From positions 1 through 64,000 of the forward strand of contig JACQFT010000082.1 in NCBI GenBank assembly GCA_016199925.1: a stretch of DNA of 64,000 nt. Direction: 5' to 3'. The notes below the pieces were generated by a model. It did not search any database and was not told the origin of the DNA. It saw only the letters and a program-made list of their open reading frames with translations. This DNA is from Opitutia bacterium. Its GTDB lineage: Bacteria > Verrucomicrobiota > Verrucomicrobiia > Opitutales > Opitutaceae. Position 1 is the first letter of the stretch; each line of letters begins with the position of its first letter. Below, piece after piece: positions 1 through 64,000 of the stretch. The translations under genes and the position numbers were made by a program.

Positions 1-1
1 A

Positions 2-1705
2 GGCTCGCTCGCGTGGTCGCCCGACGGGAAGCAACTGGCCTTCCTCTCCGACCGCGGGCAGAGCGGGCAAAGCCAACTTTATCTCGTGCCCGCCGCCGGC
101 GGAGCCGCGCGCCAGCTCACGTTCCTCGTCGGCCACCTCGCGCGCCCGCGCTGGTCGCCCGACGGCCAGACCATCGCATTGCTCTTCGTCGCCAACGTCA
201 CGCGTGCGCTCGGCGCCGTCGAGGCCGCGGCCAAGAGCGTCGGCGAAATCAACGAGGTCATCGACGAGCAACGCCTCACGCTCGTCGACGTGGCCACGGG
301 CCGCGTCCGCCCGATCTCGCCCGCCGACACCTATGTTTACGAATACGATTGGTCGCCCGACAGCCGCGAGATCGCCTGCACCGCGGCGAAGGGCTCGGGC
401 GACAACAACTGGTGGATCGCGCGCCTCTACGCCATCGACGTCGCGACGACGGCGGTGCGCGAACTCGCCGTGCCGCAGACCCAGATCGCGGTGCCGCGCT
501 GGTCGCCCGACGGGAAAACCATCGCGTTCATCCAGGGCCTGATGAGCGACGCCGGCTCGACCGGCGGCGACATCTACACCGTCTCCGCGAAGGGCGGGCT
601 CGCGCTCAATCTCACGCCCGGCCGCAAGAGCTCGCCCGCGTGGTTCCAGTGGCTGCCCGGCTCCGACCGGCTGCTCTTCACCGAGCGCGTGAACGGCGGC
701 ACCGCCATCGGCCAGCTTTTTCTCGCGACCGGCAAGACCGAGTCGCTCTGGCAGGGCGACGAGAGTTTCAAGGGCGACGACGACGACGACCTCAGCCTCG
801 CCGCCTCGGCCGACGGCAAGACCACGGCGCTCATCCGCAGCGCGTGGGACCGCGCGCCCGAAGTCTGGGCCGGCTCCGTCGGCCAGTGGTCGGCGAAAAC
901 ACACGCGAACGCCGGCGCGAAACCGCTCTGGGGCCAGCCCGAGAGCATCGAATGGACGAGCGACGGCCAGCGCGTGCAGGGCTGGCTGCTCTATCCGGCG
1001 AACTTCGACGCAAAGAAACGTTACCCGATGATCGTTTCGATCCACGGCGGCCCCGCGGCGCAGCGCACGCCGTCGTGGCCCGCCGCGGCGTTCGATCTCT
1101 CGGCGCTGGCGGCCGAGGGCTACTTCGTTTTCTTCCCGAATCCGCGCGGCAGCTTCGGCCAGGGCGAGGCGTTCACGACCGCGAACGTGCGCGATTTCGG
1201 CCACGGCGATCTGCGCGATGTGCTGGCGGGCGTCGACGAAGTCATCCGGCGCGTGCCGGTCGACGAGCACCGGCTCGGCCTCGGCGGCTGGAGTTACGGG
1301 GGCTACATGACGATGTGGGCCGTCACGCAGACGAACCGTTTTCGCGCCGCCGTGGCGGGCGCCGGCATCGCCAACTGGCAGAGTTACTACGGGCAGAATC
1401 TGATCGACCAGTGGATGATCCCGTATTTCGGCGCGTCGGTCTACGCCGACCCCGCGGTCTACGAAAAGAGTTCGCCGATGAAGTTCATCAACAGCGTCCG
1501 CACGCCCACGCTGATCGTCGTCGGCGACAGCGACGCCGAGTGCCCCGCGGCGCAGTCGCAGGGATTCTGGCACGCGCTCAAGACGCTCGGCGTGAAAACC
1601 AAACTCGTGATCTACGAGCACGAGGGCCACCACTTCCGCAATCCTGCGCACGTCGAAGACCGGCTCCGGCGCACGATCGACTGGTTCAACGAGAATCTGC
1701 GCTGA
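2..1705 (+). CDS. S9 family peptidase (acylaminoacyl/dipeptidyl peptidase type), 5' truncated
   Basis: The window opens inside this gene; the frame is open from base 2, so the N-terminus lies outside. The visible 567 codons start with WD40-like/TolB-type beta-propeller repeats, with the repeated WSPDGK-type motif, and end in a prolyl-oligopeptidase alpha/beta-hydrolase domain. The nucleophile lies in GWSYGGYM (Ser codon at 1292), the acid is expected in GDSDAECP (about 1523) and the His lies in EGHHF near the C-terminus. Family members hydrolyse short peptides or blocked amino acids, usually in the periplasm or cytoplasm. No signal peptide can be judged because the start is missing. The next gene is convergent. 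Confidence 0.93.
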   Translation, partial: GSLAWSPDGKQLAFLSDRGQSGQSQLYLVPAAGGAARQLTFLVGHLARPRWSPDGQTIALLFVANVTRALGAVEAAAKSVGEINEVIDEQRLTLVDVATGRVRPISPADTYVYEYDWSPDSREIACTAAKGSGDNNWWIARLYAIDVATTAVRELAVPQTQIAVPRWSPDGKTIAFIQGLMSDAGSTGGDIYTVSAKGGLALNLTPGRKSSPAWFQWLPGSDRLLFTERVNGGTAIGQLFLATGKTESLWQGDESFKGDDDDDLSLAASADGKTTALIRSAWDRAPEVWAGSVGQWSAKTHANAGAKPLWGQPESIEWTSDGQRVQGWLLYPANFDAKKRYPMIVSIHGGPAAQRTPSWPAAAFDLSALAAEGYFVFFPNPRGSFGQGEAFTTANVRDFGHGDLRDVLAGVDEVIRRVPVDEHRLGLGGWSYGGYMTMWAVTQTNRFRAAVAGAGIANWQSYYGQNLIDQWMIPYFGASVYADPAVYEKSSPMKFINSVRTPTLIVVGDSDAECPAAQSQGFWHALKTLGVKTKLVIYEHEGHHFRNPAHVEDRLRRTIDWFNENLR

Positions 1706-1718
1706 AGCGGACAACGCA

Positions 1719-1780
1719 GGGCCGGCCCTTGTGGCCGTGCCGCACCCGAACGCAGATGGCGCGGCGTCAAGCGCCGGCCC
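1719..1780. repeat. Dispersed hairpin repeat, family D copy 1
   Basis: A 19-base left arm at 1719-1737 pairs with 1762-1780 with three mismatches. The arm core (GGGCCGGC, then CTTG, then GCCG) recurs at 14273-14348 and 45546-45609. It sits in the convergent gap after the S9 peptidase, where it could also act as a transcription end signal. No T-tract follows. Confidence 0.6.
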
Positions 1781-1997
1781 GGCAAGCCGCTCCGCCTCGG
1801 ATCGACCTCGCCCGCGCATCCGCCCTTGGCGGACTTCGGGCTTTTCGCCGGCTCTCCGCCGTCGGCTTCCGCCTAAAACCCAAATCGCGCGCGATCCCGT
1901 CCGCCCGCGTTGCCCTGTTCCTCGGCGCGAGGGCGAACCGCCTCGGCAGCGCGCCGACGGCGGCGGGCGCGTGCTTCCCGGCGCCGGAGATCGCGCG

Positions 1998-2681
1998 TCA
2001 GTTCACCGGCGGCGCGCCGTGGGCGGCCGCGAAATCCGCGTAGGCCTTCGTGTCAGCCAGCATGGCGTCGAGCGTCGCGGCCAGCGGCGCGAGACGCACG
2101 AGGCCCGAGAACACGGCCTTGTCGCCGATGCTGTCGGTGAGCACAAACGCCGGCCGCTGGTCGATCCGGTGGGCGAAAAACTCCGCGGTGCTCGCCTTGA
2201 TGCGGGCCGCCACCTCGGGCGACTCGGCGCGCGCCCGCAGCTTCGCGCCGTCGAGCGTCGCCGCGCCGAGCGCGCCGGCCGCCGCGGCCCGGAGCGCCAC
2301 CTCAATCGCCGGATCCATCGAGGCGACTTTGATCCTCTCGCGGTCGGCGGCGTGCGCCAGCGCCAGGCGCAGCTCGTCGCCGGTGATCCCGAAATCCTTG
2401 CCCGCCTCCGCCACGTAGCTCGCCGCAGGGAACAGCCCCTCGCGCCACGGCTCCAGCCAGCCGGAGTTCAGCCCGAAGGGCGACTGCATGATCGACCCGC
2501 TGCGCCGGTAGAACCAGTCGCACTGCTCGCGCGAAACCGGAAAATCCTCCCGGCGCATCAGCGCGATCTTCCAGTCGAACTCGACGCCGCGCGGCGCGTA
2601 GCGGGTCTTCAACTCGGCCCAGGTCGGCTCGACCCAATAACACCACGACGAAATGACCTCGAGGTAGTAGGTGACTTTCAT
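1998..2681 (-). CDS. DsbA-family / 2-hydroxychromene-2-carboxylate isomerase-like thioredoxin-fold protein
   Basis: This 227-residue protein starts with a thioredoxin-type first strand (MKVTYYLEV) followed by SSWCYWVEP, then a long helical insertion. This is the layout of the DsbA/HCCA-isomerase/GST-kappa group. Only one Cys is visible at the active-site position and there is no CXXC, so it is more likely a glutathione-dependent isomerase-like or FrnE-like protein than a classical disulfide oxidase. The frame stays open upstream to about 3080, but the ATG at 2681 matches the start of the fold. No export signal is seen, so a cytoplasmic location is inferred. The substrate is unknown. Confidence 0.8.
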   Translation of the reverse strand: MKVTYYLEVISSWCYWVEPTWAELKTRYAPRGVEFDWKIALMRREDFPVSREQCDWFYRRSGSIMQSPFGLNSGWLEPWREGLFPAASYVAEAGKDFGITGDELRLALAHAADRERIKVASMDPAIEVALRAAAAGALGAATLDGAKLRARAESPEVAARIKASTAEFFAHRIDQRPAFVLTDSIGDKAVFSGLVRLAPLAATLDAMLADTKAYADFAAAHGAPPVN

Positions 2682-2834
2682 GGCGGAGGATTTGGCGGCG
2701 CGCTCCCGTCGAGTCAACGGGCGAGGCGGCCCGCGCGGCACAGCGACGTCGCAAACGCCGGAGCACAGTCGGGGCGCGCCCGCGGCCGCGTTTCCCGACT
2801 GGCCAACGGCCGCGCCGTGCTCTTCACTGCCGCC

Positions 2835-3179
2835 ATGCTCGAAGGCACCTGGCTGCCCCACTCCGCCGAATTCGCCGGCAAGAAAATCCCGCTGCACGGC
2901 ACGCGCTTCACGGTCGCCGGCGGGCGTTACGCGGTCGAGACGCCGCAGGGCGCGGACGCCGGCACGCTGGCGCTGGACTCCGCCGTCGTGCCGCACCACC
3001 TCGACCTCACCGGCACCGACGGACCGAACGCCGGCCGCACCATCGCCGCCATCTGCCGCATCCACGGGACGCGGTTGCACCTCTGCTACGATGTCGGCGG
3101 CGGGCCGCGTCCCACGGAGTTTTCTGCCGACCGGAAATCAACCCGCTTGCTGGTGATCTACCGGCGGAGCCCGAAGTGA
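2835..3179 (+). CDS. Small TIGR03067-like protein
   Basis: The 114 residues begin MLEGTWLPHSAEFAGKK and continue with alternating beta strands to a C-terminal basic end. The LEGTW opening followed by a lipocalin-like run of strands resembles the TIGR03067 family, which is common in Planctomycetes and Verrucomicrobia and has no known function. An in-frame GTG at 2817 would add six residues. No signal peptide is visible with either start. It lies head to head with the DsbA-like gene across about 150 bases. Assignment rests on sequence pattern alone. Confidence 0.6.
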   Translation: MLEGTWLPHSAEFAGKKIPLHGTRFTVAGGRYAVETPQGADAGTLALDSAVVPHHLDLTGTDGPNAGRTIAAICRIHGTRLHLCYDVGGGPRPTEFSADRKSTRLLVIYRRSPK

Positions 3180-3337
3180 GGCGCCCCGGAGCGCGCGGCG
3201 GAGCCGGGCGCCAAATTCCCCTTTCGCCCGCGGCGGCGAGAGCGAGCCCGCGCGCGACTCGTTGGCCCCGCAGAGCAGAACGAGACGACCCGCGGTGTGT
3301 CGGCCGGCCGGAAAGACCGGCGCGAAGGGAGCGCGCC

Positions 3338-3616
3338 TTACTTGCCGCTATCGACGGCGCGCCCCGGCCGCAGGTTCTTCGCGAATTCCTCGCCCGACAC
3401 ACTGTCGGCGAGCGTGCCCTTGGCGACTTTGCCCTCGGCGAGATCAGATTTCTTGATCCGCACCGGGATGTTGCTGCCGGTCGTCATGACGGTGACGTAT
3501 TCGTCTTTTTCAGCCTTTCTGGCTTCGGCCGTTTTCGGGTCCGAGGCACACCCGGAGAAAACGCCGGCCAAAGCCAGCGCAGAGAAAAGGGAAACGGAGC
3601 GACGGGGTAAGTTCAT
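3338..3616 (-). CDS. Small lipoprotein, function unknown
   Basis: The 92-residue product has a basic N-terminus (MNLPRRS), a hydrophobic stretch and a lipobox ending GVFSGC at about residue 23, so it should be lipidated and anchored in a membrane. The mature part is Lys- and Glu-rich, with a predicted strand segment around VTVMTTGSNIPVRIKK. This resembles small secreted proteins common in this phylum, but no family is recognised. It is transcribed alone. Confidence 0.6.
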   Translation of the reverse strand: MNLPRRSVSLFSALALAGVFSGCASDPKTAEARKAEKDEYVTVMTTGSNIPVRIKKSDLAEGKVAKGTLADSVSGEEFAKNLRPGRAVDSGK

Positions 3617-4067
3617 GGCGGGGTGGGTTGCGGGGATGATGGCGGACGTTCAGCCGTCCGGCCCGAGGTGGCAATGCTTTTGCGGCTCCCGGCGGGTTCC
3701 CGGCCAGGGTTTTCTGTTTTGGACTGCTTCTGCTGGGGATGCGGCGCCCTCGCCGCGTTCCGACGAATCAGCCGCGCCGAGAGCGACGCGGCTCAAAGTT
3801 TTCCAAAACAAAAGACCCCGGGATCCCGGCAGGGTTTTCTGGTCGGCCCGCGCAAACGGTTCCGCTGTGGGCCAGCGCGTTTGCGCGCGCGGTTTGGCAC
3901 GCGCACAGGCGCCGGCGCGGAGAACGGAGTTCATGGCAACCACCTCTGAAGCGGACCCGGGCGAGTTTCAACCGGCGAGCGGCAAGGCGGGCCAAACTCG
4001 CGGCGGACGCCCACCGTGGCACGCCCCGGCCCGGCCGCCGAAAGACACCGTTGGCCGCGGAGCAAAC
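3617..4067. other. Gene-free gap with a duplicated short segment
   Basis: No convincing gene is present in these 451 bases. A segment with cagggttttctg following a cccgg-rich stretch occurs twice (near 3705 and 3830). A stretch near 3737 (ggatgcggcgccctcgccgc) is nearly the same as one at 22731-22750, so part of the gap belongs to a dispersed repeat. Open frames here are Arg/Ala-rich and look like GC-driven noise. Confidence 0.5.
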
Positions 4068-4700
4068 TCAGATCCGCTCCAGCAGCATCAGCCGCAACGC
4101 CAGCACGCCGAGCACGCCGCCCAGCACGAGGCGCTGGGCGCGCACGGCGCCCGGCCGCTGCGCGAACCACGCCGCCATGCCGCCCGCCGCGAAAATATAG
4201 ACCAGGTTCACGGCGAAACTGATCGCCATCTGCACCCCGCTGAGCAGCACGCTCTGCCCCAGCACGGCGCCGCGCTCCGGCCGCACGAACTGCGAAAAGA
4301 TCGACAGATAGAGCAGCACCGCCTGCGGATTCAGGACGTTGACCGTGAAGCCCGCCACGAAAAGCCGCCGCGACGTCTCGGCGGGCAGCGCCCGCGGCTG
4401 AAACGCCGTCGCCGCGCCGGGCCGCGCGATGCGCCACGCGAGCCACAGTAAATACCCGGCGCCCGCGCAGCGCAGCACCCCGAACGCCAGCGGCACCGTG
4501 CGCAGCAGCGCACTCACGCCGCTCACCGCGAGGGTGGCATGCACGACGAACCCGGCCATCACGCCCCACAGCGAGACGACCGCCGCCGGCCTTCCCTGAC
4601 ACAACGCGCGCGAGGTCAGATAAAGCATGTTGGGCCCCGGCGTCAGCGACATCGTGCCGCACATCAGGACAAACAGCGTCCACTCGTTCGCGTTCAACAT
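4068..4700 (-). CDS. LysE/RhtB family amino-acid exporter
   Basis: The 210-residue protein has six hydrophobic segments. It carries the family signature near the N-terminus (TPGPNMLYL, residues about 20-28) and the conserved NVLNPQAVLLYL segment about two thirds along. LysE/RhtB proteins export amino acids or homoserine lactones across the inner membrane. The length is normal for the family. It appears monocistronic and convergent with no partner, so the substrate cannot be deduced. The start ATG at 4700 begins directly with MLNANEWTLFVLMCG, the usual first helix. Confidence 0.92.
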   Translation of the reverse strand: MLNANEWTLFVLMCGTMSLTPGPNMLYLTSRALCQGRPAAVVSLWGVMAGFVVHATLAVSGVSALLRTVPLAFGVLRCAGAGYLLWLAWRIARPGAATAFQPRALPAETSRRLFVAGFTVNVLNPQAVLLYLSIFSQFVRPERGAVLGQSVLLSGVQMAISFAVNLVYIFAAGGMAAWFAQRPGAVRAQRLVLGGVLGVLALRLMLLERI

Positions 4701-4915
4701 CGGGTCAGCGAAAGGCCTCGCGCGGCATAGTCGAACCTCCAGCGCGCCGCGGGCAGCCTAGTGCCGCACACGGCCGACCGGCACAGCGACGAGCGCCGGC
4801 CCGGCCAAAAACCGCAGTCTGGCCCGCCTCTTTCACCCCCGCAATGAAAGCGGCGAACCGTCTGTCCCCTGGAGCCGGGGCGCCCCCGCCCCGGTCTGCG
4901 AGCGAAACGCGGCGA

Positions 4916-4933
4916 CTCTGCTGGCCAGCAGAG
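4916..4933. repeat. Remnant of dispersed repeat family A (18-bp palindrome)
   Basis: The perfect palindrome CTCTGCTGGCCAGCAGAG matches the core of the larger family A repeats at 17518, 32498, 39736 and 60056, but the rest of the element is missing here. Confidence 0.6.
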
Positions 4934-4957
4934 CGCATCCCCCCTGAAAGATCCGGC

Positions 4958-5713
4958 CTACGGCTTCGGTTTCTCGCCGAAGAGTTTCTTCAGGCCCTCG
5001 CCGGCTTTCTTCGCGGCATCAGTCGCGCCCTCCCGCGCGGCGGCGCCCATCGTGCCGCCGGCCTGCAGCGCGGCCTGGGCCGTGCCGCTGACGATGCTGC
5101 CGAGCACTTTTTTCATCACCGCGCCGACCAACTGGTCCGGCGTGATGCCGCCCTCCGCCACGCCGAGGCCGTCCATCGCGAGCGGCGGCAACGGAATCGG
5201 GATCGCCGCCGGCCCGACCCCGAGCGTCGCGCTCGCCCGGGTCATCCGGAATTTTTTCACGACAAACTTGATCGGCTGGCCCGACTTCGTCCGGGCCGCC
5301 GGGCTGCCGCCGCCGGTGAACTCCTCGATGTTTTTCAGCAGCTCCCGGATGTTGCTCGAAAAAATCTTCGTCTCATAGACGAACTCCGGCCGGTCGATGA
5401 TGATTTCGTCGATGACGATGTGGTCGCCAAAAATCGAGCGCGGCTCGACCTCGACGTGAATGTGGCCGAGATAAAACGCCTTGTCCGACGACCACCCCGC
5501 CGGATTGCCGACGAACAGCCCCTTCAGCGTGCCCGAGCCGGTGAACGGCGAGATCGTCGCGCTCGCCAGCTCGACCTTGGTCCTGGTCAGCTTGGGCCCG
5601 AAGCTGTTCACGCCGGCGCGCACGATCGAGCCGAGGAAAAAAGTCATGCCGACGTAGCCCACGACCAGCACAACCGCCAAACCGCCGCCGACCGTGAGGA
5701 GCTTTTTGTTCAT
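4958..5713 (-). CDS. Membrane-anchored AsmA-like periplasmic protein
   Basis: The 251 residues start with an uncleaved-looking signal anchor ([20 protein letters not shown]). A beta-strand-rich region follows with the AsmA/DUF748-type motif [17 protein letters not shown] and strands [14 protein letters not shown]. The C-terminal third is Ala/Gly/Lys-rich and helical. AsmA-like proteins span the periplasm and are linked to outer-membrane lipid or protein homeostasis. This one is far shorter than full AsmA and holds only one such module. It is transcribed divergently from parE. Confidence 0.7.
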
Positions 5714-5915
5714 CGTTCGATTGGATTGTCCGTCCAGTGTGGTCCGGATCGGTCTTGCCGCAAGCCCGCGGAAAGGCTCCGGCAGGAAATGCGCTTGTCA
5801 GCGCGCACCGGCGGCCCTCTCTAGTCGGCAGCCGGGAGCGTCTCCTCGCGTCCGGTGCCACCGCCACCCACTTTCCGCTCTCACCTCTCAACTCGACGCC
5901 CCGCGCGTCGCCCCC

Positions 5916-7757
5916 ATGGCGTCCAACTACACCGAAGCCAGCATCAAGACCCTCAGCTCTCTCGAGCACATCCGCCTGCGCCCCGGCATGTATATCGGCC
6001 GGCTCGGCAACGGCGCCCACGCCGAGGACGGCATCTACGTCCTCCTCAAGGAGACCATCGACAATTCCATCGACGAATTCATGATGGGCGGCGGCCGCAA
6101 AATCGAGATCGAGCTCACCGACCGCTCCGTCAAGGTCCGCGACTACGGCCGCGGCATCCCCCTCGGCAAACTCGTCGAGTGCGTCTCGATCATCAACACC
6201 GGCGCCAAATACGACAGCGAAACTTTCCAAAAGGCCGTCGGCCTCAACGGCGTCGGCCAGAAGGCCGTCAACGCGCTCGCCCTGCACTACCGCGCGCAGG
6301 CCGTCCGCGACGGCGAGACCAAGGTCGTCGAATTCGAGCAGGGCAAACTCAAGCACCAGTCGAAAGTCACCAAGACCGCCGAGCGCACCGGCACGATCAT
6401 CGAATTCACGCCCGACGAAAAACTTTTCGGCCCCGACTTCCGCTTCCGCCCCGAGTTCGTCGAGGACATGCTCTGGAACTACGCGTTCCTCAACCGCGGC
6501 CTCACCCTCACGCTCAACGGCCGGCCCTTCAAATCCGAGCACGGCCTGAAGGATTTGCTCACCAAGGAAATCTCCGGCGAGCCGCTCTACCCCATCATCC
6601 ACCTCGAGGGCGACGACATCGAGATCGCGCTCACCCACGGCCGGCATTACGGCGAGGAATACTGGTCCTTCGTCAACGGCCAGCACACCACGATGGGTGG
6701 CACGCACCTCGCCGCTTTCCGCGAAGCCCTCGTCGAGACGGTCCGCAACCATTTCAAAAAAGATTTCGACGCCGCCGACATCCGCCAGTCGATCGACGCC
6801 GCCATCGTCGTCCGCGTGCAGGAGCCCGTTTTCGAGTCGCAGACCAAGACGAAGCTCGGCTCCGCCGCGGTCGGCCCGCAGGGCCCCTCGATCAAGGAAT
6901 TCGTCGGCAAATTCATCCAGCAGGCGCTCGACACCTGGCTGCACAAAAACCGCGAGACCGCCGAGATCATCCGCCGGAAAATCGAGGAGAACGAGCACGA
7001 GCGCAAGGAGCTCGCCGGCATCCGCAACATCGCCCGCGAGCGCGCCAAGAAAGCCTCGCTCCATAACAAGAAGCTCCGCGACTGCCGCCTCCATCTCGGC
7101 GACCGCAACGAGCGCGCCGAGGAAAGCACGCTGTTCATCGTCGAAGGCGATTCCGCCGCCGGCTCCCTCACCGCCACGCGGGACGTGCAGACCCAGGCGG
7201 TCTTCGCGCTGAAGGGAAAACCGCTCAACACTTACGGTCTCACGAAAAAAGTCATCTACGAGAACGAGGAATTCCACCTCCTCCAGTCCGCGCTCAACAT
7301 CGAGGACGGCCTCGACGGCCTCCGCTACAACCGGATCGTCATCGCCACCGACGCCGACGTCGACGGCATGCACATCCGGCTGCTGCTGCTCTCGTTTTTC
7401 CTCCAGTTCTTCCCCGACGTCATCCGCAACAACCACCTCTTCATCCTCCAGACGCCGCTGTTCCGCGTCCGCAACAAGAAGCTCACGCGCTATTGCTACT
7501 CCGAGCCGGAGAAGCAGGCCGCCGTCGCCGAGTGCGGCGCCACGCACGAGATCACGCGCTTCAAGGGCCTCGGCGAAATCTCCGCCGGCGAATTCAAGGA
7601 TTTCATCGGCGAGAACATCCGCCTCGACCCGGTGAACCTCCACCACCTCGCCAGCAGCGACGAACTCCTGAGTTTCTTCATGGGCAAGAACACGCCCGAG
7701 CGGCAGGACTTCATCATCGCCAACCTACGGGTCGAGAAGGATCTCGTCGAAGCCTAG
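5916..7757 (+). CDS. parE: Type IIA DNA topoisomerase subunit B (topoisomerase IV / gyrase B-like)
   Basis: The 613-residue protein has a GHKL ATPase domain with [11 protein letters not shown] (about 46-56), RDYGRGIPL (about 73) and [13 protein letters not shown] (about 109). A TOPRIM domain follows with EGDSAAGS near 408 and DADVDGMH near 480. Together these give ATP-driven strand passage with the A subunit. It is shorter than E. coli GyrB (about 800) and close to ParE size. The start was placed at the ATG at 5916 because the upstream reading lacks family sequence. The likely partner is the A subunit at 9218, with an S41 peptidase between them. Confidence 0.93.
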
Positions 7758-7767
7758 CTTCGACGAG
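7743..7767 (+). terminator. Inverted repeat spanning the parE stop codon
   Basis: Two perfect 11-base arms (7743-7753 and 7757-7767) flank three bases around the TAG stop. The hairpin is strong but no T-run follows, so it may be a weak terminator, an mRNA-stabilising structure or coincidence. Confidence 0.4.
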
Positions 7768-7877
7768 AAGTTGAGCGCAGAACGTTGAGTGACCAAACAC
7801 CCCGGAACGGATCGCCCGCTTTTTCCGCCGGCCAAACATCATCTCCCTTGCGCCCTTGCTTTAGAATTCCGCCCGTC

Positions 7878-9116
7878 TTGGCCATCGCGAACTTCGCGGG
7901 CAGGTCTTCTCTCGCCGCGCTTCTGCTGGCGCTCGCCGGCTGCGCCACCGCACCGACGGAATACCGCGAACCCCCGCCGCTGACCGCCACCGCGCGCCCG
8001 GCTCACAACCTCGCCGTGTTCGACCGCGCCTGGGCGCTCGTGCAGGAGAAATATTTCGACGCTAAATTCCGCGGCCTCGACTGGGCGGCCCTTCGCGACC
8101 AACACCGCCCCGCCGCCGCCGCCGCGCCGAACGAGGAGGAACTCTACCGCGTCCTCAACCGCATGAACGCCGGCCTCAAGGAGTCGCACCTCTCGGCCAT
8201 CCCGCCGCGGCGCGTCCACGAGCGAGTGACCGCGCATCGGGCCGGCGTCGGCCTTCGTTGGATGCTGCTGGAAGGCCGGCGCGTGGTCGATGACCTCGTG
8301 CCCGGCGGTCCCGCCGCCTTGGCGGGCGTCCAACTGGGCTGGCTGGTCACCACCCGCGACGGCGCGCCGATCAAAGACGGCGACCCCTACCGCCCGCAGC
8401 TCGGCCAGCCAGTCACCTACGGCTTTCTCGACGCGCAGGACCGGCCGCACAGCCTGACCTTCGCCCCGCAGCTCCTCGAACTCGCGCGCCACGAGGCGCG
8501 GACGCTGCCCGACGGCGTCCGCTACCTCCGCTTCGACCGGTTCGACTACGCGTCGCTGCGCTGGCTCAGCGAGCAACTGAGAACCGCACCCGTGCCACCC
8601 GCCGTCGTGATCGACCTGCGCTCCAATCCCGGCGGCAAGGCGCTCGCGCTCAACGTCGCCGTCGCGGAGTTTTTCCCGCACCGCGTCGCCGAGGGCCGGC
8701 TCATCTCGCGCCGCGGCCGAGAGCGCGAATCGCACAGCGTCTCGTGGCGCTCCGCCCGCTACCCGGGCCGGGTTGTCCTGCTCACCGGCCCGGCGACGGG
8801 CAGCGCGGCCGAAGTCTTTTCGCATGTGCTCCAGTTCCACGGCCGCGCGCAGGTCGTCGGCCGTCCCACGGCGGGCGCGGTCATCTATTCGCGCACCTGG
8901 CCGCTGCCCGGCGGCGGCCGCCTCCAGATCCCCGTCACTGACTACGTCGGCCTCGACGGCAAACGGCTGGAGGGCCGCGGCGTCACGCCGGATGTGGCGA
9001 CCGCGCCCCGCACTCTCGCCGACGGGCGGGCGGCGCGCGACGCCGATTTGGAGGAAGCCGTGCGCCTGTTGCTGGCGCCGCCGCCTCACTTGACGCGCCC
9101 GCTTCCGTCTCCCTAG
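7878..9116 (+). CDS. S41 family peptidase, predicted lipoprotein
   Basis: The frame has no ATG at the front. TTG at 7878 gives a good lipoprotein signal (AALLLALAGCATAP), while TTG at 7785 would extend it by 31 residues. A PDZ-like segment (VVDDLVPGGPAALAGV) precedes the protease core, which includes VIDLRSNPGGKAL and GPATGSAAEVFS, with the putative nucleophile at Ser309 from this start. The Lys expected in C-terminal processing peptidases is replaced by VVGRPTAGAV, which fits the tricorn/IRBP-like S41 branch with a Ser-His-Ser-Glu type site. It should act in the periplasm. It lies between parE and parC without an obvious functional link. Confidence 0.85.
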   Translation: MAIANFAGRSSLAALLLALAGCATAPTEYREPPPLTATARPAHNLAVFDRAWALVQEKYFDAKFRGLDWAALRDQHRPAAAAAPNEEELYRVLNRMNAGLKESHLSAIPPRRVHERVTAHRAGVGLRWMLLEGRRVVDDLVPGGPAALAGVQLGWLVTTRDGAPIKDGDPYRPQLGQPVTYGFLDAQDRPHSLTFAPQLLELARHEARTLPDGVRYLRFDRFDYASLRWLSEQLRTAPVPPAVVIDLRSNPGGKALALNVAVAEFFPHRVAEGRLISRRGRERESHSVSWRSARYPGRVVLLTGPATGSAAEVFSHVLQFHGRAQVVGRPTAGAVIYSRTWPLPGGGRLQIPVTDYVGLDGKRLEGRGVTPDVATAPRTLADGRAARDADLEEAVRLLLAPPPHLTRPLPSP

Positions 9117-9217
9117 CCTGCCGTCGCCGATCCGTTTTCACGGCTGGCGCGATGGCTCCGCCACCGCCGACCCACCGCTGTCCGCTTTAAGCGCCCTGCC
9201 ATTTCCCAATTTCTTAG

Positions 9218-11314
9218 ATGCCCAAACGCAATTCCTCCAAAAACAACGACCAGCCAGAGCTGCCCTTGGGCGGCGACGAATCGCCGGCCCAAGAGGCTAA
9301 AGGCAAGAGGCCAGAGGCTAGTGCCCCAACCGCTAGTTCTGACTCCTCTCGCCCGGATTCGCCTGAAGTCTCCAGCCCCTCGCCCCTCGCCTCTAGTCCG
9401 GTGCCAGAAGCGCCGCCCAAGCGCATGAAGGGCCAGAAAATTCAAGACGACCCCGCGCCCCTCGCGGCCGCCTACCGCAACTGGTTCCTCGACTACGCCT
9501 CCTACGTCATCCTCGACCGCGCCGTGCCGCACATCGACGACGGCTTGAAGCCTGTGCAGCGCCGCGTCCTCCACACCCTCTGGGACATGGACGACGGCCG
9601 CTTCCACAAAGTCGCCAACGTCGTCGGCGCCACGATGAAACTCCACCCGCACGGCGACGCCTCCATCGGCGCCGCGCTCGTCGCCATCGGCCAGCGCGCG
9701 TGGCTCATCGAGCCGCAGGGCAACTACGGCAACACCCTCACCGGCGACGACGCCGCGGCGCCGCGTTACATCGAGGCGCGCCTCACGAATTTCGCGAAGG
9801 ACGTTCTCTTCAACCCGAAGACGACGACGTGGCAGCTCAGCTACGACGGCCGCAACAAAGAGCCGATCACCCTCCCCGCCAAGTTCCCCGTCGTCCTCCT
9901 CGAGGGCGCCGATGGCATCGCGGTCGGCCTCTCGACGAAAATTCTCCCGCACAACTTCAACGACCTCTGCCGCGCGGCGATCAATCACCTCCAAGGAAAA
10001 ACTTTCCGCATCCTCCCCGACTTCCCCACTGGCGGCACCGCCGACTTCGCGGAATACAACGACGGCGAGCGCGGCGGCAAGGTGAAGGTCCGCGCCAAGA
10101 TCGAGGAGCGCTCCAAATATCTCCTCGCCATCACCGAGCTCCCCTACGGCGTCACCACCGAGTCGCTCATCGAATCCATCCTCGCCGCCAACGCCAAGGG
10201 CAAGATCAAGGTCAAGCACGTCGACGACAACACCGCCGACAAGGTCGAGATCCTCGTCCATCTCCCGCAGGGCTCCGAGCCCGACAAGGTCATCCAGCAG
10301 CTCTACGTCTTTACCAGCTGCCAGGTGCAGCTCAACCCCGCCGCCTGCGTTATCGTCCGCGACCCCACGACCGGCGACGACAAGCCCCACTTCCTCGGCG
10401 TCCGCGACCTCGAGCGCATTTTCATCGAGGAACGCATCTACCGCCTCATCGAGAAATCCAAGACCTGGGAGAGCGTCCTTGCCGAGATCCGCGGCGGCCT
10501 GAAACCATTCCTCAAGCAGCTTAAACGCGACGTGACCGACGACGACATCGTCCGCCTCACCGAGATCCGCATCAAGCGCATCTCCGCCTACAACCGCTTC
10601 CAGGCCGACGAAGCCATGAAGAAGATCGAGGAAGGCATCAAGGAGACGAAGGCCAACCTCCGGAAACTCACCGAGTATGCCGTCGCGTGGTTCGAGATGC
10701 TCCAGGAAAAATACGGCAAGGGCATCAAGCGGAAGACCAGCTACGACGAGATCGAGCAGATCGACGCCTCGGAGGTCGTCTCGGCCAACCAGCGCCTCTA
10801 CGTCAACCGCGAGGACGGCTTCATCGGCCTCAACTGGCGCCAGCACGAGTTCGTCACCGAGTGCACGATCCTCGACAGCGTCCTCACGATCATGCGCGAC
10901 GGTTCGCTCAAGGTCTCAAAGGTGGCCGACAAGATTTTCATGGGCCGCGAAATCCTGCACGTCGCCATCTGGCCGAAGGAAGGCGACACGAATTTCTACA
11001 CGATGATCTATCAGGACGGCGCGACCGGGAAGGCCTTCGCCAAGAAATTCCAGATCGGCGGCCTCAGCCGCGACAAACTCTATCCGCTGGTGAAGTCCGA
11101 GAATTCCCGCGTGGTCTACCTCGAAGTAAGCGCCAAAGAAAAAGACATGCCGAAGAGCGTGCACGTCTCGTTAGACGGCCGCAGCGGCGCAAGAATCCGC
11201 GAACTCGACTTCGATCTGACACCCATCCCGGTCAGCACCCGCACGTCCAAAGGCCTCACCGTCACGAAGTGGAACATCAAAGAAGTGAAGCGAAACGATC
11301 TGGCGCTGAAGTAG
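9218..11314 (+). CDS. parC: Type IIA DNA topoisomerase subunit A (topoisomerase IV / gyrase A-like)
   Basis: The 698-residue protein has the breakage-reunion core: YVILDRAVPHIDDGLKPVQRR, the winged-helix segment with KLHPHGDASIG, and AAPRYIEARL with catalytic Tyr184. The C-terminal part holds a shortened beta-pinwheel-like region. It partners ParE (5916) in DNA cleavage and passage during decatenation. The first 75 residues are a low-complexity Ser/Pro/Glu linker with no family counterpart, encoded by repeat-like DNA (about 9280-9412). The total length is shorter than GyrA, which supports the ParC-like label. The 3' end overlaps an antisense frame of the next gene. Confidence 0.93.
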   Translation: MPKRNSSKNNDQPELPLGGDESPAQEAKGKRPEASAPTASSDSSRPDSPEVSSPSPLASSPVPEAPPKRMKGQKIQDDPAPLAAAYRNWFLDYASYVILDRAVPHIDDGLKPVQRRVLHTLWDMDDGRFHKVANVVGATMKLHPHGDASIGAALVAIGQRAWLIEPQGNYGNTLTGDDAAAPRYIEARLTNFAKDVLFNPKTTTWQLSYDGRNKEPITLPAKFPVVLLEGADGIAVGLSTKILPHNFNDLCRAAINHLQGKTFRILPDFPTGGTADFAEYNDGERGGKVKVRAKIEERSKYLLAITELPYGVTTESLIESILAANAKGKIKVKHVDDNTADKVEILVHLPQGSEPDKVIQQLYVFTSCQVQLNPAACVIVRDPTTGDDKPHFLGVRDLERIFIEERIYRLIEKSKTWESVLAEIRGGLKPFLKQLKRDVTDDDIVRLTEIRIKRISAYNRFQADEAMKKIEEGIKETKANLRKLTEYAVAWFEMLQEKYGKGIKRKTSYDEIEQIDASEVVSANQRLYVNREDGFIGLNWRQHEFVTECTILDSVLTIMRDGSLKVSKVADKIFMGREILHVAIWPKEGDTNFYTMIYQDGATGKAFAKKFQIGGLSRDKLYPLVKSENSRVVYLEVSAKEKDMPKSVHVSLDGRSGARIRELDFDLTPIPVSTRTSKGLTVTKWNIKEVKRNDLALK
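9280..9412. repeat. Low-complexity repeat-like tract inside the parC 5' region
   Basis: Short degenerate units of the type AGAGGC(C/T)A..AG and, in the other sense, CTCGCC(C/T)CT recur through this stretch, including CTAGTGCC and GCTAGTTC near the middle. It is translated in frame as a Ser/Pro/Ala/Glu linker. It differs in texture from the flanking gene. Confidence 0.5.
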
Positions 11315-12195
11315 TGCGCATCAGGTCCGTTTCGTCCATCCGATCTATCCCCGCGCTCCCGTCCATCGAGTCCCTCTTGGCCATTTCCGCCGCTCTGGCC
11401 TATCATCGCCGCCCCGACCGCACCCGATACAGCCGCTCCGTGAAGCCGCCCTCCCGTTGTGACTGAATCCGCCCAACGGGCACCCGGATTCAGCCACCCT
11501 CCGCCTCGCTCCGGGCCAGCGCCTTTGGCGCCGACCATCTCCGCGCGGTGCGCTCCGTCGAAGGCCGCGGCTTGCGCCGCGATCTGGCGGTCCAGCAGCG
11601 CACACGCCACGCCGATCAGGACATGCGCCGCGTTCGCGGCGATCTCGGCATAACGCATGGACTTCATGGACGGCATGGACTCCGAGTCGATCTCTACGCT
11701 GCCACGCTGGTCATTTGGTTTCCTTGGTCCATTCGGTCTATTTCGTCCATACGGTCCATTTCTGGTTTGCCCCACCCACGCGGCCACTTCTTCAGCGGTG
11801 CGGCAGCGCCGGGCCACGAGCGCCTTCCGGCGCTGATCGTCCTCCGGCCACAGCACGAGCCCGCGTTGCCGCAGGTAGTCTTCGTAGTCCAACTTCAGTT
11901 CCTCCAAACTCGCCCGCGCCACGTTGGTCAGTTTCAGTTCCATTTTCTTCGAGGTGCCGCTGGCCTTGCTGCCCTCGGCGATATTCTGCACGCCGCTGCG
12001 CGCCGCTTGCACCATCTGGTCGTGCGTCCGGCTGCGCGGACTGATGTAGCGGTCACAGAAACGCGCCGTCACATCGAACGCCAGTTGGGCGACCTGAAAA
12101 CTCTTCAGATGCCGGTAGCCGCCATGCACCGGAATCAGCGGCTCGTGCGCCGGCGGCGCGCGCTTTCCAAGATTTGTTTTCTGCGATTCGGGCAT
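11116..12195 (-). CDS. Four-helix-bundle protein with suffix domain, C-terminus shifted by an insertion
   Basis: The ATG at 12195 gives MPESQKTNLGKRAPP, then the four-helix core YRHLKSFQVAQLAFDVTARFC and SRTHDQMVQAARSGVQNIAE, typical of S23/IVS-type four-helix proteins. A variable linker follows, then the suffix helix IAANAAHVLIGVACALLDRQ. The usual C-terminal motif EGGFTERLYRVRSGRR is present but in another frame, ending with TGA at 11403-11405. About 100 bases of hairpin DNA (about 11451-11565) separate the two parts. The open frame runs on to 11116 and overlaps the parC 3' end antisense; that tail is probably not meaningful. Function of the family is unknown. Confidence 0.75.
   Translation of the reverse strand: MPESQKTNLGKRAPPAHEPLIPVHGGYRHLKSFQVAQLAFDVTARFCDRYISPRSRTHDQMVQAARSGVQNIAEGSKASGTSKKMELKLTNVARASLEELKLDYEDYLRQRGLVLWPEDDQRRKALVARRCRTAEEVAAWVGQTRNGPYGRNRPNGPRKPNDQRGSVEIDSESMPSMKSMRYAEIAANAAHVLIGVACALLDRQIAAQAAAFDGAHRAEMVGAKGAGPERGGGWLNPGARWADSVTTGGRLHGAAVSGAVGAAMIGQSGGNGQEGLDGRERGDRSDGRNGPDAHYFSARSFRFTSLMFHFVTVRPLDVRVLTGMGVRSKSSSRILAPLRPSNETCTLFGMSFSLALTSR
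11451..11565. repeat. Probable short insertion in the four-helix-bundle gene
   Basis: This segment interrupts the expected junction between ..AAF and EGGFTER.. on the minus strand. It contains the inverted pair TGAATCCG (11462-11469) and CGGATTCA (11486-11493). Removing roughly this segment would reconnect the conserved C-terminal motif, if the removed length restores frame. Exact ends cannot be fixed by eye. Confidence 0.5.
11700..11765. repeat. GTCCAT-type microsatellite in the four-helix gene linker
   Basis: Degenerate repeats of GGTCCATTCGGTC/TATTTCGTCCATACGG fill this part and encode the linker NGPYGRNRPNGPRKPN on the minus strand. Similar GTCCATC..GTCCATCGAG units lie at 11333-11372, CATGGAC units at 11658-11686, and AGTCCATTCCGTC at 12278-12295. 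Confidence 0.55.
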
Positions 12196-12606
12196 GGCCA
12201 AGCAATCAAATGGCGGCCCGTGCAGAAAACTTAGCCGCGCACAGCGCACCAGGCCAAGCGCGAACTTCGTGCATAGTCCATTCCGTCTACTGGTCCATTC
12301 CTCCCGCGCGTTGGCCAGGCCAAGCAACCCGTGCTCCGAGCGGCAGGGCGCTCTGCGAAAATCAGCCGGGAGGCCACGGCCCCCACCGCGGGGCAGCGAT
12401 TCCGGTTCGTTCTATTTGACGGATGAGTTCAAGGGCCGAATCAAAAGTTCCGAACGCCAGATGGCCGCAGGCCAGCGTCCGCGAACCCGTTGATCCGCCC
12501 CGCCCGCCTCCGGTTTGCCGGGTTCTATCCGCGTCCCTCCGGGAAATCCGCGGCAAATCGGGCTGCGGCCGGTTGCAACCCCGGCCAACTTGGCTACCGG
12601 GATCGG
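12196..12606. other. Gene-free gap upstream of the LLM oxidoreductase
   Basis: No protein of recognisable family is encoded in these 411 bases. GTCCATTC-type microrepeats occur near 12278-12295. A frame open from 12490 merges into the next gene, but its N-terminal part lacks family sequence. Confidence 0.5.
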
Positions 12607-13647
12607 ATGCAGATCGGCATCGACAGTTTTGTGGCGACCGACGCCGACCCCGTGACCGGCGTCGCGCCCAGCCCCGCGCAGCGGATCGCCGACCTCCTCG
12701 AGGAGATCGCGCTGGCCGACGAGGTGGGCCTCGATTTTTTCGGCATCGGCGAACACCACCGCGAAGAGTATCTCGACTCCGCGCCCACCGTCCTCCTCGC
12801 CGCCGCGGCGGCGCGCACCAAGCGCATCCGCCTCACGAGCGCCGTCACCGTGCTGAGCGCGGCGGATCCTGTGCGCGTTTTCCAGGAATTCGCCACCCTC
12901 GACCTGGTCTCGCAGGGCCGCGCCGAAATGATCGTGGGCCGCGGCTCCTTCGTCGAGGCCTTCCCGCTCTTCGGCCTGGAGCTGGACGACTACGACGAGC
13001 TGTTTGCCGAAAAGCTCGGCCTGTTGCTCAAATTGCGCGAGCACACGCACGTGCAGTGGTCGGGCTCGCACCGCCCCGCGCTCACCGGCCAGGGCGTTTT
13101 CCCGCGCCCCTTGCAAAACCCGTTGCCGGTCTGGCTCGGGGTCGGCGGCACGCCGGAATCTTTCGCCCGCGCCGGCACGCTGGGTCTGCCGCTGATGGTC
13201 GCCATCATCGGCGGCGAACCTCACCGCTTCAAACCGCTCATCGACCTCTACCGCCAGGCCGGCGCCCAAGCCGGCCACGCCCCGGCCCGACTCCGCGTCG
13301 GCCTGCATTGTCTCGGCTATGTAGCCGACACAAACCGCCAGGCGGCCGATGAATTTTTTCCCGGCCACGCCCGGGCCTTCACCAAGATCGGCCGGGAGCG
13401 CGGCTGGCCGCCGGTAACTCGCGCCCACTTCGACGCTCTGCTCGGTCCGACCGGTGCGCTGCACGTCGGCGACGCCGAGACGGTCGCGGAAAAAATTCTC
13501 CGCCTGCACCGCGTGCTCGGCGGCGTCGAGCGTTTCGGTTTCCAAATGTCGGTCGCCGCCCTGCCGCACGCCAAGCTCATGCGCGCCATCGAACTCCTCG
13601 GCACCAAGGTCATCCCGCTGCTCCGGCAGAAACTCGCGGCCGTCTGA
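12607..13647 (+). CDS. LLM class flavin-dependent oxidoreductase
   Basis: The 346-residue product has the bacterial luciferase-like TIM barrel. It opens MQIGIDSF, then [24 protein letters not shown] (with the conserved EHH), [16 protein letters not shown], and a C-terminal barrel strand followed by a long helix. Family members use reduced FMN or F420 to oxidise or reduce diverse small molecules, and the substrate here is not evident. The ATG at 12607 was chosen over 12490 because similarity starts there. It stands alone, followed by a long repeat-rich gap. Confidence 0.92.
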
Positions 13648-13719
13648 ACCCGACCGCCCGAGCAAGATTTCTCGGGCAAGCCCCGAGACATTTTGGCGAG
13701 CCATTTTTTGTCCGGTTCT

Positions 13720-13768
13720 TGTGGAAGCGACCTTGGTCGCGACAGTCGTGCGCCAGCGCGTTCCCACA
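13720..13768. repeat. Dispersed hairpin repeat, family C copy 1
   Basis: The unit begins TGTGGAAGCGACCTTGGTCG and closes with CGCGTTCCCACA, giving a 49-base imperfect hairpin. It is nearly the same as the copy at 13908 and related to sequence at 48656. Confidence 0.7.
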
Positions 13769-13907
13769 GACTCCGACCGGGTCGAAGCATTCTGCCCGAT
13801 CAACGGAACAGGGAATCGAACCCCTGTCGCGACCGAGGCCCGACCCGGAGCAAACATCCCCGGAGCAAGCTCCGGGGCATTTGCTCAAGCCAGCTACTTT
13901 TCGACGT

Positions 13908-13956
13908 TGTGGGAGCGACCTTGGTCGCGACAGTCGCGTGCAAACACGCTCCCACA
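13908..13956. repeat. Dispersed hairpin repeat, family C copy 2
   Basis: The unit begins TGTGGGAGCG and ends CGCTCCCACA, with perfect 10-base outer arms around an inner ACCTTGGTCGCGACAGTCGC. Length and order match the copy at 13720. Confidence 0.7.
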
Positions 13957-14272
13957 GCCCAACCAAGCCGGAGCTCGCCCGCCGCGGCGGGCGAGCACCG
14001 GGGTATCGGACCCGTCACAAATGACCCGACCCGAATCCTGCCGAGGCGGCCGGCCGCGCCGGATCACCGCGACCACCATGAGGCACGCGTCAGCCGTCGC
14101 GCCAGGCTTCGCCCCGCTCGGCCGGAGGCGCGCGGACGCGACCGGCCTTTTTCGCCCTCGGGTCGCGGCACCCGAGCGACTGAACCGCGAGGGCATCGCC
14201 GATCGGGCCGATCCTTCGCGCGCTTCGCCTCCTGGGCGCAGCCCGTTTTCTTGCCATCGACCGCTTGGAGCA

Positions 14273-14348
14273 GGTAGGGCCGCCGCTTGTCGGCGTGCCG
14301 CTGGGAGCAGCGAGGCCAACCGGCGTGCCGACAAGCGGCAGCCCTACC
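14273..14348. repeat. Dispersed hairpin repeat, family D copy 2
   Basis: Arms of 22 bases (14273-14294 and 14327-14348) pair with one mismatch around a 32-base loop. The core CCGCTTGTCGGCGTGCCG resembles the copies at 1719 and 45546. It lies about 85 bases before padR. Confidence 0.7.
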
Positions 14349-14431
14349 CCAAGAAACTGCGATGCGCCCTTGCCTTGGACAGTCTGAGGAAGAGGCTTGA
14401 CGCCTGCCTTAGATTATCTAGGTGAAGAGGC

Positions 14432-14761
14432 ATGGCCGACAAATCCGAACTCTTCCCGGGCACGCTCGACATGCTGATTCTCCGCGTGCTCAGCCGCGGC
14501 GAGCTCCATGGCTGGGGCATCACCAACAAGCTCGAGCAGCTCTCGAAGAGCGCGCTCCAAGTCGACGAGGGCTCCCTCTACCCCTCGCTCTACCGCATGG
14601 AAGACAAAGGCTGGATCGAGGCCGAGTGGCGGATGACGGAGAACAACCGCCGCGCGAAATATTACAGCCTCACGCGCGCCGGCCGCAAACAGCTCGAACA
14701 CGAGCAGGCCCTGTGGGACCGCATGAGCGCCATCATCGCCCTCGTGACGCAGTCCGTCTGA
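14432..14761 (+). CDS. PadR family transcriptional regulator
   Basis: The 109-residue protein is a compact winged helix: LFPGTLDMLILRVLSRGELHG, the recognition region QVDEGSLYPSLYRMEDKGWI, and the beta wing with NNRRAKYYSLTRAGRKQL. These match the short PadR subfamily usually placed directly before ADOP-type permeases. It probably represses its own operon and the two permeases that start 31 bases downstream. The effector is unknown. The C-terminal helix is short, as expected for the s2 subfamily. Confidence 0.93.
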   Translation: MADKSELFPGTLDMLILRVLSRGELHGWGITNKLEQLSKSALQVDEGSLYPSLYRMEDKGWIEAEWRMTENNRRAKYYSLTRAGRKQLEHEQALWDRMSAIIALVTQSV

Positions 14762-14791
14762 CCGGCGCAACTTCCACCCACCGCCCCCGCC

Positions 14792-17446
14792 ATGTCCTTT
14801 CTCCGCCCGCTCGGCCGCCGCCTCCGCCACCTCTTTCGCCGCCGCCAGACCGAAGCCGAGATGGCCGATGAAATGCGCTTTCACCTCGAGCAACGCGCCG
14901 CGGATTTCGCCGCCGACGGCCTCCGCGATGCCGACGCCCGCGCCGCCGCGCTCCGCCGCTTCGGCAACCTCGCGAGCATCCAGGAGCAGTCGCGCGAAGC
15001 CCACGGGTGGGGCTGGCTCGAACGCTTCGGCAAAGACCTTCGTTTCGCCGCGCGCCAGCTCGCGCGCACTCCGGGCTTCGCTCTCCTCGCCATCGTCACC
15101 CTCGGCCTCGGCATCGGCGCCAACACCTCGATGTTCAGCGTGATCAACGGCGTCATGCTCAAACCGCTGCCCTACGCCCACCTCGCCCGGCTCGACCGCC
15201 TCTACCGCGTCACCGCGCAGAACCCCGAGGGCAACATCGCGCCCGCCGACTTCCGCGAGTTCCAGCCGCTGCAGGCGGCCTACGGCGAAGTCGCCGCCTA
15301 CACGCCGGCCAACGTCAGCCTCGCCGAGCCCGGCCGCCCCGCCGAGATGGCCCTCTCCGCCCGCGCCACCAGCAACCTCTTCTCCCTCGTCGGAGTGCAG
15401 CCGCAACTCGGCCGCGATTTCCGCCCGGGCGAAGACACCCCCGGCCGCGACCGCGTCGTCATCCTCAGTCAGCGCACATGGCAAAACCGTTTCGGCGGCG
15501 CGCTCGAAGTCATCGGCCGCACCGTGCGGATCGACGGCGCTCCGCACGAAATCATCGGCGTCATGCCGCCGTCCTTCAACGACTGGCGCTTCCTCGGCGG
15601 CATCGATTTTTTCCGCCCCCTCGCCTTCACCGCCGCGGAGGCCGCCGACCGCACCGGCCCGGTGCTCCGCGTCCTCGGCCGCCGCGCCCCGACGCTCGCC
15701 CCGGAGGCCGCCGACCGCCTCATCGCCAGTTTCGGCGCGCACCTCGCCACCGCCTTTCCCGCCGCCAACGCCGAGACCCACTGGCGCCGCGTCACGCTCC
15801 AGTCCGCCGCCGCCGGCTCCGGCGCCGTCGCCGTCCTGCCGCTCCTCCTCGGCCTCTCCGGCTTCGTGCTCCTCATCGCGTGCTCCAACCTCGCCAACCT
15901 CCTCCTCGCGCGCACCATGACCCGCGCGCGCGAATTCGCCGTCCGCGCCGCCCTCGGCGCCTCGCGCCTGCAATTGCTCCGGCCCCTCCTCGCCGAGTCG
16001 CTCCTCCTCGCGCTCGCCGGCGGCGCGCTCGCCGTCGTCGTCGCCTATTGGTTCCGCGACTGGGCCGCCGTGCGCTCCACCGGCGACAACGGCGAACACG
16101 TCGATTTCATCGTGGACTGGACCGTGATGACGTGGGCCTTCGCCGCCTCGCTCGCCACCGCCCTCGCCTTCGGGCTGGCCCCGGCGCTCTTCGCCCTGCG
16201 GCTCGATTTGAACCACACCCTGAAAAGCGGCGGCCGCGGCCCGATCGGCGGCCGCAGCCACCAACGCTTCCGCCGGTTCCTCATCGTCGGGCAATTCGCC
16301 CTCGCCATGATCCTGCTCGCCGGCGCCGCCCTCTTCATCCGCGGCCTCGACGACCTGAACCGCCGCCGCTCCGGCTGGGAATCCCGCCAACTCGTCACCG
16401 GCACGATCGCGCTGCCCGCCGGCACCTACGGCGACGACGAGAAAACCACCGCCTTCCACCGCCTCGCGCTCGAACGCCTCGCCGCGTTGCCCGGCGTCGC
16501 CTCCGTCAGCCTCTCGTCGTCCACCCCTTCCATCATCTGGCCCGAGATCCGGAAATTTGTCGTCGAGGGGCAGGACCGGCCCGCCACCGGCCGCGAACCC
16601 GCCGCCGTCGTCAACCGCGTCAGCCCGCAGTATTTCGCCACCTTCGGCACGCGCGTGCTCGCAGGCCGCGTGTTCACCGAGCGCGACACCGCCAACTCCC
16701 CGCGCGTTTTCATCCTCAACCAAGCAGCCGCCCGCGGGCTCTTCGGCGCGCAGAATCCGCTCGGGCGCCGGATCGCCCGCCTCGACGGCGCGGAACTCCG
16801 CACCGGCGAAGTCGTCGGCGTGGTGAACGACGTGCAGCCCGTCCTCCCCGACGACAATCCGGTGGTTTTTCAAATCTACCAGCCGATGGCCCAGGAACCG
16901 CGCCGCGAGAGCGAGCTCGCCGTGCGCGCCGCCGACACCGCCCCCGCCACGCTCGTGGACCGCATCCGCGCCGCCATGACTGAACTCGATCCCGACCTGC
17001 CGGTGAGCCGCCTCCAACCCGCCGACGCGACCATCTACCGCCTCAACTATCAGAACCGCGTGCTGCGCGACATGCTCGGCGCCTTCGGCGGCCTCGGTCT
17101 CGCGCTCGCCTCGCTCGGCATCTACGGCGTCATCGCCCGCACCGTGGCGCAACGCACCGGCGAGTTCGCCATCCGCCTCGCCCTCGGTGCCACCGGCCGC
17201 GACATCATCCGCCTCGTCCTCGGCTCCGGCGTGCGGATGGCGCTCCTCGGCTCCGCCGTCGGGCTGCTCGGCGCGCTCGGCGTCACCCGCCTGCTCGCCG
17301 CCGCCTACCCCAACCTCCCCACCAACAGCCCGCTGATCCTCTCCGCCACAACGCTCCTGCTCGTCGCCGTCGCGCTCGTCGCCTGCTGGCTCCCGGCCCG
17401 CCGCGCCGGAAAAGTCGATGCGATCCAAGCCCTCCGCGCCGAGTGA
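14792..17446 (+). CDS. ADOP-type ABC transporter permease (MacB/FtsX fold), first tandem copy
   Basis: The 884 residues begin with a cytosolic prefix region (HLFRRRQTEAEMADEMRFHL) seen in ADOP proteins. A first membrane helix follows (ALLAIVTLGLGIGANTSMFS), then a MacB-like periplasmic domain, three helices, a second periplasmic domain and a final helix set ending DAIQALRAE. This is the duplicated MacB_PCD-FtsX layout of TIGR03434 permeases. They usually lack a neighbouring ATPase gene, and none is present here. Role in export or envelope stress is inferred only. It is followed 195 bases later by a paralogue of very similar sequence and length. Confidence 0.92.
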   Translation: MSFLRPLGRRLRHLFRRRQTEAEMADEMRFHLEQRAADFAADGLRDADARAAALRRFGNLASIQEQSREAHGWGWLERFGKDLRFAARQLARTPGFALLAIVTLGLGIGANTSMFSVINGVMLKPLPYAHLARLDRLYRVTAQNPEGNIAPADFREFQPLQAAYGEVAAYTPANVSLAEPGRPAEMALSARATSNLFSLVGVQPQLGRDFRPGEDTPGRDRVVILSQRTWQNRFGGALEVIGRTVRIDGAPHEIIGVMPPSFNDWRFLGGIDFFRPLAFTAAEAADRTGPVLRVLGRRAPTLAPEAADRLIASFGAHLATAFPAANAETHWRRVTLQSAAAGSGAVAVLPLLLGLSGFVLLIACSNLANLLLARTMTRAREFAVRAALGASRLQLLRPLLAESLLLALAGGALAVVVAYWFRDWAAVRSTGDNGEHVDFIVDWTVMTWAFAASLATALAFGLAPALFALRLDLNHTLKSGGRGPIGGRSHQRFRRFLIVGQFALAMILLAGAALFIRGLDDLNRRRSGWESRQLVTGTIALPAGTYGDDEKTTAFHRLALERLAALPGVASVSLSSSTPSIIWPEIRKFVVEGQDRPATGREPAAVVNRVSPQYFATFGTRVLAGRVFTERDTANSPRVFILNQAAARGLFGAQNPLGRRIARLDGAELRTGEVVGVVNDVQPVLPDDNPVVFQIYQPMAQEPRRESELAVRAADTAPATLVDRIRAAMTELDPDLPVSRLQPADATIYRLNYQNRVLRDMLGAFGGLGLALASLGIYGVIARTVAQRTGEFAIRLALGATGRDIIRLVLGSGVRMALLGSAVGLLGALGVTRLLAAAYPNLPTNSPLILSATTLLLVAVALVACWLPARRAGKVDAIQALRAE

Positions 17447-17517
17447 CGCGTCCCGCCCGAGAAAAGACCCCGGCATTCGACCAAACCCCATGAAACTCAC
17501 GACCGTCACATCACCGG

Positions 17518-17590
17518 GGAGGGATTCTGCTGGCCAGCAGAATGTCGTCCGTTTTTTGAACCTTGCGGACCGGACGGAGACGGTCCCTCC
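17518..17590 (+). repeat. Dispersed MITE-like repeat, family A
   Basis: The element starts GGAGGGA and ends TCCCTCC (inverted ends) and contains the 20-base palindrome at 17524-17543, then a GGACCGG/CCGTCTCC-type hairpin. A tail (acccaagccaagccgaagca) extends to about 17622. Full copies lie at 32498-32571 and, on the opposite strand, 60056-60129. Confidence 0.75.
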
Positions 17591-17641
17591 ACCCAAGCCA
17601 AGCCGAAGCACGCTTCGAGCTAGCGCGTCCCCCTGCCGCCC

Positions 17642-20290
17642 ATGAATCTCCTCCGCCGCCTGCGGCATCTGTTTCGCCGCCGCCAGACCGAAGCCGACAT
17701 GGCCGAGGAGATGCGCTTCCACCTCGAGCAACGCGCCGCAGATTTTACCGCCGAAGGCTTGCCATCCGCCGACGCGCGGTTCGCCGCCCAGCGCAAATTC
17801 GGCAACGTGGCCAGCATCCAGGAGCAGGCGCGCGCAGCGCGCGGCTGGCGCGGACTGGAGAATTTCGTCCTGGACCTCCGCCTCGGCGTGCGCGCGCTGG
17901 TCAAGTCGCCCGGCTTCTCCCTGCTCGCCCTCATCACCCTCGGCCTCGGCATCGGGGCCAACACGGCCATGTTCAGCCTGTTCAACGGCACCTTGTTGAA
18001 GCCGCTGCCCTACCCCGACAGCGCGCAGTTGGTCCGCGTTTACCGCGCCACCGCGCAAAATCGCGACGGTCATTTCTCGCCGGCCGACCTGCTTGCTTTC
18101 CAGCGCGCCATGCCCGGGCACGGCGAAGTCTCCGCCTATGCCATTGCGAGCGCGAGCCTCGCGGAGCCGGGCCATCCCGCCGAATTCACTGTCGCCGCCC
18201 GCTGTTCCGCGAACCTCTTTTCCCTGCTCGGCCTCCGCCCGCAACTCGGGCGCGAATTCCGCCCGGAGGAGGACACGCCCGGCCGCGGCCGCGTCGTCCT
18301 CCTCAGCCAGCGCGCCTGGATCAATCGCTTCGGCGGCAAGCCCGACATCATCGGTCGCTCCGTCCGGATCGACGGCGAACCGCACGAAGTCATCGGCGTG
18401 CTGCCGGAGACGTTCAACGACTGGCGCCACCTGGGCACCGTCGATATTTTTCGGCCGCTGGCGTTCACGCCGGAACAAGCCGCCGACCGCACCGGCACGT
18501 ATCTCCGGATCCTCGTCCGGCGCGCCACGGGGCAGTCGCCGGCCGAGCTCGCCAGCTTCGTCGCCAACTTCGGGGCGCGACTCGCCGCCGGGTATCCCGC
18601 GGTGAACGCCGAAAGCTCCTGGCGCGCCGACTCGCTGCGCGACCGCATCCTCCCCACCGCCGCCCCGGCGATGATCGGCATGATGGTCGCCCTCTCGGGC
18701 CTGGTGTTGCTCATCGCCTGCTCCAACCTCGCGAACCTGCTCCTCGCCCGCACCATGGCCCGTGCCCGGGAGTTCGCCGTGCGCGCCGCCCTCGGAGCCT
18801 CGCGCACCCAGTTGCTGCGGCCGCTGCTGGCTGAGGCGCTGCTGCTGGCGCTCGCCGGCGGCGCTTGCGCGGTCGTCCTCGCCTCGTGGTTCCACGACTT
18901 CCTGGCGATGCGATTCAGGGACAACGGAGACCAGGTCGTCATCGCGTTCGGCTGGCCGGTCTTGGCCTGGGCGTTCGCCGCCTCGCTCGTGACTGCCGTG
19001 GCCTTTGGTCTGGCGCCAGGACTGTTCGCCCTGCGCCTCGACCTGAATCAAACCCTGAAAAGCGGCGGCCACGGCGCGACCGGAGGCCCGGGACACCGGC
19101 GCTTCCGCCAGTTCCTCATCGTCGGCCAGTTCACCGTCGCCATGATACTGCTCGCCGCCGCCGGCGTCTATATCCGCGGACTCCACGAGCTGAACAACCG
19201 CCGTTCCGGCTGGGAATCGGACAATCTCATCACCGGCACGGTTCTCCTGCCCGCCGGGCAATACGCCGACGCGGAGAAAATCTCGGCCTTCCACCGCCTC
19301 ACGCTGGAGCGCCTGGCGGCCCTGCCCGGCGTCGCCTCGGTCAGCATCTCGTCGTTCACCCCGTTCTTCAACTGGACCGACGTGCGGAAATTTTTCGTCG
19401 AAGGCCGCGATCGACCGCAACCCGGGCACGAACCCGCTGCGGCGGTCAATTGCGTGAGCCCGCAGTATTTCGACGCCGTCGGCACGCGGGTGCTGGCCGG
19501 CCGCGCCTTCCGCGAGCGCGACAACGCCGCCTCGACCAAGGTTTATATCCTCAGCGAAACCACCGCCCGCACGCTGTTCGGCGGGGAGAATCCCATCGGC
19601 CGGCGCCTCGCGCAGACGAACGGGGCGGGCAGTGACGATCTCCGCTGGGGCGAGGTGGTCGGAGTCGTGCGCGACGTGGAATCGTCCACGTCTGACGCCA
19701 ATCCCGTGCGCTTCCATCTTTACCAGCCGATGGCGCAGGAACCGCGGCGCCAGTTTGAAATCTCGGTGCGCACCGCGGGCGTGGCACCGGCCTCCCTCGC
19801 GGACAGCATTCGCGCGGCGGTCGCCAGCCTCGATCCCGACCTGCCCGTGCGCCAGCTCCAGCCCGCCGACCTCACCATCGAGCGCGCCAACTCCGGGACC
19901 GCGGTCGGTCGCGACATCATCTCGGGCATGGCGGTGCTCGGACTCGCGCTCGCCTCGCTCGGCATCTACGGCATCATCGCCCGCACGATGGCCCAGCGCA
20001 CCGGCGAGTTCGCCATCCGCCTCGCGCTCGGCGCGACTCTCGGCAACATCACGCGGATCGTCCTCACCAGCGGGGTGAAACTGGCCTGCCTGGGCTCGGT
20101 CCTCGGCCTGCTCGGCGCGGTTGGTGCTGTCCGGGTCGTCGCCGCCGGCAATCCCAACATGCGCATGAACAGCACCGCCGTCCTGATCGGCTCCACTCTT
20201 TTGCTCGTCGCCGTCGCTCTGCTCGCCTGTTGGCTCCCCGCCCGCCGTGCCGGCCGGATCGACGCCGTGAACGCCCTCCGCGCCGAGTAG
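17642..20290 (+). CDS. ADOP-type ABC transporter permease, second tandem copy
   Basis: The 882-residue product parallels the preceding permease almost segment by segment: prefix HLFRRRQTEADMAEEMRFHL, first helix LLALITLGLGIGANTAMFS, two MacB-like periplasmic domains, the three-helix block with CSNLANLLLARTMARAREFA, and the end DAVNALRAE. It is clearly a tandem duplicate that has diverged mostly in the periplasmic parts. No ATPase gene is adjacent. A family A repeat lies in the gap before it, so a promoter of its own is possible but not seen. Confidence 0.92.
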   Translation: MNLLRRLRHLFRRRQTEADMAEEMRFHLEQRAADFTAEGLPSADARFAAQRKFGNVASIQEQARAARGWRGLENFVLDLRLGVRALVKSPGFSLLALITLGLGIGANTAMFSLFNGTLLKPLPYPDSAQLVRVYRATAQNRDGHFSPADLLAFQRAMPGHGEVSAYAIASASLAEPGHPAEFTVAARCSANLFSLLGLRPQLGREFRPEEDTPGRGRVVLLSQRAWINRFGGKPDIIGRSVRIDGEPHEVIGVLPETFNDWRHLGTVDIFRPLAFTPEQAADRTGTYLRILVRRATGQSPAELASFVANFGARLAAGYPAVNAESSWRADSLRDRILPTAAPAMIGMMVALSGLVLLIACSNLANLLLARTMARAREFAVRAALGASRTQLLRPLLAEALLLALAGGACAVVLASWFHDFLAMRFRDNGDQVVIAFGWPVLAWAFAASLVTAVAFGLAPGLFALRLDLNQTLKSGGHGATGGPGHRRFRQFLIVGQFTVAMILLAAAGVYIRGLHELNNRRSGWESDNLITGTVLLPAGQYADAEKISAFHRLTLERLAALPGVASVSISSFTPFFNWTDVRKFFVEGRDRPQPGHEPAAAVNCVSPQYFDAVGTRVLAGRAFRERDNAASTKVYILSETTARTLFGGENPIGRRLAQTNGAGSDDLRWGEVVGVVRDVESSTSDANPVRFHLYQPMAQEPRRQFEISVRTAGVAPASLADSIRAAVASLDPDLPVRQLQPADLTIERANSGTAVGRDIISGMAVLGLALASLGIYGIIARTMAQRTGEFAIRLALGATLGNITRIVLTSGVKLACLGSVLGLLGAVGAVRVVAAGNPNMRMNSTAVLIGSTLLLVAVALLACWLPARRAGRIDAVNALRAE

Positions 20291-20383
20291 CAAAAATCCC
20301 TCCTCCCTCTTCGGGCGAATTCTTCGCCCGGTCCGCCCGGCGCGCCCAGCGCCGTCCCTCCACCAACCAACCATCCGAATCCC

Positions 20384-21154
20384 ATGCCACTGTTCCTTCT
20401 CTTCCTCGCCCTCGTCACCTGCGCCTCGGCTGCCGCCAATCCCGCCGCCGCCCCGGCCGCGCAGGGAGCCGCCCAGCTCGCCAAAGGCGATGCCCAGGCC
20501 GCCGTCACCGCCTTTGAAAAGGCGGTCGAACTCGATCCCGCCAACAGCGATCTCCACCGCCAACTCGGCGACGCTTACGGCCTCGCCGCCCAACAAGGCG
20601 GCATGCTGTCGATGATGGGCCGGGCCAAGAAAAGCCGCCTCGCCTACGAAAAAGCCGTCGAGCTCGACCCGCAGAATCTCGAAGCCCGCAGCAGCCTGAT
20701 GTCGTTCTATCAAATGGCGCCGAGCCTGATGGGCGGCGGCCCCGACAAAGCCCGCGCGCAAGCCGCCGCGATCAAGAAACTCGACGACACGCGCGGCCGC
20801 GTGGCCTACGCCACGCTCTACGCGGGCGACAAGAAATACGCGGAAGCGTTCGCCGAGATCGAGGCCGCGCTCCAGTCCGCCCCCGCCGACTACGCCGCCC
20901 TCTACCAATTCGGTCGCATCGCCGCCCTCGCCGGCGAGCGCACCGACCGCGGCATCGCCGCGCTCCAGAAATGCCTCGCCCTCCCGCCCGCCCCCGGCGC
21001 CCCGGGCCACGACGCCGCCCACTGGCGCCTCGGCAACCTCTGGGAAAAGAAAGGCGATCCGGCCGCCGCCCGCGCCGCCTATCAAGCCTCGCTGAAAATC
21101 AACCCGCAGTTCCAGCAAGCGGCCGACGCACTGAAAAAACTCGGCCCGTCCTGA
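20384..21154 (+). CDS. Secreted TPR protein of the ADOP locus
   Basis: The 256 residues begin with a signal peptide (PLFLLFLALVTCASAAANP). Helical TPR units follow, such as GDAQAAVTAFEKAVELDPAN and AYEKAVELDPQNLEARSSL, and a C-terminal unit ARAAYQASLKINPQFQQA. A distinct middle motif (MLSMMGRAKKSRLAYEKAVE, then YQMAPSLMGGGPDKA) also appears in the TPR protein at 44833, which likewise follows an ADOP permease. It is probably periplasmic and expressed with the permeases, 93 bases downstream. The binding partner is unknown. Confidence 0.85.
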   Translation: MPLFLLFLALVTCASAAANPAAAPAAQGAAQLAKGDAQAAVTAFEKAVELDPANSDLHRQLGDAYGLAAQQGGMLSMMGRAKKSRLAYEKAVELDPQNLEARSSLMSFYQMAPSLMGGGPDKARAQAAAIKKLDDTRGRVAYATLYAGDKKYAEAFAEIEAALQSAPADYAALYQFGRIAALAGERTDRGIAALQKCLALPPAPGAPGHDAAHWRLGNLWEKKGDPAAARAAYQASLKINPQFQQAADALKKLGPS

Positions 21155-21222
21155 AAACACTGCGGCCCGCGGCCGCCCAACCCGCGCATTGAATTTCCGC
21201 CGCCGCCTGCCACGCTGCGCGC

Positions 21223-21888
21223 ATGTCGTTTCGTCTCCGCTGGCTCGCGCCGTTTCTCGCCTTTGCCTTTCTCGCCGCCGGCCGTGCCGCGGAATCACGC
21301 GAGCCGAAAAACATTTACCTGCTCAAGCAGGAGCTGAAGAGCTACGTCGATTCGGGCCATTACATGCAGGACATCGCCGCCGTCGCCGCCGACGCGACGA
21401 AATGGATCGAGCAGCGAGTCGCTGCCGCCAAACCCGGCGAGCGTCTCGCGCTCATCCTCGACATCGACGAGACGATGCTCTCGAACCTCCCCGAAATCCG
21501 TCGCAACGATTTCGGCTACGTTCCTCCGTCGTGGTCGGCGTGGGTGCGGTCCGGCCAGGCGCCCGTCATCGCGCCGGTGCGCGAGGTTTTCCGCGCCGCG
21601 CGCCGGCTCGGCGTCGCCGTGCTCATCCTCACCGGCCGCGTCGAAAGCGACCGCGCGGGCACCGAGGCCAATCTCCGCGCCGCCGGCTACGACGGCTGGA
21701 CGCAACTGCACTTCAAGCCCGACGACGCGAAGGAAACGACCGGCGCGTTCAAGGCCGCGTGGCGCCGGCGGTTCGCCGCCGAAGGCTGGACGCTCATCGC
21801 GAACCTCGGCGATCAGGAGACCGATCTCGCCGGCGGATTCTCCGAGCGCACATTCAAACTCCCGAATCCCTTCTACCTCACAAAATGA
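21223..21888 (+). CDS. Secreted HAD-family acid phosphatase (class B-like)
   Basis: The 221-residue protein has a signal peptide (WLAPFLAFAFLAAGRAAES). HAD motifs follow: LILDIDETMLSN (nucleophile Asp and acid Asp), VLILTGR for motif II, and IANLGDQETDLAGG for motif IV. This is the class B/plant-VSP acid phosphatase type, which releases phosphate from organic esters in the periplasm. The last bases overlap the start of the next gene (ATGA), so the two are translationally coupled. Confidence 0.9.
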   Translation: MSFRLRWLAPFLAFAFLAAGRAAESREPKNIYLLKQELKSYVDSGHYMQDIAAVAADATKWIEQRVAAAKPGERLALILDIDETMLSNLPEIRRNDFGYVPPSWSAWVRSGQAPVIAPVREVFRAARRLGVAVLILTGRVESDRAGTEANLRAAGYDGWTQLHFKPDDAKETTGAFKAAWRRRFAAEGWTLIANLGDQETDLAGGFSERTFKLPNPFYLTK

Positions 21889-22703
21889 ATCCTGGCGGTC
21901 TTCGCCTCTCCGGCCTGCTCCTTTCCGGTCTGCTCTCTCTGGCGGTATCGGCCGCGGCCGCCCTCCAGCCCGGCGCCATCTCCGAGTTCGTCGTCGAACT
22001 GCCGACCGAACTGCGCGCCCTCGCCGGCGGCCGGCGGCTCTCGAAAGTGCAGCACGCCCTCGTGGCCGTGGCGCTGCCCAAGGATTTCGATCCCGCGCGC
22101 ACGTGGCCCATCCTTGTGATCAGCGCGACGTCCGACCCGACCTTCAACTCGAGCCGCCGCCTGCTGCGCTCCTACGCCGAGACCGCCACCGCCGCGGGCT
22201 GGGTCGCCCTCGCGGCCGACCCGCAGGAAAAAATCTCGCCGGACGAGGACGGTCTCCCGCTGCGCTTCGCCCTCGTGGCGACCGCGCTCGGCGGCTTGGA
22301 AATCCAGTGGCCGGCCGGCGCCAAAGCCCCGCTGGCCTTCGGCGGATTCTCCGGCGGGGCCAAGCACTCGGGCTGGCTCGCGGCCGAGTTCGCCACGCAG
22401 GGGCAAGTCCCGCTCGGAGTTTTCCAAGCCGGCATCAACGAGGACACGCTGACGCCGGCCGCCCGGCAGTTCAAAGTGGCCAACGCGGCCTTCCGGCGCC
22501 TGCCCGTGTTTTTGCTCGGCGGCCGGACCGACGAGATCGCCCCGCCGGCCGCACACCACGCCGTCGAGCGCAGCCTCAAGCGCGCCGGCTTCCGCAACGT
22601 GCGCCTCGAATTCTTCGACGGCCCGCATGTCGTCGATCCGCGTCCGCTGCGCCTAGCCCTCGAGTGGTTCGCCGCCGAAGCCGCCAAACCCGCCGGTAAG
22701 TAG
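21885..22703 (+). CDS. Secreted alpha/beta-hydrolase-like protein
   Basis: The ATG at 21885 overlaps the phosphatase stop. The 272 residues start with a signal peptide (LLLSGLLSLAVSAAAALQ) and continue with an alpha/beta-hydrolase-like core: WPILVISATSDP, LAFGGFSGGAKHSGWLA and LPVFLLGGRTDEIAPP, with a late FFDGPHVVDP. The GFSGGA element fits a nucleophile elbow (G-x-S-x-G) and the late Asp and His could complete a triad. The substrate is unknown. Coupling to the phosphatase suggests joint periplasmic action on an ester. Confidence 0.75.
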   Translation: MNPGGLRLSGLLLSGLLSLAVSAAAALQPGAISEFVVELPTELRALAGGRRLSKVQHALVAVALPKDFDPARTWPILVISATSDPTFNSSRRLLRSYAETATAAGWVALAADPQEKISPDEDGLPLRFALVATALGGLEIQWPAGAKAPLAFGGFSGGAKHSGWLAAEFATQGQVPLGVFQAGINEDTLTPAARQFKVANAAFRRLPVFLLGGRTDEIAPPAAHHAVERSLKRAGFRNVRLEFFDGPHVVDPRPLRLALEWFAAEAAKPAGK

Positions 22704-22837
22704 CGCCGCGCGACTCCTGATATTTTGTGGGGACGCGGCGCCCTCGCCGCGTTTCGCCCGCCGACCGGAGCGGCGCCGCCCCGGCTCCACCCGGCAGTCG
22801 GCAGGGCGGCTTCGTCGCGAGCGGAAAAACTCCCGCG

Positions 22838-23596
22838 CTACCGCGCCGCGCCGCGAACCAACTCGGCGAACGCCGCCAAGTCCTCCGGCGCCACGTCGGA
22901 GACCGCGGCGAAGTTCAACCCGCCCGCCGACCAACCCCGGATCGAGTAGCCGTCGGCGGAGAACGCGCCGCTCAACGGCGCCGGCGGCCCGGCCCACACT
23001 TGGAGGTCAATCGTGTGCCGGCGCCGGCCATAGACCAGCGTCGCGACCGTGCGGCCGGCGAGCCGTTCCAGGCGCCCGCCGACGAGCGGAAAACCTTGCG
23101 CGGCGAGATCGGGCACCTGCGGCGCGAAATCCACTTTGCCGGCGAACCACGGCTTGACCGTGTGCTGGTCCGAAGACGCCACGTCGATCAAATGGCCGGT
23201 GAGCCGCGCGCGCACGTGCGCGGCCGTCAGCTCGCCGAGCAACGCCGTGCGTTGCGCGTGTTGCCCGCCGAAATAATAACCGGCCGACGCCGCCACCGCG
23301 ACACTCGCGGCGAGCGCGAGCCACCGGTTCGCCCCGCGCGGCCAGCCGCGTGACTTCGGTGGCATCGCGTCTTCGGCTTCGCGCCACGCCGCGCGGATGC
23401 TCGCGGTCAGCTCGGGCGGGGCGCGGTGCCGCGTCAGCAGCGCCTGCCGTTGCCGGCGCTGCTCGGTCAATTCGAGCGCCAGGGCGGCGCAGCCGGCGCA
23501 GGTTTCGAGATGCGCCGCGACAGCGGCGTCATGCACGACGTCGAGTTCCTCGTCGAGGTGCGCATCGAGCAGCGGGCGGGCTTCATTGCAGTCCAT
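22838..23596 (-). CDS. Anti-sigma factor with zinc-binding N-terminus
   Basis: The 252-residue protein has the ZAS-type zinc site Cys3, His29, Cys33, Cys36 (HLETCAGC). A single membrane helix follows (WLALAASVAVAASAGYYFGG, about 90-109), then a periplasmic domain. It should hold the ECF sigma factor encoded just upstream at the inner membrane and release it on a periplasmic signal. The genes overlap by 14 bases, as is usual for sigma/anti-sigma pairs. The periplasmic part is not a recognised sensor family. Confidence 0.92.
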   Translation of the reverse strand: MDCNEARPLLDAHLDEELDVVHDAAVAAHLETCAGCAALALELTEQRRQRQALLTRHRAPPELTASIRAAWREAEDAMPPKSRGWPRGANRWLALAASVAVAASAGYYFGGQHAQRTALLGELTAAHVRARLTGHLIDVASSDQHTVKPWFAGKVDFAPQVPDLAAQGFPLVGGRLERLAGRTVATLVYGRRRHTIDLQVWAGPPAPLSGAFSADGYSIRGWSAGGLNFAAVSDVAPEDLAAFAELVRGAAR

Positions 23597-24110
23597 GGGA
23601 ATCCTCCGGGGCCGGCGGTTGTTTCAATTCGCGTTGCAGGCGCAACCGGGCGCGGGCGAGGCGCGACATGACCGTGCCGAGCGGGATGCCGACGACGGTG
23701 GCGATTTCCTTGTAGGAAAGATCCTCGAGTTCGTGGAGCACGATGACCTCCCGCATCTCCTCGGGCAGCGCCGCGAGGGCGGCGTCGAGCCGCGCGTGGT
23801 CCGCTTCGCGGCGGGCCTGCGCGGCAGTTTCGGCCGCGGCGTCGACCGCCCCGTGCTGGAGCTCGTCGAACGCTTCCGGCGACTTCTCGCGGCGGACCTG
23901 GCGCAGGCGGGTGTAGCAGACGTTGCGCACGATGGTGAGCAGCCAGGCGCGGCCGTCGCCGCCGCGGAAACGGTCGCGCGCCTGGAACGCGCGGAGGCAG
24001 GCGTCCTGCACGGAGTCGCGCGCGTCGTGCTCGTCGCGCAGCAGCCAGCGCGCGAGATTGTAGGCCGCGTCGAGATGCGGGAGCAGGCTTTGTTCAAAGG
24101 GCGTGTTCAC
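23583..24110 (-). CDS. ECF RNA polymerase sigma factor
   Basis: The 175 residues contain sigma region 2 (DARDSVQDACLRAF, then GGDGRAWLLTIVRNVCYTRL) and region 4 (LPEEMREVIVLHELEDLSYK, then GIPLGTVMSRLARARLRLQ). This is a minimal ECF factor directing polymerase to a small regulon, likely including its own operon. The anti-sigma gene overlaps its 3' end. It is divergent from the phosphoesterase-DUF2231-cytochrome operon across 166 bases, which is a candidate target, but no matching promoter pair could be identified by eye. Confidence 0.95.
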   Translation of the reverse strand: MNTPFEQSLLPHLDAAYNLARWLLRDEHDARDSVQDACLRAFQARDRFRGGDGRAWLLTIVRNVCYTRLRQVRREKSPEAFDELQHGAVDAAAETAAQARREADHARLDAALAALPEEMREVIVLHELEDLSYKEIATVVGIPLGTVMSRLARARLRLQRELKQPPAPEDSHGLQ

Positions 24111-24276
24111 GGCGGAGCGGGCGGCGCGGGAGCGGACAAGAGGCCATCAAGAGAGGATACGCCGGCGGATCGATATTATTCCCTCGCGCCGGCTTTATTC
24201 GCCGCCGGCCGGTTTTTTCCTGCGCCGACGGAATTTTCGCCCGGCCCCGGCGTATCCTTCCACAACCCCGATTCCC

Positions 24277-25245
24277 ATGAACGACTTCATTCTCCACGAC
24301 GACCACCACGACGGCATCGACCGCCGCGGCTTTCTGAGATGCATGGCGTGGGCCGGCACCGGCGTGGTCTGGACGCTGAGCAGCGGCGTCCTCTCCTCGC
24401 GCGTGCTGGGCCAGGTGGCCGCCACGCCCGCCGCCGCGTTGCCCGCCGGCCAGTTGCACTTCGTGCAGATCAGCGACAGCCACATCGGTTTCAAGAAGCC
24501 CGCCAACCTCGACGTCGCCGGCACGTTTCGCGAGACGGTCGCGCGCATCAACGCCCTGCCGCAGACGCCGGAGTTCATTTTGCACACGGGCGATCTCACG
24601 CATCTGGCCGAGGCGGCCGAGTTCGACACCCTCGAGCAACTGCTGCGCGAATGCCGCACCAAACAGATTTTCTACGTGCCCGGCGAGCACGACATCCTCA
24701 GCGACAACGGCGCGCAATACCGCGAGCGCTTCGGCCGCGGCTCGCTCGGAGCCGGCTGGCACAGCCACGACCAGCACGGCGTGCATTTCATCGGCCTCGT
24801 CAACGTCGCCACCATTTCCGAAGGCGGGCTCGGCGTGCTCGGCGAGGAGCAGCTCGCGTGGCTGGCCAAGGACGTCGCCGCGCTCTCCAGCGAGACGCCC
24901 GTCGTCGTCTATGCCCACATCCCCCTCTGGTCCGTCTATCCGCAATGGGGCTGGGGCACGCAGGACGCCGCGCGCGCCCTCGCGCTGCTGAAACGCTTCG
25001 GCTCCGTCACCGTGCTGAACGGCCACATCCATCAGGCGCTGCAAAAGATCGAGGGCAACGTGACGTTCCACACCGCGTGCTCCACGGCGTTCCCGCAGCC
25101 CGCACCCGGCACCGCCGCGAAGGCCGGCCCGATGCTGGTCGAAGCCTCACGCCTGCGCTCGACGCTCGGTCTCACCCAGGTGAGCTATCTCGAGATCGCC
25201 TCGCCGCTCGCCATCGTGGACTCGACTCTCGCCGACCCGGGCTGA
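24277..25245 (+). CDS. Tat-exported metallophosphoesterase
   Basis: The 322 residues start with a twin-arginine-like leader (DRRGFLRCMAWAGTG). A calcineurin-like core follows: QISDSHIGF, FILHTGDLTH, VPGEHDIL, VVVYAHIPLW and LNGHIHQ. The third motif reads GEHD rather than the usual GNHE/D, so one metal ligand is changed. It should fold in the cytoplasm and act in the periplasm as a phosphodiesterase or phosphomonoesterase. It heads an operon with a DUF2231 membrane protein and a cytochrome c. The upstream open reading to 24103 lacks family sequence, hence the ATG at 24277. Confidence 0.88.
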   Translation: MNDFILHDDHHDGIDRRGFLRCMAWAGTGVVWTLSSGVLSSRVLGQVAATPAAALPAGQLHFVQISDSHIGFKKPANLDVAGTFRETVARINALPQTPEFILHTGDLTHLAEAAEFDTLEQLLRECRTKQIFYVPGEHDILSDNGAQYRERFGRGSLGAGWHSHDQHGVHFIGLVNVATISEGGLGVLGEEQLAWLAKDVAALSSETPVVVYAHIPLWSVYPQWGWGTQDAARALALLKRFGSVTVLNGHIHQALQKIEGNVTFHTACSTAFPQPAPGTAAKAGPMLVEASRLRSTLGLTQVSYLEIASPLAIVDSTLADPG

Positions 25246-25251
25246 GCACGC

Positions 25252-25677
25252 ATGGAACCGGGCCTCTGGGCGGAGGTGCATGGTGCGACCACGCATTTCC
25301 CCATCGCACTGATCTTTGCCGCCGCGCTCGCCGACACCGCGGCGGTCGTCTGGTGGGCGCGTCCGGCGGCCGGCCGGCTCCGCGCGGCCGGCGCCTACGC
25401 GATCTTCGCCGCGGCACTCGGCAGCGTGCCGGCGGTGGTGTCGGGCCTCGTCCTGACGCGCGGCGAGATGCTCGGTGCCGGCGCGCTGCGCTGGCACCAC
25501 CTGTTCGCCTGGCCCGCGTTTACGCTGCTCATCGCCGTGGCCGTCTGGCGTGCGTTGCGCGGCGCCGCGCTGACCCGCGGCGGCTGCGCCGGCTGCCTCG
25601 TCGCCCTCTATGCGCTCGCCGCGCTGATCGCCGCCACCGGCCGCTGGGGCGGCGAACTCCTGCACGCCTTCCCATGA
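25252..25677 (+). CDS. DUF2231 membrane protein
   Basis: The 141-residue protein has four hydrophobic helices. The DUF2231 hallmark is a His near the N-terminus (EVHGATTHFPIALIFAAALAD) and a second His pair (RWHHLFAWPAF) in the third helix. DUF2231 proteins often sit with cytochromes, and the conserved His residues could bind heme or metal; both points are inference. It starts 6 bases after the phosphoesterase stop and overlaps the cytochrome start (ATGA), so the three genes form one operon. Confidence 0.87.
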   Translation: MEPGLWAEVHGATTHFPIALIFAAALADTAAVVWWARPAAGRLRAAGAYAIFAAALGSVPAVVSGLVLTRGEMLGAGALRWHHLFAWPAFTLLIAVAVWRALRGAALTRGGCAGCLVALYALAALIAATGRWGGELLHAFP

Positions 25678-26063
25678 CGCCCCGGCGCGCCCTCGTCTTC
25701 AGCGTGGCCAGTGCCGCCGCCGCGCTCGGCGGTGCGACCGCGCTGGCACACGCGTTGCAGGTCCGCGCGGCGGCGCGCTCGCACGAGTTGCCGCCGTGGA
25801 CGCCGTTGCCCGCGCCCGCGGGCCTCACGCCGGCCGAACTCCGCGACACCGGCCGCAAACTTTTCCTCAACAGTTGCGCCCACTGCCACGGGAAAGATGC
25901 GCGCGGCGACGAGGGGCCCGACCTGCACGCACTCGACGTCAGCGACCGCCGCATCGCCACGGTTGTGCGCCGGGGCATCAAGGGCGAGATGCCCTCCTTC
26001 GCGAAGAAACTTTCCCCCGCCGACACCGCCGCCTTGATCGCCTACCTGCGCACGCTGGAGTAG
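25674..26063 (+). CDS. Monoheme c-type cytochrome
   Basis: The 129 residues have an N-terminal signal or anchor (RALVFSVASAAAALGGATALA), a CAHCH heme-binding motif near residue 67, and a likely axial Met in GEMPSF. This is the class I cytochrome c (Cytochrome_CBB3/c-like) size. It should carry electrons in the periplasm. Its start overlaps the DUF2231 stop by four bases, so it is translationally coupled and may form a small redox unit with that membrane protein. Confidence 0.92.
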   Translation: MTPRRALVFSVASAAAALGGATALAHALQVRAAARSHELPPWTPLPAPAGLTPAELRDTGRKLFLNSCAHCHGKDARGDEGPDLHALDVSDRRIATVVRRGIKGEMPSFAKKLSPADTAALIAYLRTLE

Positions 26064-26189
26064 CGCGGCGGCGGACGGCACGAACAGTTCCTTTGGATCC
26101 GATTTCCCGTGCTTGCTCCGGCTTGGCTTGAATCTGTGGGAGCGAGCGGCAGCGGCGGAGAGCACCCTGGAGTTCTCTCCGGGGGCCCG

Positions 26190-26558
26190 CTACTTCGCGG
26201 TCGACAGCACGAAGCCGTTGCCCTCGCTGTCCCTGAACGTCGCGAACGTGCCCCACGGCTGCTTTTGCGGCGGACCGTCGAACGGCACGCCGCGGGCCAG
26301 CAACTCGGCGTAGGATTTCTCCACGTCGTCGGTCCAAAACGAGATGCCGGAAAACGTGCCGACGCGGTTCTCGTGCCCGTCCGGCGTAAACAGCGTCACG
26401 CGTGTCTCGGCCTTCGGGATGCGCAGCTCGATCCAGCGTTGCTTCCCGTCGAAGGGTTGGTCGGTGATGATCGTGAAACCGAGTTTCTCAGTGTAGAAAT
26501 CAAGCGCGCGCCCCTGGTCGCGCACCGGGATGGAGACGAATTTGATGCCGTGGATCAT
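26190..26558 (-). CDS. VOC family protein (glyoxalase-like)
   Basis: The 122-residue product shows two beta-alpha-beta-beta-beta modules. The first is MIHGIKFVSIPVRDQGRALD with FYTEKLGFTI; the second ends FRDSEGNGFVLS. This is the vicinal oxygen chelate fold of glyoxalases, dioxygenases and resistance proteins. Metal ligands cannot be assigned with certainty (the Glu in RWIELRI is one candidate) and the substrate is unknown. It is transcribed alone, convergent with the cytochrome operon. Confidence 0.88.
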   Translation of the reverse strand: MIHGIKFVSIPVRDQGRALDFYTEKLGFTIITDQPFDGKQRWIELRIPKAETRVTLFTPDGHENRVGTFSGISFWTDDVEKSYAELLARGVPFDGPPQKQPWGTFATFRDSEGNGFVLSTAK

Positions 26559-26678
26559 GGTGCGGCCAGCCTACCCTCCGCGCCGCCGGCGTCGAGCGGC
26601 GAGGTGCGCTCCCGCCGGGAAAGTGCTGTCCTTTTATCGGCATAGCCGCTATGCCCTGCTCCTTCCCGCTCCTCCCCC

Positions 26679-26987
26679 ATGCCCCGCTTTCGCCGCCCCG
26701 TGCCGATCGACGCCTATGTGCTCGACGTGCTGCTCCGCGACCTCGTCGGCCACGACCAGCAGCCGTCGGCGTTCCTGGTCTATCTTTTCCTCTCCGGCGT
26801 GGCCGCGCGGCAGCGCTGGCGACCCGTCGCCCGCAGTCTGCGCGAACTGGCCGACGACACCGGCCTCTCGAAAAGCGCCGTGCAGACCGCGCTCGCCACG
26901 CTGCAACGCCGCGAGTTGGTCGCGACCAAGCGCGACCACGCCACGGCGGTGCCGCGCCATCGCGTGCTGCGGCCCTGGCGCCGTTGA
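26679..26987 (+). CDS. Helix-turn-helix domain protein
   Basis: This 102-residue protein has a winged-helix type HTH (SLRELADDTGLSKSAVQTAL, then LQRRELVATKRDH) and a basic C-terminus. The N-terminal 40 residues are helical. It resembles the replication-initiator or MarR-like HTH used in small regulators. It is convergent with the EF-hand gene, whose stop is 8 bases away. Target unknown. Confidence 0.75.
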   Translation: MPRFRRPVPIDAYVLDVLLRDLVGHDQQPSAFLVYLFLSGVAARQRWRPVARSLRELADDTGLSKSAVQTALATLQRRELVATKRDHATAVPRHRVLRPWRR

Positions 26988-26994
26988 CCCGCGC

Positions 26995-29253
26995 TCAGGG
27001 TTTCGCGGGCCCCGGCGCGGCCGCGGGCGCCTCGGCGGGCGCGGGACGCACCTGCCAGAAGTAGCGCGGCTTGCCGTCGGCGCCGGGATGCTTCGTGGCG
27101 TCCCAGCGAATCCACGCGGCGCCGGCGAGGAGCGCGAGCAGCACGGCGACCAGGACGGTCTGCCGTTTCCGTTTCGCCGCTTCCTTGTCCTCGTAGGGAT
27201 CTTCGAGGGAAAGCTTGGCGCCGGGCGGTTTCACGGCGAGATCGGTGAGCGCGCTGCCGAAGGGAAGGTTGATCATGACGCGGCCGTTGATGGCCCAGCC
27301 GTTGGCGTCGAGGATCGGCCCGAGCGTGCGCTGGCGCAGCTTGAGGAACGCGATGACGACCGCGGGGAGCGAGATCGCCAGCACGACGGCGACGAGCATC
27401 AGCGGGATCTGCCACAGGTGCAGCTCGGCCAGTTTCGCGGTCACGGTGGCCAACGCTCCGCCGATGGCCCCGACGGCGACGCCCAATGCCGCGACGACGC
27501 CGACATCAAGTTTCTTGGGCGGCGGCGCCGGCGGCAGGGCGGCCTGCACGGCGCTGTGGGCGACGGCCGTCGCGGCGGCGTCGACCGCCTTGTCCGCGGC
27601 TTTCCCGAGCCGGTCGTTCGACGCCGCGTCGGCGGCGGCGGCCCGCTTGGCGACCAGCTCGTCAATCAGGCGGATGAACTTCTTGTAGGGCGACCAAAAC
27701 GCCTGGCCGAGGCTGATCGGGTTGTCCACCAGGCTGGCGACGACGGCGTCCCAGTCGCGGCCCTGGCGGTCGTAGAAAATCCCGTGCCGGCCGACAAACA
27801 GGTAGTCGCTCGCTCCCTGGGTGAAGCCGGCGGCGATCGTCATCGTCGTTCCGCCGGGCCGGGTGCAGGTGCAATACGCGAGGTAAATCTTGCTCATCGC
27901 CGCGAGCGGATTCGGGCCGTCGACGCGGACACATAGCTCCGTGCTGCGATTGTCGAGGTAGAGCGTGCCGGCCTGAAAAATCGCCCAGCGGTCGCGCGAA
28001 TAGAAGTCGGCGAAGTTGACGAAATTGTGCAACAGCGTGCGGAGGTCGCGGTAGTAGTGGGCCAGGCGGTCGACGTCGCCGATCGCCTTGAACTCGGGCT
28101 CGAGCGCCCGGTCCCGCGCGACGAGCACCGCGAGCGCCGCGCGGCCGGTGCCGGCGAGGATTTCCTTGATGCGCGGGAGGCCGAGTGGCTCGACGACGCT
28201 GCCGGTCTTGCCGCCGAGCCACGTCTCGTAGGCGGCGAACTTGGCGTTGAGCGCAAGCCAGTCGGCCTCGGTGAGCGAAGTCCGCGCGGCACCGAGCACG
28301 GGCGTGACGGTGGCGCGGTGCAACGCGGCGAGCGCGGCGGCCCACGCGGGATTCACGGCGTCGAGCAGCGGGAGCGGTTTGCCCGCCTCGACGCGCGCGA
28401 GGGGAAAGCCGGCGATCTCGTCGGCGGTAATCTTCAGGTCGCCGGCGGCGATCGCGAGGTATTCGCTCTCGCTGCGATTGAGCGCGGCGGTCGCGCGGGC
28501 GTCGAACGCGGCGAGCCGGCAGCGGCCGAAATAGTCGTCCACCTTCGCGCGCACGGCCTGCAGCGCCGCGACGGCGCCGGACGTCGCCGCGCCGAGCACG
28601 GCGAGGTCCGTTCGTCCGCTCTGCGCCACCCAGGCGTCGTAGGCGGCGAGCTCGGCAAAGAACGCGTCGATCTTTTCCGCCGTGACGCCGGTCGATCCGG
28701 TGCGGTCGGCCGCACCGCCGAGGCACGCGACGATCTCTTGGATAAGCGCCTGGACGGCGGGGTCGTCGGTCGCTTCGGGCGGGATGACGCCGTCGCCATT
28801 GAGCGGGCTGGCCGCGAAAATCTGCGCGGTGTTGCTGGTGTCGGGTGCCGAGATGGTCGCGGCGTCGGGCCGGCCGAGGTTGGCGAGAATCTGTTGCGCG
28901 GAGGCGAGGATGATCCGGCCGTCCGGGGTGGAGGCGTCGATCGCGGCGAGCGGGAGGGCGGCATCGCCCCGGAGGAGGTCGCCCGGCTCTTTCAAGCGGG
29001 CGGCGGCCCACTTGATGGCGGCCAGCAACTCCGGCACGCGGATGCGGCCGTCGCCATCGGTGTCGATGAGTCCAAGCGTCTTCTCGTCGAGCTCGAGTCC
29101 CTTGACCGGGCAGCTCAGGGCAACCCAGAGTTTCTGGTCGAGGTGTTCCAGGTGCCGCAAGTCGGCGCCGCGCTCGAGGGCGACTTGGTCGAGTCCGCCG
29201 GTGCGGAAAAATTTCCAAACGTGGGAGTTGGCCGGCCGGATGTCGTGCGTCAT
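26995..29253 (-). CDS. Large EF-hand-containing membrane protein, conserved hypothetical
   Basis: The ATG at 29253 gives 752 residues. The N-terminal part has a clear calcium-binding EF-hand loop (DTDGDGRIRVPE, near residue 63) and a second degenerate one (SPLNGDGVIPPE, about 150). A long helical middle follows, with YYRDLRTLLHNFVNFADFYS and an RDRWAIFQAGTLYLDNRS segment. The C-terminal 200 residues hold three hydrophobic helices (VAALGVAVGAIGGALA, LMLVAVVLAISLPAVVIAF, TVLVAVLLALLAGAAW). No signal peptide is seen. Similar proteins are believed to occur in this phylum, but no function is known. Confidence 0.75.
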   Translation of the reverse strand: MTHDIRPANSHVWKFFRTGGLDQVALERGADLRHLEHLDQKLWVALSCPVKGLELDEKTLGLIDTDGDGRIRVPELLAAIKWAAARLKEPGDLLRGDAALPLAAIDASTPDGRIILASAQQILANLGRPDAATISAPDTSNTAQIFAASPLNGDGVIPPEATDDPAVQALIQEIVACLGGAADRTGSTGVTAEKIDAFFAELAAYDAWVAQSGRTDLAVLGAATSGAVAALQAVRAKVDDYFGRCRLAAFDARATAALNRSESEYLAIAAGDLKITADEIAGFPLARVEAGKPLPLLDAVNPAWAAALAALHRATVTPVLGAARTSLTEADWLALNAKFAAYETWLGGKTGSVVEPLGLPRIKEILAGTGRAALAVLVARDRALEPEFKAIGDVDRLAHYYRDLRTLLHNFVNFADFYSRDRWAIFQAGTLYLDNRSTELCVRVDGPNPLAAMSKIYLAYCTCTRPGGTTMTIAAGFTQGASDYLFVGRHGIFYDRQGRDWDAVVASLVDNPISLGQAFWSPYKKFIRLIDELVAKRAAAADAASNDRLGKAADKAVDAAATAVAHSAVQAALPPAPPPKKLDVGVVAALGVAVGAIGGALATVTAKLAELHLWQIPLMLVAVVLAISLPAVVIAFLKLRQRTLGPILDANGWAINGRVMINLPFGSALTDLAVKPPGAKLSLEDPYEDKEAAKRKRQTVLVAVLLALLAGAAWIRWDATKHPGADGKPRYFWQVRPAPAEAPAAAPGPAKP

Positions 29254-29453
29254 GGGAATGCAGCAGCTTCGCTGGGGTGGGTGGGCGGTGCGATTGCCGC
29301 GCAAAACGCGGCCCCACGCAAATCCCAATCTCCCCGCCGGCCGGGGATTCCGTCTGCCGCAGGAGAACGCCCACCCGGCGTTCGGCAATTTCCACGAGGC
29401 TTTCGGCAAACCATGCACTGGACGGACCCGCCCTTCGGTGCGATACTGCAGGC

Positions 29454-29903
29454 ATGAAAACCTTCCTCGTGCCGGTCGATTTCTCGTCGGTGACGGAAGC
29501 CGTCATCGACTCCGCCGTCGGTTTCGCGCGGGCTTTTGCGGGCAGGGTCGTGTTGCTCCACGTCGTGCAGCCGCCGGTGATCGTCACCGGCGAATACGCG
29601 CTGCCGGTCGAGGTGATGCAGGACGCCATGACCGCCGGCGAGAACTCCGCCAAGGTGGAACTCGCCGAATACCACGGGCGGCTCCGCGACGCCGGCCTCG
29701 ATTGCTCGGTCGCTGTCCGTCACGGTCCTCCGGTGGAAGTCATCCACGAAGAAGCCACCGAGACGAAAGCCGACTACGTCATCATGGGCTCCCACGGCCA
29801 CGGCAAACTCTACGACTTCCTCGTCGGCAGCACGGCGAGCGGAGTTTTGAAGAAAGCCAAGTGCGGCGTGATCATCATCCCGCCAACGAACAAGGCGCCC
29901 TAA
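29454..29903 (+). CDS. Universal stress protein
   Basis: The 149-residue UspA-fold protein starts MKTFLVPVDFSSVTEAVIDS and ends with the ATP-binding signature MGSHGHGKLYDFLVGSTASG followed by CGVIIIP. The G-2x-G-9x-G(S/T) type motif indicates an ATP-binding Usp. These proteins support survival in growth arrest and stress. The stop overlaps the HupE-like gene stop by four bases in a convergent arrangement. The ATG at 29454 is the first residue of the fold. Confidence 0.92.
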   Translation: MKTFLVPVDFSSVTEAVIDSAVGFARAFAGRVVLLHVVQPPVIVTGEYALPVEVMQDAMTAGENSAKVELAEYHGRLRDAGLDCSVAVRHGPPVEVIHEEATETKADYVIMGSHGHGKLYDFLVGSTASGVLKKAKCGVIIIPPTNKAP

Positions 29904-30487
29904 ATCCGGAAGATCCGCTGCACGGTCCACCCCAGCGCCACCGCGGCGATGAGGACCGACCCCGGCACCAGCACGCGCCGCCGGTAGTCCTCGCGTCCGC
30001 GCGCCCAGCCGAGCACCGCAAACGCCAGCGCCAGCACCGCGAGTTGGCCGGCCTCGACGCCGCCGTTGAAACACAGCAGCGCCGGCCCGAGCGTCGCCCC
30101 GGCAACGCCCAGCTCCGTCAGCGCGCTCGCGAAGCCGAGTCCGTGCAGCAGCCCGAAACCGAACACCACGGCGACGCGCGCCCGCCCGAGCGCGCGCTGC
30201 CGGAGATTTTCCACGCCCACCCACACGATCGACAGCGCGATCAGCGGCTCGACGATCCGCGGCGACACGCTGACGACGCCAAACGCCGCGAGCGCGAGGG
30301 TCAGCGTGTGCGCTGCGGTGAACGCCGTCACCTGCACGAGCAGCGGGCGCCAGTGCGGCGCGAACAAAAACAGCCCGAGCACAAACAGCATGTGGTCGTA
30401 GCCCTGTGGCAGGATGTGCTTGAACCCGAGCCAAAGATAGCTCCAGGCCTCGGCGAACGAGAATGCTAGCGGCAGGGGCGCAAACAC
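29900..30487 (-). CDS. HupE/UreJ family membrane protein
   Basis: The family part begins at a GTG at 30487 (MFAPLPLAFSFAEAWSYL), giving 195 residues with about six helices. Conserved features are the HILPQGYDHMLFVLGLF segment, the His in TAAHTLTLALA, and FGFGLLHGLGFAS. HupE/UreJ proteins are metal (nickel or cobalt) permease-like or accessory membrane proteins. The frame is open upstream to 30688, but that part is Arg/Gly-rich and overlaps the next gene, so the GTG start is preferred. No hydrogenase or urease genes are nearby. Confidence 0.82.
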   Translation of the reverse strand: MFAPLPLAFSFAEAWSYLWLGFKHILPQGYDHMLFVLGLFLFAPHWRPLLVQVTAFTAAHTLTLALAAFGVVSVSPRIVEPLIALSIVWVGVENLRQRALGRARVAVVFGFGLLHGLGFASALTELGVAGATLGPALLCFNGGVEAGQLAVLALAFAVLGWARGREDYRRRVLVPGSVLIAAVALGWTVQRIFRI

Positions 30488-30638
30488 GCCGGCCAGTGCG
30501 GCATGATTTTCCGTCGGTGTCGATTTCGTGTTGCCCGCCGCCCGCGCGCTCCGCTCCCCTCCAAGCTTGCCGCCGCGCGCCGCTTTCGTTTCGCTGCCCC
30601 GTTTTCCGCTCCCGGCCCACCGTCCACTTCCTTTTCCT

Positions 30639-31370
30639 ATGAACCGAGAAATCCACCAGTGGCACAGTCCGCGCCTCGACAAAAACATGGAGGTCGCCGT
30701 TTACGGCCATCACGGCTTCGCGCTCCTGATGTTTCCCACCGCGGCCGCCGACTACCTCGAATACGAGCGCTTCCACGTCATCGCCGCCCTCGCGCCGTTC
30801 ATCGACTCCGGCCAGGTGAAAGTTTTCTCGATCAACTCCATCAACTCCGAGAGCTGGCTCAACCGCGAGATGCACCCGCGCCACAAGGCCGTCCGCCATG
30901 GCCAGTTCAACGACTACGTGACGGCCGAGGTCGTGCCCTTCATCCACACGCACTGCCACGGCCCGTTGCCCATCATCACCGCCGGCGCCTCGTTCGGCGC
31001 GCTCCACGCCGCCAACCATCTCTTCCGCCGCCCCGATCTCTTCGACGGCTGCATCGCGATGTCGGGCAGCTACGACCTCAAGGATTACACCGACGGTTAT
31101 TGGGACCAGGACGTGTATTTCAACTCGCCCCTCGACTACCTGCCCGGCCTCGACGACGACACGCAGCCCACGCTCCTCCGCGCGAAGCCGCACCTTCATT
31201 TCATCTCCGGCCAGGGCGCCTACGAAAAACCGTCGTCGTCCGTCGACATCGGCCGCGTGCTCGGCCGCAAAGGCATCCCGCACGAGATCGACCTCTGGGG
31301 CTACGACGTGGACCATGACTGGCCCTGGTGGCGCAAAATGCTCCCGCACTGCCTCGGGACAAAATTCTGA
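30639..31370 (+). CDS. Alpha/beta-hydrolase (esterase D-like)
   Basis: The 243-residue protein begins MNREIHQWHSPRLDKNMEVA and has the nucleophile elbow TAGASFGALHA, a SGSYDLKDY segment and a late HDWPWW with the likely catalytic His. This is the Esterase_phd / putative-esterase pattern, probably cytoplasmic because no signal peptide is present. The true substrate is unknown. It is followed after 4 bases by a lower-GC gene. Confidence 0.87.
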   Translation: MNREIHQWHSPRLDKNMEVAVYGHHGFALLMFPTAAADYLEYERFHVIAALAPFIDSGQVKVFSINSINSESWLNREMHPRHKAVRHGQFNDYVTAEVVPFIHTHCHGPLPIITAGASFGALHAANHLFRRPDLFDGCIAMSGSYDLKDYTDGYWDQDVYFNSPLDYLPGLDDDTQPTLLRAKPHLHFISGQGAYEKPSSSVDIGRVLGRKGIPHEIDLWGYDVDHDWPWWRKMLPHCLGTKF

Positions 31371-31374
31371 GAAT

Positions 31375-31881
31375 ATGAAACTTGTCACCTTACTCTTACT
31401 CCTGACCTCTACGACGATTGCCGCGCCTTACTCCAAGAGCATTGTTTACGTGCTAGAGCAACTGCGGCAGGATAAAGACCCAGACAAAAATCTCTCGTTC
31501 ATTGGCGGCTGTGCCGTCGGCTATGGCGGAACCCCCGGAACTTTTTTTCTGCTGCACGCATTTATCCTGAACCGGGCGTCGCGAGATGACTTGCTGAAAA
31601 TGCTGAGCGACCACAGCCCGGCCGTGCGTTTGATGGCAGCGAAGGTCTTAATCCACTCTGAACGCTATGAGTCAGATGCCAAAGAAGCAGACCGATTGCT
31701 TGGCGATTCCGCCAAAGTCGAGGTGGCCGAGTTTGGCTGCATCGTCGAAACAATGCCAGTTGGAGAGGCTGTGCGGCGATTGAAGACCAATAAGAATTTT
31801 CTTGGCGATAGCTCAAGCTATCAGCTCACCGACGAACCAACGCCCGTCGAGCCACCGCCGCCATCGAAACTGGGCAAGTAG
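31375..31881 (+). CDS. Secreted HEAT-like hypothetical protein, lower GC
   Basis: The 168-residue product has a signal peptide (MKLVTLLLLLTSTTIAAPYS). A helical body follows with a HEAT-like pair (DDLLKMLSDHSPAVRLMAAK), ending in a Pro-rich tail (TPVEPPPPSKLGK). Base composition is visibly lower in GC (about half) than all neighbours and codon use differs, suggesting recent transfer. No family is recognised. Confidence 0.65.
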   Translation: MKLVTLLLLLTSTTIAAPYSKSIVYVLEQLRQDKDPDKNLSFIGGCAVGYGGTPGTFFLLHAFILNRASRDDLLKMLSDHSPAVRLMAAKVLIHSERYESDAKEADRLLGDSAKVEVAEFGCIVETMPVGEAVRRLKTNKNFLGDSSSYQLTDEPTPVEPPPPSKLGK

Positions 31882-31932
31882 TCCGAGTTGATTGCCTGCG
31901 CGATGGTGAGATATCTCTCAGAGGACATTGCA

Positions 31933-32433
31933 ATGTCCGACCTCCTCATCCGCCTCACCAAGCGCGCGCCGAGCGACTACGTGCTGACATGCGTCCGCGC
32001 CGACGGCTCGACGACGACGCAGCGCACGCACGGTGAATCGGCAAAATCTTTTCCGTTTCACGATCTCACGCATTTCGCCGTCGAGACCGTGCTCGGCCAC
32101 CGGCAAGGTTTCTACGGCCTCGTCTGCGACGGCTGGCAGCTCGCGGATTTCACGCAGCCCGGCACGAGCGCACGCCTGCCCGACGCCGCGGTTGCCAACG
32201 AAGCTCTCGTCGGACTTTTCGACGGCGAACGCGCGAGCGGCACCCAGTGGACCGCCGCCGGGTTCAACGACTCGCTCGCGCAATACCTGAAAACCGCCGG
32301 CCGTGCGCCCGCCGCACCGCTGAGCGAGAACGATCTCGCGCGCGTCCGCGCCGAGCACGCACGGCTCGCCGCGCTCTGGCACGCCCTGCCCGTTGGCGGA
32401 ACGCTCGAACTCGCTTACGCCCGCAACCCATGA
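31933..32433 (+). CDS. Conserved hypothetical protein, about 166 residues
   Basis: The ATG at 31933 gives MSDLLIRLTKRAPSDYVLTC, a small alpha/beta protein with RADGSTTTQRTHGESAKSFP and FHDLTHFAVETVLGHRQGFY. Sequence of this kind is seen in scattered bacteria without known function. An earlier in-frame ATG at 31888 would add 15 residues with no clear benefit. It starts about 50 bases after the low-GC gene and has normal GC again. Confidence 0.7.
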   Translation: MSDLLIRLTKRAPSDYVLTCVRADGSTTTQRTHGESAKSFPFHDLTHFAVETVLGHRQGFYGLVCDGWQLADFTQPGTSARLPDAAVANEALVGLFDGERASGTQWTAAGFNDSLAQYLKTAGRAPAAPLSENDLARVRAEHARLAALWHALPVGGTLELAYARNP

Positions 32434-32497
32434 GCCTCCCGGCGCGTTCCGCGCAATCCGCCACACTTCATGCATCTCACGCCTATTGCACCGCCAG

Positions 32498-32571
32498 GGA
32501 GGGATTCTGCCGGCCAGCAGAATGTCGTCCGTCTTTTTACCCTTCGCGGACCGGACGGAGCCGGTCCCTCC
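32498..32571 (+). repeat. Dispersed MITE-like repeat, family A
   Basis: The inverted ends GGAGGGA and TCCCTCC enclose the palindrome-like ATTCTGCCGGCCAGCAGAAT (32504-32523) and a GGACCGGACGGAGCCGGTCC hairpin. The tail runs to about 32599. It is nearly the same as 17518-17590. Confidence 0.75.
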
Positions 32572-32618
32572 ACCCCGGCCAAGCCGAAGCAAGCTTCGGC
32601 AGATCGAACCCCTCGCCC

Positions 32619-33080
32619 ATGAACCCATCCCGCCGCCCGCTCTATTTCGACGACCTCCACGTCGGCGACAAATTCCCCACCGCCAGCGTGACCGTGACCG
32701 AGGCGGAGATCATTGCCTTCGCCCAGCTCTACGACCCGCAGCCGTTCCACACCGATCCCGCCGCAGCGCCCGCGAGCCTGTTCGGCCGGCTCGTCGCGAG
32801 CGGCTGGCACACCGCGGCGCTGACGATGCGGCTGCTCGTGCAGGGCGAGTTCCAACTCGCCGGCGGCTCCGTCGGGCTCGGCGTCGAGAAACTCGAGTGG
32901 CCCCGACCGGTGCTCCCCGGCGACACGTTGACGGTGGTCACCGAGGTGGTGGAGAAACGCCCGTCGAGTTCCAAGCCCGACCGCGGACTCGTGCGGGCGC
33001 GCAGCACGACGTTCAACCAGCGGCAGGAACCGGTGCAGCGCCTGAGCGCCCTCCTGATCGTGCTGTGCCGCCCGGCGTAA
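32619..33080 (+). CDS. MaoC family dehydratase (hot-dog fold)
   Basis: The 153 residues start PLYFDDLHVGDKFPTASVTV and carry the hydratase motif AQLYDPQPFHTDP, followed by VASGWHTAALTMRLLV. The Asp and His in the YDPQPFHTD region are the expected catalytic pair of MaoC-type enoyl hydratases. It could serve fatty-acid or related acyl-CoA turnover. It is convergent with the aldehyde dehydrogenase gene. The ATG at 32619 follows a family A repeat, so transcription probably starts close by or reads through. Confidence 0.9.
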   Translation: MNPSRRPLYFDDLHVGDKFPTASVTVTEAEIIAFAQLYDPQPFHTDPAAAPASLFGRLVASGWHTAALTMRLLVQGEFQLAGGSVGLGVEKLEWPRPVLPGDTLTVVTEVVEKRPSSSKPDRGLVRARSTTFNQRQEPVQRLSALLIVLCRPA

Positions 33081-33089
33081 CCGTCGCGC

Positions 33090-34658
33090 TTAGTCGCCGA
33101 ACCTGATGCCTTGCGCGAGCGGGAGCGAGTCGGAGTAGTTCACCGTCACGGTCTGCCGGCGCATGTAGGCGCGCCACGCGTCGCTGCCGCTCTCGCGGCC
33201 GCCGCCGGTTTCCTTCTCGCCGCCGAACGCGCCGCCGATCTCGGCCCCGCTGGTGCCGATGTTCACGTTGGCGATGCCGCAGTCGCTGCCGCGCGCCGAG
33301 AGGAATTTCTCCGCCTCGCGCAAATCGGTCGTGAAGACCGCGGAGCTCAGGCCCTGCGGCACACCGTTCTGCATCGCGATCGCGTCGTCAAAATCCCGGT
33401 AGGTCATCACGTAGAGAATGGGTGCAAACGTCTCGTGCTGCACGACGGGCCACTCGTTCTTCGCCTCGATGATGCACGGCGTGACGTAGAGGCCGCCGGG
33501 ATAATTTTTCCCGGAGAGGCGCTCGCCGCCGTAGAGCACGCGGCCGCCGCTCTTTTTCGCCTCGGCGACGGCGTTCATCATGTGCTGCATCGCCATCACG
33601 TCGATGAGCGGCCCCATCAACGTGCCGGGCTGGAGCGGGCTGCCGATCGGCACCTGCTTGTAGGCGGCGAGGAGCGAGTCGATCAGCTCCTGCTTGACCG
33701 CCTCGTGGACGATGATGCGGCGGGTCGTGGTGCAACGCTGGCCGGCTGTGCCGACGGCGCCGAAGAGGATCGCGCGCTTGGCCATCTTCAGGTCGGCGGA
33801 CGGCGCGACGATGATGGCGTTGTTGCCGCCGAGTTCGAGAATGGTGCGGCCGAAACGCTTCGCCACGACTTCGCCGACGCGTTTGCCCATGCGCGTCGAG
33901 CCGGTGGCGGACACGAGCGGGATGCGGCGGTCGTTGGTCATGAGTTCGCCGATCGACGGGCCGTCGCCGATGGCGAGGCAGAAGACCGCCGGATCGACGC
34001 CGCACTCGCGGCAGACCTTCTCCGCGATCTTGAGGCACGCGATGGCGGTGAGCGGGGTTTTCTCCGAGGGCTTCCACAGCGTCGAGTCGCCGCAGACGGC
34101 GGCGAGCGCGCTGTTCCACGCCCAGACGGCGACGGGAAAGTTGAACGCGGAGATGATGCCGACGACGCCGAACGGATGCCACGACTCCATCATGCGGTGG
34201 CCGGCGCGCTCGGAGGCGATGGTGAGGCCGAAGAGCTGGCGCGAGAGGCCGACGGCGTAGTCGCAGATGTCGATCATCTCCTGCACCTCGCCCTCGCCCT
34301 CGGCGAGAATCTTGCCGGCCTCGAGCGAGACGAGCTGGCCGAGCGGCGTCTTGAGTTCGCGCAGGGCGTTGCCGTAACGGCGGATCACTTCGCCTCGCTT
34401 CGGCGCCGGCAAATCACGCCACGTGAGAAAGGCCTCGTGCGCTGCTGCGGCCGCGCGCTCATAGTCGGCGGGCGTCGCTTGCGCGACGCGGCCGATGACG
34501 CTGCCGTCGACGGGCGAACGTTTTTCCAGCACGGCGCCACCGCCGCCCCACTCGCCCCAGAAGACGCCGGGGTTGACGGCCTTGGCGGAGAGGCCGAGTT
34601 GCGGATAGATCGCCTTCACGACGGAGGCGACGGAGTGGGGGGAAGATTTGGTGGCCAT
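33090..34658 (-). CDS. amaB: Aldehyde dehydrogenase, probable L-piperidine-6-carboxylate dehydrogenase
   Basis: The 522-residue enzyme has NAD-binding and catalytic domains, with the conserved SAFNFPVAVWAWNSALA, the general base Glu in TILELGGNNAI, and the nucleophile Cys in GTAGQRCTTTRR. Sequence features (KPSEKTPLTAIACLKIAEKV, IGTSGAEIGGAFGGEKETGG) match the ALDH7A1/AmaB group, which oxidises aminoadipate semialdehyde or piperideine-6-carboxylate to 2-aminoadipate. The upstream co-directional gene is a saccharopine-dehydrogenase-fold enzyme, which fits lysine catabolism. Confidence 0.87.
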   Translation of the reverse strand: MATKSSPHSVASVVKAIYPQLGLSAKAVNPGVFWGEWGGGGAVLEKRSPVDGSVIGRVAQATPADYERAAAAAHEAFLTWRDLPAPKRGEVIRRYGNALRELKTPLGQLVSLEAGKILAEGEGEVQEMIDICDYAVGLSRQLFGLTIASERAGHRMMESWHPFGVVGIISAFNFPVAVWAWNSALAAVCGDSTLWKPSEKTPLTAIACLKIAEKVCRECGVDPAVFCLAIGDGPSIGELMTNDRRIPLVSATGSTRMGKRVGEVVAKRFGRTILELGGNNAIIVAPSADLKMAKRAILFGAVGTAGQRCTTTRRIIVHEAVKQELIDSLLAAYKQVPIGSPLQPGTLMGPLIDVMAMQHMMNAVAEAKKSGGRVLYGGERLSGKNYPGGLYVTPCIIEAKNEWPVVQHETFAPILYVMTYRDFDDAIAMQNGVPQGLSSAVFTTDLREAEKFLSARGSDCGIANVNIGTSGAEIGGAFGGEKETGGGRESGSDAWRAYMRRQTVTVNYSDSLPLAQGIRFGD

Positions 34659-34734
34659 GGGGAAAATCGAATTGTTGTAGGACTGGGTCGCAGACCCCGC
34701 TGATGCCCGCGGGGACGAGGGCCCTCCAAAAAAC

Positions 34735-35817
34735 TCAGGTGCAGTTGCCGCCGTAAACCCGGCCGCCCCATTGGGTGCCGAGAAATTTTTCGAGCGAGAT
34801 GGATTCTTGCTTCACGAAACCGGCGGCGAGCCTGCCCTTCGCGAACAGCTCGAGCACGCCGACGATGCCGGCCGCGGTGGTGAGCTGGATGGCGTTGAGC
34901 TTGCGCCCCGCGACGACCTCGCCGCGCATTTTCTTGATGAAGCTGCGCTGCTTGAGTCCGCCGCCCTTCTCGCTGCCGACGACGCTGACGTAGAACACCA
35001 CGACGTCCGACTCCGTGAGCGGCACTTCCTGGTCGAAGATCTGCGTGACGAGATCCTGGCGCGGCGCGAGGTTGAGGTCCTGGAGGAGGAATTTCATCAG
35101 GTCGCGGTGGCCGGGATAGCGCATCGTCTTGTAATTCAGTTCCTGCACTTTGCCCGCAAACGTCTCGCACATCGTCGCGACGCCGCCGGAGGTGTTGAAC
35201 GCCTCATACTCCGTGCCGTCGATCGTGATGCGCTCCACGCCGTCGAGCGGCAGGGAGGAAATCGGCCGCCCGGCGTGCAGGGCCTCGCCGACTTTGCAAT
35301 ACTCGTTGATCAACCCCGCCGTGCTCCAGCTGAGGTAATACTTCATCTGGTTGCTCGCGTTGAGCGGCAGCGCGCCGACCCGCATCTCGCACTGGCGGAC
35401 ATTCTCGAGCGACGACGCGAGCGAGCCGCCCACGATGTTGATCGCGCCCGGGGCGAGCCCGCACTGCGGCATGAACGTCGCCTTCGATTTCGCCGAGAGG
35501 TCGCGCACAAATTTCGTCGTGTTCACGTCCTCGGACAAATCGAAGTAGCTCACGCCGGCCTGGGCGCACGCGCTCGCGATGGTCTGGTTGAGGAAGAACG
35601 GCAGCGCGTTCACGATGGCGTCCACCCCCGCGACGAACTTCGCGAGCTGCGCGGCGTCCTTGACGTCAACCTGCACGAACTTGGATTTCTTCAGCCCCTT
35701 GAGGTCGATGTTTGCGCGGACGTCAGCGAGGGCGACGCTTTTGCAGAATTTGCTCGATTCGAGGAGAGTGGCGATGGTGCCGCCGATCTTGCCGGCGCCG
35801 ATGATTCCGATCTTCAT
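34735..35817 (-). CDS. Saccharopine dehydrogenase family protein (lysine 6-dehydrogenase candidate)
   Basis: The 360 residues begin with a Rossmann motif (MKIGIIGAGKIGGTIATLLE), continue with the saccharopine-dehydrogenase segment VSYFDLSEDVNTTK and MPQCGLAPGAINIVGG, and end with the C-terminal domain. This fits either a saccharopine reductase or a lysine 6-dehydrogenase that forms piperideine-6-carboxylate. The coupled aldehyde dehydrogenase downstream (77 bases) would oxidise that product. Which of the two activities it has cannot be settled from sequence alone. Confidence 0.85.
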   Translation of the reverse strand: MKIGIIGAGKIGGTIATLLESSKFCKSVALADVRANIDLKGLKKSKFVQVDVKDAAQLAKFVAGVDAIVNALPFFLNQTIASACAQAGVSYFDLSEDVNTTKFVRDLSAKSKATFMPQCGLAPGAINIVGGSLASSLENVRQCEMRVGALPLNASNQMKYYLSWSTAGLINEYCKVGEALHAGRPISSLPLDGVERITIDGTEYEAFNTSGGVATMCETFAGKVQELNYKTMRYPGHRDLMKFLLQDLNLAPRQDLVTQIFDQEVPLTESDVVVFYVSVVGSEKGGGLKQRSFIKKMRGEVVAGRKLNAIQLTTAAGIVGVLELFAKGRLAAGFVKQESISLEKFLGTQWGGRVYGGNCT

Positions 35818-36011
35818 GCAATGAGGGTGTTGGGAGTGATACTTCCCGCCGAGTAAACCGCCGCCCGCGCCGTATCCAAGCCTGTTCTCGTGCCGGCCGG
35901 CCGTTCCCGGTGAAAGTAGCGCCCGGCCGCGGCACAGAAGCCGCGCTTACTCCACACACACGCTGTGCTCGCCAAGCCGCGCGCCCCGCCCTAGCAGTTT
36001 CCCCGTCACCC

Positions 36012-39000
36012 ATGAGCGCCGCTCCCTCCCCAGCCGACCTCCGCCGCCTCGCCACCCGTCTCGCGGGCGAACTCCACTTCGACCGCGCCATGCGGACGCT
36101 GTATGCGACCGATGCTTCCGTCTATCGCGAGCTGCCTCTCGCGGTCGCACTGCCCGCGACCGAGGCCGATCTCCGCGAACTCATCGCCTTCGCGCGCGCG
36201 CACCGCACCTCGCTCATCCCGCGCACCGCCGGCACCTCGCTCGCCGGGCAGGTCGTCGGCGCCGGCATCGTCGTCGATGTGTCGCGGCATTTCGGGCGCA
36301 TCCTGGAGATCAACTCTGCCGAGCGCTGGGTGCGCGTGCAGCCGGGCGTCGTCCGCAACGAGCTCAATCTCGCGCTGAAACCCCACGGGCTCTTCTTCGC
36401 GCCCGAAACCTCCACGCAAAACCGCGCGATGCTCGGCGGCATGGCGGGCAACAACTCCTGCGGCGCCAACTCCATCGTTTACGGCTCGACCCGCGACCAC
36501 CTGCTCGAAGCCCGCGCCTTCCTCAGCGACGGCAGCGAAGCCGTCTTCGGCGTGCTCACCGCCGACGCTTTCGCCGCGAAATGCGAAGCCCGCACCCTCG
36601 AGGCCTCCATCTACCGCTGCGCGCGCCGCCTCCTCGGCGACGCCACCGTGCGCGCCGAGATCGACCGCGAGTTTCCGCGCCGGAGCATCCACCGCCGCAA
36701 CACCGGCTACGCGCTCGATCTGCTGAGCTGGAGCGCGCCCTTCACCCCCGGCGGACCGGCCTTCAATTTCTGCCGGCTCCTCGCCGGCTCCGAGGGCACC
36801 CTCGCCTTCGTCACCGAGCTGAAGCTCAACGTCGTGCCGCTCCCGCCGCGCGAGAGCGCGCTCGTCTGCGTGCATTGCCGCGACATCGACGAGTCGCTTC
36901 GCGTGAACCTCGTCGCGCTCCAGCACGCGCCGCACTCCAGCGAGCTGATCGACCACTACATCCTTGAATGCACCAAGGCCAACCTCGAGCAGAGCCACAA
37001 CCGCTTCTTCGTGCAGGGCGACCCGGGCGCCATCCTCATCGCCGAGTTCTGCCGCGACACGCCCGCCGACCTCGACGCCGTCGTCGCCGCCTTCGAGCGC
37101 GACTGCCGCGCCGCCGGACTCGGCCAGCATTTCCCCGTCGTGCGCGGCGCCGATCAGAGCCGCGTCTGGGACCTCCGCAAAGCCGCCCTCGGCCTGCTCT
37201 CCAACCTCCCCGGCGACGCCAAACCGGTGAACTGCATCGAGGACACCGCCGTCGATCCGCAGGACTTGCCGGCGTTCATCCGCGAGTTCAACGCGCTGCT
37301 CCAGACCCACGGCATGACGTGCGTCCACTACGCGCACGCCGGCTCGGGCGAACTGCATCTCAAGCCGATTCTCGACCTGAAATCCTCCGAGGGCCGCCGC
37401 CTCTTCCGCGTCATCACCGAAGAAGTCGCCGCGCTCGTGAAGCGATACGGCGGCTCCCTGAGCGGCGAACACGGCGACGGCCGCCTGCGCGGCGAGTTCA
37501 TCGCGCGGATGATCGGCGAGAAGAATTTCCAGCTCTGCCGCGAGATCAAGAAGGCGTGGGACCCGGCCGGTATTTTCAATCTCGGCAAAATCACCGACAC
37601 CCCGCCGATGGACACCTCGCTGCGCTACGAGCCCGGCCAGCACACGCGCGCCATCGACACGGTCCTCGATTTCTCCGCGACCAACGGCTTCCTCCACGCC
37701 GCCGAGATGTGCTCCGGCTCGGGCGACTGCCGCAAATCGCACCTCATGGGCGGCACGATGTGCCCGAGCTACATGGCGACGAAACTGGAGAAAGACACCA
37801 CGCGCGCCCGCGCCAACATCCTCCGCGAAGTCCTCACCCGCTCCGACCAGACCGACCCGTTCGCCAGCGACGAGATCGCCGCCGTCATGGACCTCTGCCT
37901 CTCGTGCAAAGGCTGCAAATCCGAGTGCCCGTCCAACGTTGACGTCGCGCGCCTCAAGACCGAGTGGCAGCAGAAATTCCACGACGCCCGCGGCGTGCCC
38001 CTCCGCACGCGGCTCATCGCCAACTTCGCCACCGCCATGAAATGGGCCGCCCGCGCCCCGCGCCTCCACAACGCGGTTGTAACACATTATATTACAAGTC
38101 GCCTGCTCAAACGCCTCGTCGGCTTCGCCGGACAACGCAGCCTGCCCACGCTGCACCCGACGACCCTCGCCGCGTGGCACGCCAAACACGCAAACCGCTC
38201 GGGCCTCGGCGGCGTCCCCTGTAACGCCGGCCCCTGCTTGCCCGCCAGAGCCTTGGCGACGGCGGGTGGCCGCGCCGCCGCGCCACCATCGCCGGACGGC
38301 TCCGTCACTGTAGGAGCGGCTTTACGCCGCGATACGAACGCAGAATCGACCACGAATCGCGGCGTAAAGCCGCTCCTACAGTCAACCCAAGACACCCACC
38401 CTTTTCCCCACGGCCGCGTCCACCTCTTTTGCGACGAGTTCACCAACTACCACGACACCGCCGTCGGCATCCAGGCCGTCGAGCTGCTCAACCGGCTCGG
38501 CTACGAGGTCGTCATCCCCGCGCACGTCGCCAGCGGGCGCGCGCAGTTTTCCAAAGGCCTCCTCCGCGACGCCCGCGCGCTCGCGATCCGCAATGTCGAG
38601 CTGCTCAAGGACGTCATCACCGCCGGCGCACCGCTCGTCGGCCTCGAACCGTCCGCGCTGCTCGGTTTCCGCGACGAGTTTCCCGACCTGATGCCGGCGC
38701 ACTTGAAGGACGCCGCCCGGGCGCTCGCGAGAAACGCGCTGCTGCTCGACGAGTTCATCGCGCGCGAAGCCGACGCCGGGCGCATCACCCCCTCGCAGTT
38801 CACGACGCGCCCTGCGGCCATCAAGCTCCACGGCCACTGCCACCAGAAGGCTCTCGCGTCGATTCAGCCGACGTTGCGCGCGTTGCAATTGCCGGCGAAC
38901 TACCGCGTCGCGGTTATCGCCTCCGGCTGCTGCGGCATGGCGGGCTCGTTCGGCTACGAGGCGGAGCACTACGCGGTCTCGCAGCAGATCGGCGAGCTCG

Positions 39001-39140
39001 TGCTCTTTCCCGCCGTGCGCTCCGCTCCGGCCGAGACGCTCATCGCCGCGCCGGGCACCAGTTGCCGCCACCAGATCAAAGACGGCACCGGCCGCCGCGC
39101 GCTGCACCCGGTGGAGATTCTCCACGCCGCGCTCGCCTGA
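36012..39140 (+). CDS. FAD-linked oxidase fused to Fe-S GlpC-type domain (GlcD/D-lactate dehydrogenase type)
   Basis: The 1042-residue protein has an N-terminal FAD-binding domain (SLIPRTAGTSLAGQVVGAG; MLGGMAGNNSCGANSIVYG) and the FAD-oxidase C-domain (GGSLSGEHGDGRLRGEF). Two 4Fe-4S motifs follow (CSGSGDCRK..MCPSY and CLSCKGCKSECPSN), then a CCG-type domain (HGHCHQKA, SGCCGMAGSFG). It likely oxidises a 2-hydroxy acid and passes electrons to the quinone pool. About residues 740-795 are an extra segment absent from the family, encoded by a hairpin repeat in frame. The ATG at 36012 follows the longer open frame from 35910. Confidence 0.92.
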   Translation: MSAAPSPADLRRLATRLAGELHFDRAMRTLYATDASVYRELPLAVALPATEADLRELIAFARAHRTSLIPRTAGTSLAGQVVGAGIVVDVSRHFGRILEINSAERWVRVQPGVVRNELNLALKPHGLFFAPETSTQNRAMLGGMAGNNSCGANSIVYGSTRDHLLEARAFLSDGSEAVFGVLTADAFAAKCEARTLEASIYRCARRLLGDATVRAEIDREFPRRSIHRRNTGYALDLLSWSAPFTPGGPAFNFCRLLAGSEGTLAFVTELKLNVVPLPPRESALVCVHCRDIDESLRVNLVALQHAPHSSELIDHYILECTKANLEQSHNRFFVQGDPGAILIAEFCRDTPADLDAVVAAFERDCRAAGLGQHFPVVRGADQSRVWDLRKAALGLLSNLPGDAKPVNCIEDTAVDPQDLPAFIREFNALLQTHGMTCVHYAHAGSGELHLKPILDLKSSEGRRLFRVITEEVAALVKRYGGSLSGEHGDGRLRGEFIARMIGEKNFQLCREIKKAWDPAGIFNLGKITDTPPMDTSLRYEPGQHTRAIDTVLDFSATNGFLHAAEMCSGSGDCRKSHLMGGTMCPSYMATKLEKDTTRARANILREVLTRSDQTDPFASDEIAAVMDLCLSCKGCKSECPSNVDVARLKTEWQQKFHDARGVPLRTRLIANFATAMKWAARAPRLHNAVVTHYITSRLLKRLVGFAGQRSLPTLHPTTLAAWHAKHANRSGLGGVPCNAGPCLPARALATAGGRAAAPPSPDGSVTVGAALRRDTNAESTTNRGVKPLLQSTQDTHPFPHGRVHLFCDEFTNYHDTAVGIQAVELLNRLGYEVVIPAHVASGRAQFSKGLLRDARALAIRNVELLKDVITAGAPLVGLEPSALLGFRDEFPDLMPAHLKDAARALARNALLLDEFIAREADAGRITPSQFTTRPAAIKLHGHCHQKALASIQPTLRALQLPANYRVAVIASGCCGMAGSFGYEAEHYAVSQQIGELVLFPAVRSAPAETLIAAPGTSCRHQIKDGTGRRALHPVEILHAALA
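38077..38097. repeat. Palindromic site inside the FAD/Fe-S gene
   Basis: A 21-base near-palindrome with outer arms TTGTAA and TTACAA, in a strikingly AT-rich spot for this gene. Its layout resembles the TTGTCACGTA-type palindromes at 42205 and 42253. Confidence 0.45.
38307..38382. repeat. Dispersed hairpin repeat, family B, translated in frame
   Basis: Two perfectly matching 27-base arms (38307-38333 and 38356-38382) flank a 22-base loop. The arm begins ACTGTAGGAGCGGCTTTACG. A related hairpin lies at 50138-50201 and half copies at 53835 and 55132. It lies inside the coding sequence and encodes the start TVGAALRRDTN without a stop or shift. The bases just before it (38233-38265) match the family E stretch at 55148. 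Confidence 0.8.
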
Positions 39141-39147
39141 CTACCCC

Positions 39148-39654
39148 ATGAAAGCGAACCTCCTGAATCGCAAAGTCCACTACTGGCTCTCCGCCGTCGC
39201 CGCCGTGCCCGTGCTGGTGATCATCGGCGCCGGCCTTCTCCTGCAATGGAAAAAACAGCTCCCGTGGGTCCAGCCGCCCGAACATCGGGGCAGTCCCGCC
39301 GCTCCGGCGCTGACCCTCCCGCAGATTCTCGAAATCTCCCGCCGCGTGCCCGAGGCGCAGATCGGCGACTGGCCCGATGTCAGTCGCGTCGACTTTCGCC
39401 CCGCGAAAAACCTCGTGAAGGTGACCGCCCGCAACCGCTGGGAGATCCAGCTCGACGCCAGCACCGGCGGTGTGCTTCAGGTCGCCTATCGGCGCTCCGA
39501 TCTCATCGAAGAGATTCACGAAGGCTCCTTCTTTCACGAGCACGCCAAGCTCTGGCTCTTTTTTCCCGTCGCCGTCATTCTGCTCCTCCTGACGCTGACG
39601 GGCCTGTGGATGTTCGCGCAGCCCTTTTTGCGTCGGCGCCCGCCCGCGCGTTAG
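39148..39654 (+). CDS. PepSY domain membrane protein
   Basis: The 168-residue protein has an N-terminal helix (YWLSAVAAVPVLVIIGAGLLLQ), a periplasmic PepSY-like domain (TLPQILEISRRVPEAQIGDW; NRWEIQLDASTGGVLQVAYR) and a C-terminal helix (LWLFFPVAVILLLLTLTGLW). Members of this PepSY-TM group are linked to iron or flavin electron transfer or protease control. It begins 7 bases after the FAD/Fe-S gene stop and is probably co-transcribed. Confidence 0.85.
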   Translation: MKANLLNRKVHYWLSAVAAVPVLVIIGAGLLLQWKKQLPWVQPPEHRGSPAAPALTLPQILEISRRVPEAQIGDWPDVSRVDFRPAKNLVKVTARNRWEIQLDASTGGVLQVAYRRSDLIEEIHEGSFFHEHAKLWLFFPVAVILLLLTLTGLWMFAQPFLRRRPPAR

Positions 39655-39735
39655 GCTCTGTTCCCGTGGGCCATCGAGCTTGCTCGCGCTCTTCTCTCCC
39701 GTGGGCAGGGCTGATTTTTTCTGTTTTCGGTTTTT

Positions 39736-39804
39736 GGAGGGTCCACCTCTGTGTGGACCGCTTGTAGCGGCGGACGGCATTCTGCTGGCCAGCAGAATCC
39801 CTCC
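39736..39804. repeat. Dispersed MITE-like repeat, family A, variant interior
   Basis: The ends GGAGGGTCCACC and AATCCCTCC are inverted, and the 20-base palindrome lies at 39779-39798. The rest of the interior (GTGTGGACCGCTTGTAGCGG) differs from the copies at 17518 and 32498, so this is a variant arrangement. Confidence 0.65.
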
Positions 39805-39893
39805 AAACGACATCAGAAAAGATCGGCCCTCGCCCGTGGGTCAGCGGGCTTGTTCGCGCTCGCCCAATCCCCCGCCAGTGCCAACGTCGCCGG

Positions 39894-40262
39894 ATGCAAC
39901 ACCACCTCTTGCTCGTCGCAGCCTTTGCGCTCGCGGTCGTCGGCATCATGCACAGCTACCTCGGCGAACGCCGCGTTCTCCGCCCACTCCTCGCGCTGCC
40001 CGACCTGCCCAAGCTCGGCGGGAGCCGCGCTTACATGGCGGCCGTTTTGCGCTGGGCGTGGCACCTGACGAGCGTCGCGTGGTGGGGCACCGCCGCCACC
40101 CTCGTGGTCATCTGGGCCGGTGGCGGCACGGCCGCGGTCGGCGTCGTGCTTGCGGCCACCTTCGCGCTCCACGCCGGCATCATCCTCCTCGCCGGCCCGC
40201 GCCATCCCGCCCTGCCCCTGTTCTTGCTCACCACCGCCGCGCTCTGGCTCGGCTCGCGCTAG
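39894..40262 (+). CDS. Small membrane protein, function unknown
   Basis: The 122 residues form four hydrophobic segments (LLLVAAFALAVVGIMHSYLG, a central AVLRWAWHLTSVAWWGTAAT, AVGVVLAATFALHAGIILLA, LFLLTTAALWLG). HSYLGER in the first loop and a conserved-looking RWAWHLTSVAWW are the most distinctive parts. No family is recognised with confidence. It precedes the sensor kinase gene but likely has its own transcript. Confidence 0.7.
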   Translation: MQHHLLLVAAFALAVVGIMHSYLGERRVLRPLLALPDLPKLGGSRAYMAAVLRWAWHLTSVAWWGTAATLVVIWAGGGTAAVGVVLAATFALHAGIILLAGPRHPALPLFLLTTAALWLGSR

Positions 40263-40335
40263 CTTCGCCCGCGGCCCCGGCCATGACTTCCTTCCTATAT
40301 CGCCGCCGCCCCGGTCCGTGCTAGTCTGCCACCCG

Positions 40336-41526
40336 ATGTCGCCGCCAGCACTGGAATGCCACCGCAACCGCACCGGGAGTCTCTACGGTGCATTTGCATT
40401 CGCGAGCATCGTGCTGACTTGCTTCGTTGGCTATCTCTATTCTGGCCGCTTTTATCAACCCGCGGCGATGGTGCCGCTCTCCTTCGCACTCGGCGCTCTC
40501 TACGTCGCCCTCGGCATTCTCTCCAGCGACTGGCTGAAGTCCGGTCGGCCCCGAGCTTTTGCCGCCTATTTTCTTGGCCAGTGCGCGGTGCTCACCGCGT
40601 TGGTCTTCCTCAGTCCGCTGCGCGGTTTCTTCGGGATCATCGTGCTGCCGGTGGTCAGCCAGGCGATTTTTGATCTGGGCAAACGCGGCGCATTCGCTGT
40701 CAGCCTCTACCTCTTCCTCGTCAGTGTGAGCGTCTGGGTCACCGACTTCGGGTGGACGCAGGTCGTAGAAGTCAGCTTGAACTATACCCCGGCCTTTGCC
40801 TTCACCATCGCTTTCACTCTGATCACCAAACAGGCGCTCAACGCCCGTGAACAGGCCGAGAAACTCCACCAGGAACTCGAGGCCGCCAACCAGCGACTGC
40901 GCGAACACGCCGCGCAGGCCGAGGACCTCGCCACCACGCGCGAGCGCAACCGCGTCGCCCGCGAGATCCACGACGGCGTCGGCCACTACCTCACCGTCGT
41001 GAAAACCCAGCTCGACGCCGCCACCGCGCTCCTGCCGACCCAGCCGGAGCAAGCGCGCGCCGCCGTCGCCAACGCCGCGTCACTGACCGGCGAGGCCCTC
41101 CACGACGTGCGCCGCCCCGTCGGCGCCCTTCGCGCCGACACCGCCCGTCTGCCGCTGCCGGCCGCCCTGCAAGCCCTCGCGCACACGAGCGGCCTCCCCG
41201 TCGCGGTGCGCGTCGAGGGCGAAGCCCGCCCGCTCCCGCCCGCCGTCGAACACGCCCTGTTTCGCGCCGCGCAAGAGGGCCTCACCAACATCCGCAAGCA
41301 CGCGCACGCCACCGCCGCCAACGTGCGCCTCGATTTCCGCGCGCCGCAACTGCTGACGCTCGTCGTGACCGACAACGGCTGCGGCGCCCCCGCCGCCCCC
41401 GCCTCGCCCGCCGCCGGCTTCGGGCTGCGCGGCCTGCGCGAACGCATCGCCTTGCTCGGCGGCGCCGTCGAGACCGGCAACCGGCCCGAGGGCGGCTTCC
41501 TCCTCCGCGTCGAGGTGCCCGCATGA
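40336..41526 (+). CDS. Sensor histidine kinase, NarL/DesK type (HisKA_3)
   Basis: The ATG at 40336 gives 396 residues: about six hydrophobic helices, then a coiled-coil linker (EQAEKLHQELEAANQRLREH). The HisKA_3 dimerisation region has RERNRVAREIHDGVGHYL with the phospho-accepting His212, and the ATPase has DNGCG and GLRGLRERIALLGG. The membrane part is an integral sensor without a large periplasmic domain. Its start ATGA overlap with the next gene shows coupling to the LuxR-type regulator, the obvious phosphorylation partner. The next permease may be its target. Confidence 0.92.
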   Translation: MSPPALECHRNRTGSLYGAFAFASIVLTCFVGYLYSGRFYQPAAMVPLSFALGALYVALGILSSDWLKSGRPRAFAAYFLGQCAVLTALVFLSPLRGFFGIIVLPVVSQAIFDLGKRGAFAVSLYLFLVSVSVWVTDFGWTQVVEVSLNYTPAFAFTIAFTLITKQALNAREQAEKLHQELEAANQRLREHAAQAEDLATTRERNRVAREIHDGVGHYLTVVKTQLDAATALLPTQPEQARAAVANAASLTGEALHDVRRPVGALRADTARLPLPAALQALAHTSGLPVAVRVEGEARPLPPAVEHALFRAAQEGLTNIRKHAHATAANVRLDFRAPQLLTLVVTDNGCGAPAAPASPAAGFGLRGLRERIALLGGAVETGNRPEGGFLLRVEVPA

Positions 41527-42188
41527 ACCCGCCGAAAAAACTCCGCCTCCTGCTCGTGGACGACCAGTCGCTCTTCCGCGAGGCGCTGCGCACCCTCCTC
41601 TCGCTCCAGCCCGATTTCGAGATCGTCGCCGAAGCCGAGAACGGCGAGCGCGCCCTCGCCCTCGCCAAAGTCCACCGGCCCGACGTCATTCTCATGGATC
41701 TTCGCATGCCCGTCATGGGCGGCGTCGAGGCGACCCGCCGGCTCACACCGCTCGCGCTGGGCGTGCGCGTCGTCGTCCTCACGACCTTCGACGAGGACGA
41801 GGAGGTCTTCGAAGCGCTCCGCGCCGGCGCGGTCGGCTACTTGTTGAAAGCTTGCTCCGCCGAAAAACTCTGCGAGTCCGTCCGCGCCGCCGCGAAGGGC
41901 ACCGCCGTGTTCGAGCCGTCGGTCGCCGCGCGCCTGCTGAGCGAGCTGAACCGGCTCGGCTCGCACGACCCGCGCCGCGCGGCGCCGGCGCTCGCCGACC
42001 CGCTCTCCGAGCGCGAACTCGCCGTGCTCAAACTGCTCGCCGCCGGCTGCAGCAACAAGGAGATCGGCGCAGGCCTGCACATCACCGAAGGCACCGTCAA
42101 GAACCACATGACAAACGTGCTCGGCAAACTCGGCGCGCTCGACCGCACCCAGGCCGCCCTCCGCGCCCGCGAGCTGGGGCTGGTCTGA
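41523..42188 (+). CDS. LuxR/NarL-type response regulator
   Basis: The 221 residues hold a receiver domain with acidic pair D13-D14, phosphorylation site Asp59 (VILMDLRMP), Thr in VVVLTTFDEDE and Lys in YLLKACSAEK. A LuxR-type HTH follows (LSERELAVLKLLAAGCSNKE, then HITEGTVKNHMTNVLGKL). The start overlaps the kinase stop by four bases. It should bind promoters in response to the kinase signal; the adjacent ADOP permease-TPR genes are the leading target. Two near-palindromes in the gap downstream could be its binding sites. Confidence 0.94.
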   Translation: MNPPKKLRLLLVDDQSLFREALRTLLSLQPDFEIVAEAENGERALALAKVHRPDVILMDLRMPVMGGVEATRRLTPLALGVRVVVLTTFDEDEEVFEALRAGAVGYLLKACSAEKLCESVRAAAKGTAVFEPSVAARLLSELNRLGSHDPRRAAPALADPLSERELAVLKLLAAGCSNKEIGAGLHITEGTVKNHMTNVLGKLGALDRTQAALRARELGLV

Positions 42189-42204
42189 GTCAACGCGCCC
42201 ACGG

Positions 42205-42229
42205 ACTTGTCACGTATTACGTGACAAGT
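42205..42229. promoter_or_regulatory. 25-base palindrome between response regulator and permease
   Basis: Perfect 12-base arms (ACTTGTCACGTA paired with TACGTGACAAGT) around one base. A second near-identical site follows at 42253. It could be a binding site for the upstream regulator or a member of a repeat family that also occurs at 59881 and, weakly, at 38077. Confidence 0.5.
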
Positions 42230-42252
42230 TGCACCCGGGGAGTTTCAGAGGG

Positions 42253-42277
42253 GTTTGTCACGTAATACGTGACAAAC
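42253..42277. promoter_or_regulatory. Second 25-base palindrome before the ADOP permease
   Basis: Perfect 12-base arms (GTTTGTCACGTA paired with TACGTGACAAAC) around one A. It lies 48 bases from the first site and about 120 bases before the permease start, which suits an operator pair upstream of a promoter. Confidence 0.5.
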
Positions 42278-42398
42278 TCCACCCTGGTTCTGGACGACCA
42301 TGTCGGCTGCACCCATGACCTCGGGGCGCACCGCGGCATGACCTCGACGTGACCTCCGGGCGATGCGGAGGACGGCGCGGCTCTGCTATCTTCGCGGC

Positions 42399-44807
42399 AT
42401 GCAAAGACTGACCGACGCACTCTCCGCCGCCTGCCGCTCGCTCCGCCGCGCTCCGGGGTTTGCCTTGCTCGCGGTCGCGATGCTCGCACTCGGCATCGGC
42501 GTCAACGTCGCCATGTTCTCGATCTTCCAGACCATCGTCCTCCGTCCCCTGCCTTACGGCGACCCCGACCGACTCGTGGGCTTCACCGCGATCAACGGCG
42601 CCAAAGCCCTGCGCCAACCCGCGCTCTCCGTGGCGGACTTTCGCGATTACCGGGAGCGCAGCACGGCCTTTGCAACCCTCGCCGCCTATCGGCCGGACTT
42701 CGCCTCGTATGCTCCACCGGGCGCCGACCCGGTCCAACTCGTGTGCGGCCTCGTCACCGAAGATTTTTTCCCGCTCTTCCGCGTCGCCCCGCTGCACGGC
42801 CGCGCGTTCCGCATCGAAGAGTTTGCCAGCGGCGCCGCGCCCGCTGCGCTCATCAGCTTCAACGCCTGGCGCCGGCACTTCGCGCAGGACCCGGCCGTGG
42901 TCGGCCGCACCGTGCTGCTCAACGACCAGCCGGCGACCATCGTCGGCGTGATGCCGGAAACCTTCCGTGAACCCGACTTCGTCGAGGTGTGGCTGCCGTT
43001 TTCGCCGGACGCGCCGGAGAATCTCGCGCGCGACTCGCGCTACTGGACGACCGTCGGCCGCCTCAAGACCGGCGCCACTCTCGCCTCGGCGCAGACCGAA
43101 GCTGCCGCGACCGCCACCGTCCTCGAAAAAGAATATGCCTCCACCAACCGCGGCTGGACCGTCGCGCTGCAACCGCTGCGTGAACTCCGCACGGGCGGCG
43201 TGCGCAGCTCGCTCATCCTGCTCGTCGGCGCCGTCGGCCTCGTGCTGCTCGTCGCCTGCGTGAATCTCGCGAACCTCATGCTGGCGCGCGGCGTGTCGCG
43301 GATGCCCGAGCTGGCGGTGCGCCTCGCCCTCGGCGCCACCTCCGGCACTCTCGCGCGCGCCGTGCTGCTCGAAAGCCTCGTGCTCGCGCTCGGCGGCGGC
43401 CTGCTCGGCGCGGGGCTCGCCGCCGTCGGCCTGCCCGTGATCGCCCACCAGTTTCCGCCGGGCCTCGTGCCGCGTGCGCAAGAGATCGGTGTTGACGGCG
43501 CCGCGTTGGCGTTCGCTTTCGGCATCTCGGTTTTCACCGGCGTGCTCTTCGGCTCGCTGCCCGCGTGGCAGGTGCTGCGCGCGAACGTCAACGAACTTCT
43601 CAAGGCCGGCGGCGCGCGCGGACAGGCGGGCGGCTTCGCGTCGCGCGCGCAGTCGGGTCTCGTCATCGGCCAGGTCGCGCTGACGCTGATCGTGCTCGCC
43701 GGGGCGGGGCTGCTGATGAAAAGCCTGCTGCTGCTCCATCGCGCCGACGTTGGCTTCGATCCGCGCAACGTCCTCACCCTGCGCATCGCGCCCGGCCAGA
43801 GCAAGTGGAGCGACTTCAACGCGCTCTCCACCTACTACGAGCGCATGCTCGACGAGCTGCGCCGCGAACCGGGCGTCGAGGCGGTGTCGCTCAACAGCAG
43901 CGCACCGCTCACCGGCATCACGCTGCGCTATCCATTCTGGATTCAGGGCCGGCCGCGCGCCGAAGGCAATTCCGACGAGGCCGTCTTCAACTCCATCGAC
44001 CCCGACTATTTTCGCGCTCTCCGCGTGCCGGTGTTGAACGGCCGCGCCTTCGACGCTCGCGACAACGAGAAAGGTCCGGCCGTCTGCGTGATCAACGCCG
44101 CGCTCGCGCAGCGGCTGTTTCCGAATGAGAACCCGCTCGGCAAGCGCCTGCAGACGGTCACGTTTCTCAACCGCAACTACCGCGAGATCGTCGGCGTGGT
44201 CGGCGACGTGAAACAGGACACGCAAGCCGACGTGCCGACGCCGCAAATCTACGTGCCGTTGCGCCAGTCGCCGTGGTTTTTCGCCACGCTGCTTGTGCGC
44301 ACCAACGGCAACGTCACGGCTGGCGCGCTGCAAGCGGCGGTGCGCCGCGCCGACCCGATGCTCACGATGACCATCCGCACGATGGACGAAGCGATTGCCC
44401 GCACGGCGGCGCAACCGCGGTTGCGCGCAGCGTTGTTCGGCGTGTTCGGAGTCATTGCGCTCGGACTCTCGGCCTTCGGCATCTACGCGAGCATGGCGTT
44501 CTCGGTCGGCCAGCGCCGCCGCGAGATCGGCGTGCGCATGGCGCTCGGCGCCAGTCCCGGCAATGTGCTGGCGTGGGTGCTCGGCCGCGCCAGCCGGATG
44601 ATCGCGTGGGGCGTCGCTCTCGGCCTCGTCGGGGCCGCGGCGTTCTCGCTGCTGTTGCGCGGCCTGCTCTACGGCGTCGCGCCGGCCGACCCGCTCGTGC
44701 TCGCGACGCTCGCCGTGTTTCTCCCGCTCGTCGCGTTCGCCGCGACGCTCGCGCCGGCGTGGCGCGCGTCGCGGCTCAGTCCCACCCAGGCGCTCCAACA
44801 GGAATGA
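42399..44807 (+). CDS. ADOP-type ABC transporter permease, third copy, without prefix domain
   Basis: The 802-residue protein starts MQRLTDALSAACRSLRRAPG and enters the first helix directly, lacking the prefix domain of the copies at 14792 and 17642. It has two MacB-like periplasmic domains (for example WTTVGRLKTGATLASAQTEA), the middle block CVNLANLMLARGVSRMPELA, and the end LSPTQALQQE. No ATPase gene is adjacent, as in other ADOP loci. It follows a two-component system and precedes a TPR protein. The function is unknown; envelope export or stress roles are inferred from MacB. Confidence 0.92.
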   Translation: MQRLTDALSAACRSLRRAPGFALLAVAMLALGIGVNVAMFSIFQTIVLRPLPYGDPDRLVGFTAINGAKALRQPALSVADFRDYRERSTAFATLAAYRPDFASYAPPGADPVQLVCGLVTEDFFPLFRVAPLHGRAFRIEEFASGAAPAALISFNAWRRHFAQDPAVVGRTVLLNDQPATIVGVMPETFREPDFVEVWLPFSPDAPENLARDSRYWTTVGRLKTGATLASAQTEAAATATVLEKEYASTNRGWTVALQPLRELRTGGVRSSLILLVGAVGLVLLVACVNLANLMLARGVSRMPELAVRLALGATSGTLARAVLLESLVLALGGGLLGAGLAAVGLPVIAHQFPPGLVPRAQEIGVDGAALAFAFGISVFTGVLFGSLPAWQVLRANVNELLKAGGARGQAGGFASRAQSGLVIGQVALTLIVLAGAGLLMKSLLLLHRADVGFDPRNVLTLRIAPGQSKWSDFNALSTYYERMLDELRREPGVEAVSLNSSAPLTGITLRYPFWIQGRPRAEGNSDEAVFNSIDPDYFRALRVPVLNGRAFDARDNEKGPAVCVINAALAQRLFPNENPLGKRLQTVTFLNRNYREIVGVVGDVKQDTQADVPTPQIYVPLRQSPWFFATLLVRTNGNVTAGALQAAVRRADPMLTMTIRTMDEAIARTAAQPRLRAALFGVFGVIALGLSAFGIYASMAFSVGQRRREIGVRMALGASPGNVLAWVLGRASRMIAWGVALGLVGAAAFSLLLRGLLYGVAPADPLVLATLAVFLPLVAFAATLAPAWRASRLSPTQALQQE

Positions 44808-44832
44808 TTCTCCCTCAACCCACACTCATCCC

Positions 44833-45522
44833 ATGAAAACCAAATCCCTCCTCGCGGCCTGCGCCGTTCTTGTCCTCACCACCTACTCCGCCGCGCAAGC
44901 GCCCGCCGCCGTCGGCGACGGGGCGCCCGCCCTGCACCAACTCAGTCTCGAATCCAGCCAGCAGAAAAGGCTGAAGGAGGCGGTGGACTTCGCCGAGCAG
45001 GCGACCAAGGCCGATCCCACCAAGCCGGACTATTTCTCCCAGCTCGGCGTCGCCCTCAGCCTGCGCATGAGCGAACTGAACTTCATGCAACAGGCCATGA
45101 CGGCGGGCAAAATGAAGAAAGCCTTCGAGAAATCCGTCGCCCTCGACCCGAACCATGTCGCCGGTCTGATCGGACTCGCCCGCTACTACACCAACGCGCC
45201 TGAAATCGCCGGCGGAAGCCTGGCGAAAGCGAAGGAATTCGCGGAACGCGTGCAGAAGCTGCAGCCGTTCCTCGGCGAAAGCGAACTCGGCCGCATCGCC
45301 GAACGCGGCGAAGACTACGCCGGGGCGCTCGCCCATTACGAGGCCGCCGACAAAATCAAATCCGGCCAGGCCGGCACGGTGCTCGCGTGCGGCCGCATGC
45401 TCGCGAAACTCGGCCAGAAAGACGAAACGCGCGCCAAGTTTGAAGCCGCACTGAAGATCAACCCCGACCTCGAGCCGGCGAAGACCGCGCTCGCAGAGTT
45501 GCTCGCTGCGACGAAGAACTGA
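44833..45522 (+). CDS. Secreted TPR protein of the second ADOP locus
   Basis: The 229 residues have a signal peptide (LLAACAVLVLTTYSAAQAPA) and TPR-like helices. These include MKKAFEKSVALDPNHVAGLI, the motif ARYYTNAPEIAGGSLAKAKE and a final ARAKFEAALKINPDLEPAKT. The central order (Met-rich helix, KA..KSVALDP, AP.I.GG..KA) matches the TPR protein at 20384 though the rest differs. It starts 25 bases after the permease stop. It is probably periplasmic and made with the permease. Confidence 0.85.
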   Translation: MKTKSLLAACAVLVLTTYSAAQAPAAVGDGAPALHQLSLESSQQKRLKEAVDFAEQATKADPTKPDYFSQLGVALSLRMSELNFMQQAMTAGKMKKAFEKSVALDPNHVAGLIGLARYYTNAPEIAGGSLAKAKEFAERVQKLQPFLGESELGRIAERGEDYAGALAHYEAADKIKSGQAGTVLACGRMLAKLGQKDETRAKFEAALKINPDLEPAKTALAELLAATKN

Positions 45523-45545
45523 ACTGACGTCGTGCAGACCATGCA

Positions 45546-45609
45546 GGGCCGGCCCTTGTGGCCGTGCCGCCGGCAGGCGAATCTCGGCACGGCGACAAGC
45601 GCCGGGCCC
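45546..45609. repeat. Dispersed hairpin repeat, family D copy 3
   Basis: Arms at 45546-45569 and 45585-45609 pair over about 24 bases with few mismatches. The left arm starts GGGCCGGCCCTTGTGGCCG, the same as at 1719-1737. Confidence 0.7.
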
Positions 45610-45719
45610 TACATCCGGACTGTCACTCTGGAAACGCGCTGCTCCGGCCGCCGCGCAGAGCCGGGCGCGCCTTTAGTGTTGGCGGGATCGACGCGCCCGT
45701 CCTACCTATTCGCATCGCC

Positions 45720-47003
45720 ATGACCACCGACTTCGCCGCCCGCCGCGCCCGGATCGCCCCGCAACTCGGCCTGACCGACGAGATCCTGCTCGTCGGCGCC
45801 GGCCACCCGATTCCGAAACCGGAGATCAGCGACGCGCTGCTGCCCTTCATCGCGCACCAGGAATACTATTACCTGACGGGCCTGGCCGACGGGGTGGGCG
45901 GACTCGTCGCCTTCGACCCGCAGGACGGACCGCAGAACGGCTGGACCTGTTTCATGCCGGAGGTCACCGAGGCGGAGCGCGTCTGGGAGGGGCGCACGCA
46001 GTTGCCCGGCGAGCCGATGGGAAAATTTTCCGCCTGGCTGGCCGCGCGCGGCGGCCGGCCGGTGGTGATGTTCGGCGCGCCGGTGGCGGGCGTGGCGTTC
46101 GACGCCGCACGCACCGCCGTCGTGCGCGAAGCCTACAAGCACGCGCGCCGCGTGAAGGAGCTGGGCGAGATCGACCTCATGCGCCGATGCGCCGTGGCCA
46201 CGGCCGACGGCTACGCCGCGGTGCAGCCGTTTCTGAAACCCGGCGTGAGCGAGCGCCGGATGCAGGTCGAACTCGAAGCCGGGTATTTTCGCGCGGGCGC
46301 GCAGAAGACCGGCTACGACACGATCATTGGCGTCGGCGCGCAGAGCGCGGTGCTGCACGGCACGCCGTCGCGCGACCGCCTCGCGCAGGAAGGCGACTTC
46401 ATCCTCATCGACTCGGGGGCCGAGTGGGACCGCTACGTCATCGACGTGACCCGCACCTACGTGGCGGGCCAACCGAGCGCGTTCCAACGCGACCTCCACC
46501 AGGCGGTGTTGCACGCGGAGCGGCGCGCGATCGCGCGGTGCCGCCCCGGCACCGAGTGGGTGGACGTGCATTTCGGCGCGGCGCTCGACATGGTCGGCGC
46601 ACTCGTGGACATGGGCGTGATGAAGGGCGGCGCGCAGTCGCTCGTCGAGCAGGACGCGCACCTGTTGTTCTTCCCGCACGGGGTCGGCCACATGCTCGGG
46701 CTCGGTGTGCGCGACGCCGGCGGGATGGAGCCCGGCCGCACGAAGTCGGCGCGGCCCGCGCTCGCGACGCTGCGGCAGGATCTGATCCTGCGCCCCGGCT
46801 ACATCGTCACGGTCGAGCCCGGCCTGTATTTCATCCCGGCGCTCCTGAACGACCCCGCGCGCCGCGAGAAATTCCGCGACTGCGTGGACTGGGCGCTGGT
46901 GGACCGGCACCAACAGATCGGCGGCGTGCGGCTCGAGGACAACATCCTCGTGACCGACGGTGCGCCGGAGAACCTGACGGCGGCGATTCCCCACGGAATT
47001 TAA
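45720..47003 (+). CDS. Aminopeptidase P family (Xaa-Pro) protein
   Basis: The 427-residue protein has the N-terminal AMP_N domain (FIAHQEYYYLTGLADGVGGL) and the pita-bread metallopeptidase domain. The five metal ligands are visible as ILIDSGAEW, VIDVTRTY, FFPHGVGHMLG, VTVEPGLYF and GGVRLEDNILV. It should remove an N-terminal residue before proline using two Mn or Co ions. No export signal is seen, so a cytoplasmic location is likely. The ATG at 45720 fits the AMP_N start; the upstream open frame lacks family sequence. Confidence 0.95.
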   Translation: MTTDFAARRARIAPQLGLTDEILLVGAGHPIPKPEISDALLPFIAHQEYYYLTGLADGVGGLVAFDPQDGPQNGWTCFMPEVTEAERVWEGRTQLPGEPMGKFSAWLAARGGRPVVMFGAPVAGVAFDAARTAVVREAYKHARRVKELGEIDLMRRCAVATADGYAAVQPFLKPGVSERRMQVELEAGYFRAGAQKTGYDTIIGVGAQSAVLHGTPSRDRLAQEGDFILIDSGAEWDRYVIDVTRTYVAGQPSAFQRDLHQAVLHAERRAIARCRPGTEWVDVHFGAALDMVGALVDMGVMKGGAQSLVEQDAHLLFFPHGVGHMLGLGVRDAGGMEPGRTKSARPALATLRQDLILRPGYIVTVEPGLYFIPALLNDPARREKFRDCVDWALVDRHQQIGGVRLEDNILVTDGAPENLTAAIPHGI

Positions 47004-47095
47004 CGAGGTTCGCGGGTCAGGCCGACAGCGGACGGTTCTGCTTCCGGGTAGCGCGAACAAGCTCGCCGGCCCACCGCACGGAGCGCACGACCCGC

Positions 47096-47806
47096 TCAGT
47101 ATTGCTCGGTGCCGATCTGCCGGTAAACGAGCACGAGCACGCCGATGATCAGTGCGACCACGACGACCACGACGAGTCCGACCATGAGCGGCCAGCTCGC
47201 GAGTCCGAGGAGGATGGTGCTGTGCGTCCGGACGCGGCCGGAATAGGTGTCGTTGATTCGCTGGCTGCGGTCTTCCAGCGCGAAGGCCGCCTGGTCGATC
47301 GTGTCCAGGTAGTGGTTCAGCGCCGGGCGGAGCACGTCGTAGCGCAGGGCGTTGGCGTCGTCGATCTTGCCGGCAGCGACCAGCTCGCGGAAACTGGCGA
47401 GGCCTTTCTCGTAGTCGGCGGCGGCTTTCGCCAGCGCCGGGCGGATCTCGGCCAGCGCGGCGACCCGGTCGGCGCGGAGAGCGTCGGCGAGCAACTGGCG
47501 CTGCTTGGCGGTCGCAGTCTCCAGTTTGCCGAGCGATTCCGCGCGCCGCGCAGGGTCGTGGTTCGCGATCACGCCCAACACATGCCGCTGCATCGCGCCG
47601 GTTTCCTTGGTGAGCAGCCGCAGCCCGTCCATCAGCGGAAAATTCCGGTCGATGAGGTCCGAATAATTCCGGTCGATCGACCGCAGCAGGTAGGCGCTGA
47701 AGCAGCCGAGCAGCAGGTTGGAGACAACCAGAATCAGGGCAAAAATTTTCAGCCGCCGAAGGGCCGAGGAGGAGGAGTCGGGGGTGGAGGCGATGGCGGG
47801 AGGCAT
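47096..47806 (-). CDS. 4HB_MCP-like orphan sensor protein, second of two
   Basis: The 236 residues have a helix at the N-terminus (IFALILVVSNLLLGCFSAYL), a periplasmic four-helix-bundle region (NYSDLIDRNFPLMDGLRLLT; ESLGKLETATAKQRQLLADA) and a C-terminal helix (WPLMVGLVVVVVVALIIGVL). There is no HAMP, kinase or methyl-accepting domain after it; only YRQIGTEQY remains. It looks like a chemoreceptor sensor module without output. It is 10 bases downstream of a paralogue on the same strand. Confidence 0.8.
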   Translation of the reverse strand: MPPAIASTPDSSSSALRRLKIFALILVVSNLLLGCFSAYLLRSIDRNYSDLIDRNFPLMDGLRLLTKETGAMQRHVLGVIANHDPARRAESLGKLETATAKQRQLLADALRADRVAALAEIRPALAKAAADYEKGLASFRELVAAGKIDDANALRYDVLRPALNHYLDTIDQAAFALEDRSQRINDTYSGRVRTHSTILLGLASWPLMVGLVVVVVVALIIGVLVLVYRQIGTEQY

Positions 47807-47816
47807 GGGGGAGAGA

Positions 47817-48503
47817 TCAGCTTTCGGCGGGGCGGCGCCACGACATGCCCGGCACGAGCACGGCCGCCATCAGGACGACGAGCAGCACGGCCATGACCAG
47901 GACGATAATGCCTGCGGCCAGCAGCGGCCAGCCGGCGAAGGCCAGCAGGAAGCCGCTGAAGAGCTTCGAGTCCGCCGCGTAACTGGCGCTCAGGTGGGCG
48001 CCCTCGCGCTGGACGTGCGCCGCCGCCCCGTCCAGCGCGAGCATATAGCGGTCATAGGACGGCCGGAGCGTCTCGGCGTTAAAGACGTTGGCCTCGGCGA
48101 ATTTCTGGGCGCGGACCAGCGAGAGAAAGGCGTCGGCCTTTTCGTCGTAGTCCGTGCTGCTCCGGGCGATGTTGTCGCCGAAACGGGTGTCGCGGAAAAA
48201 CTCCATCGCGCTGATCTCGCGGGCGTGCGCCTTCGCGCTGTTGCTGCCGTCATCCAACTGCTGCACCAAGTCCTTCCAGCTCGTTTCGTTGGTCGGGTCC
48301 ACGACGCGTCGGGCGAGACGCTGCACCGCGCCCAGTTCGCGGGTGAGGGTGCGCAGGCTGTTGATGACGGGCACGCTGCTGTCGAGCAGCGTGGCGTAGC
48401 GCTCGTTGATCGAGTTGAGGAAATACAGGCTGAACACCCCGACGAGCAAGTTGGACGCCAGCAAGGCGACGATCAGGATGAACTTGAGGCGGTTGAAAAT
48501 CAT
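47817..48503 (-). CDS. 4HB_MCP-like orphan sensor protein, first of two
   Basis: The 228-residue paralogue begins MIFNRLKFILIVALLASNLL. Its periplasmic helical bundle (VPVINSLRTLTRELGAVQRL) is followed by a C-terminal helix (WPLLAAGIIVLVMAVLLVVL) and a short tail (PGMSWRRPAES). Again no output domain is present. The pair is unusual; both could bind a shared small ligand or form a membrane complex with a chemoreceptor encoded elsewhere. Conservation with the neighbour is mainly in the N-terminal helix. Confidence 0.8.
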   Translation of the reverse strand: MIFNRLKFILIVALLASNLLVGVFSLYFLNSINERYATLLDSSVPVINSLRTLTRELGAVQRLARRVVDPTNETSWKDLVQQLDDGSNSAKAHAREISAMEFFRDTRFGDNIARSSTDYDEKADAFLSLVRAQKFAEANVFNAETLRPSYDRYMLALDGAAAHVQREGAHLSASYAADSKLFSGFLLAFAGWPLLAAGIIVLVMAVLLVVLMAAVLVPGMSWRRPAES

Positions 48504-48820
48504 GCGCGACCAGTCGTTCGTGTAGCCGGCATAGCGGCGATTGCAGCACTATTCTTGCGAAAAAGCCCGCGAACGACACGGGAAACCGGAAAGGCAACCG
48601 CCTTCGCGGCCAGCCCGCGGCCGATCGGCCGGGAGCCCGTTGCTTACCGAGACGGTGGGAGCAACCTCGGTCGCGACCGCCGCGGGCAAGCACTCGCCCG
48701 CGGCGGTCCAGCCGAGCCGAACCAAGCTTTGCGATCTCCGATTCCGCCGCGAAGAGACTCGGCAGAAAACTTTTGCGACGCGCGCGGGTCGGAAGTAGCC
48801 TGCTGCTCCGTCCTCCGTCC
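48504..48820. other. 317-base gap between divergent genes, with repeat remnant
   Basis: No gene is seen. It holds a family C-like segment from 48656 (GTGGGAGCAACCTCGGTCGC) and a hairpin with GACCGCCGCGGGC paired to GCCCGCGGCGGTC (48674-48708). Promoters for both flanking genes are expected here but were not located with confidence. Confidence 0.5.
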
Positions 48821-49645
48821 ATGCGAACTCCGTCGCCCGCCGCCGTTCTCCCCCCGCGCACGCTCCTGCTGCGCGACGGGCGGAGCTATCGGTTGCGGCC
48901 GCTGACGGGTGCCGACGCGGGTCTGGTCGTGGAGTTTTTCGGCTCGCTGTCGCCGGAGACGATCCGCTCCCGCTACGGCTACCTGATCCGCAACATGACG
49001 CCCGAGCGCGCGCACGAACTCGTGGCTGTCGCGCCCGAGCGCGAGCTGGCGCTGGGCATCCTCGAAACCGGCCCCGCCGGCCGCGAAGCGCTCTGCGCGA
49101 TGGGCCGGCTCGTGGTGGCGCCCGACGGCCAGGCCGCCGAATGCGCGTTTCTCGTGCATGACCGGAAGCGCCGGCTCGGCATGGCGTCGCGGCTGCTCCA
49201 CTATCTGCGGCTGGCCGGGCGCCGGCGCGGGTTGCAACGGCTCTTCGCCCAGGTGCGCCACGAGAACCGGGCCATGCTCCAGGTGTTCCGCGGCGCCGGC
49301 TCGCAGTTGCACTTCTCGCCCAACCTCGACTTTGTCGAAATCGACATCCCGGTCCGGAAGACGAAGTTTCTGTTCGACAAACCCCCGGCGCCTACTTCTT
49401 TTCCTCGCATGGCCTCGCCCGAGAAAAAGCCCTTTTCCTTCGTGAAACTCGCCGTCGACCTGGTGTTCACGGCGATCGCGTTTGTGATTTTCTACCAGCT
49501 CGTGAACTCGCACGTGCCGTCCAGCGACCCGAAGATGATCCTGTTCTTCGGCGCCTCCGCCGCCGCGTGCATGACGGGCGTGTTCTGGCTGGCGATGCAG
49601 ATGCTGAAGACCGTCTATCGCTTCCAGCGCGATTCCGGCAAGTAA
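48821..49645 (+). CDS. GNAT N-acetyltransferase fused to a two-helix membrane domain
   Basis: The 274-residue frame holds a GNAT domain: RPLTGADAGLVVEFFGSL, the acetyl-CoA segment LVHDRKRRLGMASRLLHYLR, and HENRAMLQVFRGAG. From Met197 (ATG at 49409) it continues as MASPEKKPFSFVKLAVDLVF with two membrane helices (DLVFTAIAFVIFYQLV; MILFFGASAAACMTGVFWLA). The linker (PPAPTSFPR) is Pro-rich. Either the two were joined by loss of a stop, or the ATG at 49409 also starts a separate membrane protein. The acetyl acceptor is unknown. Confidence 0.75.
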   Translation: MRTPSPAAVLPPRTLLLRDGRSYRLRPLTGADAGLVVEFFGSLSPETIRSRYGYLIRNMTPERAHELVAVAPERELALGILETGPAGREALCAMGRLVVAPDGQAAECAFLVHDRKRRLGMASRLLHYLRLAGRRRGLQRLFAQVRHENRAMLQVFRGAGSQLHFSPNLDFVEIDIPVRKTKFLFDKPPAPTSFPRMASPEKKPFSFVKLAVDLVFTAIAFVIFYQLVNSHVPSSDPKMILFFGASAAACMTGVFWLAMQMLKTVYRFQRDSGK

Positions 49646-49676
49646 TCCGCCCCCCGGCGGCCAACCTCCGCGACCC

Positions 49677-50123
49677 GTGGCCGCCCCCGCAGCAACCTCC
49701 CGCCCCCGCACGACCGTCGCGGCCGAGGATTACCTCGAAAAGATCGAGCAACTCATCTCGCGCAAAGGCTACGCCCGCGTCGTCGACATCGCGACCGAGC
49801 TGAAGATCTCGCAGGCCAGCGTCACCGCGATGGTGCAGCGCCTCGACGGCGAGGGCTTCGTCAAATACGAGAAATACCGCGGCATGGTGCTGACGAGCTC
49901 GGGCCTCGAGGTCGCCCGGCGCATCGCGCACCGGCACGCGCTGCTCACGGATTTTCTCCGCGCCATCGGCGTCACCGACGAGAAGGTGATCTACGACGAC
50001 GTCGAAGGCATGGAACACCACATCAGCCCCGAGAGCTTCAAGGCCATCGAGGCGCTCACGCGCTACCTCGAGAAGACCCCGTCGGTGATCGCAAAAGCCG
50101 CCGCGGCGAAAGCGGCGAAGTGA
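49677..50123 (+). CDS. mntR: Manganese-responsive DtxR/MntR-type regulator
   Basis: The 148-residue protein has the winged helix (EDYLEKIEQLISRKGYARVV; SQASVTAMVQRLDGEGFVKYE) and the metal-binding helix region (RHALLTDFLRAIGVTDEKV; DDVEGMEHHISPE). Asp18, Glu21, and the Glu and His residues of DVEGMEHH are in the places of the MntR metal ligands. It should repress manganese import at high Mn. The start is GTG at 49677. No transporter gene lies next to it, so its targets are elsewhere or autoregulatory. Confidence 0.92.
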   Translation: MAAPAATSRPRTTVAAEDYLEKIEQLISRKGYARVVDIATELKISQASVTAMVQRLDGEGFVKYEKYRGMVLTSSGLEVARRIAHRHALLTDFLRAIGVTDEKVIYDDVEGMEHHISPESFKAIEALTRYLEKTPSVIAKAAAAKAAK

Positions 50124-50137
50124 ACCGCTTGCCTGAA

Positions 50138-50201
50138 CTGTAGGAGGGGCTTTATGCCCCGATGGTTTGTGCTGGATCGCGGCATAAAGCCGCTCCTACA
50201 C
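50138..50201. repeat. Dispersed hairpin repeat, family B
   Basis: The left arm (50138-50163, starting CTGTAGGAGGGGCTTTATGC) pairs with 50176-50201 with a few changes. Where the left arm has GGGGC/GCCCC the right has GCGGC/GCCGC. It fills the convergent gap after mntR and before tatC. A perfect version is at 38307. Confidence 0.7.
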
Positions 50202-50219
50202 CCGAGCCGGAAATCCTAC

Positions 50220-51053
50220 TCACACGTCCACCACATCGCCACCCTTGCGGCGCTTCGTCAGGCGCGCGGCCACGAAGATCGCGATCTCGTAGAGCACGAT
50301 CAGCGGCAGCGCGAAGAGCGACTGGTTGATCGGGTCCGGCGTGGGCGTGACGACCGCGGCGATGATAAAGATCACCACGATGGCGTGCCGGCGGTATTTG
50401 CGCAGCGTCGCCACCTGCACGAGGCCCATGTAAACGAGCAGCAGGATCAGCAGGGGAAACTCGAACGCCGCGCCCATGCCGAGCACGAGCCACATCAGCA
50501 GGCTGTAGTAGCGGTCCGCGGTCCACAGCACGGTGTAGCCCATCAGTTGGTTCAGCTCGAACGCCACGCGAATCGTGCTCGGGGTGAGCACGAAATACCC
50601 AAAGGCCGCTCCGCCGAGGAACAGCATGAACGCCGCGGTCGCCGTCGGCAGCAGCACCTTGCTTTCTTTTTTCGAGAGCGCGGGCGAGATGAACTGCCCG
50701 ACGAAATACAGCATGAACGGCAGCGCCATGACGAAGCCGCCGATCAGACAGATGTCGATGACGACATTGAACACGCCCATCGGGCTGTTCGTCACGAGAT
50801 CGGTCTTGAGCTTCGGGTAGGCCGCCTGCGCCTGCTCGAGCGGCCAGTTCAACAGGTGCGCGGCGGCGTCCACCTGGTAGGCGATGATCGTCACAAAAAA
50901 GCCGAACACCACGGCGCACTTGATCAGCGTCCAGCGCAGTTCCTCGAGGTGCCCGAAAAAGCCCATGGTCTTGCCCGGACCCGCCGTCGCGGGGGCGGGC
51001 TCGTCGGGCTCGGGAGAGGTCGGGCGTTCGCTCAAGGGCGCAGTTAGAAGCAA
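50220..51053 (-). CDS. tatC: Sec-independent protein translocase TatC
   Basis: The 277-residue protein has six helices. It shows the conserved N-terminal MGFFGHLEELRWTLIKCAVV, the mid-segment FMLYFVGQFISPALSKKESK and the late PTPDPINQSLFALPLIVLYE. TatC forms the receptor for twin-arginine signal peptides in the inner membrane. The first 29 residues before MGFFGHLEEL are an extra Pro-rich stretch, so translation may start at the second Met. tatA/B are not adjacent. A Tat-type substrate (phosphoesterase, 24277) lies in the same window. Confidence 0.97.
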   Translation of the reverse strand: MLLTAPLSERPTSPEPDEPAPATAGPGKTMGFFGHLEELRWTLIKCAVVFGFFVTIIAYQVDAAAHLLNWPLEQAQAAYPKLKTDLVTNSPMGVFNVVIDICLIGGFVMALPFMLYFVGQFISPALSKKESKVLLPTATAAFMLFLGGAAFGYFVLTPSTIRVAFELNQLMGYTVLWTADRYYSLLMWLVLGMGAAFEFPLLILLLVYMGLVQVATLRKYRRHAIVVIFIIAAVVTPTPDPINQSLFALPLIVLYEIAIFVAARLTKRRKGGDVVDV

Positions 51054-51152
51054 GATTCAACGCCGCACGCAATTCCTGTGTTTGGCCTGCGGCCCCCGGG
51101 GGGCGGGCGGGCCGGCACCGATCCTAGCCGGCGGCCGGGCCGCGGCGCCACT

Positions 51153-51179
51153 GTGTCAACGCGCCTGCGCCGTTGACAC
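51153..51179. promoter_or_regulatory. 27-base inverted repeat upstream of ppdK
   Basis: Perfect 9-base arms GTGTCAACG and CGTTGACAC around CGCCTGCGC. The right arm contains TTGACA at 51173-51178, a good -35 hexamer, with only a weak -10 (GATACC, about 51199). A regulator binding here could control ppdK, which starts at 51248. Confidence 0.4.
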
Positions 51180-51247
51180 CCCCCGCCCGCCGCGCTGCGA
51201 TACCGCCTTCGTATCGCCAGCTTTTTCAACCGAAACCACCCTCGATC

Positions 51248-53824
51248 ATGGCCAAAAAATCCTCCGCCAAAAAGCCCGCCCGCCGGGCCGCGCCCGCCAA
51301 GAAACCCGCCGCCAAAGCCGCTCCCGCACGCAAGGCCCTCAAGTGCGTTTACTCCTGGGGCGCCGGCAAAGCCGACGGTCACGGCGGCATGAAAAATCTC
51401 CTCGGCGGCAAGGGCGCCAACCTCGCCGAGATGACGCGCATCGGTCTCCCCGTGCCCCCGGGCTTCACGATCACGACCGAAGTCTGCACTTATTTCTACG
51501 CTCACAAGAAAACCTACCCGAAGGAACTGCAGGGCCAGATGGAGGCCGGCGTCGCCCGCATGGAAAAAATCATGGGCACGAAGTTCGGCGCCACCGACGG
51601 CATGCCGCTCCTCGTCGCCGTCCGCTCCGGCGCACGCGACTCGATGCCGGGCATGATGGACACCATCCTCAACCTCGGCCTGAACGACCAGACCGTCCTC
51701 GCTCTCGCCAACGCGACGAAGAACGAGCGCTTCGCGTGGGACTGCTACCGCCGCTTCATCCAGATGTATGGCGACGTCGTCCTCGGCGTGCAGAAGCGCG
51801 AAGGCGAGGACCACGAGCCGTTCGAGACGGTCATCGAAAATTTCAAGCACGAGACTTATCACAAGGACATCGTCGATTCCGATCTCACCGCCGCCGACCA
51901 GCGCGAACTCGTCGCGCGCTTCAAGGCCCTCGTGCTCGAGCGCACCGGCCACGTGTTCCCGAATGATCCGTGGGAGCAGCTCCGCGGCGCGGCGGGCGCC
52001 GTCTTCGGCTCGTGGATGAACGACCGCGCCATCGTTTACCGCCGCAAATACAACATCCCTTCCGAGTGGGGCACCGCCGTCAACGTGCAGGCGATGGTTT
52101 TCGGCAACACCGGCAGCACCTCCGGCTCCGGCGTCGCGTTCACGCGCAATCCCGCCAACGGCACGAACGAATTCTACGGCGAGTTCCTCATCAACGCACA
52201 GGGCGAGGACGTCGTCGCCGGCGTCCGCACCCCCGAGCCCGTCGCCGACCTGAAGGCGCAGATGCCGCAGTCGTTCGCCGAGCTCATGCGCGTCCGCGCG
52301 ACGCTCGAGAAACATTTCAAGGACGTTCAGGACATCGAGTTCACGATCCAGGACGGCAAGCTGTTCATGCTCCAGACGCGCAACGGCAAACGCACCGCCG
52401 CCGAGAAGGGCGAGAAAGTCCTCCTCGTCCGCGTCGAGACTTCGCCCGAAGATCTCCGCGGCATGATCGCCGCCGAGGGCATCCTCACCGCGCGTGGCGG
52501 TGTGTCTTCGCACGCCGCACTCGTCGCGCGCCAGATGGGCAAGGTCTGCGTCTGCGGCGCCGCTGCGCTTCAGGTCGATTACGACAAAAAGACCGTCACC
52601 GTCTCCGGCGCGACCTATGGCGAGGGCGACTTCCTCTCCATCGACGGCACCATCGGAGCCGTCTACGCCGGCCAGATCAAAACCGCGCCGTCGGAAATCA
52701 TCGCCGGCCTCCTCCACGGCGACAAGGCCGCGCAGGCCACCACGAAGTTCAAGAGCTACGTGCAGTTGATGAAGTGGTGCGCGCAGGCGACCAAGATGTC
52801 CGTGCGCACCAACGCCGACACGCCCGAGCAAGCCGCGCAGGCCATCGCGTTCGGCGCGGTCGGCATCGGCCTCACGCGCACCGAGCATATGTTCTTCGAG
52901 GGCGACCGCATCGACGCCATGCGCGAGATGATCCTCGCCGACAACCTCGCCGACCGCGAAGCCGCGCTTGCGAAACTCCTCCCCTACCAGCGCGACGATT
53001 TCTACGGAATCTTCAAGGCGCTGAAAGGCTTCCCCGCCACCATCCGTTTCCTCGACCCGCCGCTGCACGAGTTCCTCCCGAACTCGGCGGAGCAGCAGGC
53101 CGCCCTCGCCGCCAAGCTCGGCATCGACGTGAAGAAAATCGAGCACCGCGTGCACGAGCTCCACGAGTTCAACCCGATGCTCGGTTTCCGCGGCTGCCGC
53201 CTCGGCATCAAGTATCCCGAGATCACCGCCATGCAGGCGCGCGCCGTGCTCGAGGCCGCCGCCGACGCGACGAAAGACGGGTTCAAGGCCAACGCCGAAA
53301 TCATGATCCCGCTCGTCGGCTTCAAGAAGGAACTCGATCTCCAGACCGCGCTCGTCCACGAGGTCGCCGCGAAAGTGCAGGCCGAGAAGAAGGTGAAGAT
53401 CAAATACTCCGTCGGCACCATGATCGAGATCCCGCGCGGCGCGCTCACCGCCGACGAGGTCGCGAAGACCGCCGAGTTCTTCAGCTTCGGCACCAACGAT
53501 CTCACGCAGACCTGCCTCGGCATGTCGCGCGACGACTCGGGTTCCTTCCTCGGCGCCTATCAGGAGGCCGAGATCTTCAAGAAGAACCCGTTCGCGTCGA
53601 TCGACCAGACCGGCGTCGGCCAGCTCATGCAGATCGCCATCGAGAAAGGCCGCTCGACCCGCCCCGACATCAAGCTCGGCATCTGCGGCGAACACGGCGG
53701 CGACCCCGACAGCGTCAAATTCTGTCACAAGCTCGGCCTCACCTACGTCTCGTGCTCGCCGTATCGCGTGCCCGTCGCGCGCCTCGCCGCCGCCCAAGCC
53801 GCCCTCGCCGACGCCAAGAAATAA
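51248..53824 (+). CDS. ppdK: Pyruvate, phosphate dikinase
   Basis: The 858-residue enzyme has the nucleotide-binding domain ([39 protein letters not shown]), the phospho-His domain with His422 in [17 protein letters not shown], and the PEP-binding barrel ending [19 protein letters not shown] and [10 protein letters not shown] with the late Cys. It interconverts ATP, phosphate and pyruvate with AMP, diphosphate and PEP. The first 30 residues are an unusual Lys/Ala/Pro-rich tail ([20 protein letters not shown]), reminiscent of histone H1-like tails, before the typical start near YSWGAGKA. It is monocistronic with a terminator after it. Confidence 0.97.
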
Positions 53825-53834
53825 TCACTCCGAA

Positions 53835-53861
53835 TGTGGGAGGGGCTTTACGCCCCGACAC
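53835..53861. repeat. Half copy of family B repeat
   Basis: TGTGGGAGGGGCTTTACGCC matches one arm of the 38307 and 50138 hairpins without its partner. A further short match (GGGGAGGGGCTTCCTGCCCC) follows near 53909. Confidence 0.5.
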
Positions 53862-53865
53862 CCTC

Positions 53866-53895
53866 GAACCCGCCTTGAACGGCGGGTTCTTTCTT
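53866..53895 (+). terminator. Rho-independent terminator after ppdK
   Basis: A perfect 9-base stem (GAACCCGCC paired with GGCGGGTTC) with a six-base loop is followed by TTTCTT. It lies about 40 bases after the ppdK stop. Confidence 0.75.
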
Positions 53896-53992
53896 GCTGT
53901 CCGCTGGGGGAGGGGCTTCCTGCCCCGACCCGCTCCCCTCACGGCTCAAAAGCGAGCTTGCTCTGCATTAATCGCTACGTAACGTTTTATCC

Positions 53993-54559
53993 GTGCCCTA
54001 CGAAAACCTCTCCCGCGCCCGCCTGACCAAGGCCCTGCGCCGCCTCTCCGAGTTGGCGACAGCCGAAGGCCTGGTGCTGGAGCTGGCGCTCTACGGCGGT
54101 GCCGTGTTCACCCTCGTCTATGGCTCGCGCGAAACCACGAAGGATGTGGATGCAATCCTCAAACCGGCCGAGACCGGAGAACGGCTCGTCAAAGTCGTGG
54201 CGACAGAACAGAATCTTCCAAACGACTGGCTGAACGGGGAGGTCCGGCAATTTCTTTCTCCCCACGATCAGCGCCGCCCCTTCCCGCGCAAGGAATTCGA
54301 GCCGGGTCTGGCCATTACGATCCCCACCGCGAACTACCTGCTCGCCTTGAAGCTCAAAGCCGCCCGCCCGCCGTTGCCCGGCTATCCCGGAGACGAGCCG
54401 GATATCCGATTCCTGCTTCAACGGATCAGGCCGGCAGACCTAGAGGCCGTGGATGAGATATTTGAACGCTTCTTTCCGGGCGAGATTCCGCACGGATTCG
54501 CCCGCACCATGGTTGCGCGCTTGTTGTCTGAGATTCCGAAGCCGCCTTCCCCGCGATGA
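53993..54559 (+). CDS. Nucleotidyltransferase (DUF6036-like), possible toxin
   Basis: The 188-residue product, from a GTG start, has the minimal nucleotidyltransferase pattern: LALYGGAVFTLVYGSRETTK and DVDAIL with two metal-binding Asp residues, followed by ITIPTANYLLALKLKAARPP, which is typical of AbiEii/DUF6036 proteins. Such enzymes often add nucleotides to tRNA or proteins and act in toxin-antitoxin or defence loci. The stop overlaps the next gene by four bases (ATGA), so both are translationally coupled. The role as a toxin is inference. Confidence 0.82.
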   Translation: MPYENLSRARLTKALRRLSELATAEGLVLELALYGGAVFTLVYGSRETTKDVDAILKPAETGERLVKVVATEQNLPNDWLNGEVRQFLSPHDQRRPFPRKEFEPGLAITIPTANYLLALKLKAARPPLPGYPGDEPDIRFLLQRIRPADLEAVDEIFERFFPGEIPHGFARTMVARLLSEIPKPPSPR

Positions 54560-55086
54560 GCCCGCGGCCACAAACTCTGGCAGAAGTCGCCCGACGGGCC
54601 GAGGATCTCGGTCATTTCGGACACGAATTTGCCGACTGGTTGCACACTGTCCGCGCCATCCGATCACGCGGCGCATTGCAGCATTCGCTGGCCTCGGAAC
54701 CCGCCTGGCTGGAAAAACGATTCCCCGAGGGGCGGGTGGCCGATGCTTGGTTGGCGGCCTACGCGGAGTATGCGTCCACGCTCGCCAGTCTAAAAATACC
54801 CGCATGGGCTCTCCGCCCAAAACGATTCTTACCCGAACCGTGGTTCAGCGTCGAGGCGCCGGCCGAGCGCCTCCTCGCACTGCGCGACAGCCCCCCCGCC
54901 TTCAAGAACCGGAATCTCTTCACGCCCAAAGTGGATCTCCCTCTCCGGCTGCGGGCGGGCCGGCCGGCCAAGACCGCCGAGGAGAAGCGCCGCGTCAACG
55001 CCGCGCGCCAGCGCCGCTTCCGCAACCGCCGTGCCCTCGAGCTGGAACTCCACCGCCACGCCGCCAGCATCCTCATGGCCCGATAA
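54556..55086 (+). CDS. Partner of the nucleotidyltransferase, basic C-terminus, function unknown
   Basis: The 176 residues begin MSPRPQTLAEVARRAEDLGH, have a helical N-terminal half (HEFADWLHTVRAIRSRGALQ; DAWLAAYAEYASTLASLKIP), and end in a highly basic helix after a GRPAK stretch (KRRVNAARQRRFRNRRALEL). The basic helix could bind nucleic acid. The ATGA overlap with the nucleotidyltransferase suggests a toxin-antitoxin-like or paired system. No family is recognised. Confidence 0.65.
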   Translation: MSPRPQTLAEVARRAEDLGHFGHEFADWLHTVRAIRSRGALQHSLASEPAWLEKRFPEGRVADAWLAAYAEYASTLASLKIPAWALRPKRFLPEPWFSVEAPAERLLALRDSPPAFKNRNLFTPKVDLPLRLRAGRPAKTAEEKRRVNAARQRRFRNRRALELELHRHAASILMAR

Positions 55087-55131
55087 GAGCGCCCGCCCAC
55101 GCCGCCATCGCCGACACGAAGAATTAAGCAC

Positions 55132-55185
55132 TGTAGGAGCGGCTTTCTTGTCCGCCATAGCCTTGGCGACGGCGGAATGCCCCGA
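55132..55185. repeat. Mixed repeat: half family B plus family E hairpin
   Basis: It starts CTGTAGGAGCGGCTTTCTTG (family B arm) and continues with a hairpin in which TCCGCC pairs with GGCGGA around ATAGCCTTGGCGAC. The same CCGCCA.AGCCTTGGCGACG stretch occurs at 38240 and an inverted variant near 57004-57024. Confidence 0.6.
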
Positions 55186-55192
55186 TTCTTTC

Positions 55193-55221
55193 AAGCCCCG
55201 GAGCAATCCGGGGCTTTTTTA
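55193..55221 (+). terminator. Strong Rho-independent terminator
   Basis: The stem AGCCCCGGA paired with TCCGGGGCT, loop GCAA, is followed by six T. It ends the nucleotidyltransferase operon and insulates the AbrB/VapC pair. Confidence 0.85.
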
Positions 55222-55346
55222 TGCCCGCTCCCAGCAATGGGCGACAACTGGACGTAACCTGAAAATTCTCCCCTCCATGATAATGTCCTACAAAATAAGG
55301 CTTGTCTTACTTTTCCAACTATTCTCCTCTTTTACGCATGGTCACC

Positions 55347-55625
55347 ATGAATACTGAAACCGCCTACATGACATCCAAAGGGCAGGTTGTCATCCCGGCC
55401 CGCCTCCGACGGAAATACGGACTGAAAGAAGGCACCCGCCTTACTTTCGCCGAGGAGGACGGCCGCTTTGTCATCCAGCCAGTCACCAAAGAATACATCA
55501 GCTCCTTCCGGGGCATCTTCAAACTGAAGCCCGGCGAGAAATCCGCCGTGCAGGAACACTTGGATGATCGCACCAAAGAGCGCACCCGGGAAGGCCGCGA
55601 AATCGAATCTGACCGCAAAAAATGA
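55347..55625 (+). CDS. AbrB/MazE-type antitoxin
   Basis: From the ATG at 55347 the 92 residues carry the swapped-hairpin DNA-binding fold (TSKGQVVIPARLRRKYGLKE; GTRLTFAEEDGRFVIQPV). A C-terminal helical tail (SAVQEHLDDRTKERTREGRE) should cover the toxin. Earlier starts (ATG 55338, TTG 55302) are possible but add no family sequence. Its stop overlaps the PIN toxin start by four bases. It should neutralise the VapC toxin and repress the shared promoter in the AT-richer leader before it. Confidence 0.9.
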   Translation: MNTETAYMTSKGQVVIPARLRRKYGLKEGTRLTFAEEDGRFVIQPVTKEYISSFRGIFKLKPGEKSAVQEHLDDRTKERTREGREIESDRKK

Positions 55626-56023
55626 AACCCTTGGTTTTCGATACCTCCGCATTGCTGGCCCTGCTCTTCGACGAACCCGGCGCAGAAGCCGTCGAGGCGC
55701 TCATGCACCGGGCCTCGGAAAAGGACCAGCCAATGCTGATGAGCGCCGTGAACTGGGCCGAGACCTGCTACCGTGTGTCAAAGAAGCGTGGTGAAGAAGC
55801 GCTGGCCCAAGCCAAGGAATTCGCCTCCAACACTCCTATCATGATCGTCGACGCCGACCGGGAGCTGGCGGAAATCGCCGCAAGCTACCGCGCCTCCGAC
55901 ACCCTCGCCTTGGCCGACGCCTTTGCCGCCGCACTGGCACTGACCCGCAAAGCCGAACTCGTCACCGCCGACCGCGAATTCAAATCCGTCGAAAGCGAAA
56001 TCAAAATCGCATGGCTAAAGTGA
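55622..56023 (+). CDS. Type II toxin VapC (PIN domain ribonuclease)
   Basis: The 133-residue PIN domain shows acidic residues Asp7 (LVFDTSALLAL), Glu47 (AVNWAETCYR), Asp99 (LALADAFAAAL) and Asp117 (VTADREF), a full metal-binding set. VapC toxins are Mg-dependent RNases that cut tRNA or rRNA; the exact target is unknown. It is translationally coupled to its antitoxin (ATGA). Length is typical. No disrupted residue is seen, so it is predicted active. Confidence 0.93.
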   Translation: MKPLVFDTSALLALLFDEPGAEAVEALMHRASEKDQPMLMSAVNWAETCYRVSKKRGEEALAQAKEFASNTPIMIVDADRELAEIAASYRASDTLALADAFAAALALTRKAELVTADREFKSVESEIKIAWLK

Positions 56024-56048
56024 CGAAGCGCCGCCGACAAGGCGCCTA

Positions 56049-56906
56049 TTAGTCGTCGATAGTTCCGGGCATTGCTCGAAACTGAATTGCTTCAAGGCTA
56101 CAGGTGCTGCGCATGGAGCCGTTCAACAAAAATAGTCTTGGGTTCCTGCTGAAGTCGAACAGTCGATAGACGTGATACTCAGCACTCCGTTCGTCTGAAA
56201 CTTCCACTTCGTTCTTGGAAGCGAAGAATGGTGTCAAAGCGCCAAAACGAGTGGTCTTCACCTCCACCAATCGTTCCCGTCCATCTGTCTCAAAAGAAAG
56301 GATATCGAATCCGTGACCATCGCCTTTGTTTGAAACGTGGTCGATGCGCTCAGCAAGATTCCTGTGCCCCGCCCGCCAGAGCCGCTCGTGCTCGAACTTG
56401 AGCACAAGGTCCTCTCCTGCCAGTCCGAGCGACTGGTTGCGCGCTTCCTGCTCAAGAAAATTACGTTTGAGCGTCACCCTCGACCCCAAACGCTTTTCAT
56501 AGAGCGCCTCCTTCTTTTTCGTCGGCGTCGGTGGCTCGACCTGTATGGTCAGAATATCAGCAAACCTCGCCGGATTCACCACTGGCTGCTGAATCAGCTC
56601 GGCCACAGCCGTGGTCAACTCAGGCTGCGCATACACTCGGCGCTCAACTGCCTCCTGTAAAAGACCCTGATAATTACTTCGCGGCTTATAGCCGTCCACA
56701 TACGGATACCCCAATTCGATCATCGCCGCACTGATGTTCTGGTGTTTGAACTCAATGGAGCCACGGCTACGCGCAGGCAGGAGTTTCTGCAGCTCTCTGT
56801 TTCTTTCCGCCTTGTTATAGTCGTAATTTTGAAGCTCCAAGGCCAACATCGCGAGGTAGTCCTCAACTATGATTTCAACCTCCTGTTGTGACCAGTCTTC
56901 AGACAT
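56049..56906 (-). CDS. DUF3883 domain protein (predicted nuclease-like), lower GC
   Basis: The ATG at 56906 gives 285 residues. The N-terminal half is helical (VEIIVEDYLAMLALELQNYD; SIEFKHQNISAAMIELGYPY). The C-terminal half is the DUF3883 domain, with ERIDHVSNKGDGHGFDILSF and ERLVEVKTTRFGALTPFFAS, which contain the D...ExK arrangement of PD-(D/E)XK nuclease folds. DUF3883 is often found on helicases or defence proteins. GC is visibly lower (about half) than neighbours, so it was probably acquired by transfer. It faces VapC convergently. Confidence 0.82.
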   Translation of the reverse strand: MSEDWSQQEVEIIVEDYLAMLALELQNYDYNKAERNRELQKLLPARSRGSIEFKHQNISAAMIELGYPYVDGYKPRSNYQGLLQEAVERRVYAQPELTTAVAELIQQPVVNPARFADILTIQVEPPTPTKKKEALYEKRLGSRVTLKRNFLEQEARNQSLGLAGEDLVLKFEHERLWRAGHRNLAERIDHVSNKGDGHGFDILSFETDGRERLVEVKTTRFGALTPFFASKNEVEVSDERSAEYHVYRLFDFSRNPRLFLLNGSMRSTCSLEAIQFRAMPGTIDD

Positions 56907-57136
56907 AGCGTGCGCAGAACTAGATGTCCGCCGAGTCAACCCAGCGCAATGCCAACTTCCGTCACGGTTTCAAGAGCGCGGAATTTCCGACTTCGTCCCG
57001 GCCTTTGCCAAGGCTACGGCGGGCACGGTGAGGCTTTAGCCTTCGCTCTTTTCGCTATGGCCGACAAGGCCGCTGGCGTGGGGCCCGTTTTTCTTGGCGC
57101 TTGGAGTCTGGGGGTCGGCAGTGCTACGTTTCCGCC

Positions 57137-57322
57137 ATGCCAGACCGCATCACCATCGTCACCGGCATCTGCTACAGCCGCCCCATCATCCGCGGCACCC
57201 GCGTTGCCGTGCAGACGTTGCTCGAACTTCTCGCCACCGGCGACTCGATGGTCGATGTGCTGGCCGAACATCCCGCCCTGACCCGTGACGATGTGAAGGC
57301 CTGCCTCGAAATCCAAGATTGA
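57137..57322 (+). CDS. DUF433 antitoxin-like protein, lacking an adjacent toxin
   Basis: The 61-residue product from the ATG at 57137 has the DUF433 HTH-like pattern: YSRPIIRGTRVAVQTLLELL then LTRDDVKACLEIQD. DUF433 proteins act as antitoxins for DUF5615 PIN-like toxins. No toxin follows directly; the next gene is another DUF433. It could be an orphan antitoxin or the first of a duplicated antitoxin pair. Confidence 0.85.
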   Translation: MPDRITIVTGICYSRPIIRGTRVAVQTLLELLATGDSMVDVLAEHPALTRDDVKACLEIQD

Positions 57323-57353
57323 AACCCCGACCTGCCCGGCTAGCTTCCACCGC

Positions 57354-57575
57354 ATGAACGAGCGCATCATCACCGACCCCAATCTCTGTTCGGGCAAGCC
57401 CGTCATCCGGGGCACGCGCATCATGGTCCGCAATATTCTCGGATTGGTCGCCGGCGGCTACACCGTCGAACGCATCCTGCAGACCTACCCGGAGCTGACC
57501 AAGGAAGACGTGAGCGCCGCCCTCGAATACGCCGCACACCTCGTAGGCGAGGAGCAAATCTACACCCATGCCTGA
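57354..57575 (+). CDS. DUF433 antitoxin
   Basis: The 73 residues begin MNERIITDPNLCSGKPVIRG and continue TRIMVRNILGLVAGGYTVER and LTKEDVSAALEYAAHLV, the classic DUF433 layout. Its stop overlaps the DUF5615 toxin start by 8 bases. It should bind and neutralise that toxin and regulate the operon. Confidence 0.92.
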   Translation: MNERIITDPNLCSGKPVIRGTRIMVRNILGLVAGGYTVERILQTYPELTKEDVSAALEYAAHLVGEEQIYTHA

Positions 57576-57951
57576 AACCGGGCTGCGCGTTCTGCTGGAT
57601 CAGAATGTTCCCCAGGAATGTCTGGCTTGGTTGCAGCAGGCCCGCCCCGCTCGGACTGTCTGGCATGTGAATCTGACCGGCTTGGCCGGACGGCCGGACC
57701 CGGAAATATTTCGCTGGGCTCAAGCAAAACAGGCCATCGTGGTCAGCTTCGATGAGGGTTTCGCCGATGCCCGCACTTTTCCGCTCGGCGCGCATCATGG
57801 CATCAACCGTCTGCGCGTCTGGCCCACGACGGTCGAGCTGACCGTTGCGGCATTGCAACGGGTCCTCGACCAAGTGTCGGAGTCTGACCTCCCGAGAAAT
57901 CTGATCATCGTGGACAACCACCGCATCCGTTTGCGCCGGGCGCCAGTCTGA
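57568..57951 (+). CDS. DUF5615 PIN-like toxin
   Basis: The 127-residue product has the Mut7-C/PIN-like start LRVLLDQNVPQECLAWLQQA, a central VVSFDEGFADARTFP and a C-terminal end LIIVDNHRIRLRRAP. The acidic residues in LLDQN and FDEGF(A)D match the DUF5615 RNase family. Overlap with the preceding DUF433 gene supports a toxin-antitoxin pair. Confidence 0.9.
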   Translation: MPETGLRVLLDQNVPQECLAWLQQARPARTVWHVNLTGLAGRPDPEIFRWAQAKQAIVVSFDEGFADARTFPLGAHHGINRLRVWPTTVELTVAALQRVLDQVSESDLPRNLIIVDNHRIRLRRAPV

Positions 57952-57955
57952 GGCC

Positions 57956-58450
57956 GTGCCCGACATCTTCACCAAGTCCAAGCGCTCGGCGGTGATGGCG
58001 GCGATCCGCTCGCAAGGGAACAAGGGCACGGAGCTGCGGCTGCTGCGGATTTTCCGGGCGCACGGCGTCACGGGCTGGCGGCGGGGCCGGTCACTGGCGC
58101 TCAATCCCCGAGGTGTAAGGTTTAAGGTTCAAGGTGTAGGTTCAAAGATTCAAAGCCTGAGTGCCCGCAGCACTGGCCGGGTGAAACCAGACTTCGTTTT
58201 TCGCGCGGCGCGCATGGCCGTGTTTGTCGACGGCTGCTTCTGGCACGGTTGTCCGAAGCACGCGACGTGGCCCAAGACGCGCGCGGCATTCTGGCGTGCG
58301 AAAATCCTGCGCAACCGGGAACGCGACCGACAGGTGGACCGCCGCCTCCGCCAACTCGGTTGGCGCGTGGTTCGCGTCTGGGAGCACAGTTTGCGGCGCT
58401 GCGATGAAGCAAAGCTCGTCCGCCGGCTGCATCGCTCCGTCGGCGTATGA
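57956..58450 (+). CDS. vsr: Very short patch repair endonuclease Vsr with internal insertion
   Basis: The 164 residues start at GTG 57956 (MPDIFTKSKRSAVMAAIRSQ) and contain the Vsr core: KPDFVFRAARMAVFVDGCFW, then HGCPKHATWPKTRAAFWRAK and LGWRVVRVWEHSL. Vsr nicks next to T:G mismatches from deaminated 5-methylcytosine. Between GWRRG and KPDFVF there are about 38 residues where relatives have about six. The extra part is encoded by repeat-like DNA (58110-58165). No cytosine methyltransferase is adjacent. It begins 4 bases after the DUF5615 gene. Confidence 0.88.
   Translation: MPDIFTKSKRSAVMAAIRSQGNKGTELRLLRIFRAHGVTGWRRGRSLALNPRGVRFKVQGVGSKIQSLSARSTGRVKPDFVFRAARMAVFVDGCFWHGCPKHATWPKTRAAFWRAKILRNRERDRQVDRRLRQLGWRVVRVWEHSLRRCDEAKLVRRLHRSVGV
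58110..58165. repeat. Short direct-repeat tract inside vsr
   Basis: Units of AAGGTT(T/C)AAGG and GTTCAAAGATTCAAAGCC recur here in AT-rich DNA that contrasts with the flanking gene. It is translated in frame as GVRFKVQGVGSKIQSLSA. Confidence 0.55.
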
Positions 58451-58580
58451 CCGGTTTCGAAGCGGGAATCGGGCCGCGTTCTTCCCGTCGTCACAGAGCG
58501 TTTGACCACGACCCTCCGCGGGGTCGGTCCCGCTCGCGGGTCAAAGCCGCCTTCGCCCGCGGCACCCCGCGTCGGTGCAC

Positions 58581-58604
58581 GGACCGGACGGAGCCGGTCC
58601 CTCC
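58581..58604 (+). repeat. Partial family A repeat
   Basis: Only the second half (GGACCGGACGGAGCCGGTCC then CTCC) and tail (ACCCGAGCCAAGCCGG) of the family A element are present after vsr. Confidence 0.6.
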
Positions 58605-58670
58605 ACCCGAGCCAAGCCGGAACTTTGCCCTGACCAGCAGAGCGCGTTCCCCAGAATCTTCCGGGCTAGT

Positions 58671-59039
58671 TCACCCGGCCCCGCCCGCCCGCCCGTCCTG
58701 CCAACGCCAGTAGTGGAAATACCCGAGCGCGATCGCGAGGACGCCGGCTAGAAATTCAAGTGCGGACATTTCAGGCCGGCTCGCGCTGACGCCGCGAACA
58801 ACCATGAAAGCCGTATTGTATGCGAAAAGTGTCAGCCCCATTCCGATGCTCATGGCGGTGAACATCGCCTTCATCTTGAGCTGTTGCACGCGCTCGTCCT
58901 CGATGCGCTCCTTGGCGAAGAAAATCATCATCAGCCCGGTGCTGGCCGTCACGGAAAGGAGCAGGCGGTCCGGGGCGATAGCCCCCAAGGGAACGCCCAA
59001 GAGGATGATCAATAGTCCGATAGTTTTTTGCGCGGTCAT
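58671..59039 (-). CDS. Small DUF2178-like membrane protein
   Basis: The 122 residues have four hydrophobic segments: an N-terminal pair (IGLLIILLGVPLGAIA; LLLSVTASTGLMMIFF) and two later ones, AMFTAMSIGMGLTLFAYNTA and LEFLAGVLAIALGYFHYW. The loop EERIEDERVQQLKMKAMF resembles the DERV...K.A loop of DUF2178 proteins, which are typically found next to XRE regulators, as here. Co-directional with the XRE gene upstream. Function unknown. Confidence 0.7.
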   Translation of the reverse strand: MTAQKTIGLLIILLGVPLGAIAPDRLLLSVTASTGLMMIFFAKERIEDERVQQLKMKAMFTAMSIGMGLTLFAYNTAFMVVRGVSASRPEMSALEFLAGVLAIALGYFHYWRWQDGRAGGAG

Positions 59040-59080
59040 GGTGGGGTCGGGTCGGTTTTTTTAGCGGTCGAAAGCAGGGT

Positions 59081-59269
59081 TCAGTTCCAAAAGATTTCCT
59101 CCACCGGGAGCTTGAAGAGTTTCCCGATCTTCAGCGCGAGCGGGAGGCTCGGGTCGTATTTCTCCGTCTCGATGGCGTTGATAGTCTGGCGCGACACCGC
59201 CAGTTTGTCGGCGAGATCGCCCTGCGACCACGCCTTGGCCGCGCGCAGTTCCCGCAGTTGGTTTTTCAT
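59081..59269 (-). CDS. XRE-family HTH regulator
   Basis: The 62 residues form a single HTH_3 domain (LRELRAAKAWSQGDLADKLA; VSRQTINAIETEKYDPSLPL) ending with KLPVEEIFWN, the standard short XRE regulator found with DUF2178-type membrane proteins. Its ATG overlaps the preceding gene's stop by four bases. It probably represses the cluster via the direct repeats upstream of 59709. Confidence 0.92.
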   Translation of the reverse strand: MKNQLRELRAAKAWSQGDLADKLAVSRQTINAIETEKYDPSLPLALKIGKLFKLPVEEIFWN

Positions 59270-59709
59270 TGATAGCGGCGGTTGGCGACGGCGCCGCCGA
59301 GCAGCCAGAAGAAAAACATCACGCTGGCCGTCGCGACCATGCCGAGTCCGCCGGCGAGCCCGGGCAGAGGCACGCCGTGGGCCGCGAGCGTGTTCACCGC
59401 CAGACCCGTGAGCACGGTGCCGAGCGCCGCCACGAGGACGGCTTCGAGCTGCAGGCGTTGCTGCAGTTCGTCCAAGCCGCGGATGAAGCGCCAGCAGCTC
59501 CGCACATAGAGCAGGCCCGGGAGGAACGGCGCGAGCGCCAGCAGGCCGCGGGCGAGCGGCGGCCAGTCGGGATGGCGGCGGAGCAGAAAAAACTCCGCCA
59601 GATAAGTGGCGGTCGCCACGCCCAGCCAGAGGTTGAGCACCAAGTCGGTTTTGAGGGAATACTGCCCCGAGTGCGGCTCGACCGTTTCCATCCGGTTGGG
59701 ATTTTCCAT
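59266..59709 (-). CDS. Membrane protein coupled to the XRE regulator
   Basis: The ATG at 59709 gives 147 residues (MENPNRMETVEPHSGQYSLK) with four helices: LVLNLWLGVATATYLAEFFL, GLLALAPFLPGLLYVRSCW, AVLVAALGTVLTGLAVNTLA and GMVATASVMFFFWLLGGAVA. RGLDELQQRLQLEA sits between helices two and three. It resembles proteins found with XRE regulators in redox or stress loci but is not assigned. The stop overlaps the XRE start, so the regulator is translated from the same message. Confidence 0.75.
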   Translation of the reverse strand: MENPNRMETVEPHSGQYSLKTDLVLNLWLGVATATYLAEFFLLRRHPDWPPLARGLLALAPFLPGLLYVRSCWRFIRGLDELQQRLQLEAVLVAALGTVLTGLAVNTLAAHGVPLPGLAGGLGMVATASVMFFFWLLGGAVANRRYQ

Positions 59710-59721
59710 GCCGACACCATG

Positions 59722-59756
59722 TAAAGCATACTTGTCCTCTGTCAAGCATCCTTGTC
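59722..59756 (-). promoter_or_regulatory. Tandem direct repeat upstream of the XRE cluster
   Basis: Two 15-base units (TAAAGCATACTTGTC at 59722-59736 and TCAAGCATCCTTGTC at 59742-59756) repeat with a 20-base period, 13 bases from the ATG at 59709. On the coding (minus) strand they read GACAAGNATGCTT(K)A and include TTGACA. This suits an operator for the XRE protein. Confidence 0.55.
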
Positions 59757-59880
59757 ATGGCTCCGGAAGAAATTTTCCCCGCCGCGACCAATCCCGTGCC
59801 AGCGGCGCTTTCGCACCGGGCCGGCGCGTCCACCGCCACTCCGTTGAGTCGCCTGCCCGCAGGTCGCCGTTTCCAGAGGG

Positions 59881-59903
59881 AATGTCACTTAATAGGTGAC
59901 ATT
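59881..59903. repeat. Palindrome related to the 42205/42253 sites
   Basis: AATGTCAC and GTGACATT form 8-base arms around TTAATAG, matching the general TGTCAC..TAATA..GTGACA layout of the two sites in the response-regulator gap. Confidence 0.5.
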
Positions 59904-60055
59904 GCGCGCGACGGTGCGGCGGTGCGTCGCCGTCCGGCTCTGCGTCCTTCGCGGGGCTGGGCGGGGCTGGCCGGCGGCGGCGCGTTTCGTTCGCGATGGG
60001 CCCGCTACCCCGAAGCTCGTCCGCCGCGGCGGGTGAGCTTCGGCATAGATTGAGT

Positions 60056-60129
60056 GGAGGGACCGGCTCCGTCCGGTCCACGGATCGCGAAAAGTCGGAC
60101 GACATCCTGCTGGCCAGCAGAATCCCTCC
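60056..60129 (-). repeat. Dispersed MITE-like repeat, family A, reverse orientation
   Basis: The inverted ends GGAGGGA and TCCCTCC enclose the family core on the minus strand, with GGACCGG hairpin and CTGCTGGCCAGCAG palindrome. Length (74) equals that of the copy at 32498. Confidence 0.75.
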
Positions 60130-60301
60130 GCGGCGCAGCTACGGTTGCGCGTTGCATACGGTTTGGTCGGATCCGTCGCGACTTGCTCCGAGGAGGTTTT
60201 CTCGCGGACCGGGGCAAGGGTGCCCCGGTTCCGACGGCGTGCCCCGGTTCCAAAGAACCCGCGGTCCCCGCCGGGTTCGTCGCGGAGCCAATGCATCCGC
60301 C

Positions 60302-60673
60302 CTACCCCTGGCCGTCGCGTTCCAGCTCGGCCTGGACATCAGCCACGGCCGTCAAAATTTTCCGGAAGCGTCGCCCCAACGGCGTGAACTCATACTCCAC
60401 GCGTGGCGGGATCTCCGGAAAGCTCTCCTTCGCCAGAATCCCGAGCGTCACGTTGCGCCGCAGGCAGTCGTTGAGCACCTTCGCGCTCAGCCCTTCGACG
60501 CTGCGCTCCATCGCGCCGGGCCGTTTCGTGCCGGCGTCGATCAGTTGATAGACCGTGAGCGACCACTTGCACGCGAGCACCGTTTCCAGCAGCACCGCGG
60601 CGCGTTTCGGCGGTTGCGCCCGCAGCATTTTCTTCGTCGTGACAGCGGGCAATTTAGACTTGGCGGTGGGCAC
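60302..60673 (-). CDS. HxlR family transcriptional regulator
   Basis: The 123-residue protein has the HxlR winged helix: LLETVLACKWSLTVYQLIDA, then RSVEGLSAKVLNDCLRRNVT and the wing PPRVEYEFTPLGRRFRKIL. It is transcribed divergently from an SDR oxidoreductase gene, the usual target of such redox- or aldehyde-sensing regulators. A Cys in ACKWS and another in NDCLRR could sense redox; this is inference. Confidence 0.93.
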   Translation of the reverse strand: MPTAKSKLPAVTTKKMLRAQPPKRAAVLLETVLACKWSLTVYQLIDAGTKRPGAMERSVEGLSAKVLNDCLRRNVTLGILAKESFPEIPPRVEYEFTPLGRRFRKILTAVADVQAELERDGQG

Positions 60674-60759
60674 CCGACCAAATTGTGCCCGCTGTTTTCT
60701 TTGTCAATTGCCTGCTAGAGTGGCGGCTCACCTCCGCAACTCCTCCACAACCCTTCATC

Positions 60760-61545
60760 ATGTCCCACCCCCCCTCCTCCTCCGACCGTCCCCTCGCCCT
60801 CATCCTCGGCGGCTCCACCGGCATCGGCCGCGCGATCGCCGCGCGCCTGCACGACCGCGGCCTCGACCTGCTGCTCGTCGCGCGCGACGCCACGCGCCTC
60901 GCCACCGCCGCCCGCGAACTCGCCACCTCGGGCAACGCCCTGATCGACACCTTCGTGGCCGACTTGACCGACGAAGCGCAGGCCGACCGCCTCGTCGCCC
61001 GCCTCGACGCCGAGCCACGCCACTTCGCCCGCTTCGTGAATTCGGCCGGCACCTTTTTCCCCAAGCCCTTCCTCGACCACACCAAGGCCGACTACGACCG
61101 TTACCACTCGGTCAACCGCGCCTCCTTCGCCGTGACGCAGGCCGTGGCCCGCAACATGCGCACGCACGGCGGCGGCGCCATCGTGAACATCGGCTCCATG
61201 TGGGCGCGCCAGGCCATCAAGGCCACACCCTCCAGCGCCTACTCGATGGCCAAGGCCGGCCTGCACTCGCTGACCCAGCACCTCGCGATGGAACTCGCCG
61301 AGCACAAAATCCGCGTCAACGCCGTGGCGCCCGCGGTCGTCGTCACGCCGATCTACGGCGCCTTCATCGAGCCCGCGAAAATCGAAGAGACCCTCGCCGG
61401 CTTCAACGGCTTCCATCCCATCGGCCGCGTCGGTCGCCCCGACGATGTCGCGGCGGTCGCCGATTTTCTGTTGTCAGCCGCCAGCTCATGGGTGACCGGC
61501 GCCATCTGGGACGCCGATGGCGGCGTGATGGCCGGGCGCAACTGA
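60760..61545 (+). CDS. SDR family oxidoreductase
   Basis: The 261-residue enzyme has the NAD(P) motif ALILGGSTGIGRAIAARLHD (GGSTGIG variant of GxxxGxG), the NSAG motif, the catalytic Ser in NIGSMWARQA, and the YSMAKAGLHSLTQHLAMELA segment with Tyr and Lys. The C-terminal end (GAIWDADGGVMAGRN) matches classical SDRs. Substrate unknown. Start at ATG 60760; the earlier open frame lacks family sequence. It is divergent from HxlR, 86 bases away. Confidence 0.93.
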   Translation: MSHPPSSSDRPLALILGGSTGIGRAIAARLHDRGLDLLLVARDATRLATAARELATSGNALIDTFVADLTDEAQADRLVARLDAEPRHFARFVNSAGTFFPKPFLDHTKADYDRYHSVNRASFAVTQAVARNMRTHGGGAIVNIGSMWARQAIKATPSSAYSMAKAGLHSLTQHLAMELAEHKIRVNAVAPAVVVTPIYGAFIEPAKIEETLAGFNGFHPIGRVGRPDDVAAVADFLLSAASSWVTGAIWDADGGVMAGRN

Positions 61546-61567
61546 CCGCGGGCCGCGCCCGCACGGC

Positions 61568-61618
61568 CGCAGCACGCAACCGCAGCACGCAACCGCATCA
61601 CGCGGCGGCATCACGCGG
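61568..61618. repeat. Short tandem repeat, period about 13 bases
   Basis: Four units: CGCAGCACGCAAC twice, then CGCATCACGCGG and CGGCATCACGCGG. It lies between the SDR stop and the next small gene and overlaps that gene's 3' end. Confidence 0.6.
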
Positions 61619-61817
61619 CGGCTTCGCCGTGGGCCAGCGCGTCGTCCCGCAACTGCTGGCCGACGCGCAGGATCACGCGGCAGACATTCTCCCGCACGCG
61701 CGGATCGCTCGGCGAGACCGCGCAGCCGCGGCGCTCGCCCTCCAGCCAGACCTCGTCGCGGACGATCTGCTCGATGGCGGGCAGCTCGCGCCGGATGATC
61801 GGGTCTGGTTGCTTCAT
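61611..61817 (-). CDS. Small conserved hypothetical protein
   Basis: The 68 residues (MKQPDPIIRRELPAIEQIVR, then VSPSDPRVRENVCRVILRVG) form a compact helical protein with one Cys in RGCAV and another in NVCRV. No family is recognised. The amphipathic pattern is not that of frame noise, so a real gene is likely. Its C-terminal Ala run arises from the tandem repeat at 61568. Confidence 0.5.
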   Translation of the reverse strand: MKQPDPIIRRELPAIEQIVRDEVWLEGERRGCAVSPSDPRVRENVCRVILRVGQQLRDDALAHGEAAA

Positions 61818-61923
61818 TTTCTGCCGGCCCTCCGCCGGCTGATTCCGACAGGCGGACCTGCTCTCTTTATCGGCGCAATTCCCGGCCGGTTGAGCGCCCG
61901 CCCGGCGCAGCGCCAGGCTGCGG

Positions 61924-62757
61924 CTACAGCGTCCGCTCCAGCCACGCCACCGTGATGTCGAGCACCCGCTGCGCCTGCCCGAGCTCCGGCTGGAAGACGT
62001 GGAAAATATGGTCCGCCCCGCCGATGATCACCGCCTCCGCCGGCCGCCCCGGCGCGATCCGCATGAACTCCGCCTCGTGCGCCGGCAGGAAATCCTCCGA
62101 CCCGCGCACCGCCAGCAAGGCCCCGGGATATTTCGCCAGCGACACATCGAGATTCACCCGGCGGAAGCTTTCGTAGAACTCCCGTTTCGTCGTGATGCTT
62201 TTCCAGCCCGGCACGACCTCCGTCGCCGCGCCGTCGCGCAACGCCTTCTGCGCCGTCTCGCCCGCGGTCAGTTGGGCAAACTGGTCGCCGCTCGGACTCG
62301 ACCACAGCACCATCGTGCGAAACCACGCCGGATGCTCGCCCGCGACCACGACGGCCGTCGTCGCCCCGAGGCTCCAGCCCACCACGCCGGTGCGCCCGCG
62401 CTTCGCGCCCGGCTGCTGCGCCGCAAACGCGAAGGCCGCCTCCGTGTCGGCGACGCGCGTCGCGAAGGTGGACTCGATCTGTGTGCGCCGCTTGTCGCCC
62501 TCGCCGCGGAAATTTATCCGCAGGCTCGCGATGCCCCGCGCTTCGAGCGCCTCCGCCAGCCGCTTCGTCAGATCGCCCGCCCCGTCCATGTCGTCGGCAA
62601 AACCGTGGAGCAGCAAAACCACCCGCCCGTCCCACGCCGCGTCCGGCTGCCGCCAGGCGCCGCCGACCCCCGCCGCCACTTCGACCCGGCGCTCCGCCGC
62701 GCCGCCCACGGCGAATCCCGCCACCAGCAACAGAAAAAATCCCCAGGCTGTTCTCAT
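61924..62757 (-). CDS. Secreted alpha/beta hydrolase
   Basis: The 277 residues have a signal peptide ([20 protein letters not shown]) and a hydrolase core: [20 protein letters not shown], the nucleophile elbow [15 protein letters not shown], the acid in [13 protein letters not shown] and the His in [11 protein letters not shown]. It resembles the cinnamoyl-esterase/dienelactone-type alpha/beta hydrolases and should act in the periplasm. The substrate is unknown. Confidence 0.87.
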
Positions 62758-62874
62758 GCCGGGGTGGAGTATCCTGGTGCCGGCGAGTTTTCAACTCCGG
62801 CGACCGTGGGTCAGCGAGCGTGCTCTCGCCCGCCCCGCCCGCCCTGCGCCTGCCAGCGGGCTGCCCACCGCGAC

Positions 62875-63549
62875 TCAACCCTCGCCCAGCGCGCCGCGCA
62901 GACGCGCGAGCTCCGCGCGCAAGCGCGCCACCTCGGCCTCCAGCGCCGCCAGCCGCCGTTCCGCGTCGGGCGGCAGAGCGAAGGTCGCCGCGAGCGGCGC
63001 GGCCGCCCCGCCGGCGCTCGCCGCGGCGGGCTCGCCAGTGAGCAATTGCGCCCAGCGCGTCTCTTTTTGTCCCGGCTGTCGCGGCAGCGGGCGGACGAGC
63101 GCCCCGGCCGGGCGTTCCGCCAGCTCCGCCAGCAACGCCTCGAAATCCAGCGGCATCGGGTGGAGCCGCTCCGAGTTGGCCCGCAGTCCGGCGAGCGTCT
63201 GCGGCCCGCGCAGCAGCAGTTCGCCGAGCACCGCGCGCGCCGCCGTCGTCACCGGATACACCGCGTCGAGCTTCTGCTTGAACTTCGGTCCGCGTGCCTC
63301 CGCTCCGGCAAACACGGCCGCCAGTTGCCGTCCGCGCAGCCGCTCGAGCGCCGCCGCCACTTCATCGGCCCCCACGTCCAGCACCGGGTCGCGGTTGCTC
63401 CGCTGGTTGCAGGCGTTGACCAGCGCGTTGAGCGTCAGCGGATAGGCGTCCGGCGTCGCGAGTTCCTTTTCGATCAGGCAACCGAGCACGCGGGCCTCCA
63501 GCGCCGACAGCGGCGCCGGCCTCTCCGGCGGCGGCAGATTGGTGTCCAT
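62875..63549 (-). CDS. YceH family (DUF480) protein
   Basis: The ATG at 63549 gives 224 residues with the two winged-helix units of YceH/DUF480: LSALEARVLGCLIEKELATP, NALVNACNQRSNRDPVLDVG, then AVLGELLLRGPQTLAGLRAN. The end is a coiled coil (LAALEAEVARLRAELARLRG). Function is unknown across bacteria. It is transcribed alone, divergent from the CheX-like gene. Confidence 0.92.
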   Translation of the reverse strand: MDTNLPPPERPAPLSALEARVLGCLIEKELATPDAYPLTLNALVNACNQRSNRDPVLDVGADEVAAALERLRGRQLAAVFAGAEARGPKFKQKLDAVYPVTTAARAVLGELLLRGPQTLAGLRANSERLHPMPLDFEALLAELAERPAGALVRPLPRQPGQKETRWAQLLTGEPAAASAGGAAAPLAATFALPPDAERRLAALEAEVARLRAELARLRGALGEG

Positions 63550-63728
63550 GCCCCAGCCAAGCTCCCGGCCCGCCCGCGCGCAAGCTCCGGCGCCTCGGTC
63601 GCTCCGCCGCTGCGCGCGCTGCACCGCCACCGCCGCCCGCCGGCCAGTCCTTGCCGCGGGTCTTCGCTCAAGTCCGCCGCTTTCCGGCCGATAACGTCCT
63701 TGGTCAACCTCAACTCCCCTCGCTTCGC

Positions 63729-64000
63729 ATGGCTGCCACGCAGACCATCACTGATACCTTTGTCCAAGAATCCATCGTGCGCGCCGTCCAAAACGTCTGC
63801 ACCACGATGCTCCAGCGCGACGCCGTGCTCGTCGAGTCGACCTCCGACGCCCGGCGCTCCGACTTCAGCACGCAGCTCCATGTCTTCGGCAGCGTCGGTT
63901 TTGTCGGCGCCATCAGCGGCCTGGTCTATTTCTGCATCCCCGACGAATTCGCCGCCGACGCCGCCTCGCGCATCCTCGGCATGAGCCGTGGCGAAGTCGA
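63729..64000 (+). CDS. CheX-like chemotaxis phosphatase domain protein, 3' truncated
   Basis: The frame from ATG 63729 reads MAATQTITDTFVQESIVRAV and continues through FSTQLHVFGSVGFVGAISGL to the window end without a stop. The alpha-beta pattern with an N-terminal helix and an IS..V.F motif resembles CheX, which dephosphorylates CheY. The catalytic ExxN region and the rest of the protein lie beyond the window, so the call stays tentative. Confidence 0.7.
   Translation, partial: MAATQTITDTFVQESIVRAVQNVCTTMLQRDAVLVESTSDARRSDFSTQLHVFGSVGFVGAISGLVYFCIPDEFAADAASRILGMSRGEV

Follow-up and report, generated by a model that had tools for sequence, protein, structure and literature searches.

A REPIN read in frame in the inter-domain linker of an FAD/Fe-S oxidoreductase of an Opitutia bacterium, probably a tolerated mobile insertion

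The window, a stretch of 64,000 nucleotides from one contig of an Opitutia bacterium, contains an oxidoreductase gene in which the Fe-S part and the CCG part of the protein are connected by a segment (residues 767-828) containing palindromic repeats. The relevant features are:

35910..39140, + strand: host oxidoreductase gene with FAD_binding_4, FAD-oxidase_C, 4Fe-4S and CCG (GlpC-like) domains, YdiJ/GlcD-GlcF-type
38208..38393, + strand: disordered inter-domain linker, residues 767-828 (AlphaFold2 model and alignment), containing all palindromes
38220..38236, + strand: left-arm remnant of a third palindrome, family F (GTGTAGGGCCGGCCCTTG...), whole at the same site in G001 and L218
38241..38266, + strand: family E palindrome CCCGCCAGAGCCTTGGCGACGGCGGG, read in frame within the oxidoreductase and adjoining the REPIN
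38307..38382, + strand: REPIN of family B, 76 nt, two inverted GTAG-REPs, encoding VGAALRRDTNAESTTNRGVKPLLQ
50139..50200, + strand: intergenic REPIN, also of family B
53836..53857, + strand: single REP arm of family B directly downstream of a gene, incomplete as a REPIN
17473-17617, 32453-32598, 39771-39804, 58567-58631 and 60036-60172: copies of other dispersed inverted repeats

Translation of the oxidoreductase probably starts at the ATG at 36012 (residue 35), and the N-terminal 35 residues of the open reading frame are probably not translated. In an AlphaFold2 model built on 45 sequences these residues had pLDDT values of about 30. The only other disordered segment was the linker, residues 767-828, also with a pLDDT of about 30; the domains on either side exceeded 90. 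Family-invariant residues and domains are retained in both halves of the protein. The frame is stop-free across the REPIN and is maintained through all three palindromes.

The host gene itself looks mosaic. Residues of about 250-660 (window positions 36660-37890) showed 63-74% identity to a homologue from a Verrucomicrobiota MAG (L247), with Bacteroidota homologues about as close, and 49-68% identity to Opitutus-type relatives. The C-terminal part, unlike this region, is nearest to the Opitutus-type relatives.

A sequence-only reading had described a 76-base hairpin with perfect 27-base arms, read in frame without a stop, and this was confirmed. The arms match perfectly over exactly 27 nt and no further (38307-38333 with 38356-38382); extended to 30 nt, 29 of 30 positions pair, and the length of 76 nt takes in the ACT/AGT ends. 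The predicted RNA fold reached -56.4 kcal/mol, compared to -22.1 +/- 2.9 for shuffled sequences (z = -11.9). The REP arm GTAGGAGCGGCTTTACGCCGCG combines a GTAG head with a GCGGC/GCCGC stem, as in GTAG-tagged REPs, and occurs five times within the window and never in shuffled sequences. Two such REPs stand inverted around a short variable spacer, which is the structure of a REPIN, and the whole element lies inside the reading frame, as in intragenic GTAG-REPs. The adjoining family E stretch proved to be the palindrome at 38241-38266. As for the similar hairpins reported elsewhere in the window, the one at 50139-50200 is indeed a REPIN, but 53836-53857 is a single arm and forms no hairpin pair. 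Further dispersed repeat families with inverted copies in the window are represented by GGACCGGACGGAGCCGGTCCCTCCACC and GGCATTCTGCTGGCCAGCAGAATCCCTCC.

The repeat was then counted in the home genome (G000; 3.79 Mb, 264 contigs, a draft MAG-like assembly). At up to three mismatches the REP arm gave 228 matches, while the reversed-pattern control gave none, so that the repeat is of high copy number. Family E and family F are likewise dispersed, with 72 matches to the family E core in the genome and dozens of copies of family F. A catalogue built from the sequence stretches around the copies of the REP arm comprised 131 distinct elements among the matches listed, 82 of them REPINs of mostly 58-60 nt. 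Of these 131 listed elements, 17 sit stop-free and in frame inside genes with a coding signal on both sides, as judged by a simple codon model. Across the 27 intragenic arms each of the four GTAG bases is conserved at 89-100%.

Most of the 17 hosts carry Pfam or NCBIfam domains of conserved proteins. They include a carboxyltransferase, FtsY (insert between the N and G domains), SufD, MnmA, Tmk-HolB, an E1-E2 2-oxoacid dehydrogenase (insert in a linker), HrpA, a U32 protein, two aldehyde dehydrogenases, BatD, an MFS transporter, an OGG-type glycosylase and others. No second full-length copy was found in the genome for the eight hosts searched. In orthologue alignments with the congener G001 the insert was missing from FtsY, HrpA, Tmk-HolB and MnmA, and common to both genomes in SufD and E1-E2. 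The SufD orthologues of G022 and G030 were without it. The carboxyltransferase of the congener carries a different insert at about the same codon, apparently another repeat. In the E1-E2 fusion (L180, 2563-5919, minus strand) a family E palindrome is nested in a second GTAG-REPIN, both in frame (SAVAKAMADKKAPPT); insertions are therefore layered in one protein.

Inserts occupy the same places in the E1-E2, HrpA and FAD/Fe-S proteins of Opitutus sp. PR.011, a genome with 80 arm matches. The arm pair GCGGG/GGGGC is found in two of the 82 REPINs among the matches listed; it is present in the intragenic copies of HrpA (L107) and FtsY (L002) and also in the HrpA insert of PR.011. Judged from this rare arm pair, common descent of the HrpA insert in the two genomes seems favoured, but the empty HrpA site of the congener runs counter to it. 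Gene-embedded copies were not found among 59 copies examined in the REP-rich relative G018 (P = 0.002 against the 17 of 131 listed). Keeping REPs inside genes therefore appears to depend on lineage, as a trait of some lineages.

The oxidoreductase linker was compared between relatives. The congener gene shows 92% identity over residues 4-644, and its linker contains neither the REPIN nor family E and consists of the family F palindrome. In most of the relatives and about 55 named homologues compared the linker is short, in many relatives with only a few residues, and it is variable in all of them. The alignments thus bore out the existence of an extra segment, both against the congener and against short-linker relatives. 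Its estimated size of about 55 residues was roughly right compared to the short-linker relatives G022 and G030; compared to G001 the linker is only about 30 residues longer, because G001 has a different palindrome there. As protein sequence the insert is not conserved. The relative from another genus whose linker also includes a REP-encoded piece, Opitutus sp. PR.011 (L221), carries one lone GTAG-REP in the same phase (QVGGALRPDS), which is different and shorter. Other palindromes, detected as self-complementary matches, lie in the linkers of a Verrucomicrobiota MAG (L281) and a Planctomycetia MAG (L282), and in two Bacteroidota records (L229, L245) pieces of the linker are repeated nearby. 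When 78 homologous genes were scanned for perfect arms of at least 10 nt, the linker was not generally enriched in them, because most linker palindromes are imperfect, and the following is therefore based on the named cases: as different palindromes occupy the linker in several relatives, it looks like a permissive landing place.

The gene-embedded copies are strongly biased in codon phase. Two phases of each arm are free of stops, and in the other copies they are about equally common. Among the copies listed, 13 of 14 genic first arms read VGAALRRD and 12 of 13 genic second arms read KAAPTV, so that one phase (VGAALRRD...KAAPTV) is used by 25 of 27 embedded arms. With REPINs counted as units the combined bias has a P of about 1e-4. 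The second arm of the oxidoreductase REPIN is in the rarer phase; the copies in Opitutus PR.011 and G030 are in the same, common one. Length is biased as well: among the copies listed, REPIN length is 2 mod 3 in 8 of 10 genic elements versus 27 of 72 elsewhere (P = 0.014). That a target preference causes this bias was considered and rejected. ACT before GTAG is typical of intergenic copies too, and G022 does not have it where its empty SufD site aligns; it thus looks like part of the element. The simplest reading of the bias is selection for harmless peptides.

We consider it highly probable (about 0.88) that a mobile REPIN, probably moved by a RAYT, inserted in frame into the linker of the FAD/Fe-S/CCG oxidoreductase and is tolerated there, and that the same process affected at least 16 other proteins. 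The linker would have received older palindromes first, namely the family F element of which a remnant is left and the family E element, and then the REPIN, a non-autonomous unit of two inverted GTAG-type REPs. The insertion point would be a flexible-linker region, the phase stop-free and the net length change divisible by three; both folded parts would therefore be kept, and the protein would gain a disordered REP-encoded segment, provided that it is translated as read. The insertion may be tolerated because it lies within a linker. Selection at the level of the product would retain only stop-free and frame-preserving copies, mostly in the VGAALRRD...HKAAPTV phase, and may in this way have decorated the other proteins of the genome. 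The mover called for by a REPIN family may be the RAYT on contig C212, which is flanked on both sides by REPs of the same family and matches NCBIfam REP_Tyr_transpos at 5e-18, a score below the curated cut-off; it would be the protein that moves the family B REPINs. In G018, a 97% complete genome with 137 REP arm matches, a search with Y1_Tnp gave no match, and it seems that its repeats either persisted after a resident RAYT was lost or never depended on one.

The REP-encoded peptide could instead have been recruited for a function, as a spacer, an interaction motif or a translation brake acting through the mRNA hairpin, with one phase favoured for it. The use of one phase by nearly all listed embedded arms, the very stable RNA hairpin and the inserts at the same places in PR.011 would fit such a role. 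However, congeners differ in the presence of the inserts, whose length and sequence also vary, the host proteins are unrelated, other palindromes do as well in the oxidoreductase linker, and the favoured phase may just avoid Cys/Phe or Leu-Leu peptides. We therefore regard a recruited function as unlikely. Even less credence is given to a pseudogene, or to a gene whose product the palindrome breaks into two polypeptides, in which the open frame would be an accident of GC-rich DNA. Chance open frames are indeed many in GC-rich genomes and ribosomes could stall at an RNA hairpin of 27 bp, but the conservation of invariant residues and domains in both halves, the frame kept across three palindromes and in at least 17 host genes, and the length bias of the listed genic REPINs make this very improbable. 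That reads from another place were joined at the repeat is hardly credible: assemblies do break at repeats and this draft consists of 264 contigs, yet the element is just 76 nt, both flanks encode one protein in one frame, and the same two flanks occur in the congener.

Insertion and tolerance of a mobile REPIN, the reading preferred here, has parallels in known systems. Intragenic GTAG-REPs were reported from several species, most of them in Opitutus terrae, with dimers in ORFs encoding 20-30 residues (Di Nocera et al., 2013, PMC3733652). The elements described here resemble them in being GTAG-tagged short palindromes, singles and inverted dimers, read in frame. They differ in species and hosts; the paper stresses DNA repair genes, whereas the hosts here are mixed. 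The classic parallel for in-frame peptides is the Rickettsia palindromic elements (Ogata et al., 2000, reviewed in PMC10969869), which are mobile palindromes too and extend conserved proteins of unrelated kinds by in-frame peptides. The likeness is one of behavior alone, as these elements are about 150 bp long, belong to other sequence families and reside in obligate intracellular hosts. With published REPINs and RAYTs (Bertels and Rainey, 2011, PMC3116915; Nunvar et al., 2010, PMC2817692) our elements share two inverted REPs per unit, high copy number and a family that matches the REPs flanking a RAYT gene. The published ones are mainly extragenic, while a notable minority is intragenic here. 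A repeat of intergenic type turned into a protein segment had been called unusual, which was half right. A high-copy dispersed repeat does appear to have become part of the protein, the REPIN being missing in the congener and the short-linker relatives; however, at least 16 more in-frame copies lie in the same genome, and in-frame palindromic repeats in proteins are already described in Opitutus terrae and Rickettsia. What is new here, relative to the consulted parts of Di Nocera et al. (2013, PMC3733652), is the bias in phase and the repeated filling of this one linker, across phyla, by different palindrome families.

A broader idea can be put forward tentatively, and we hold it to be doubtful, though less so than a recruited function: the REPIN family may have evolved, or been filtered, so that one codon phase gives a benign soluble peptide (VGAALRRD...HKAAPTV), and inter-domain linkers may repeatedly be rebuilt from whatever mobile palindromes a lineage has, so that such repeats would supply linkers to proteins in different phyla.

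The embedded copies amount to natural insertion experiments, with at least 17 genes of one genome, most of them conserved, carrying the same mobile peptide. Empty sites for some of them in a congener of about 90% identity allow a direct measurement of how well mobile DNA in proteins is tolerated and what it costs. With the phase bias and the repeated use of one linker, it can be tested whether these repeats are merely tolerated or feed protein evolution.
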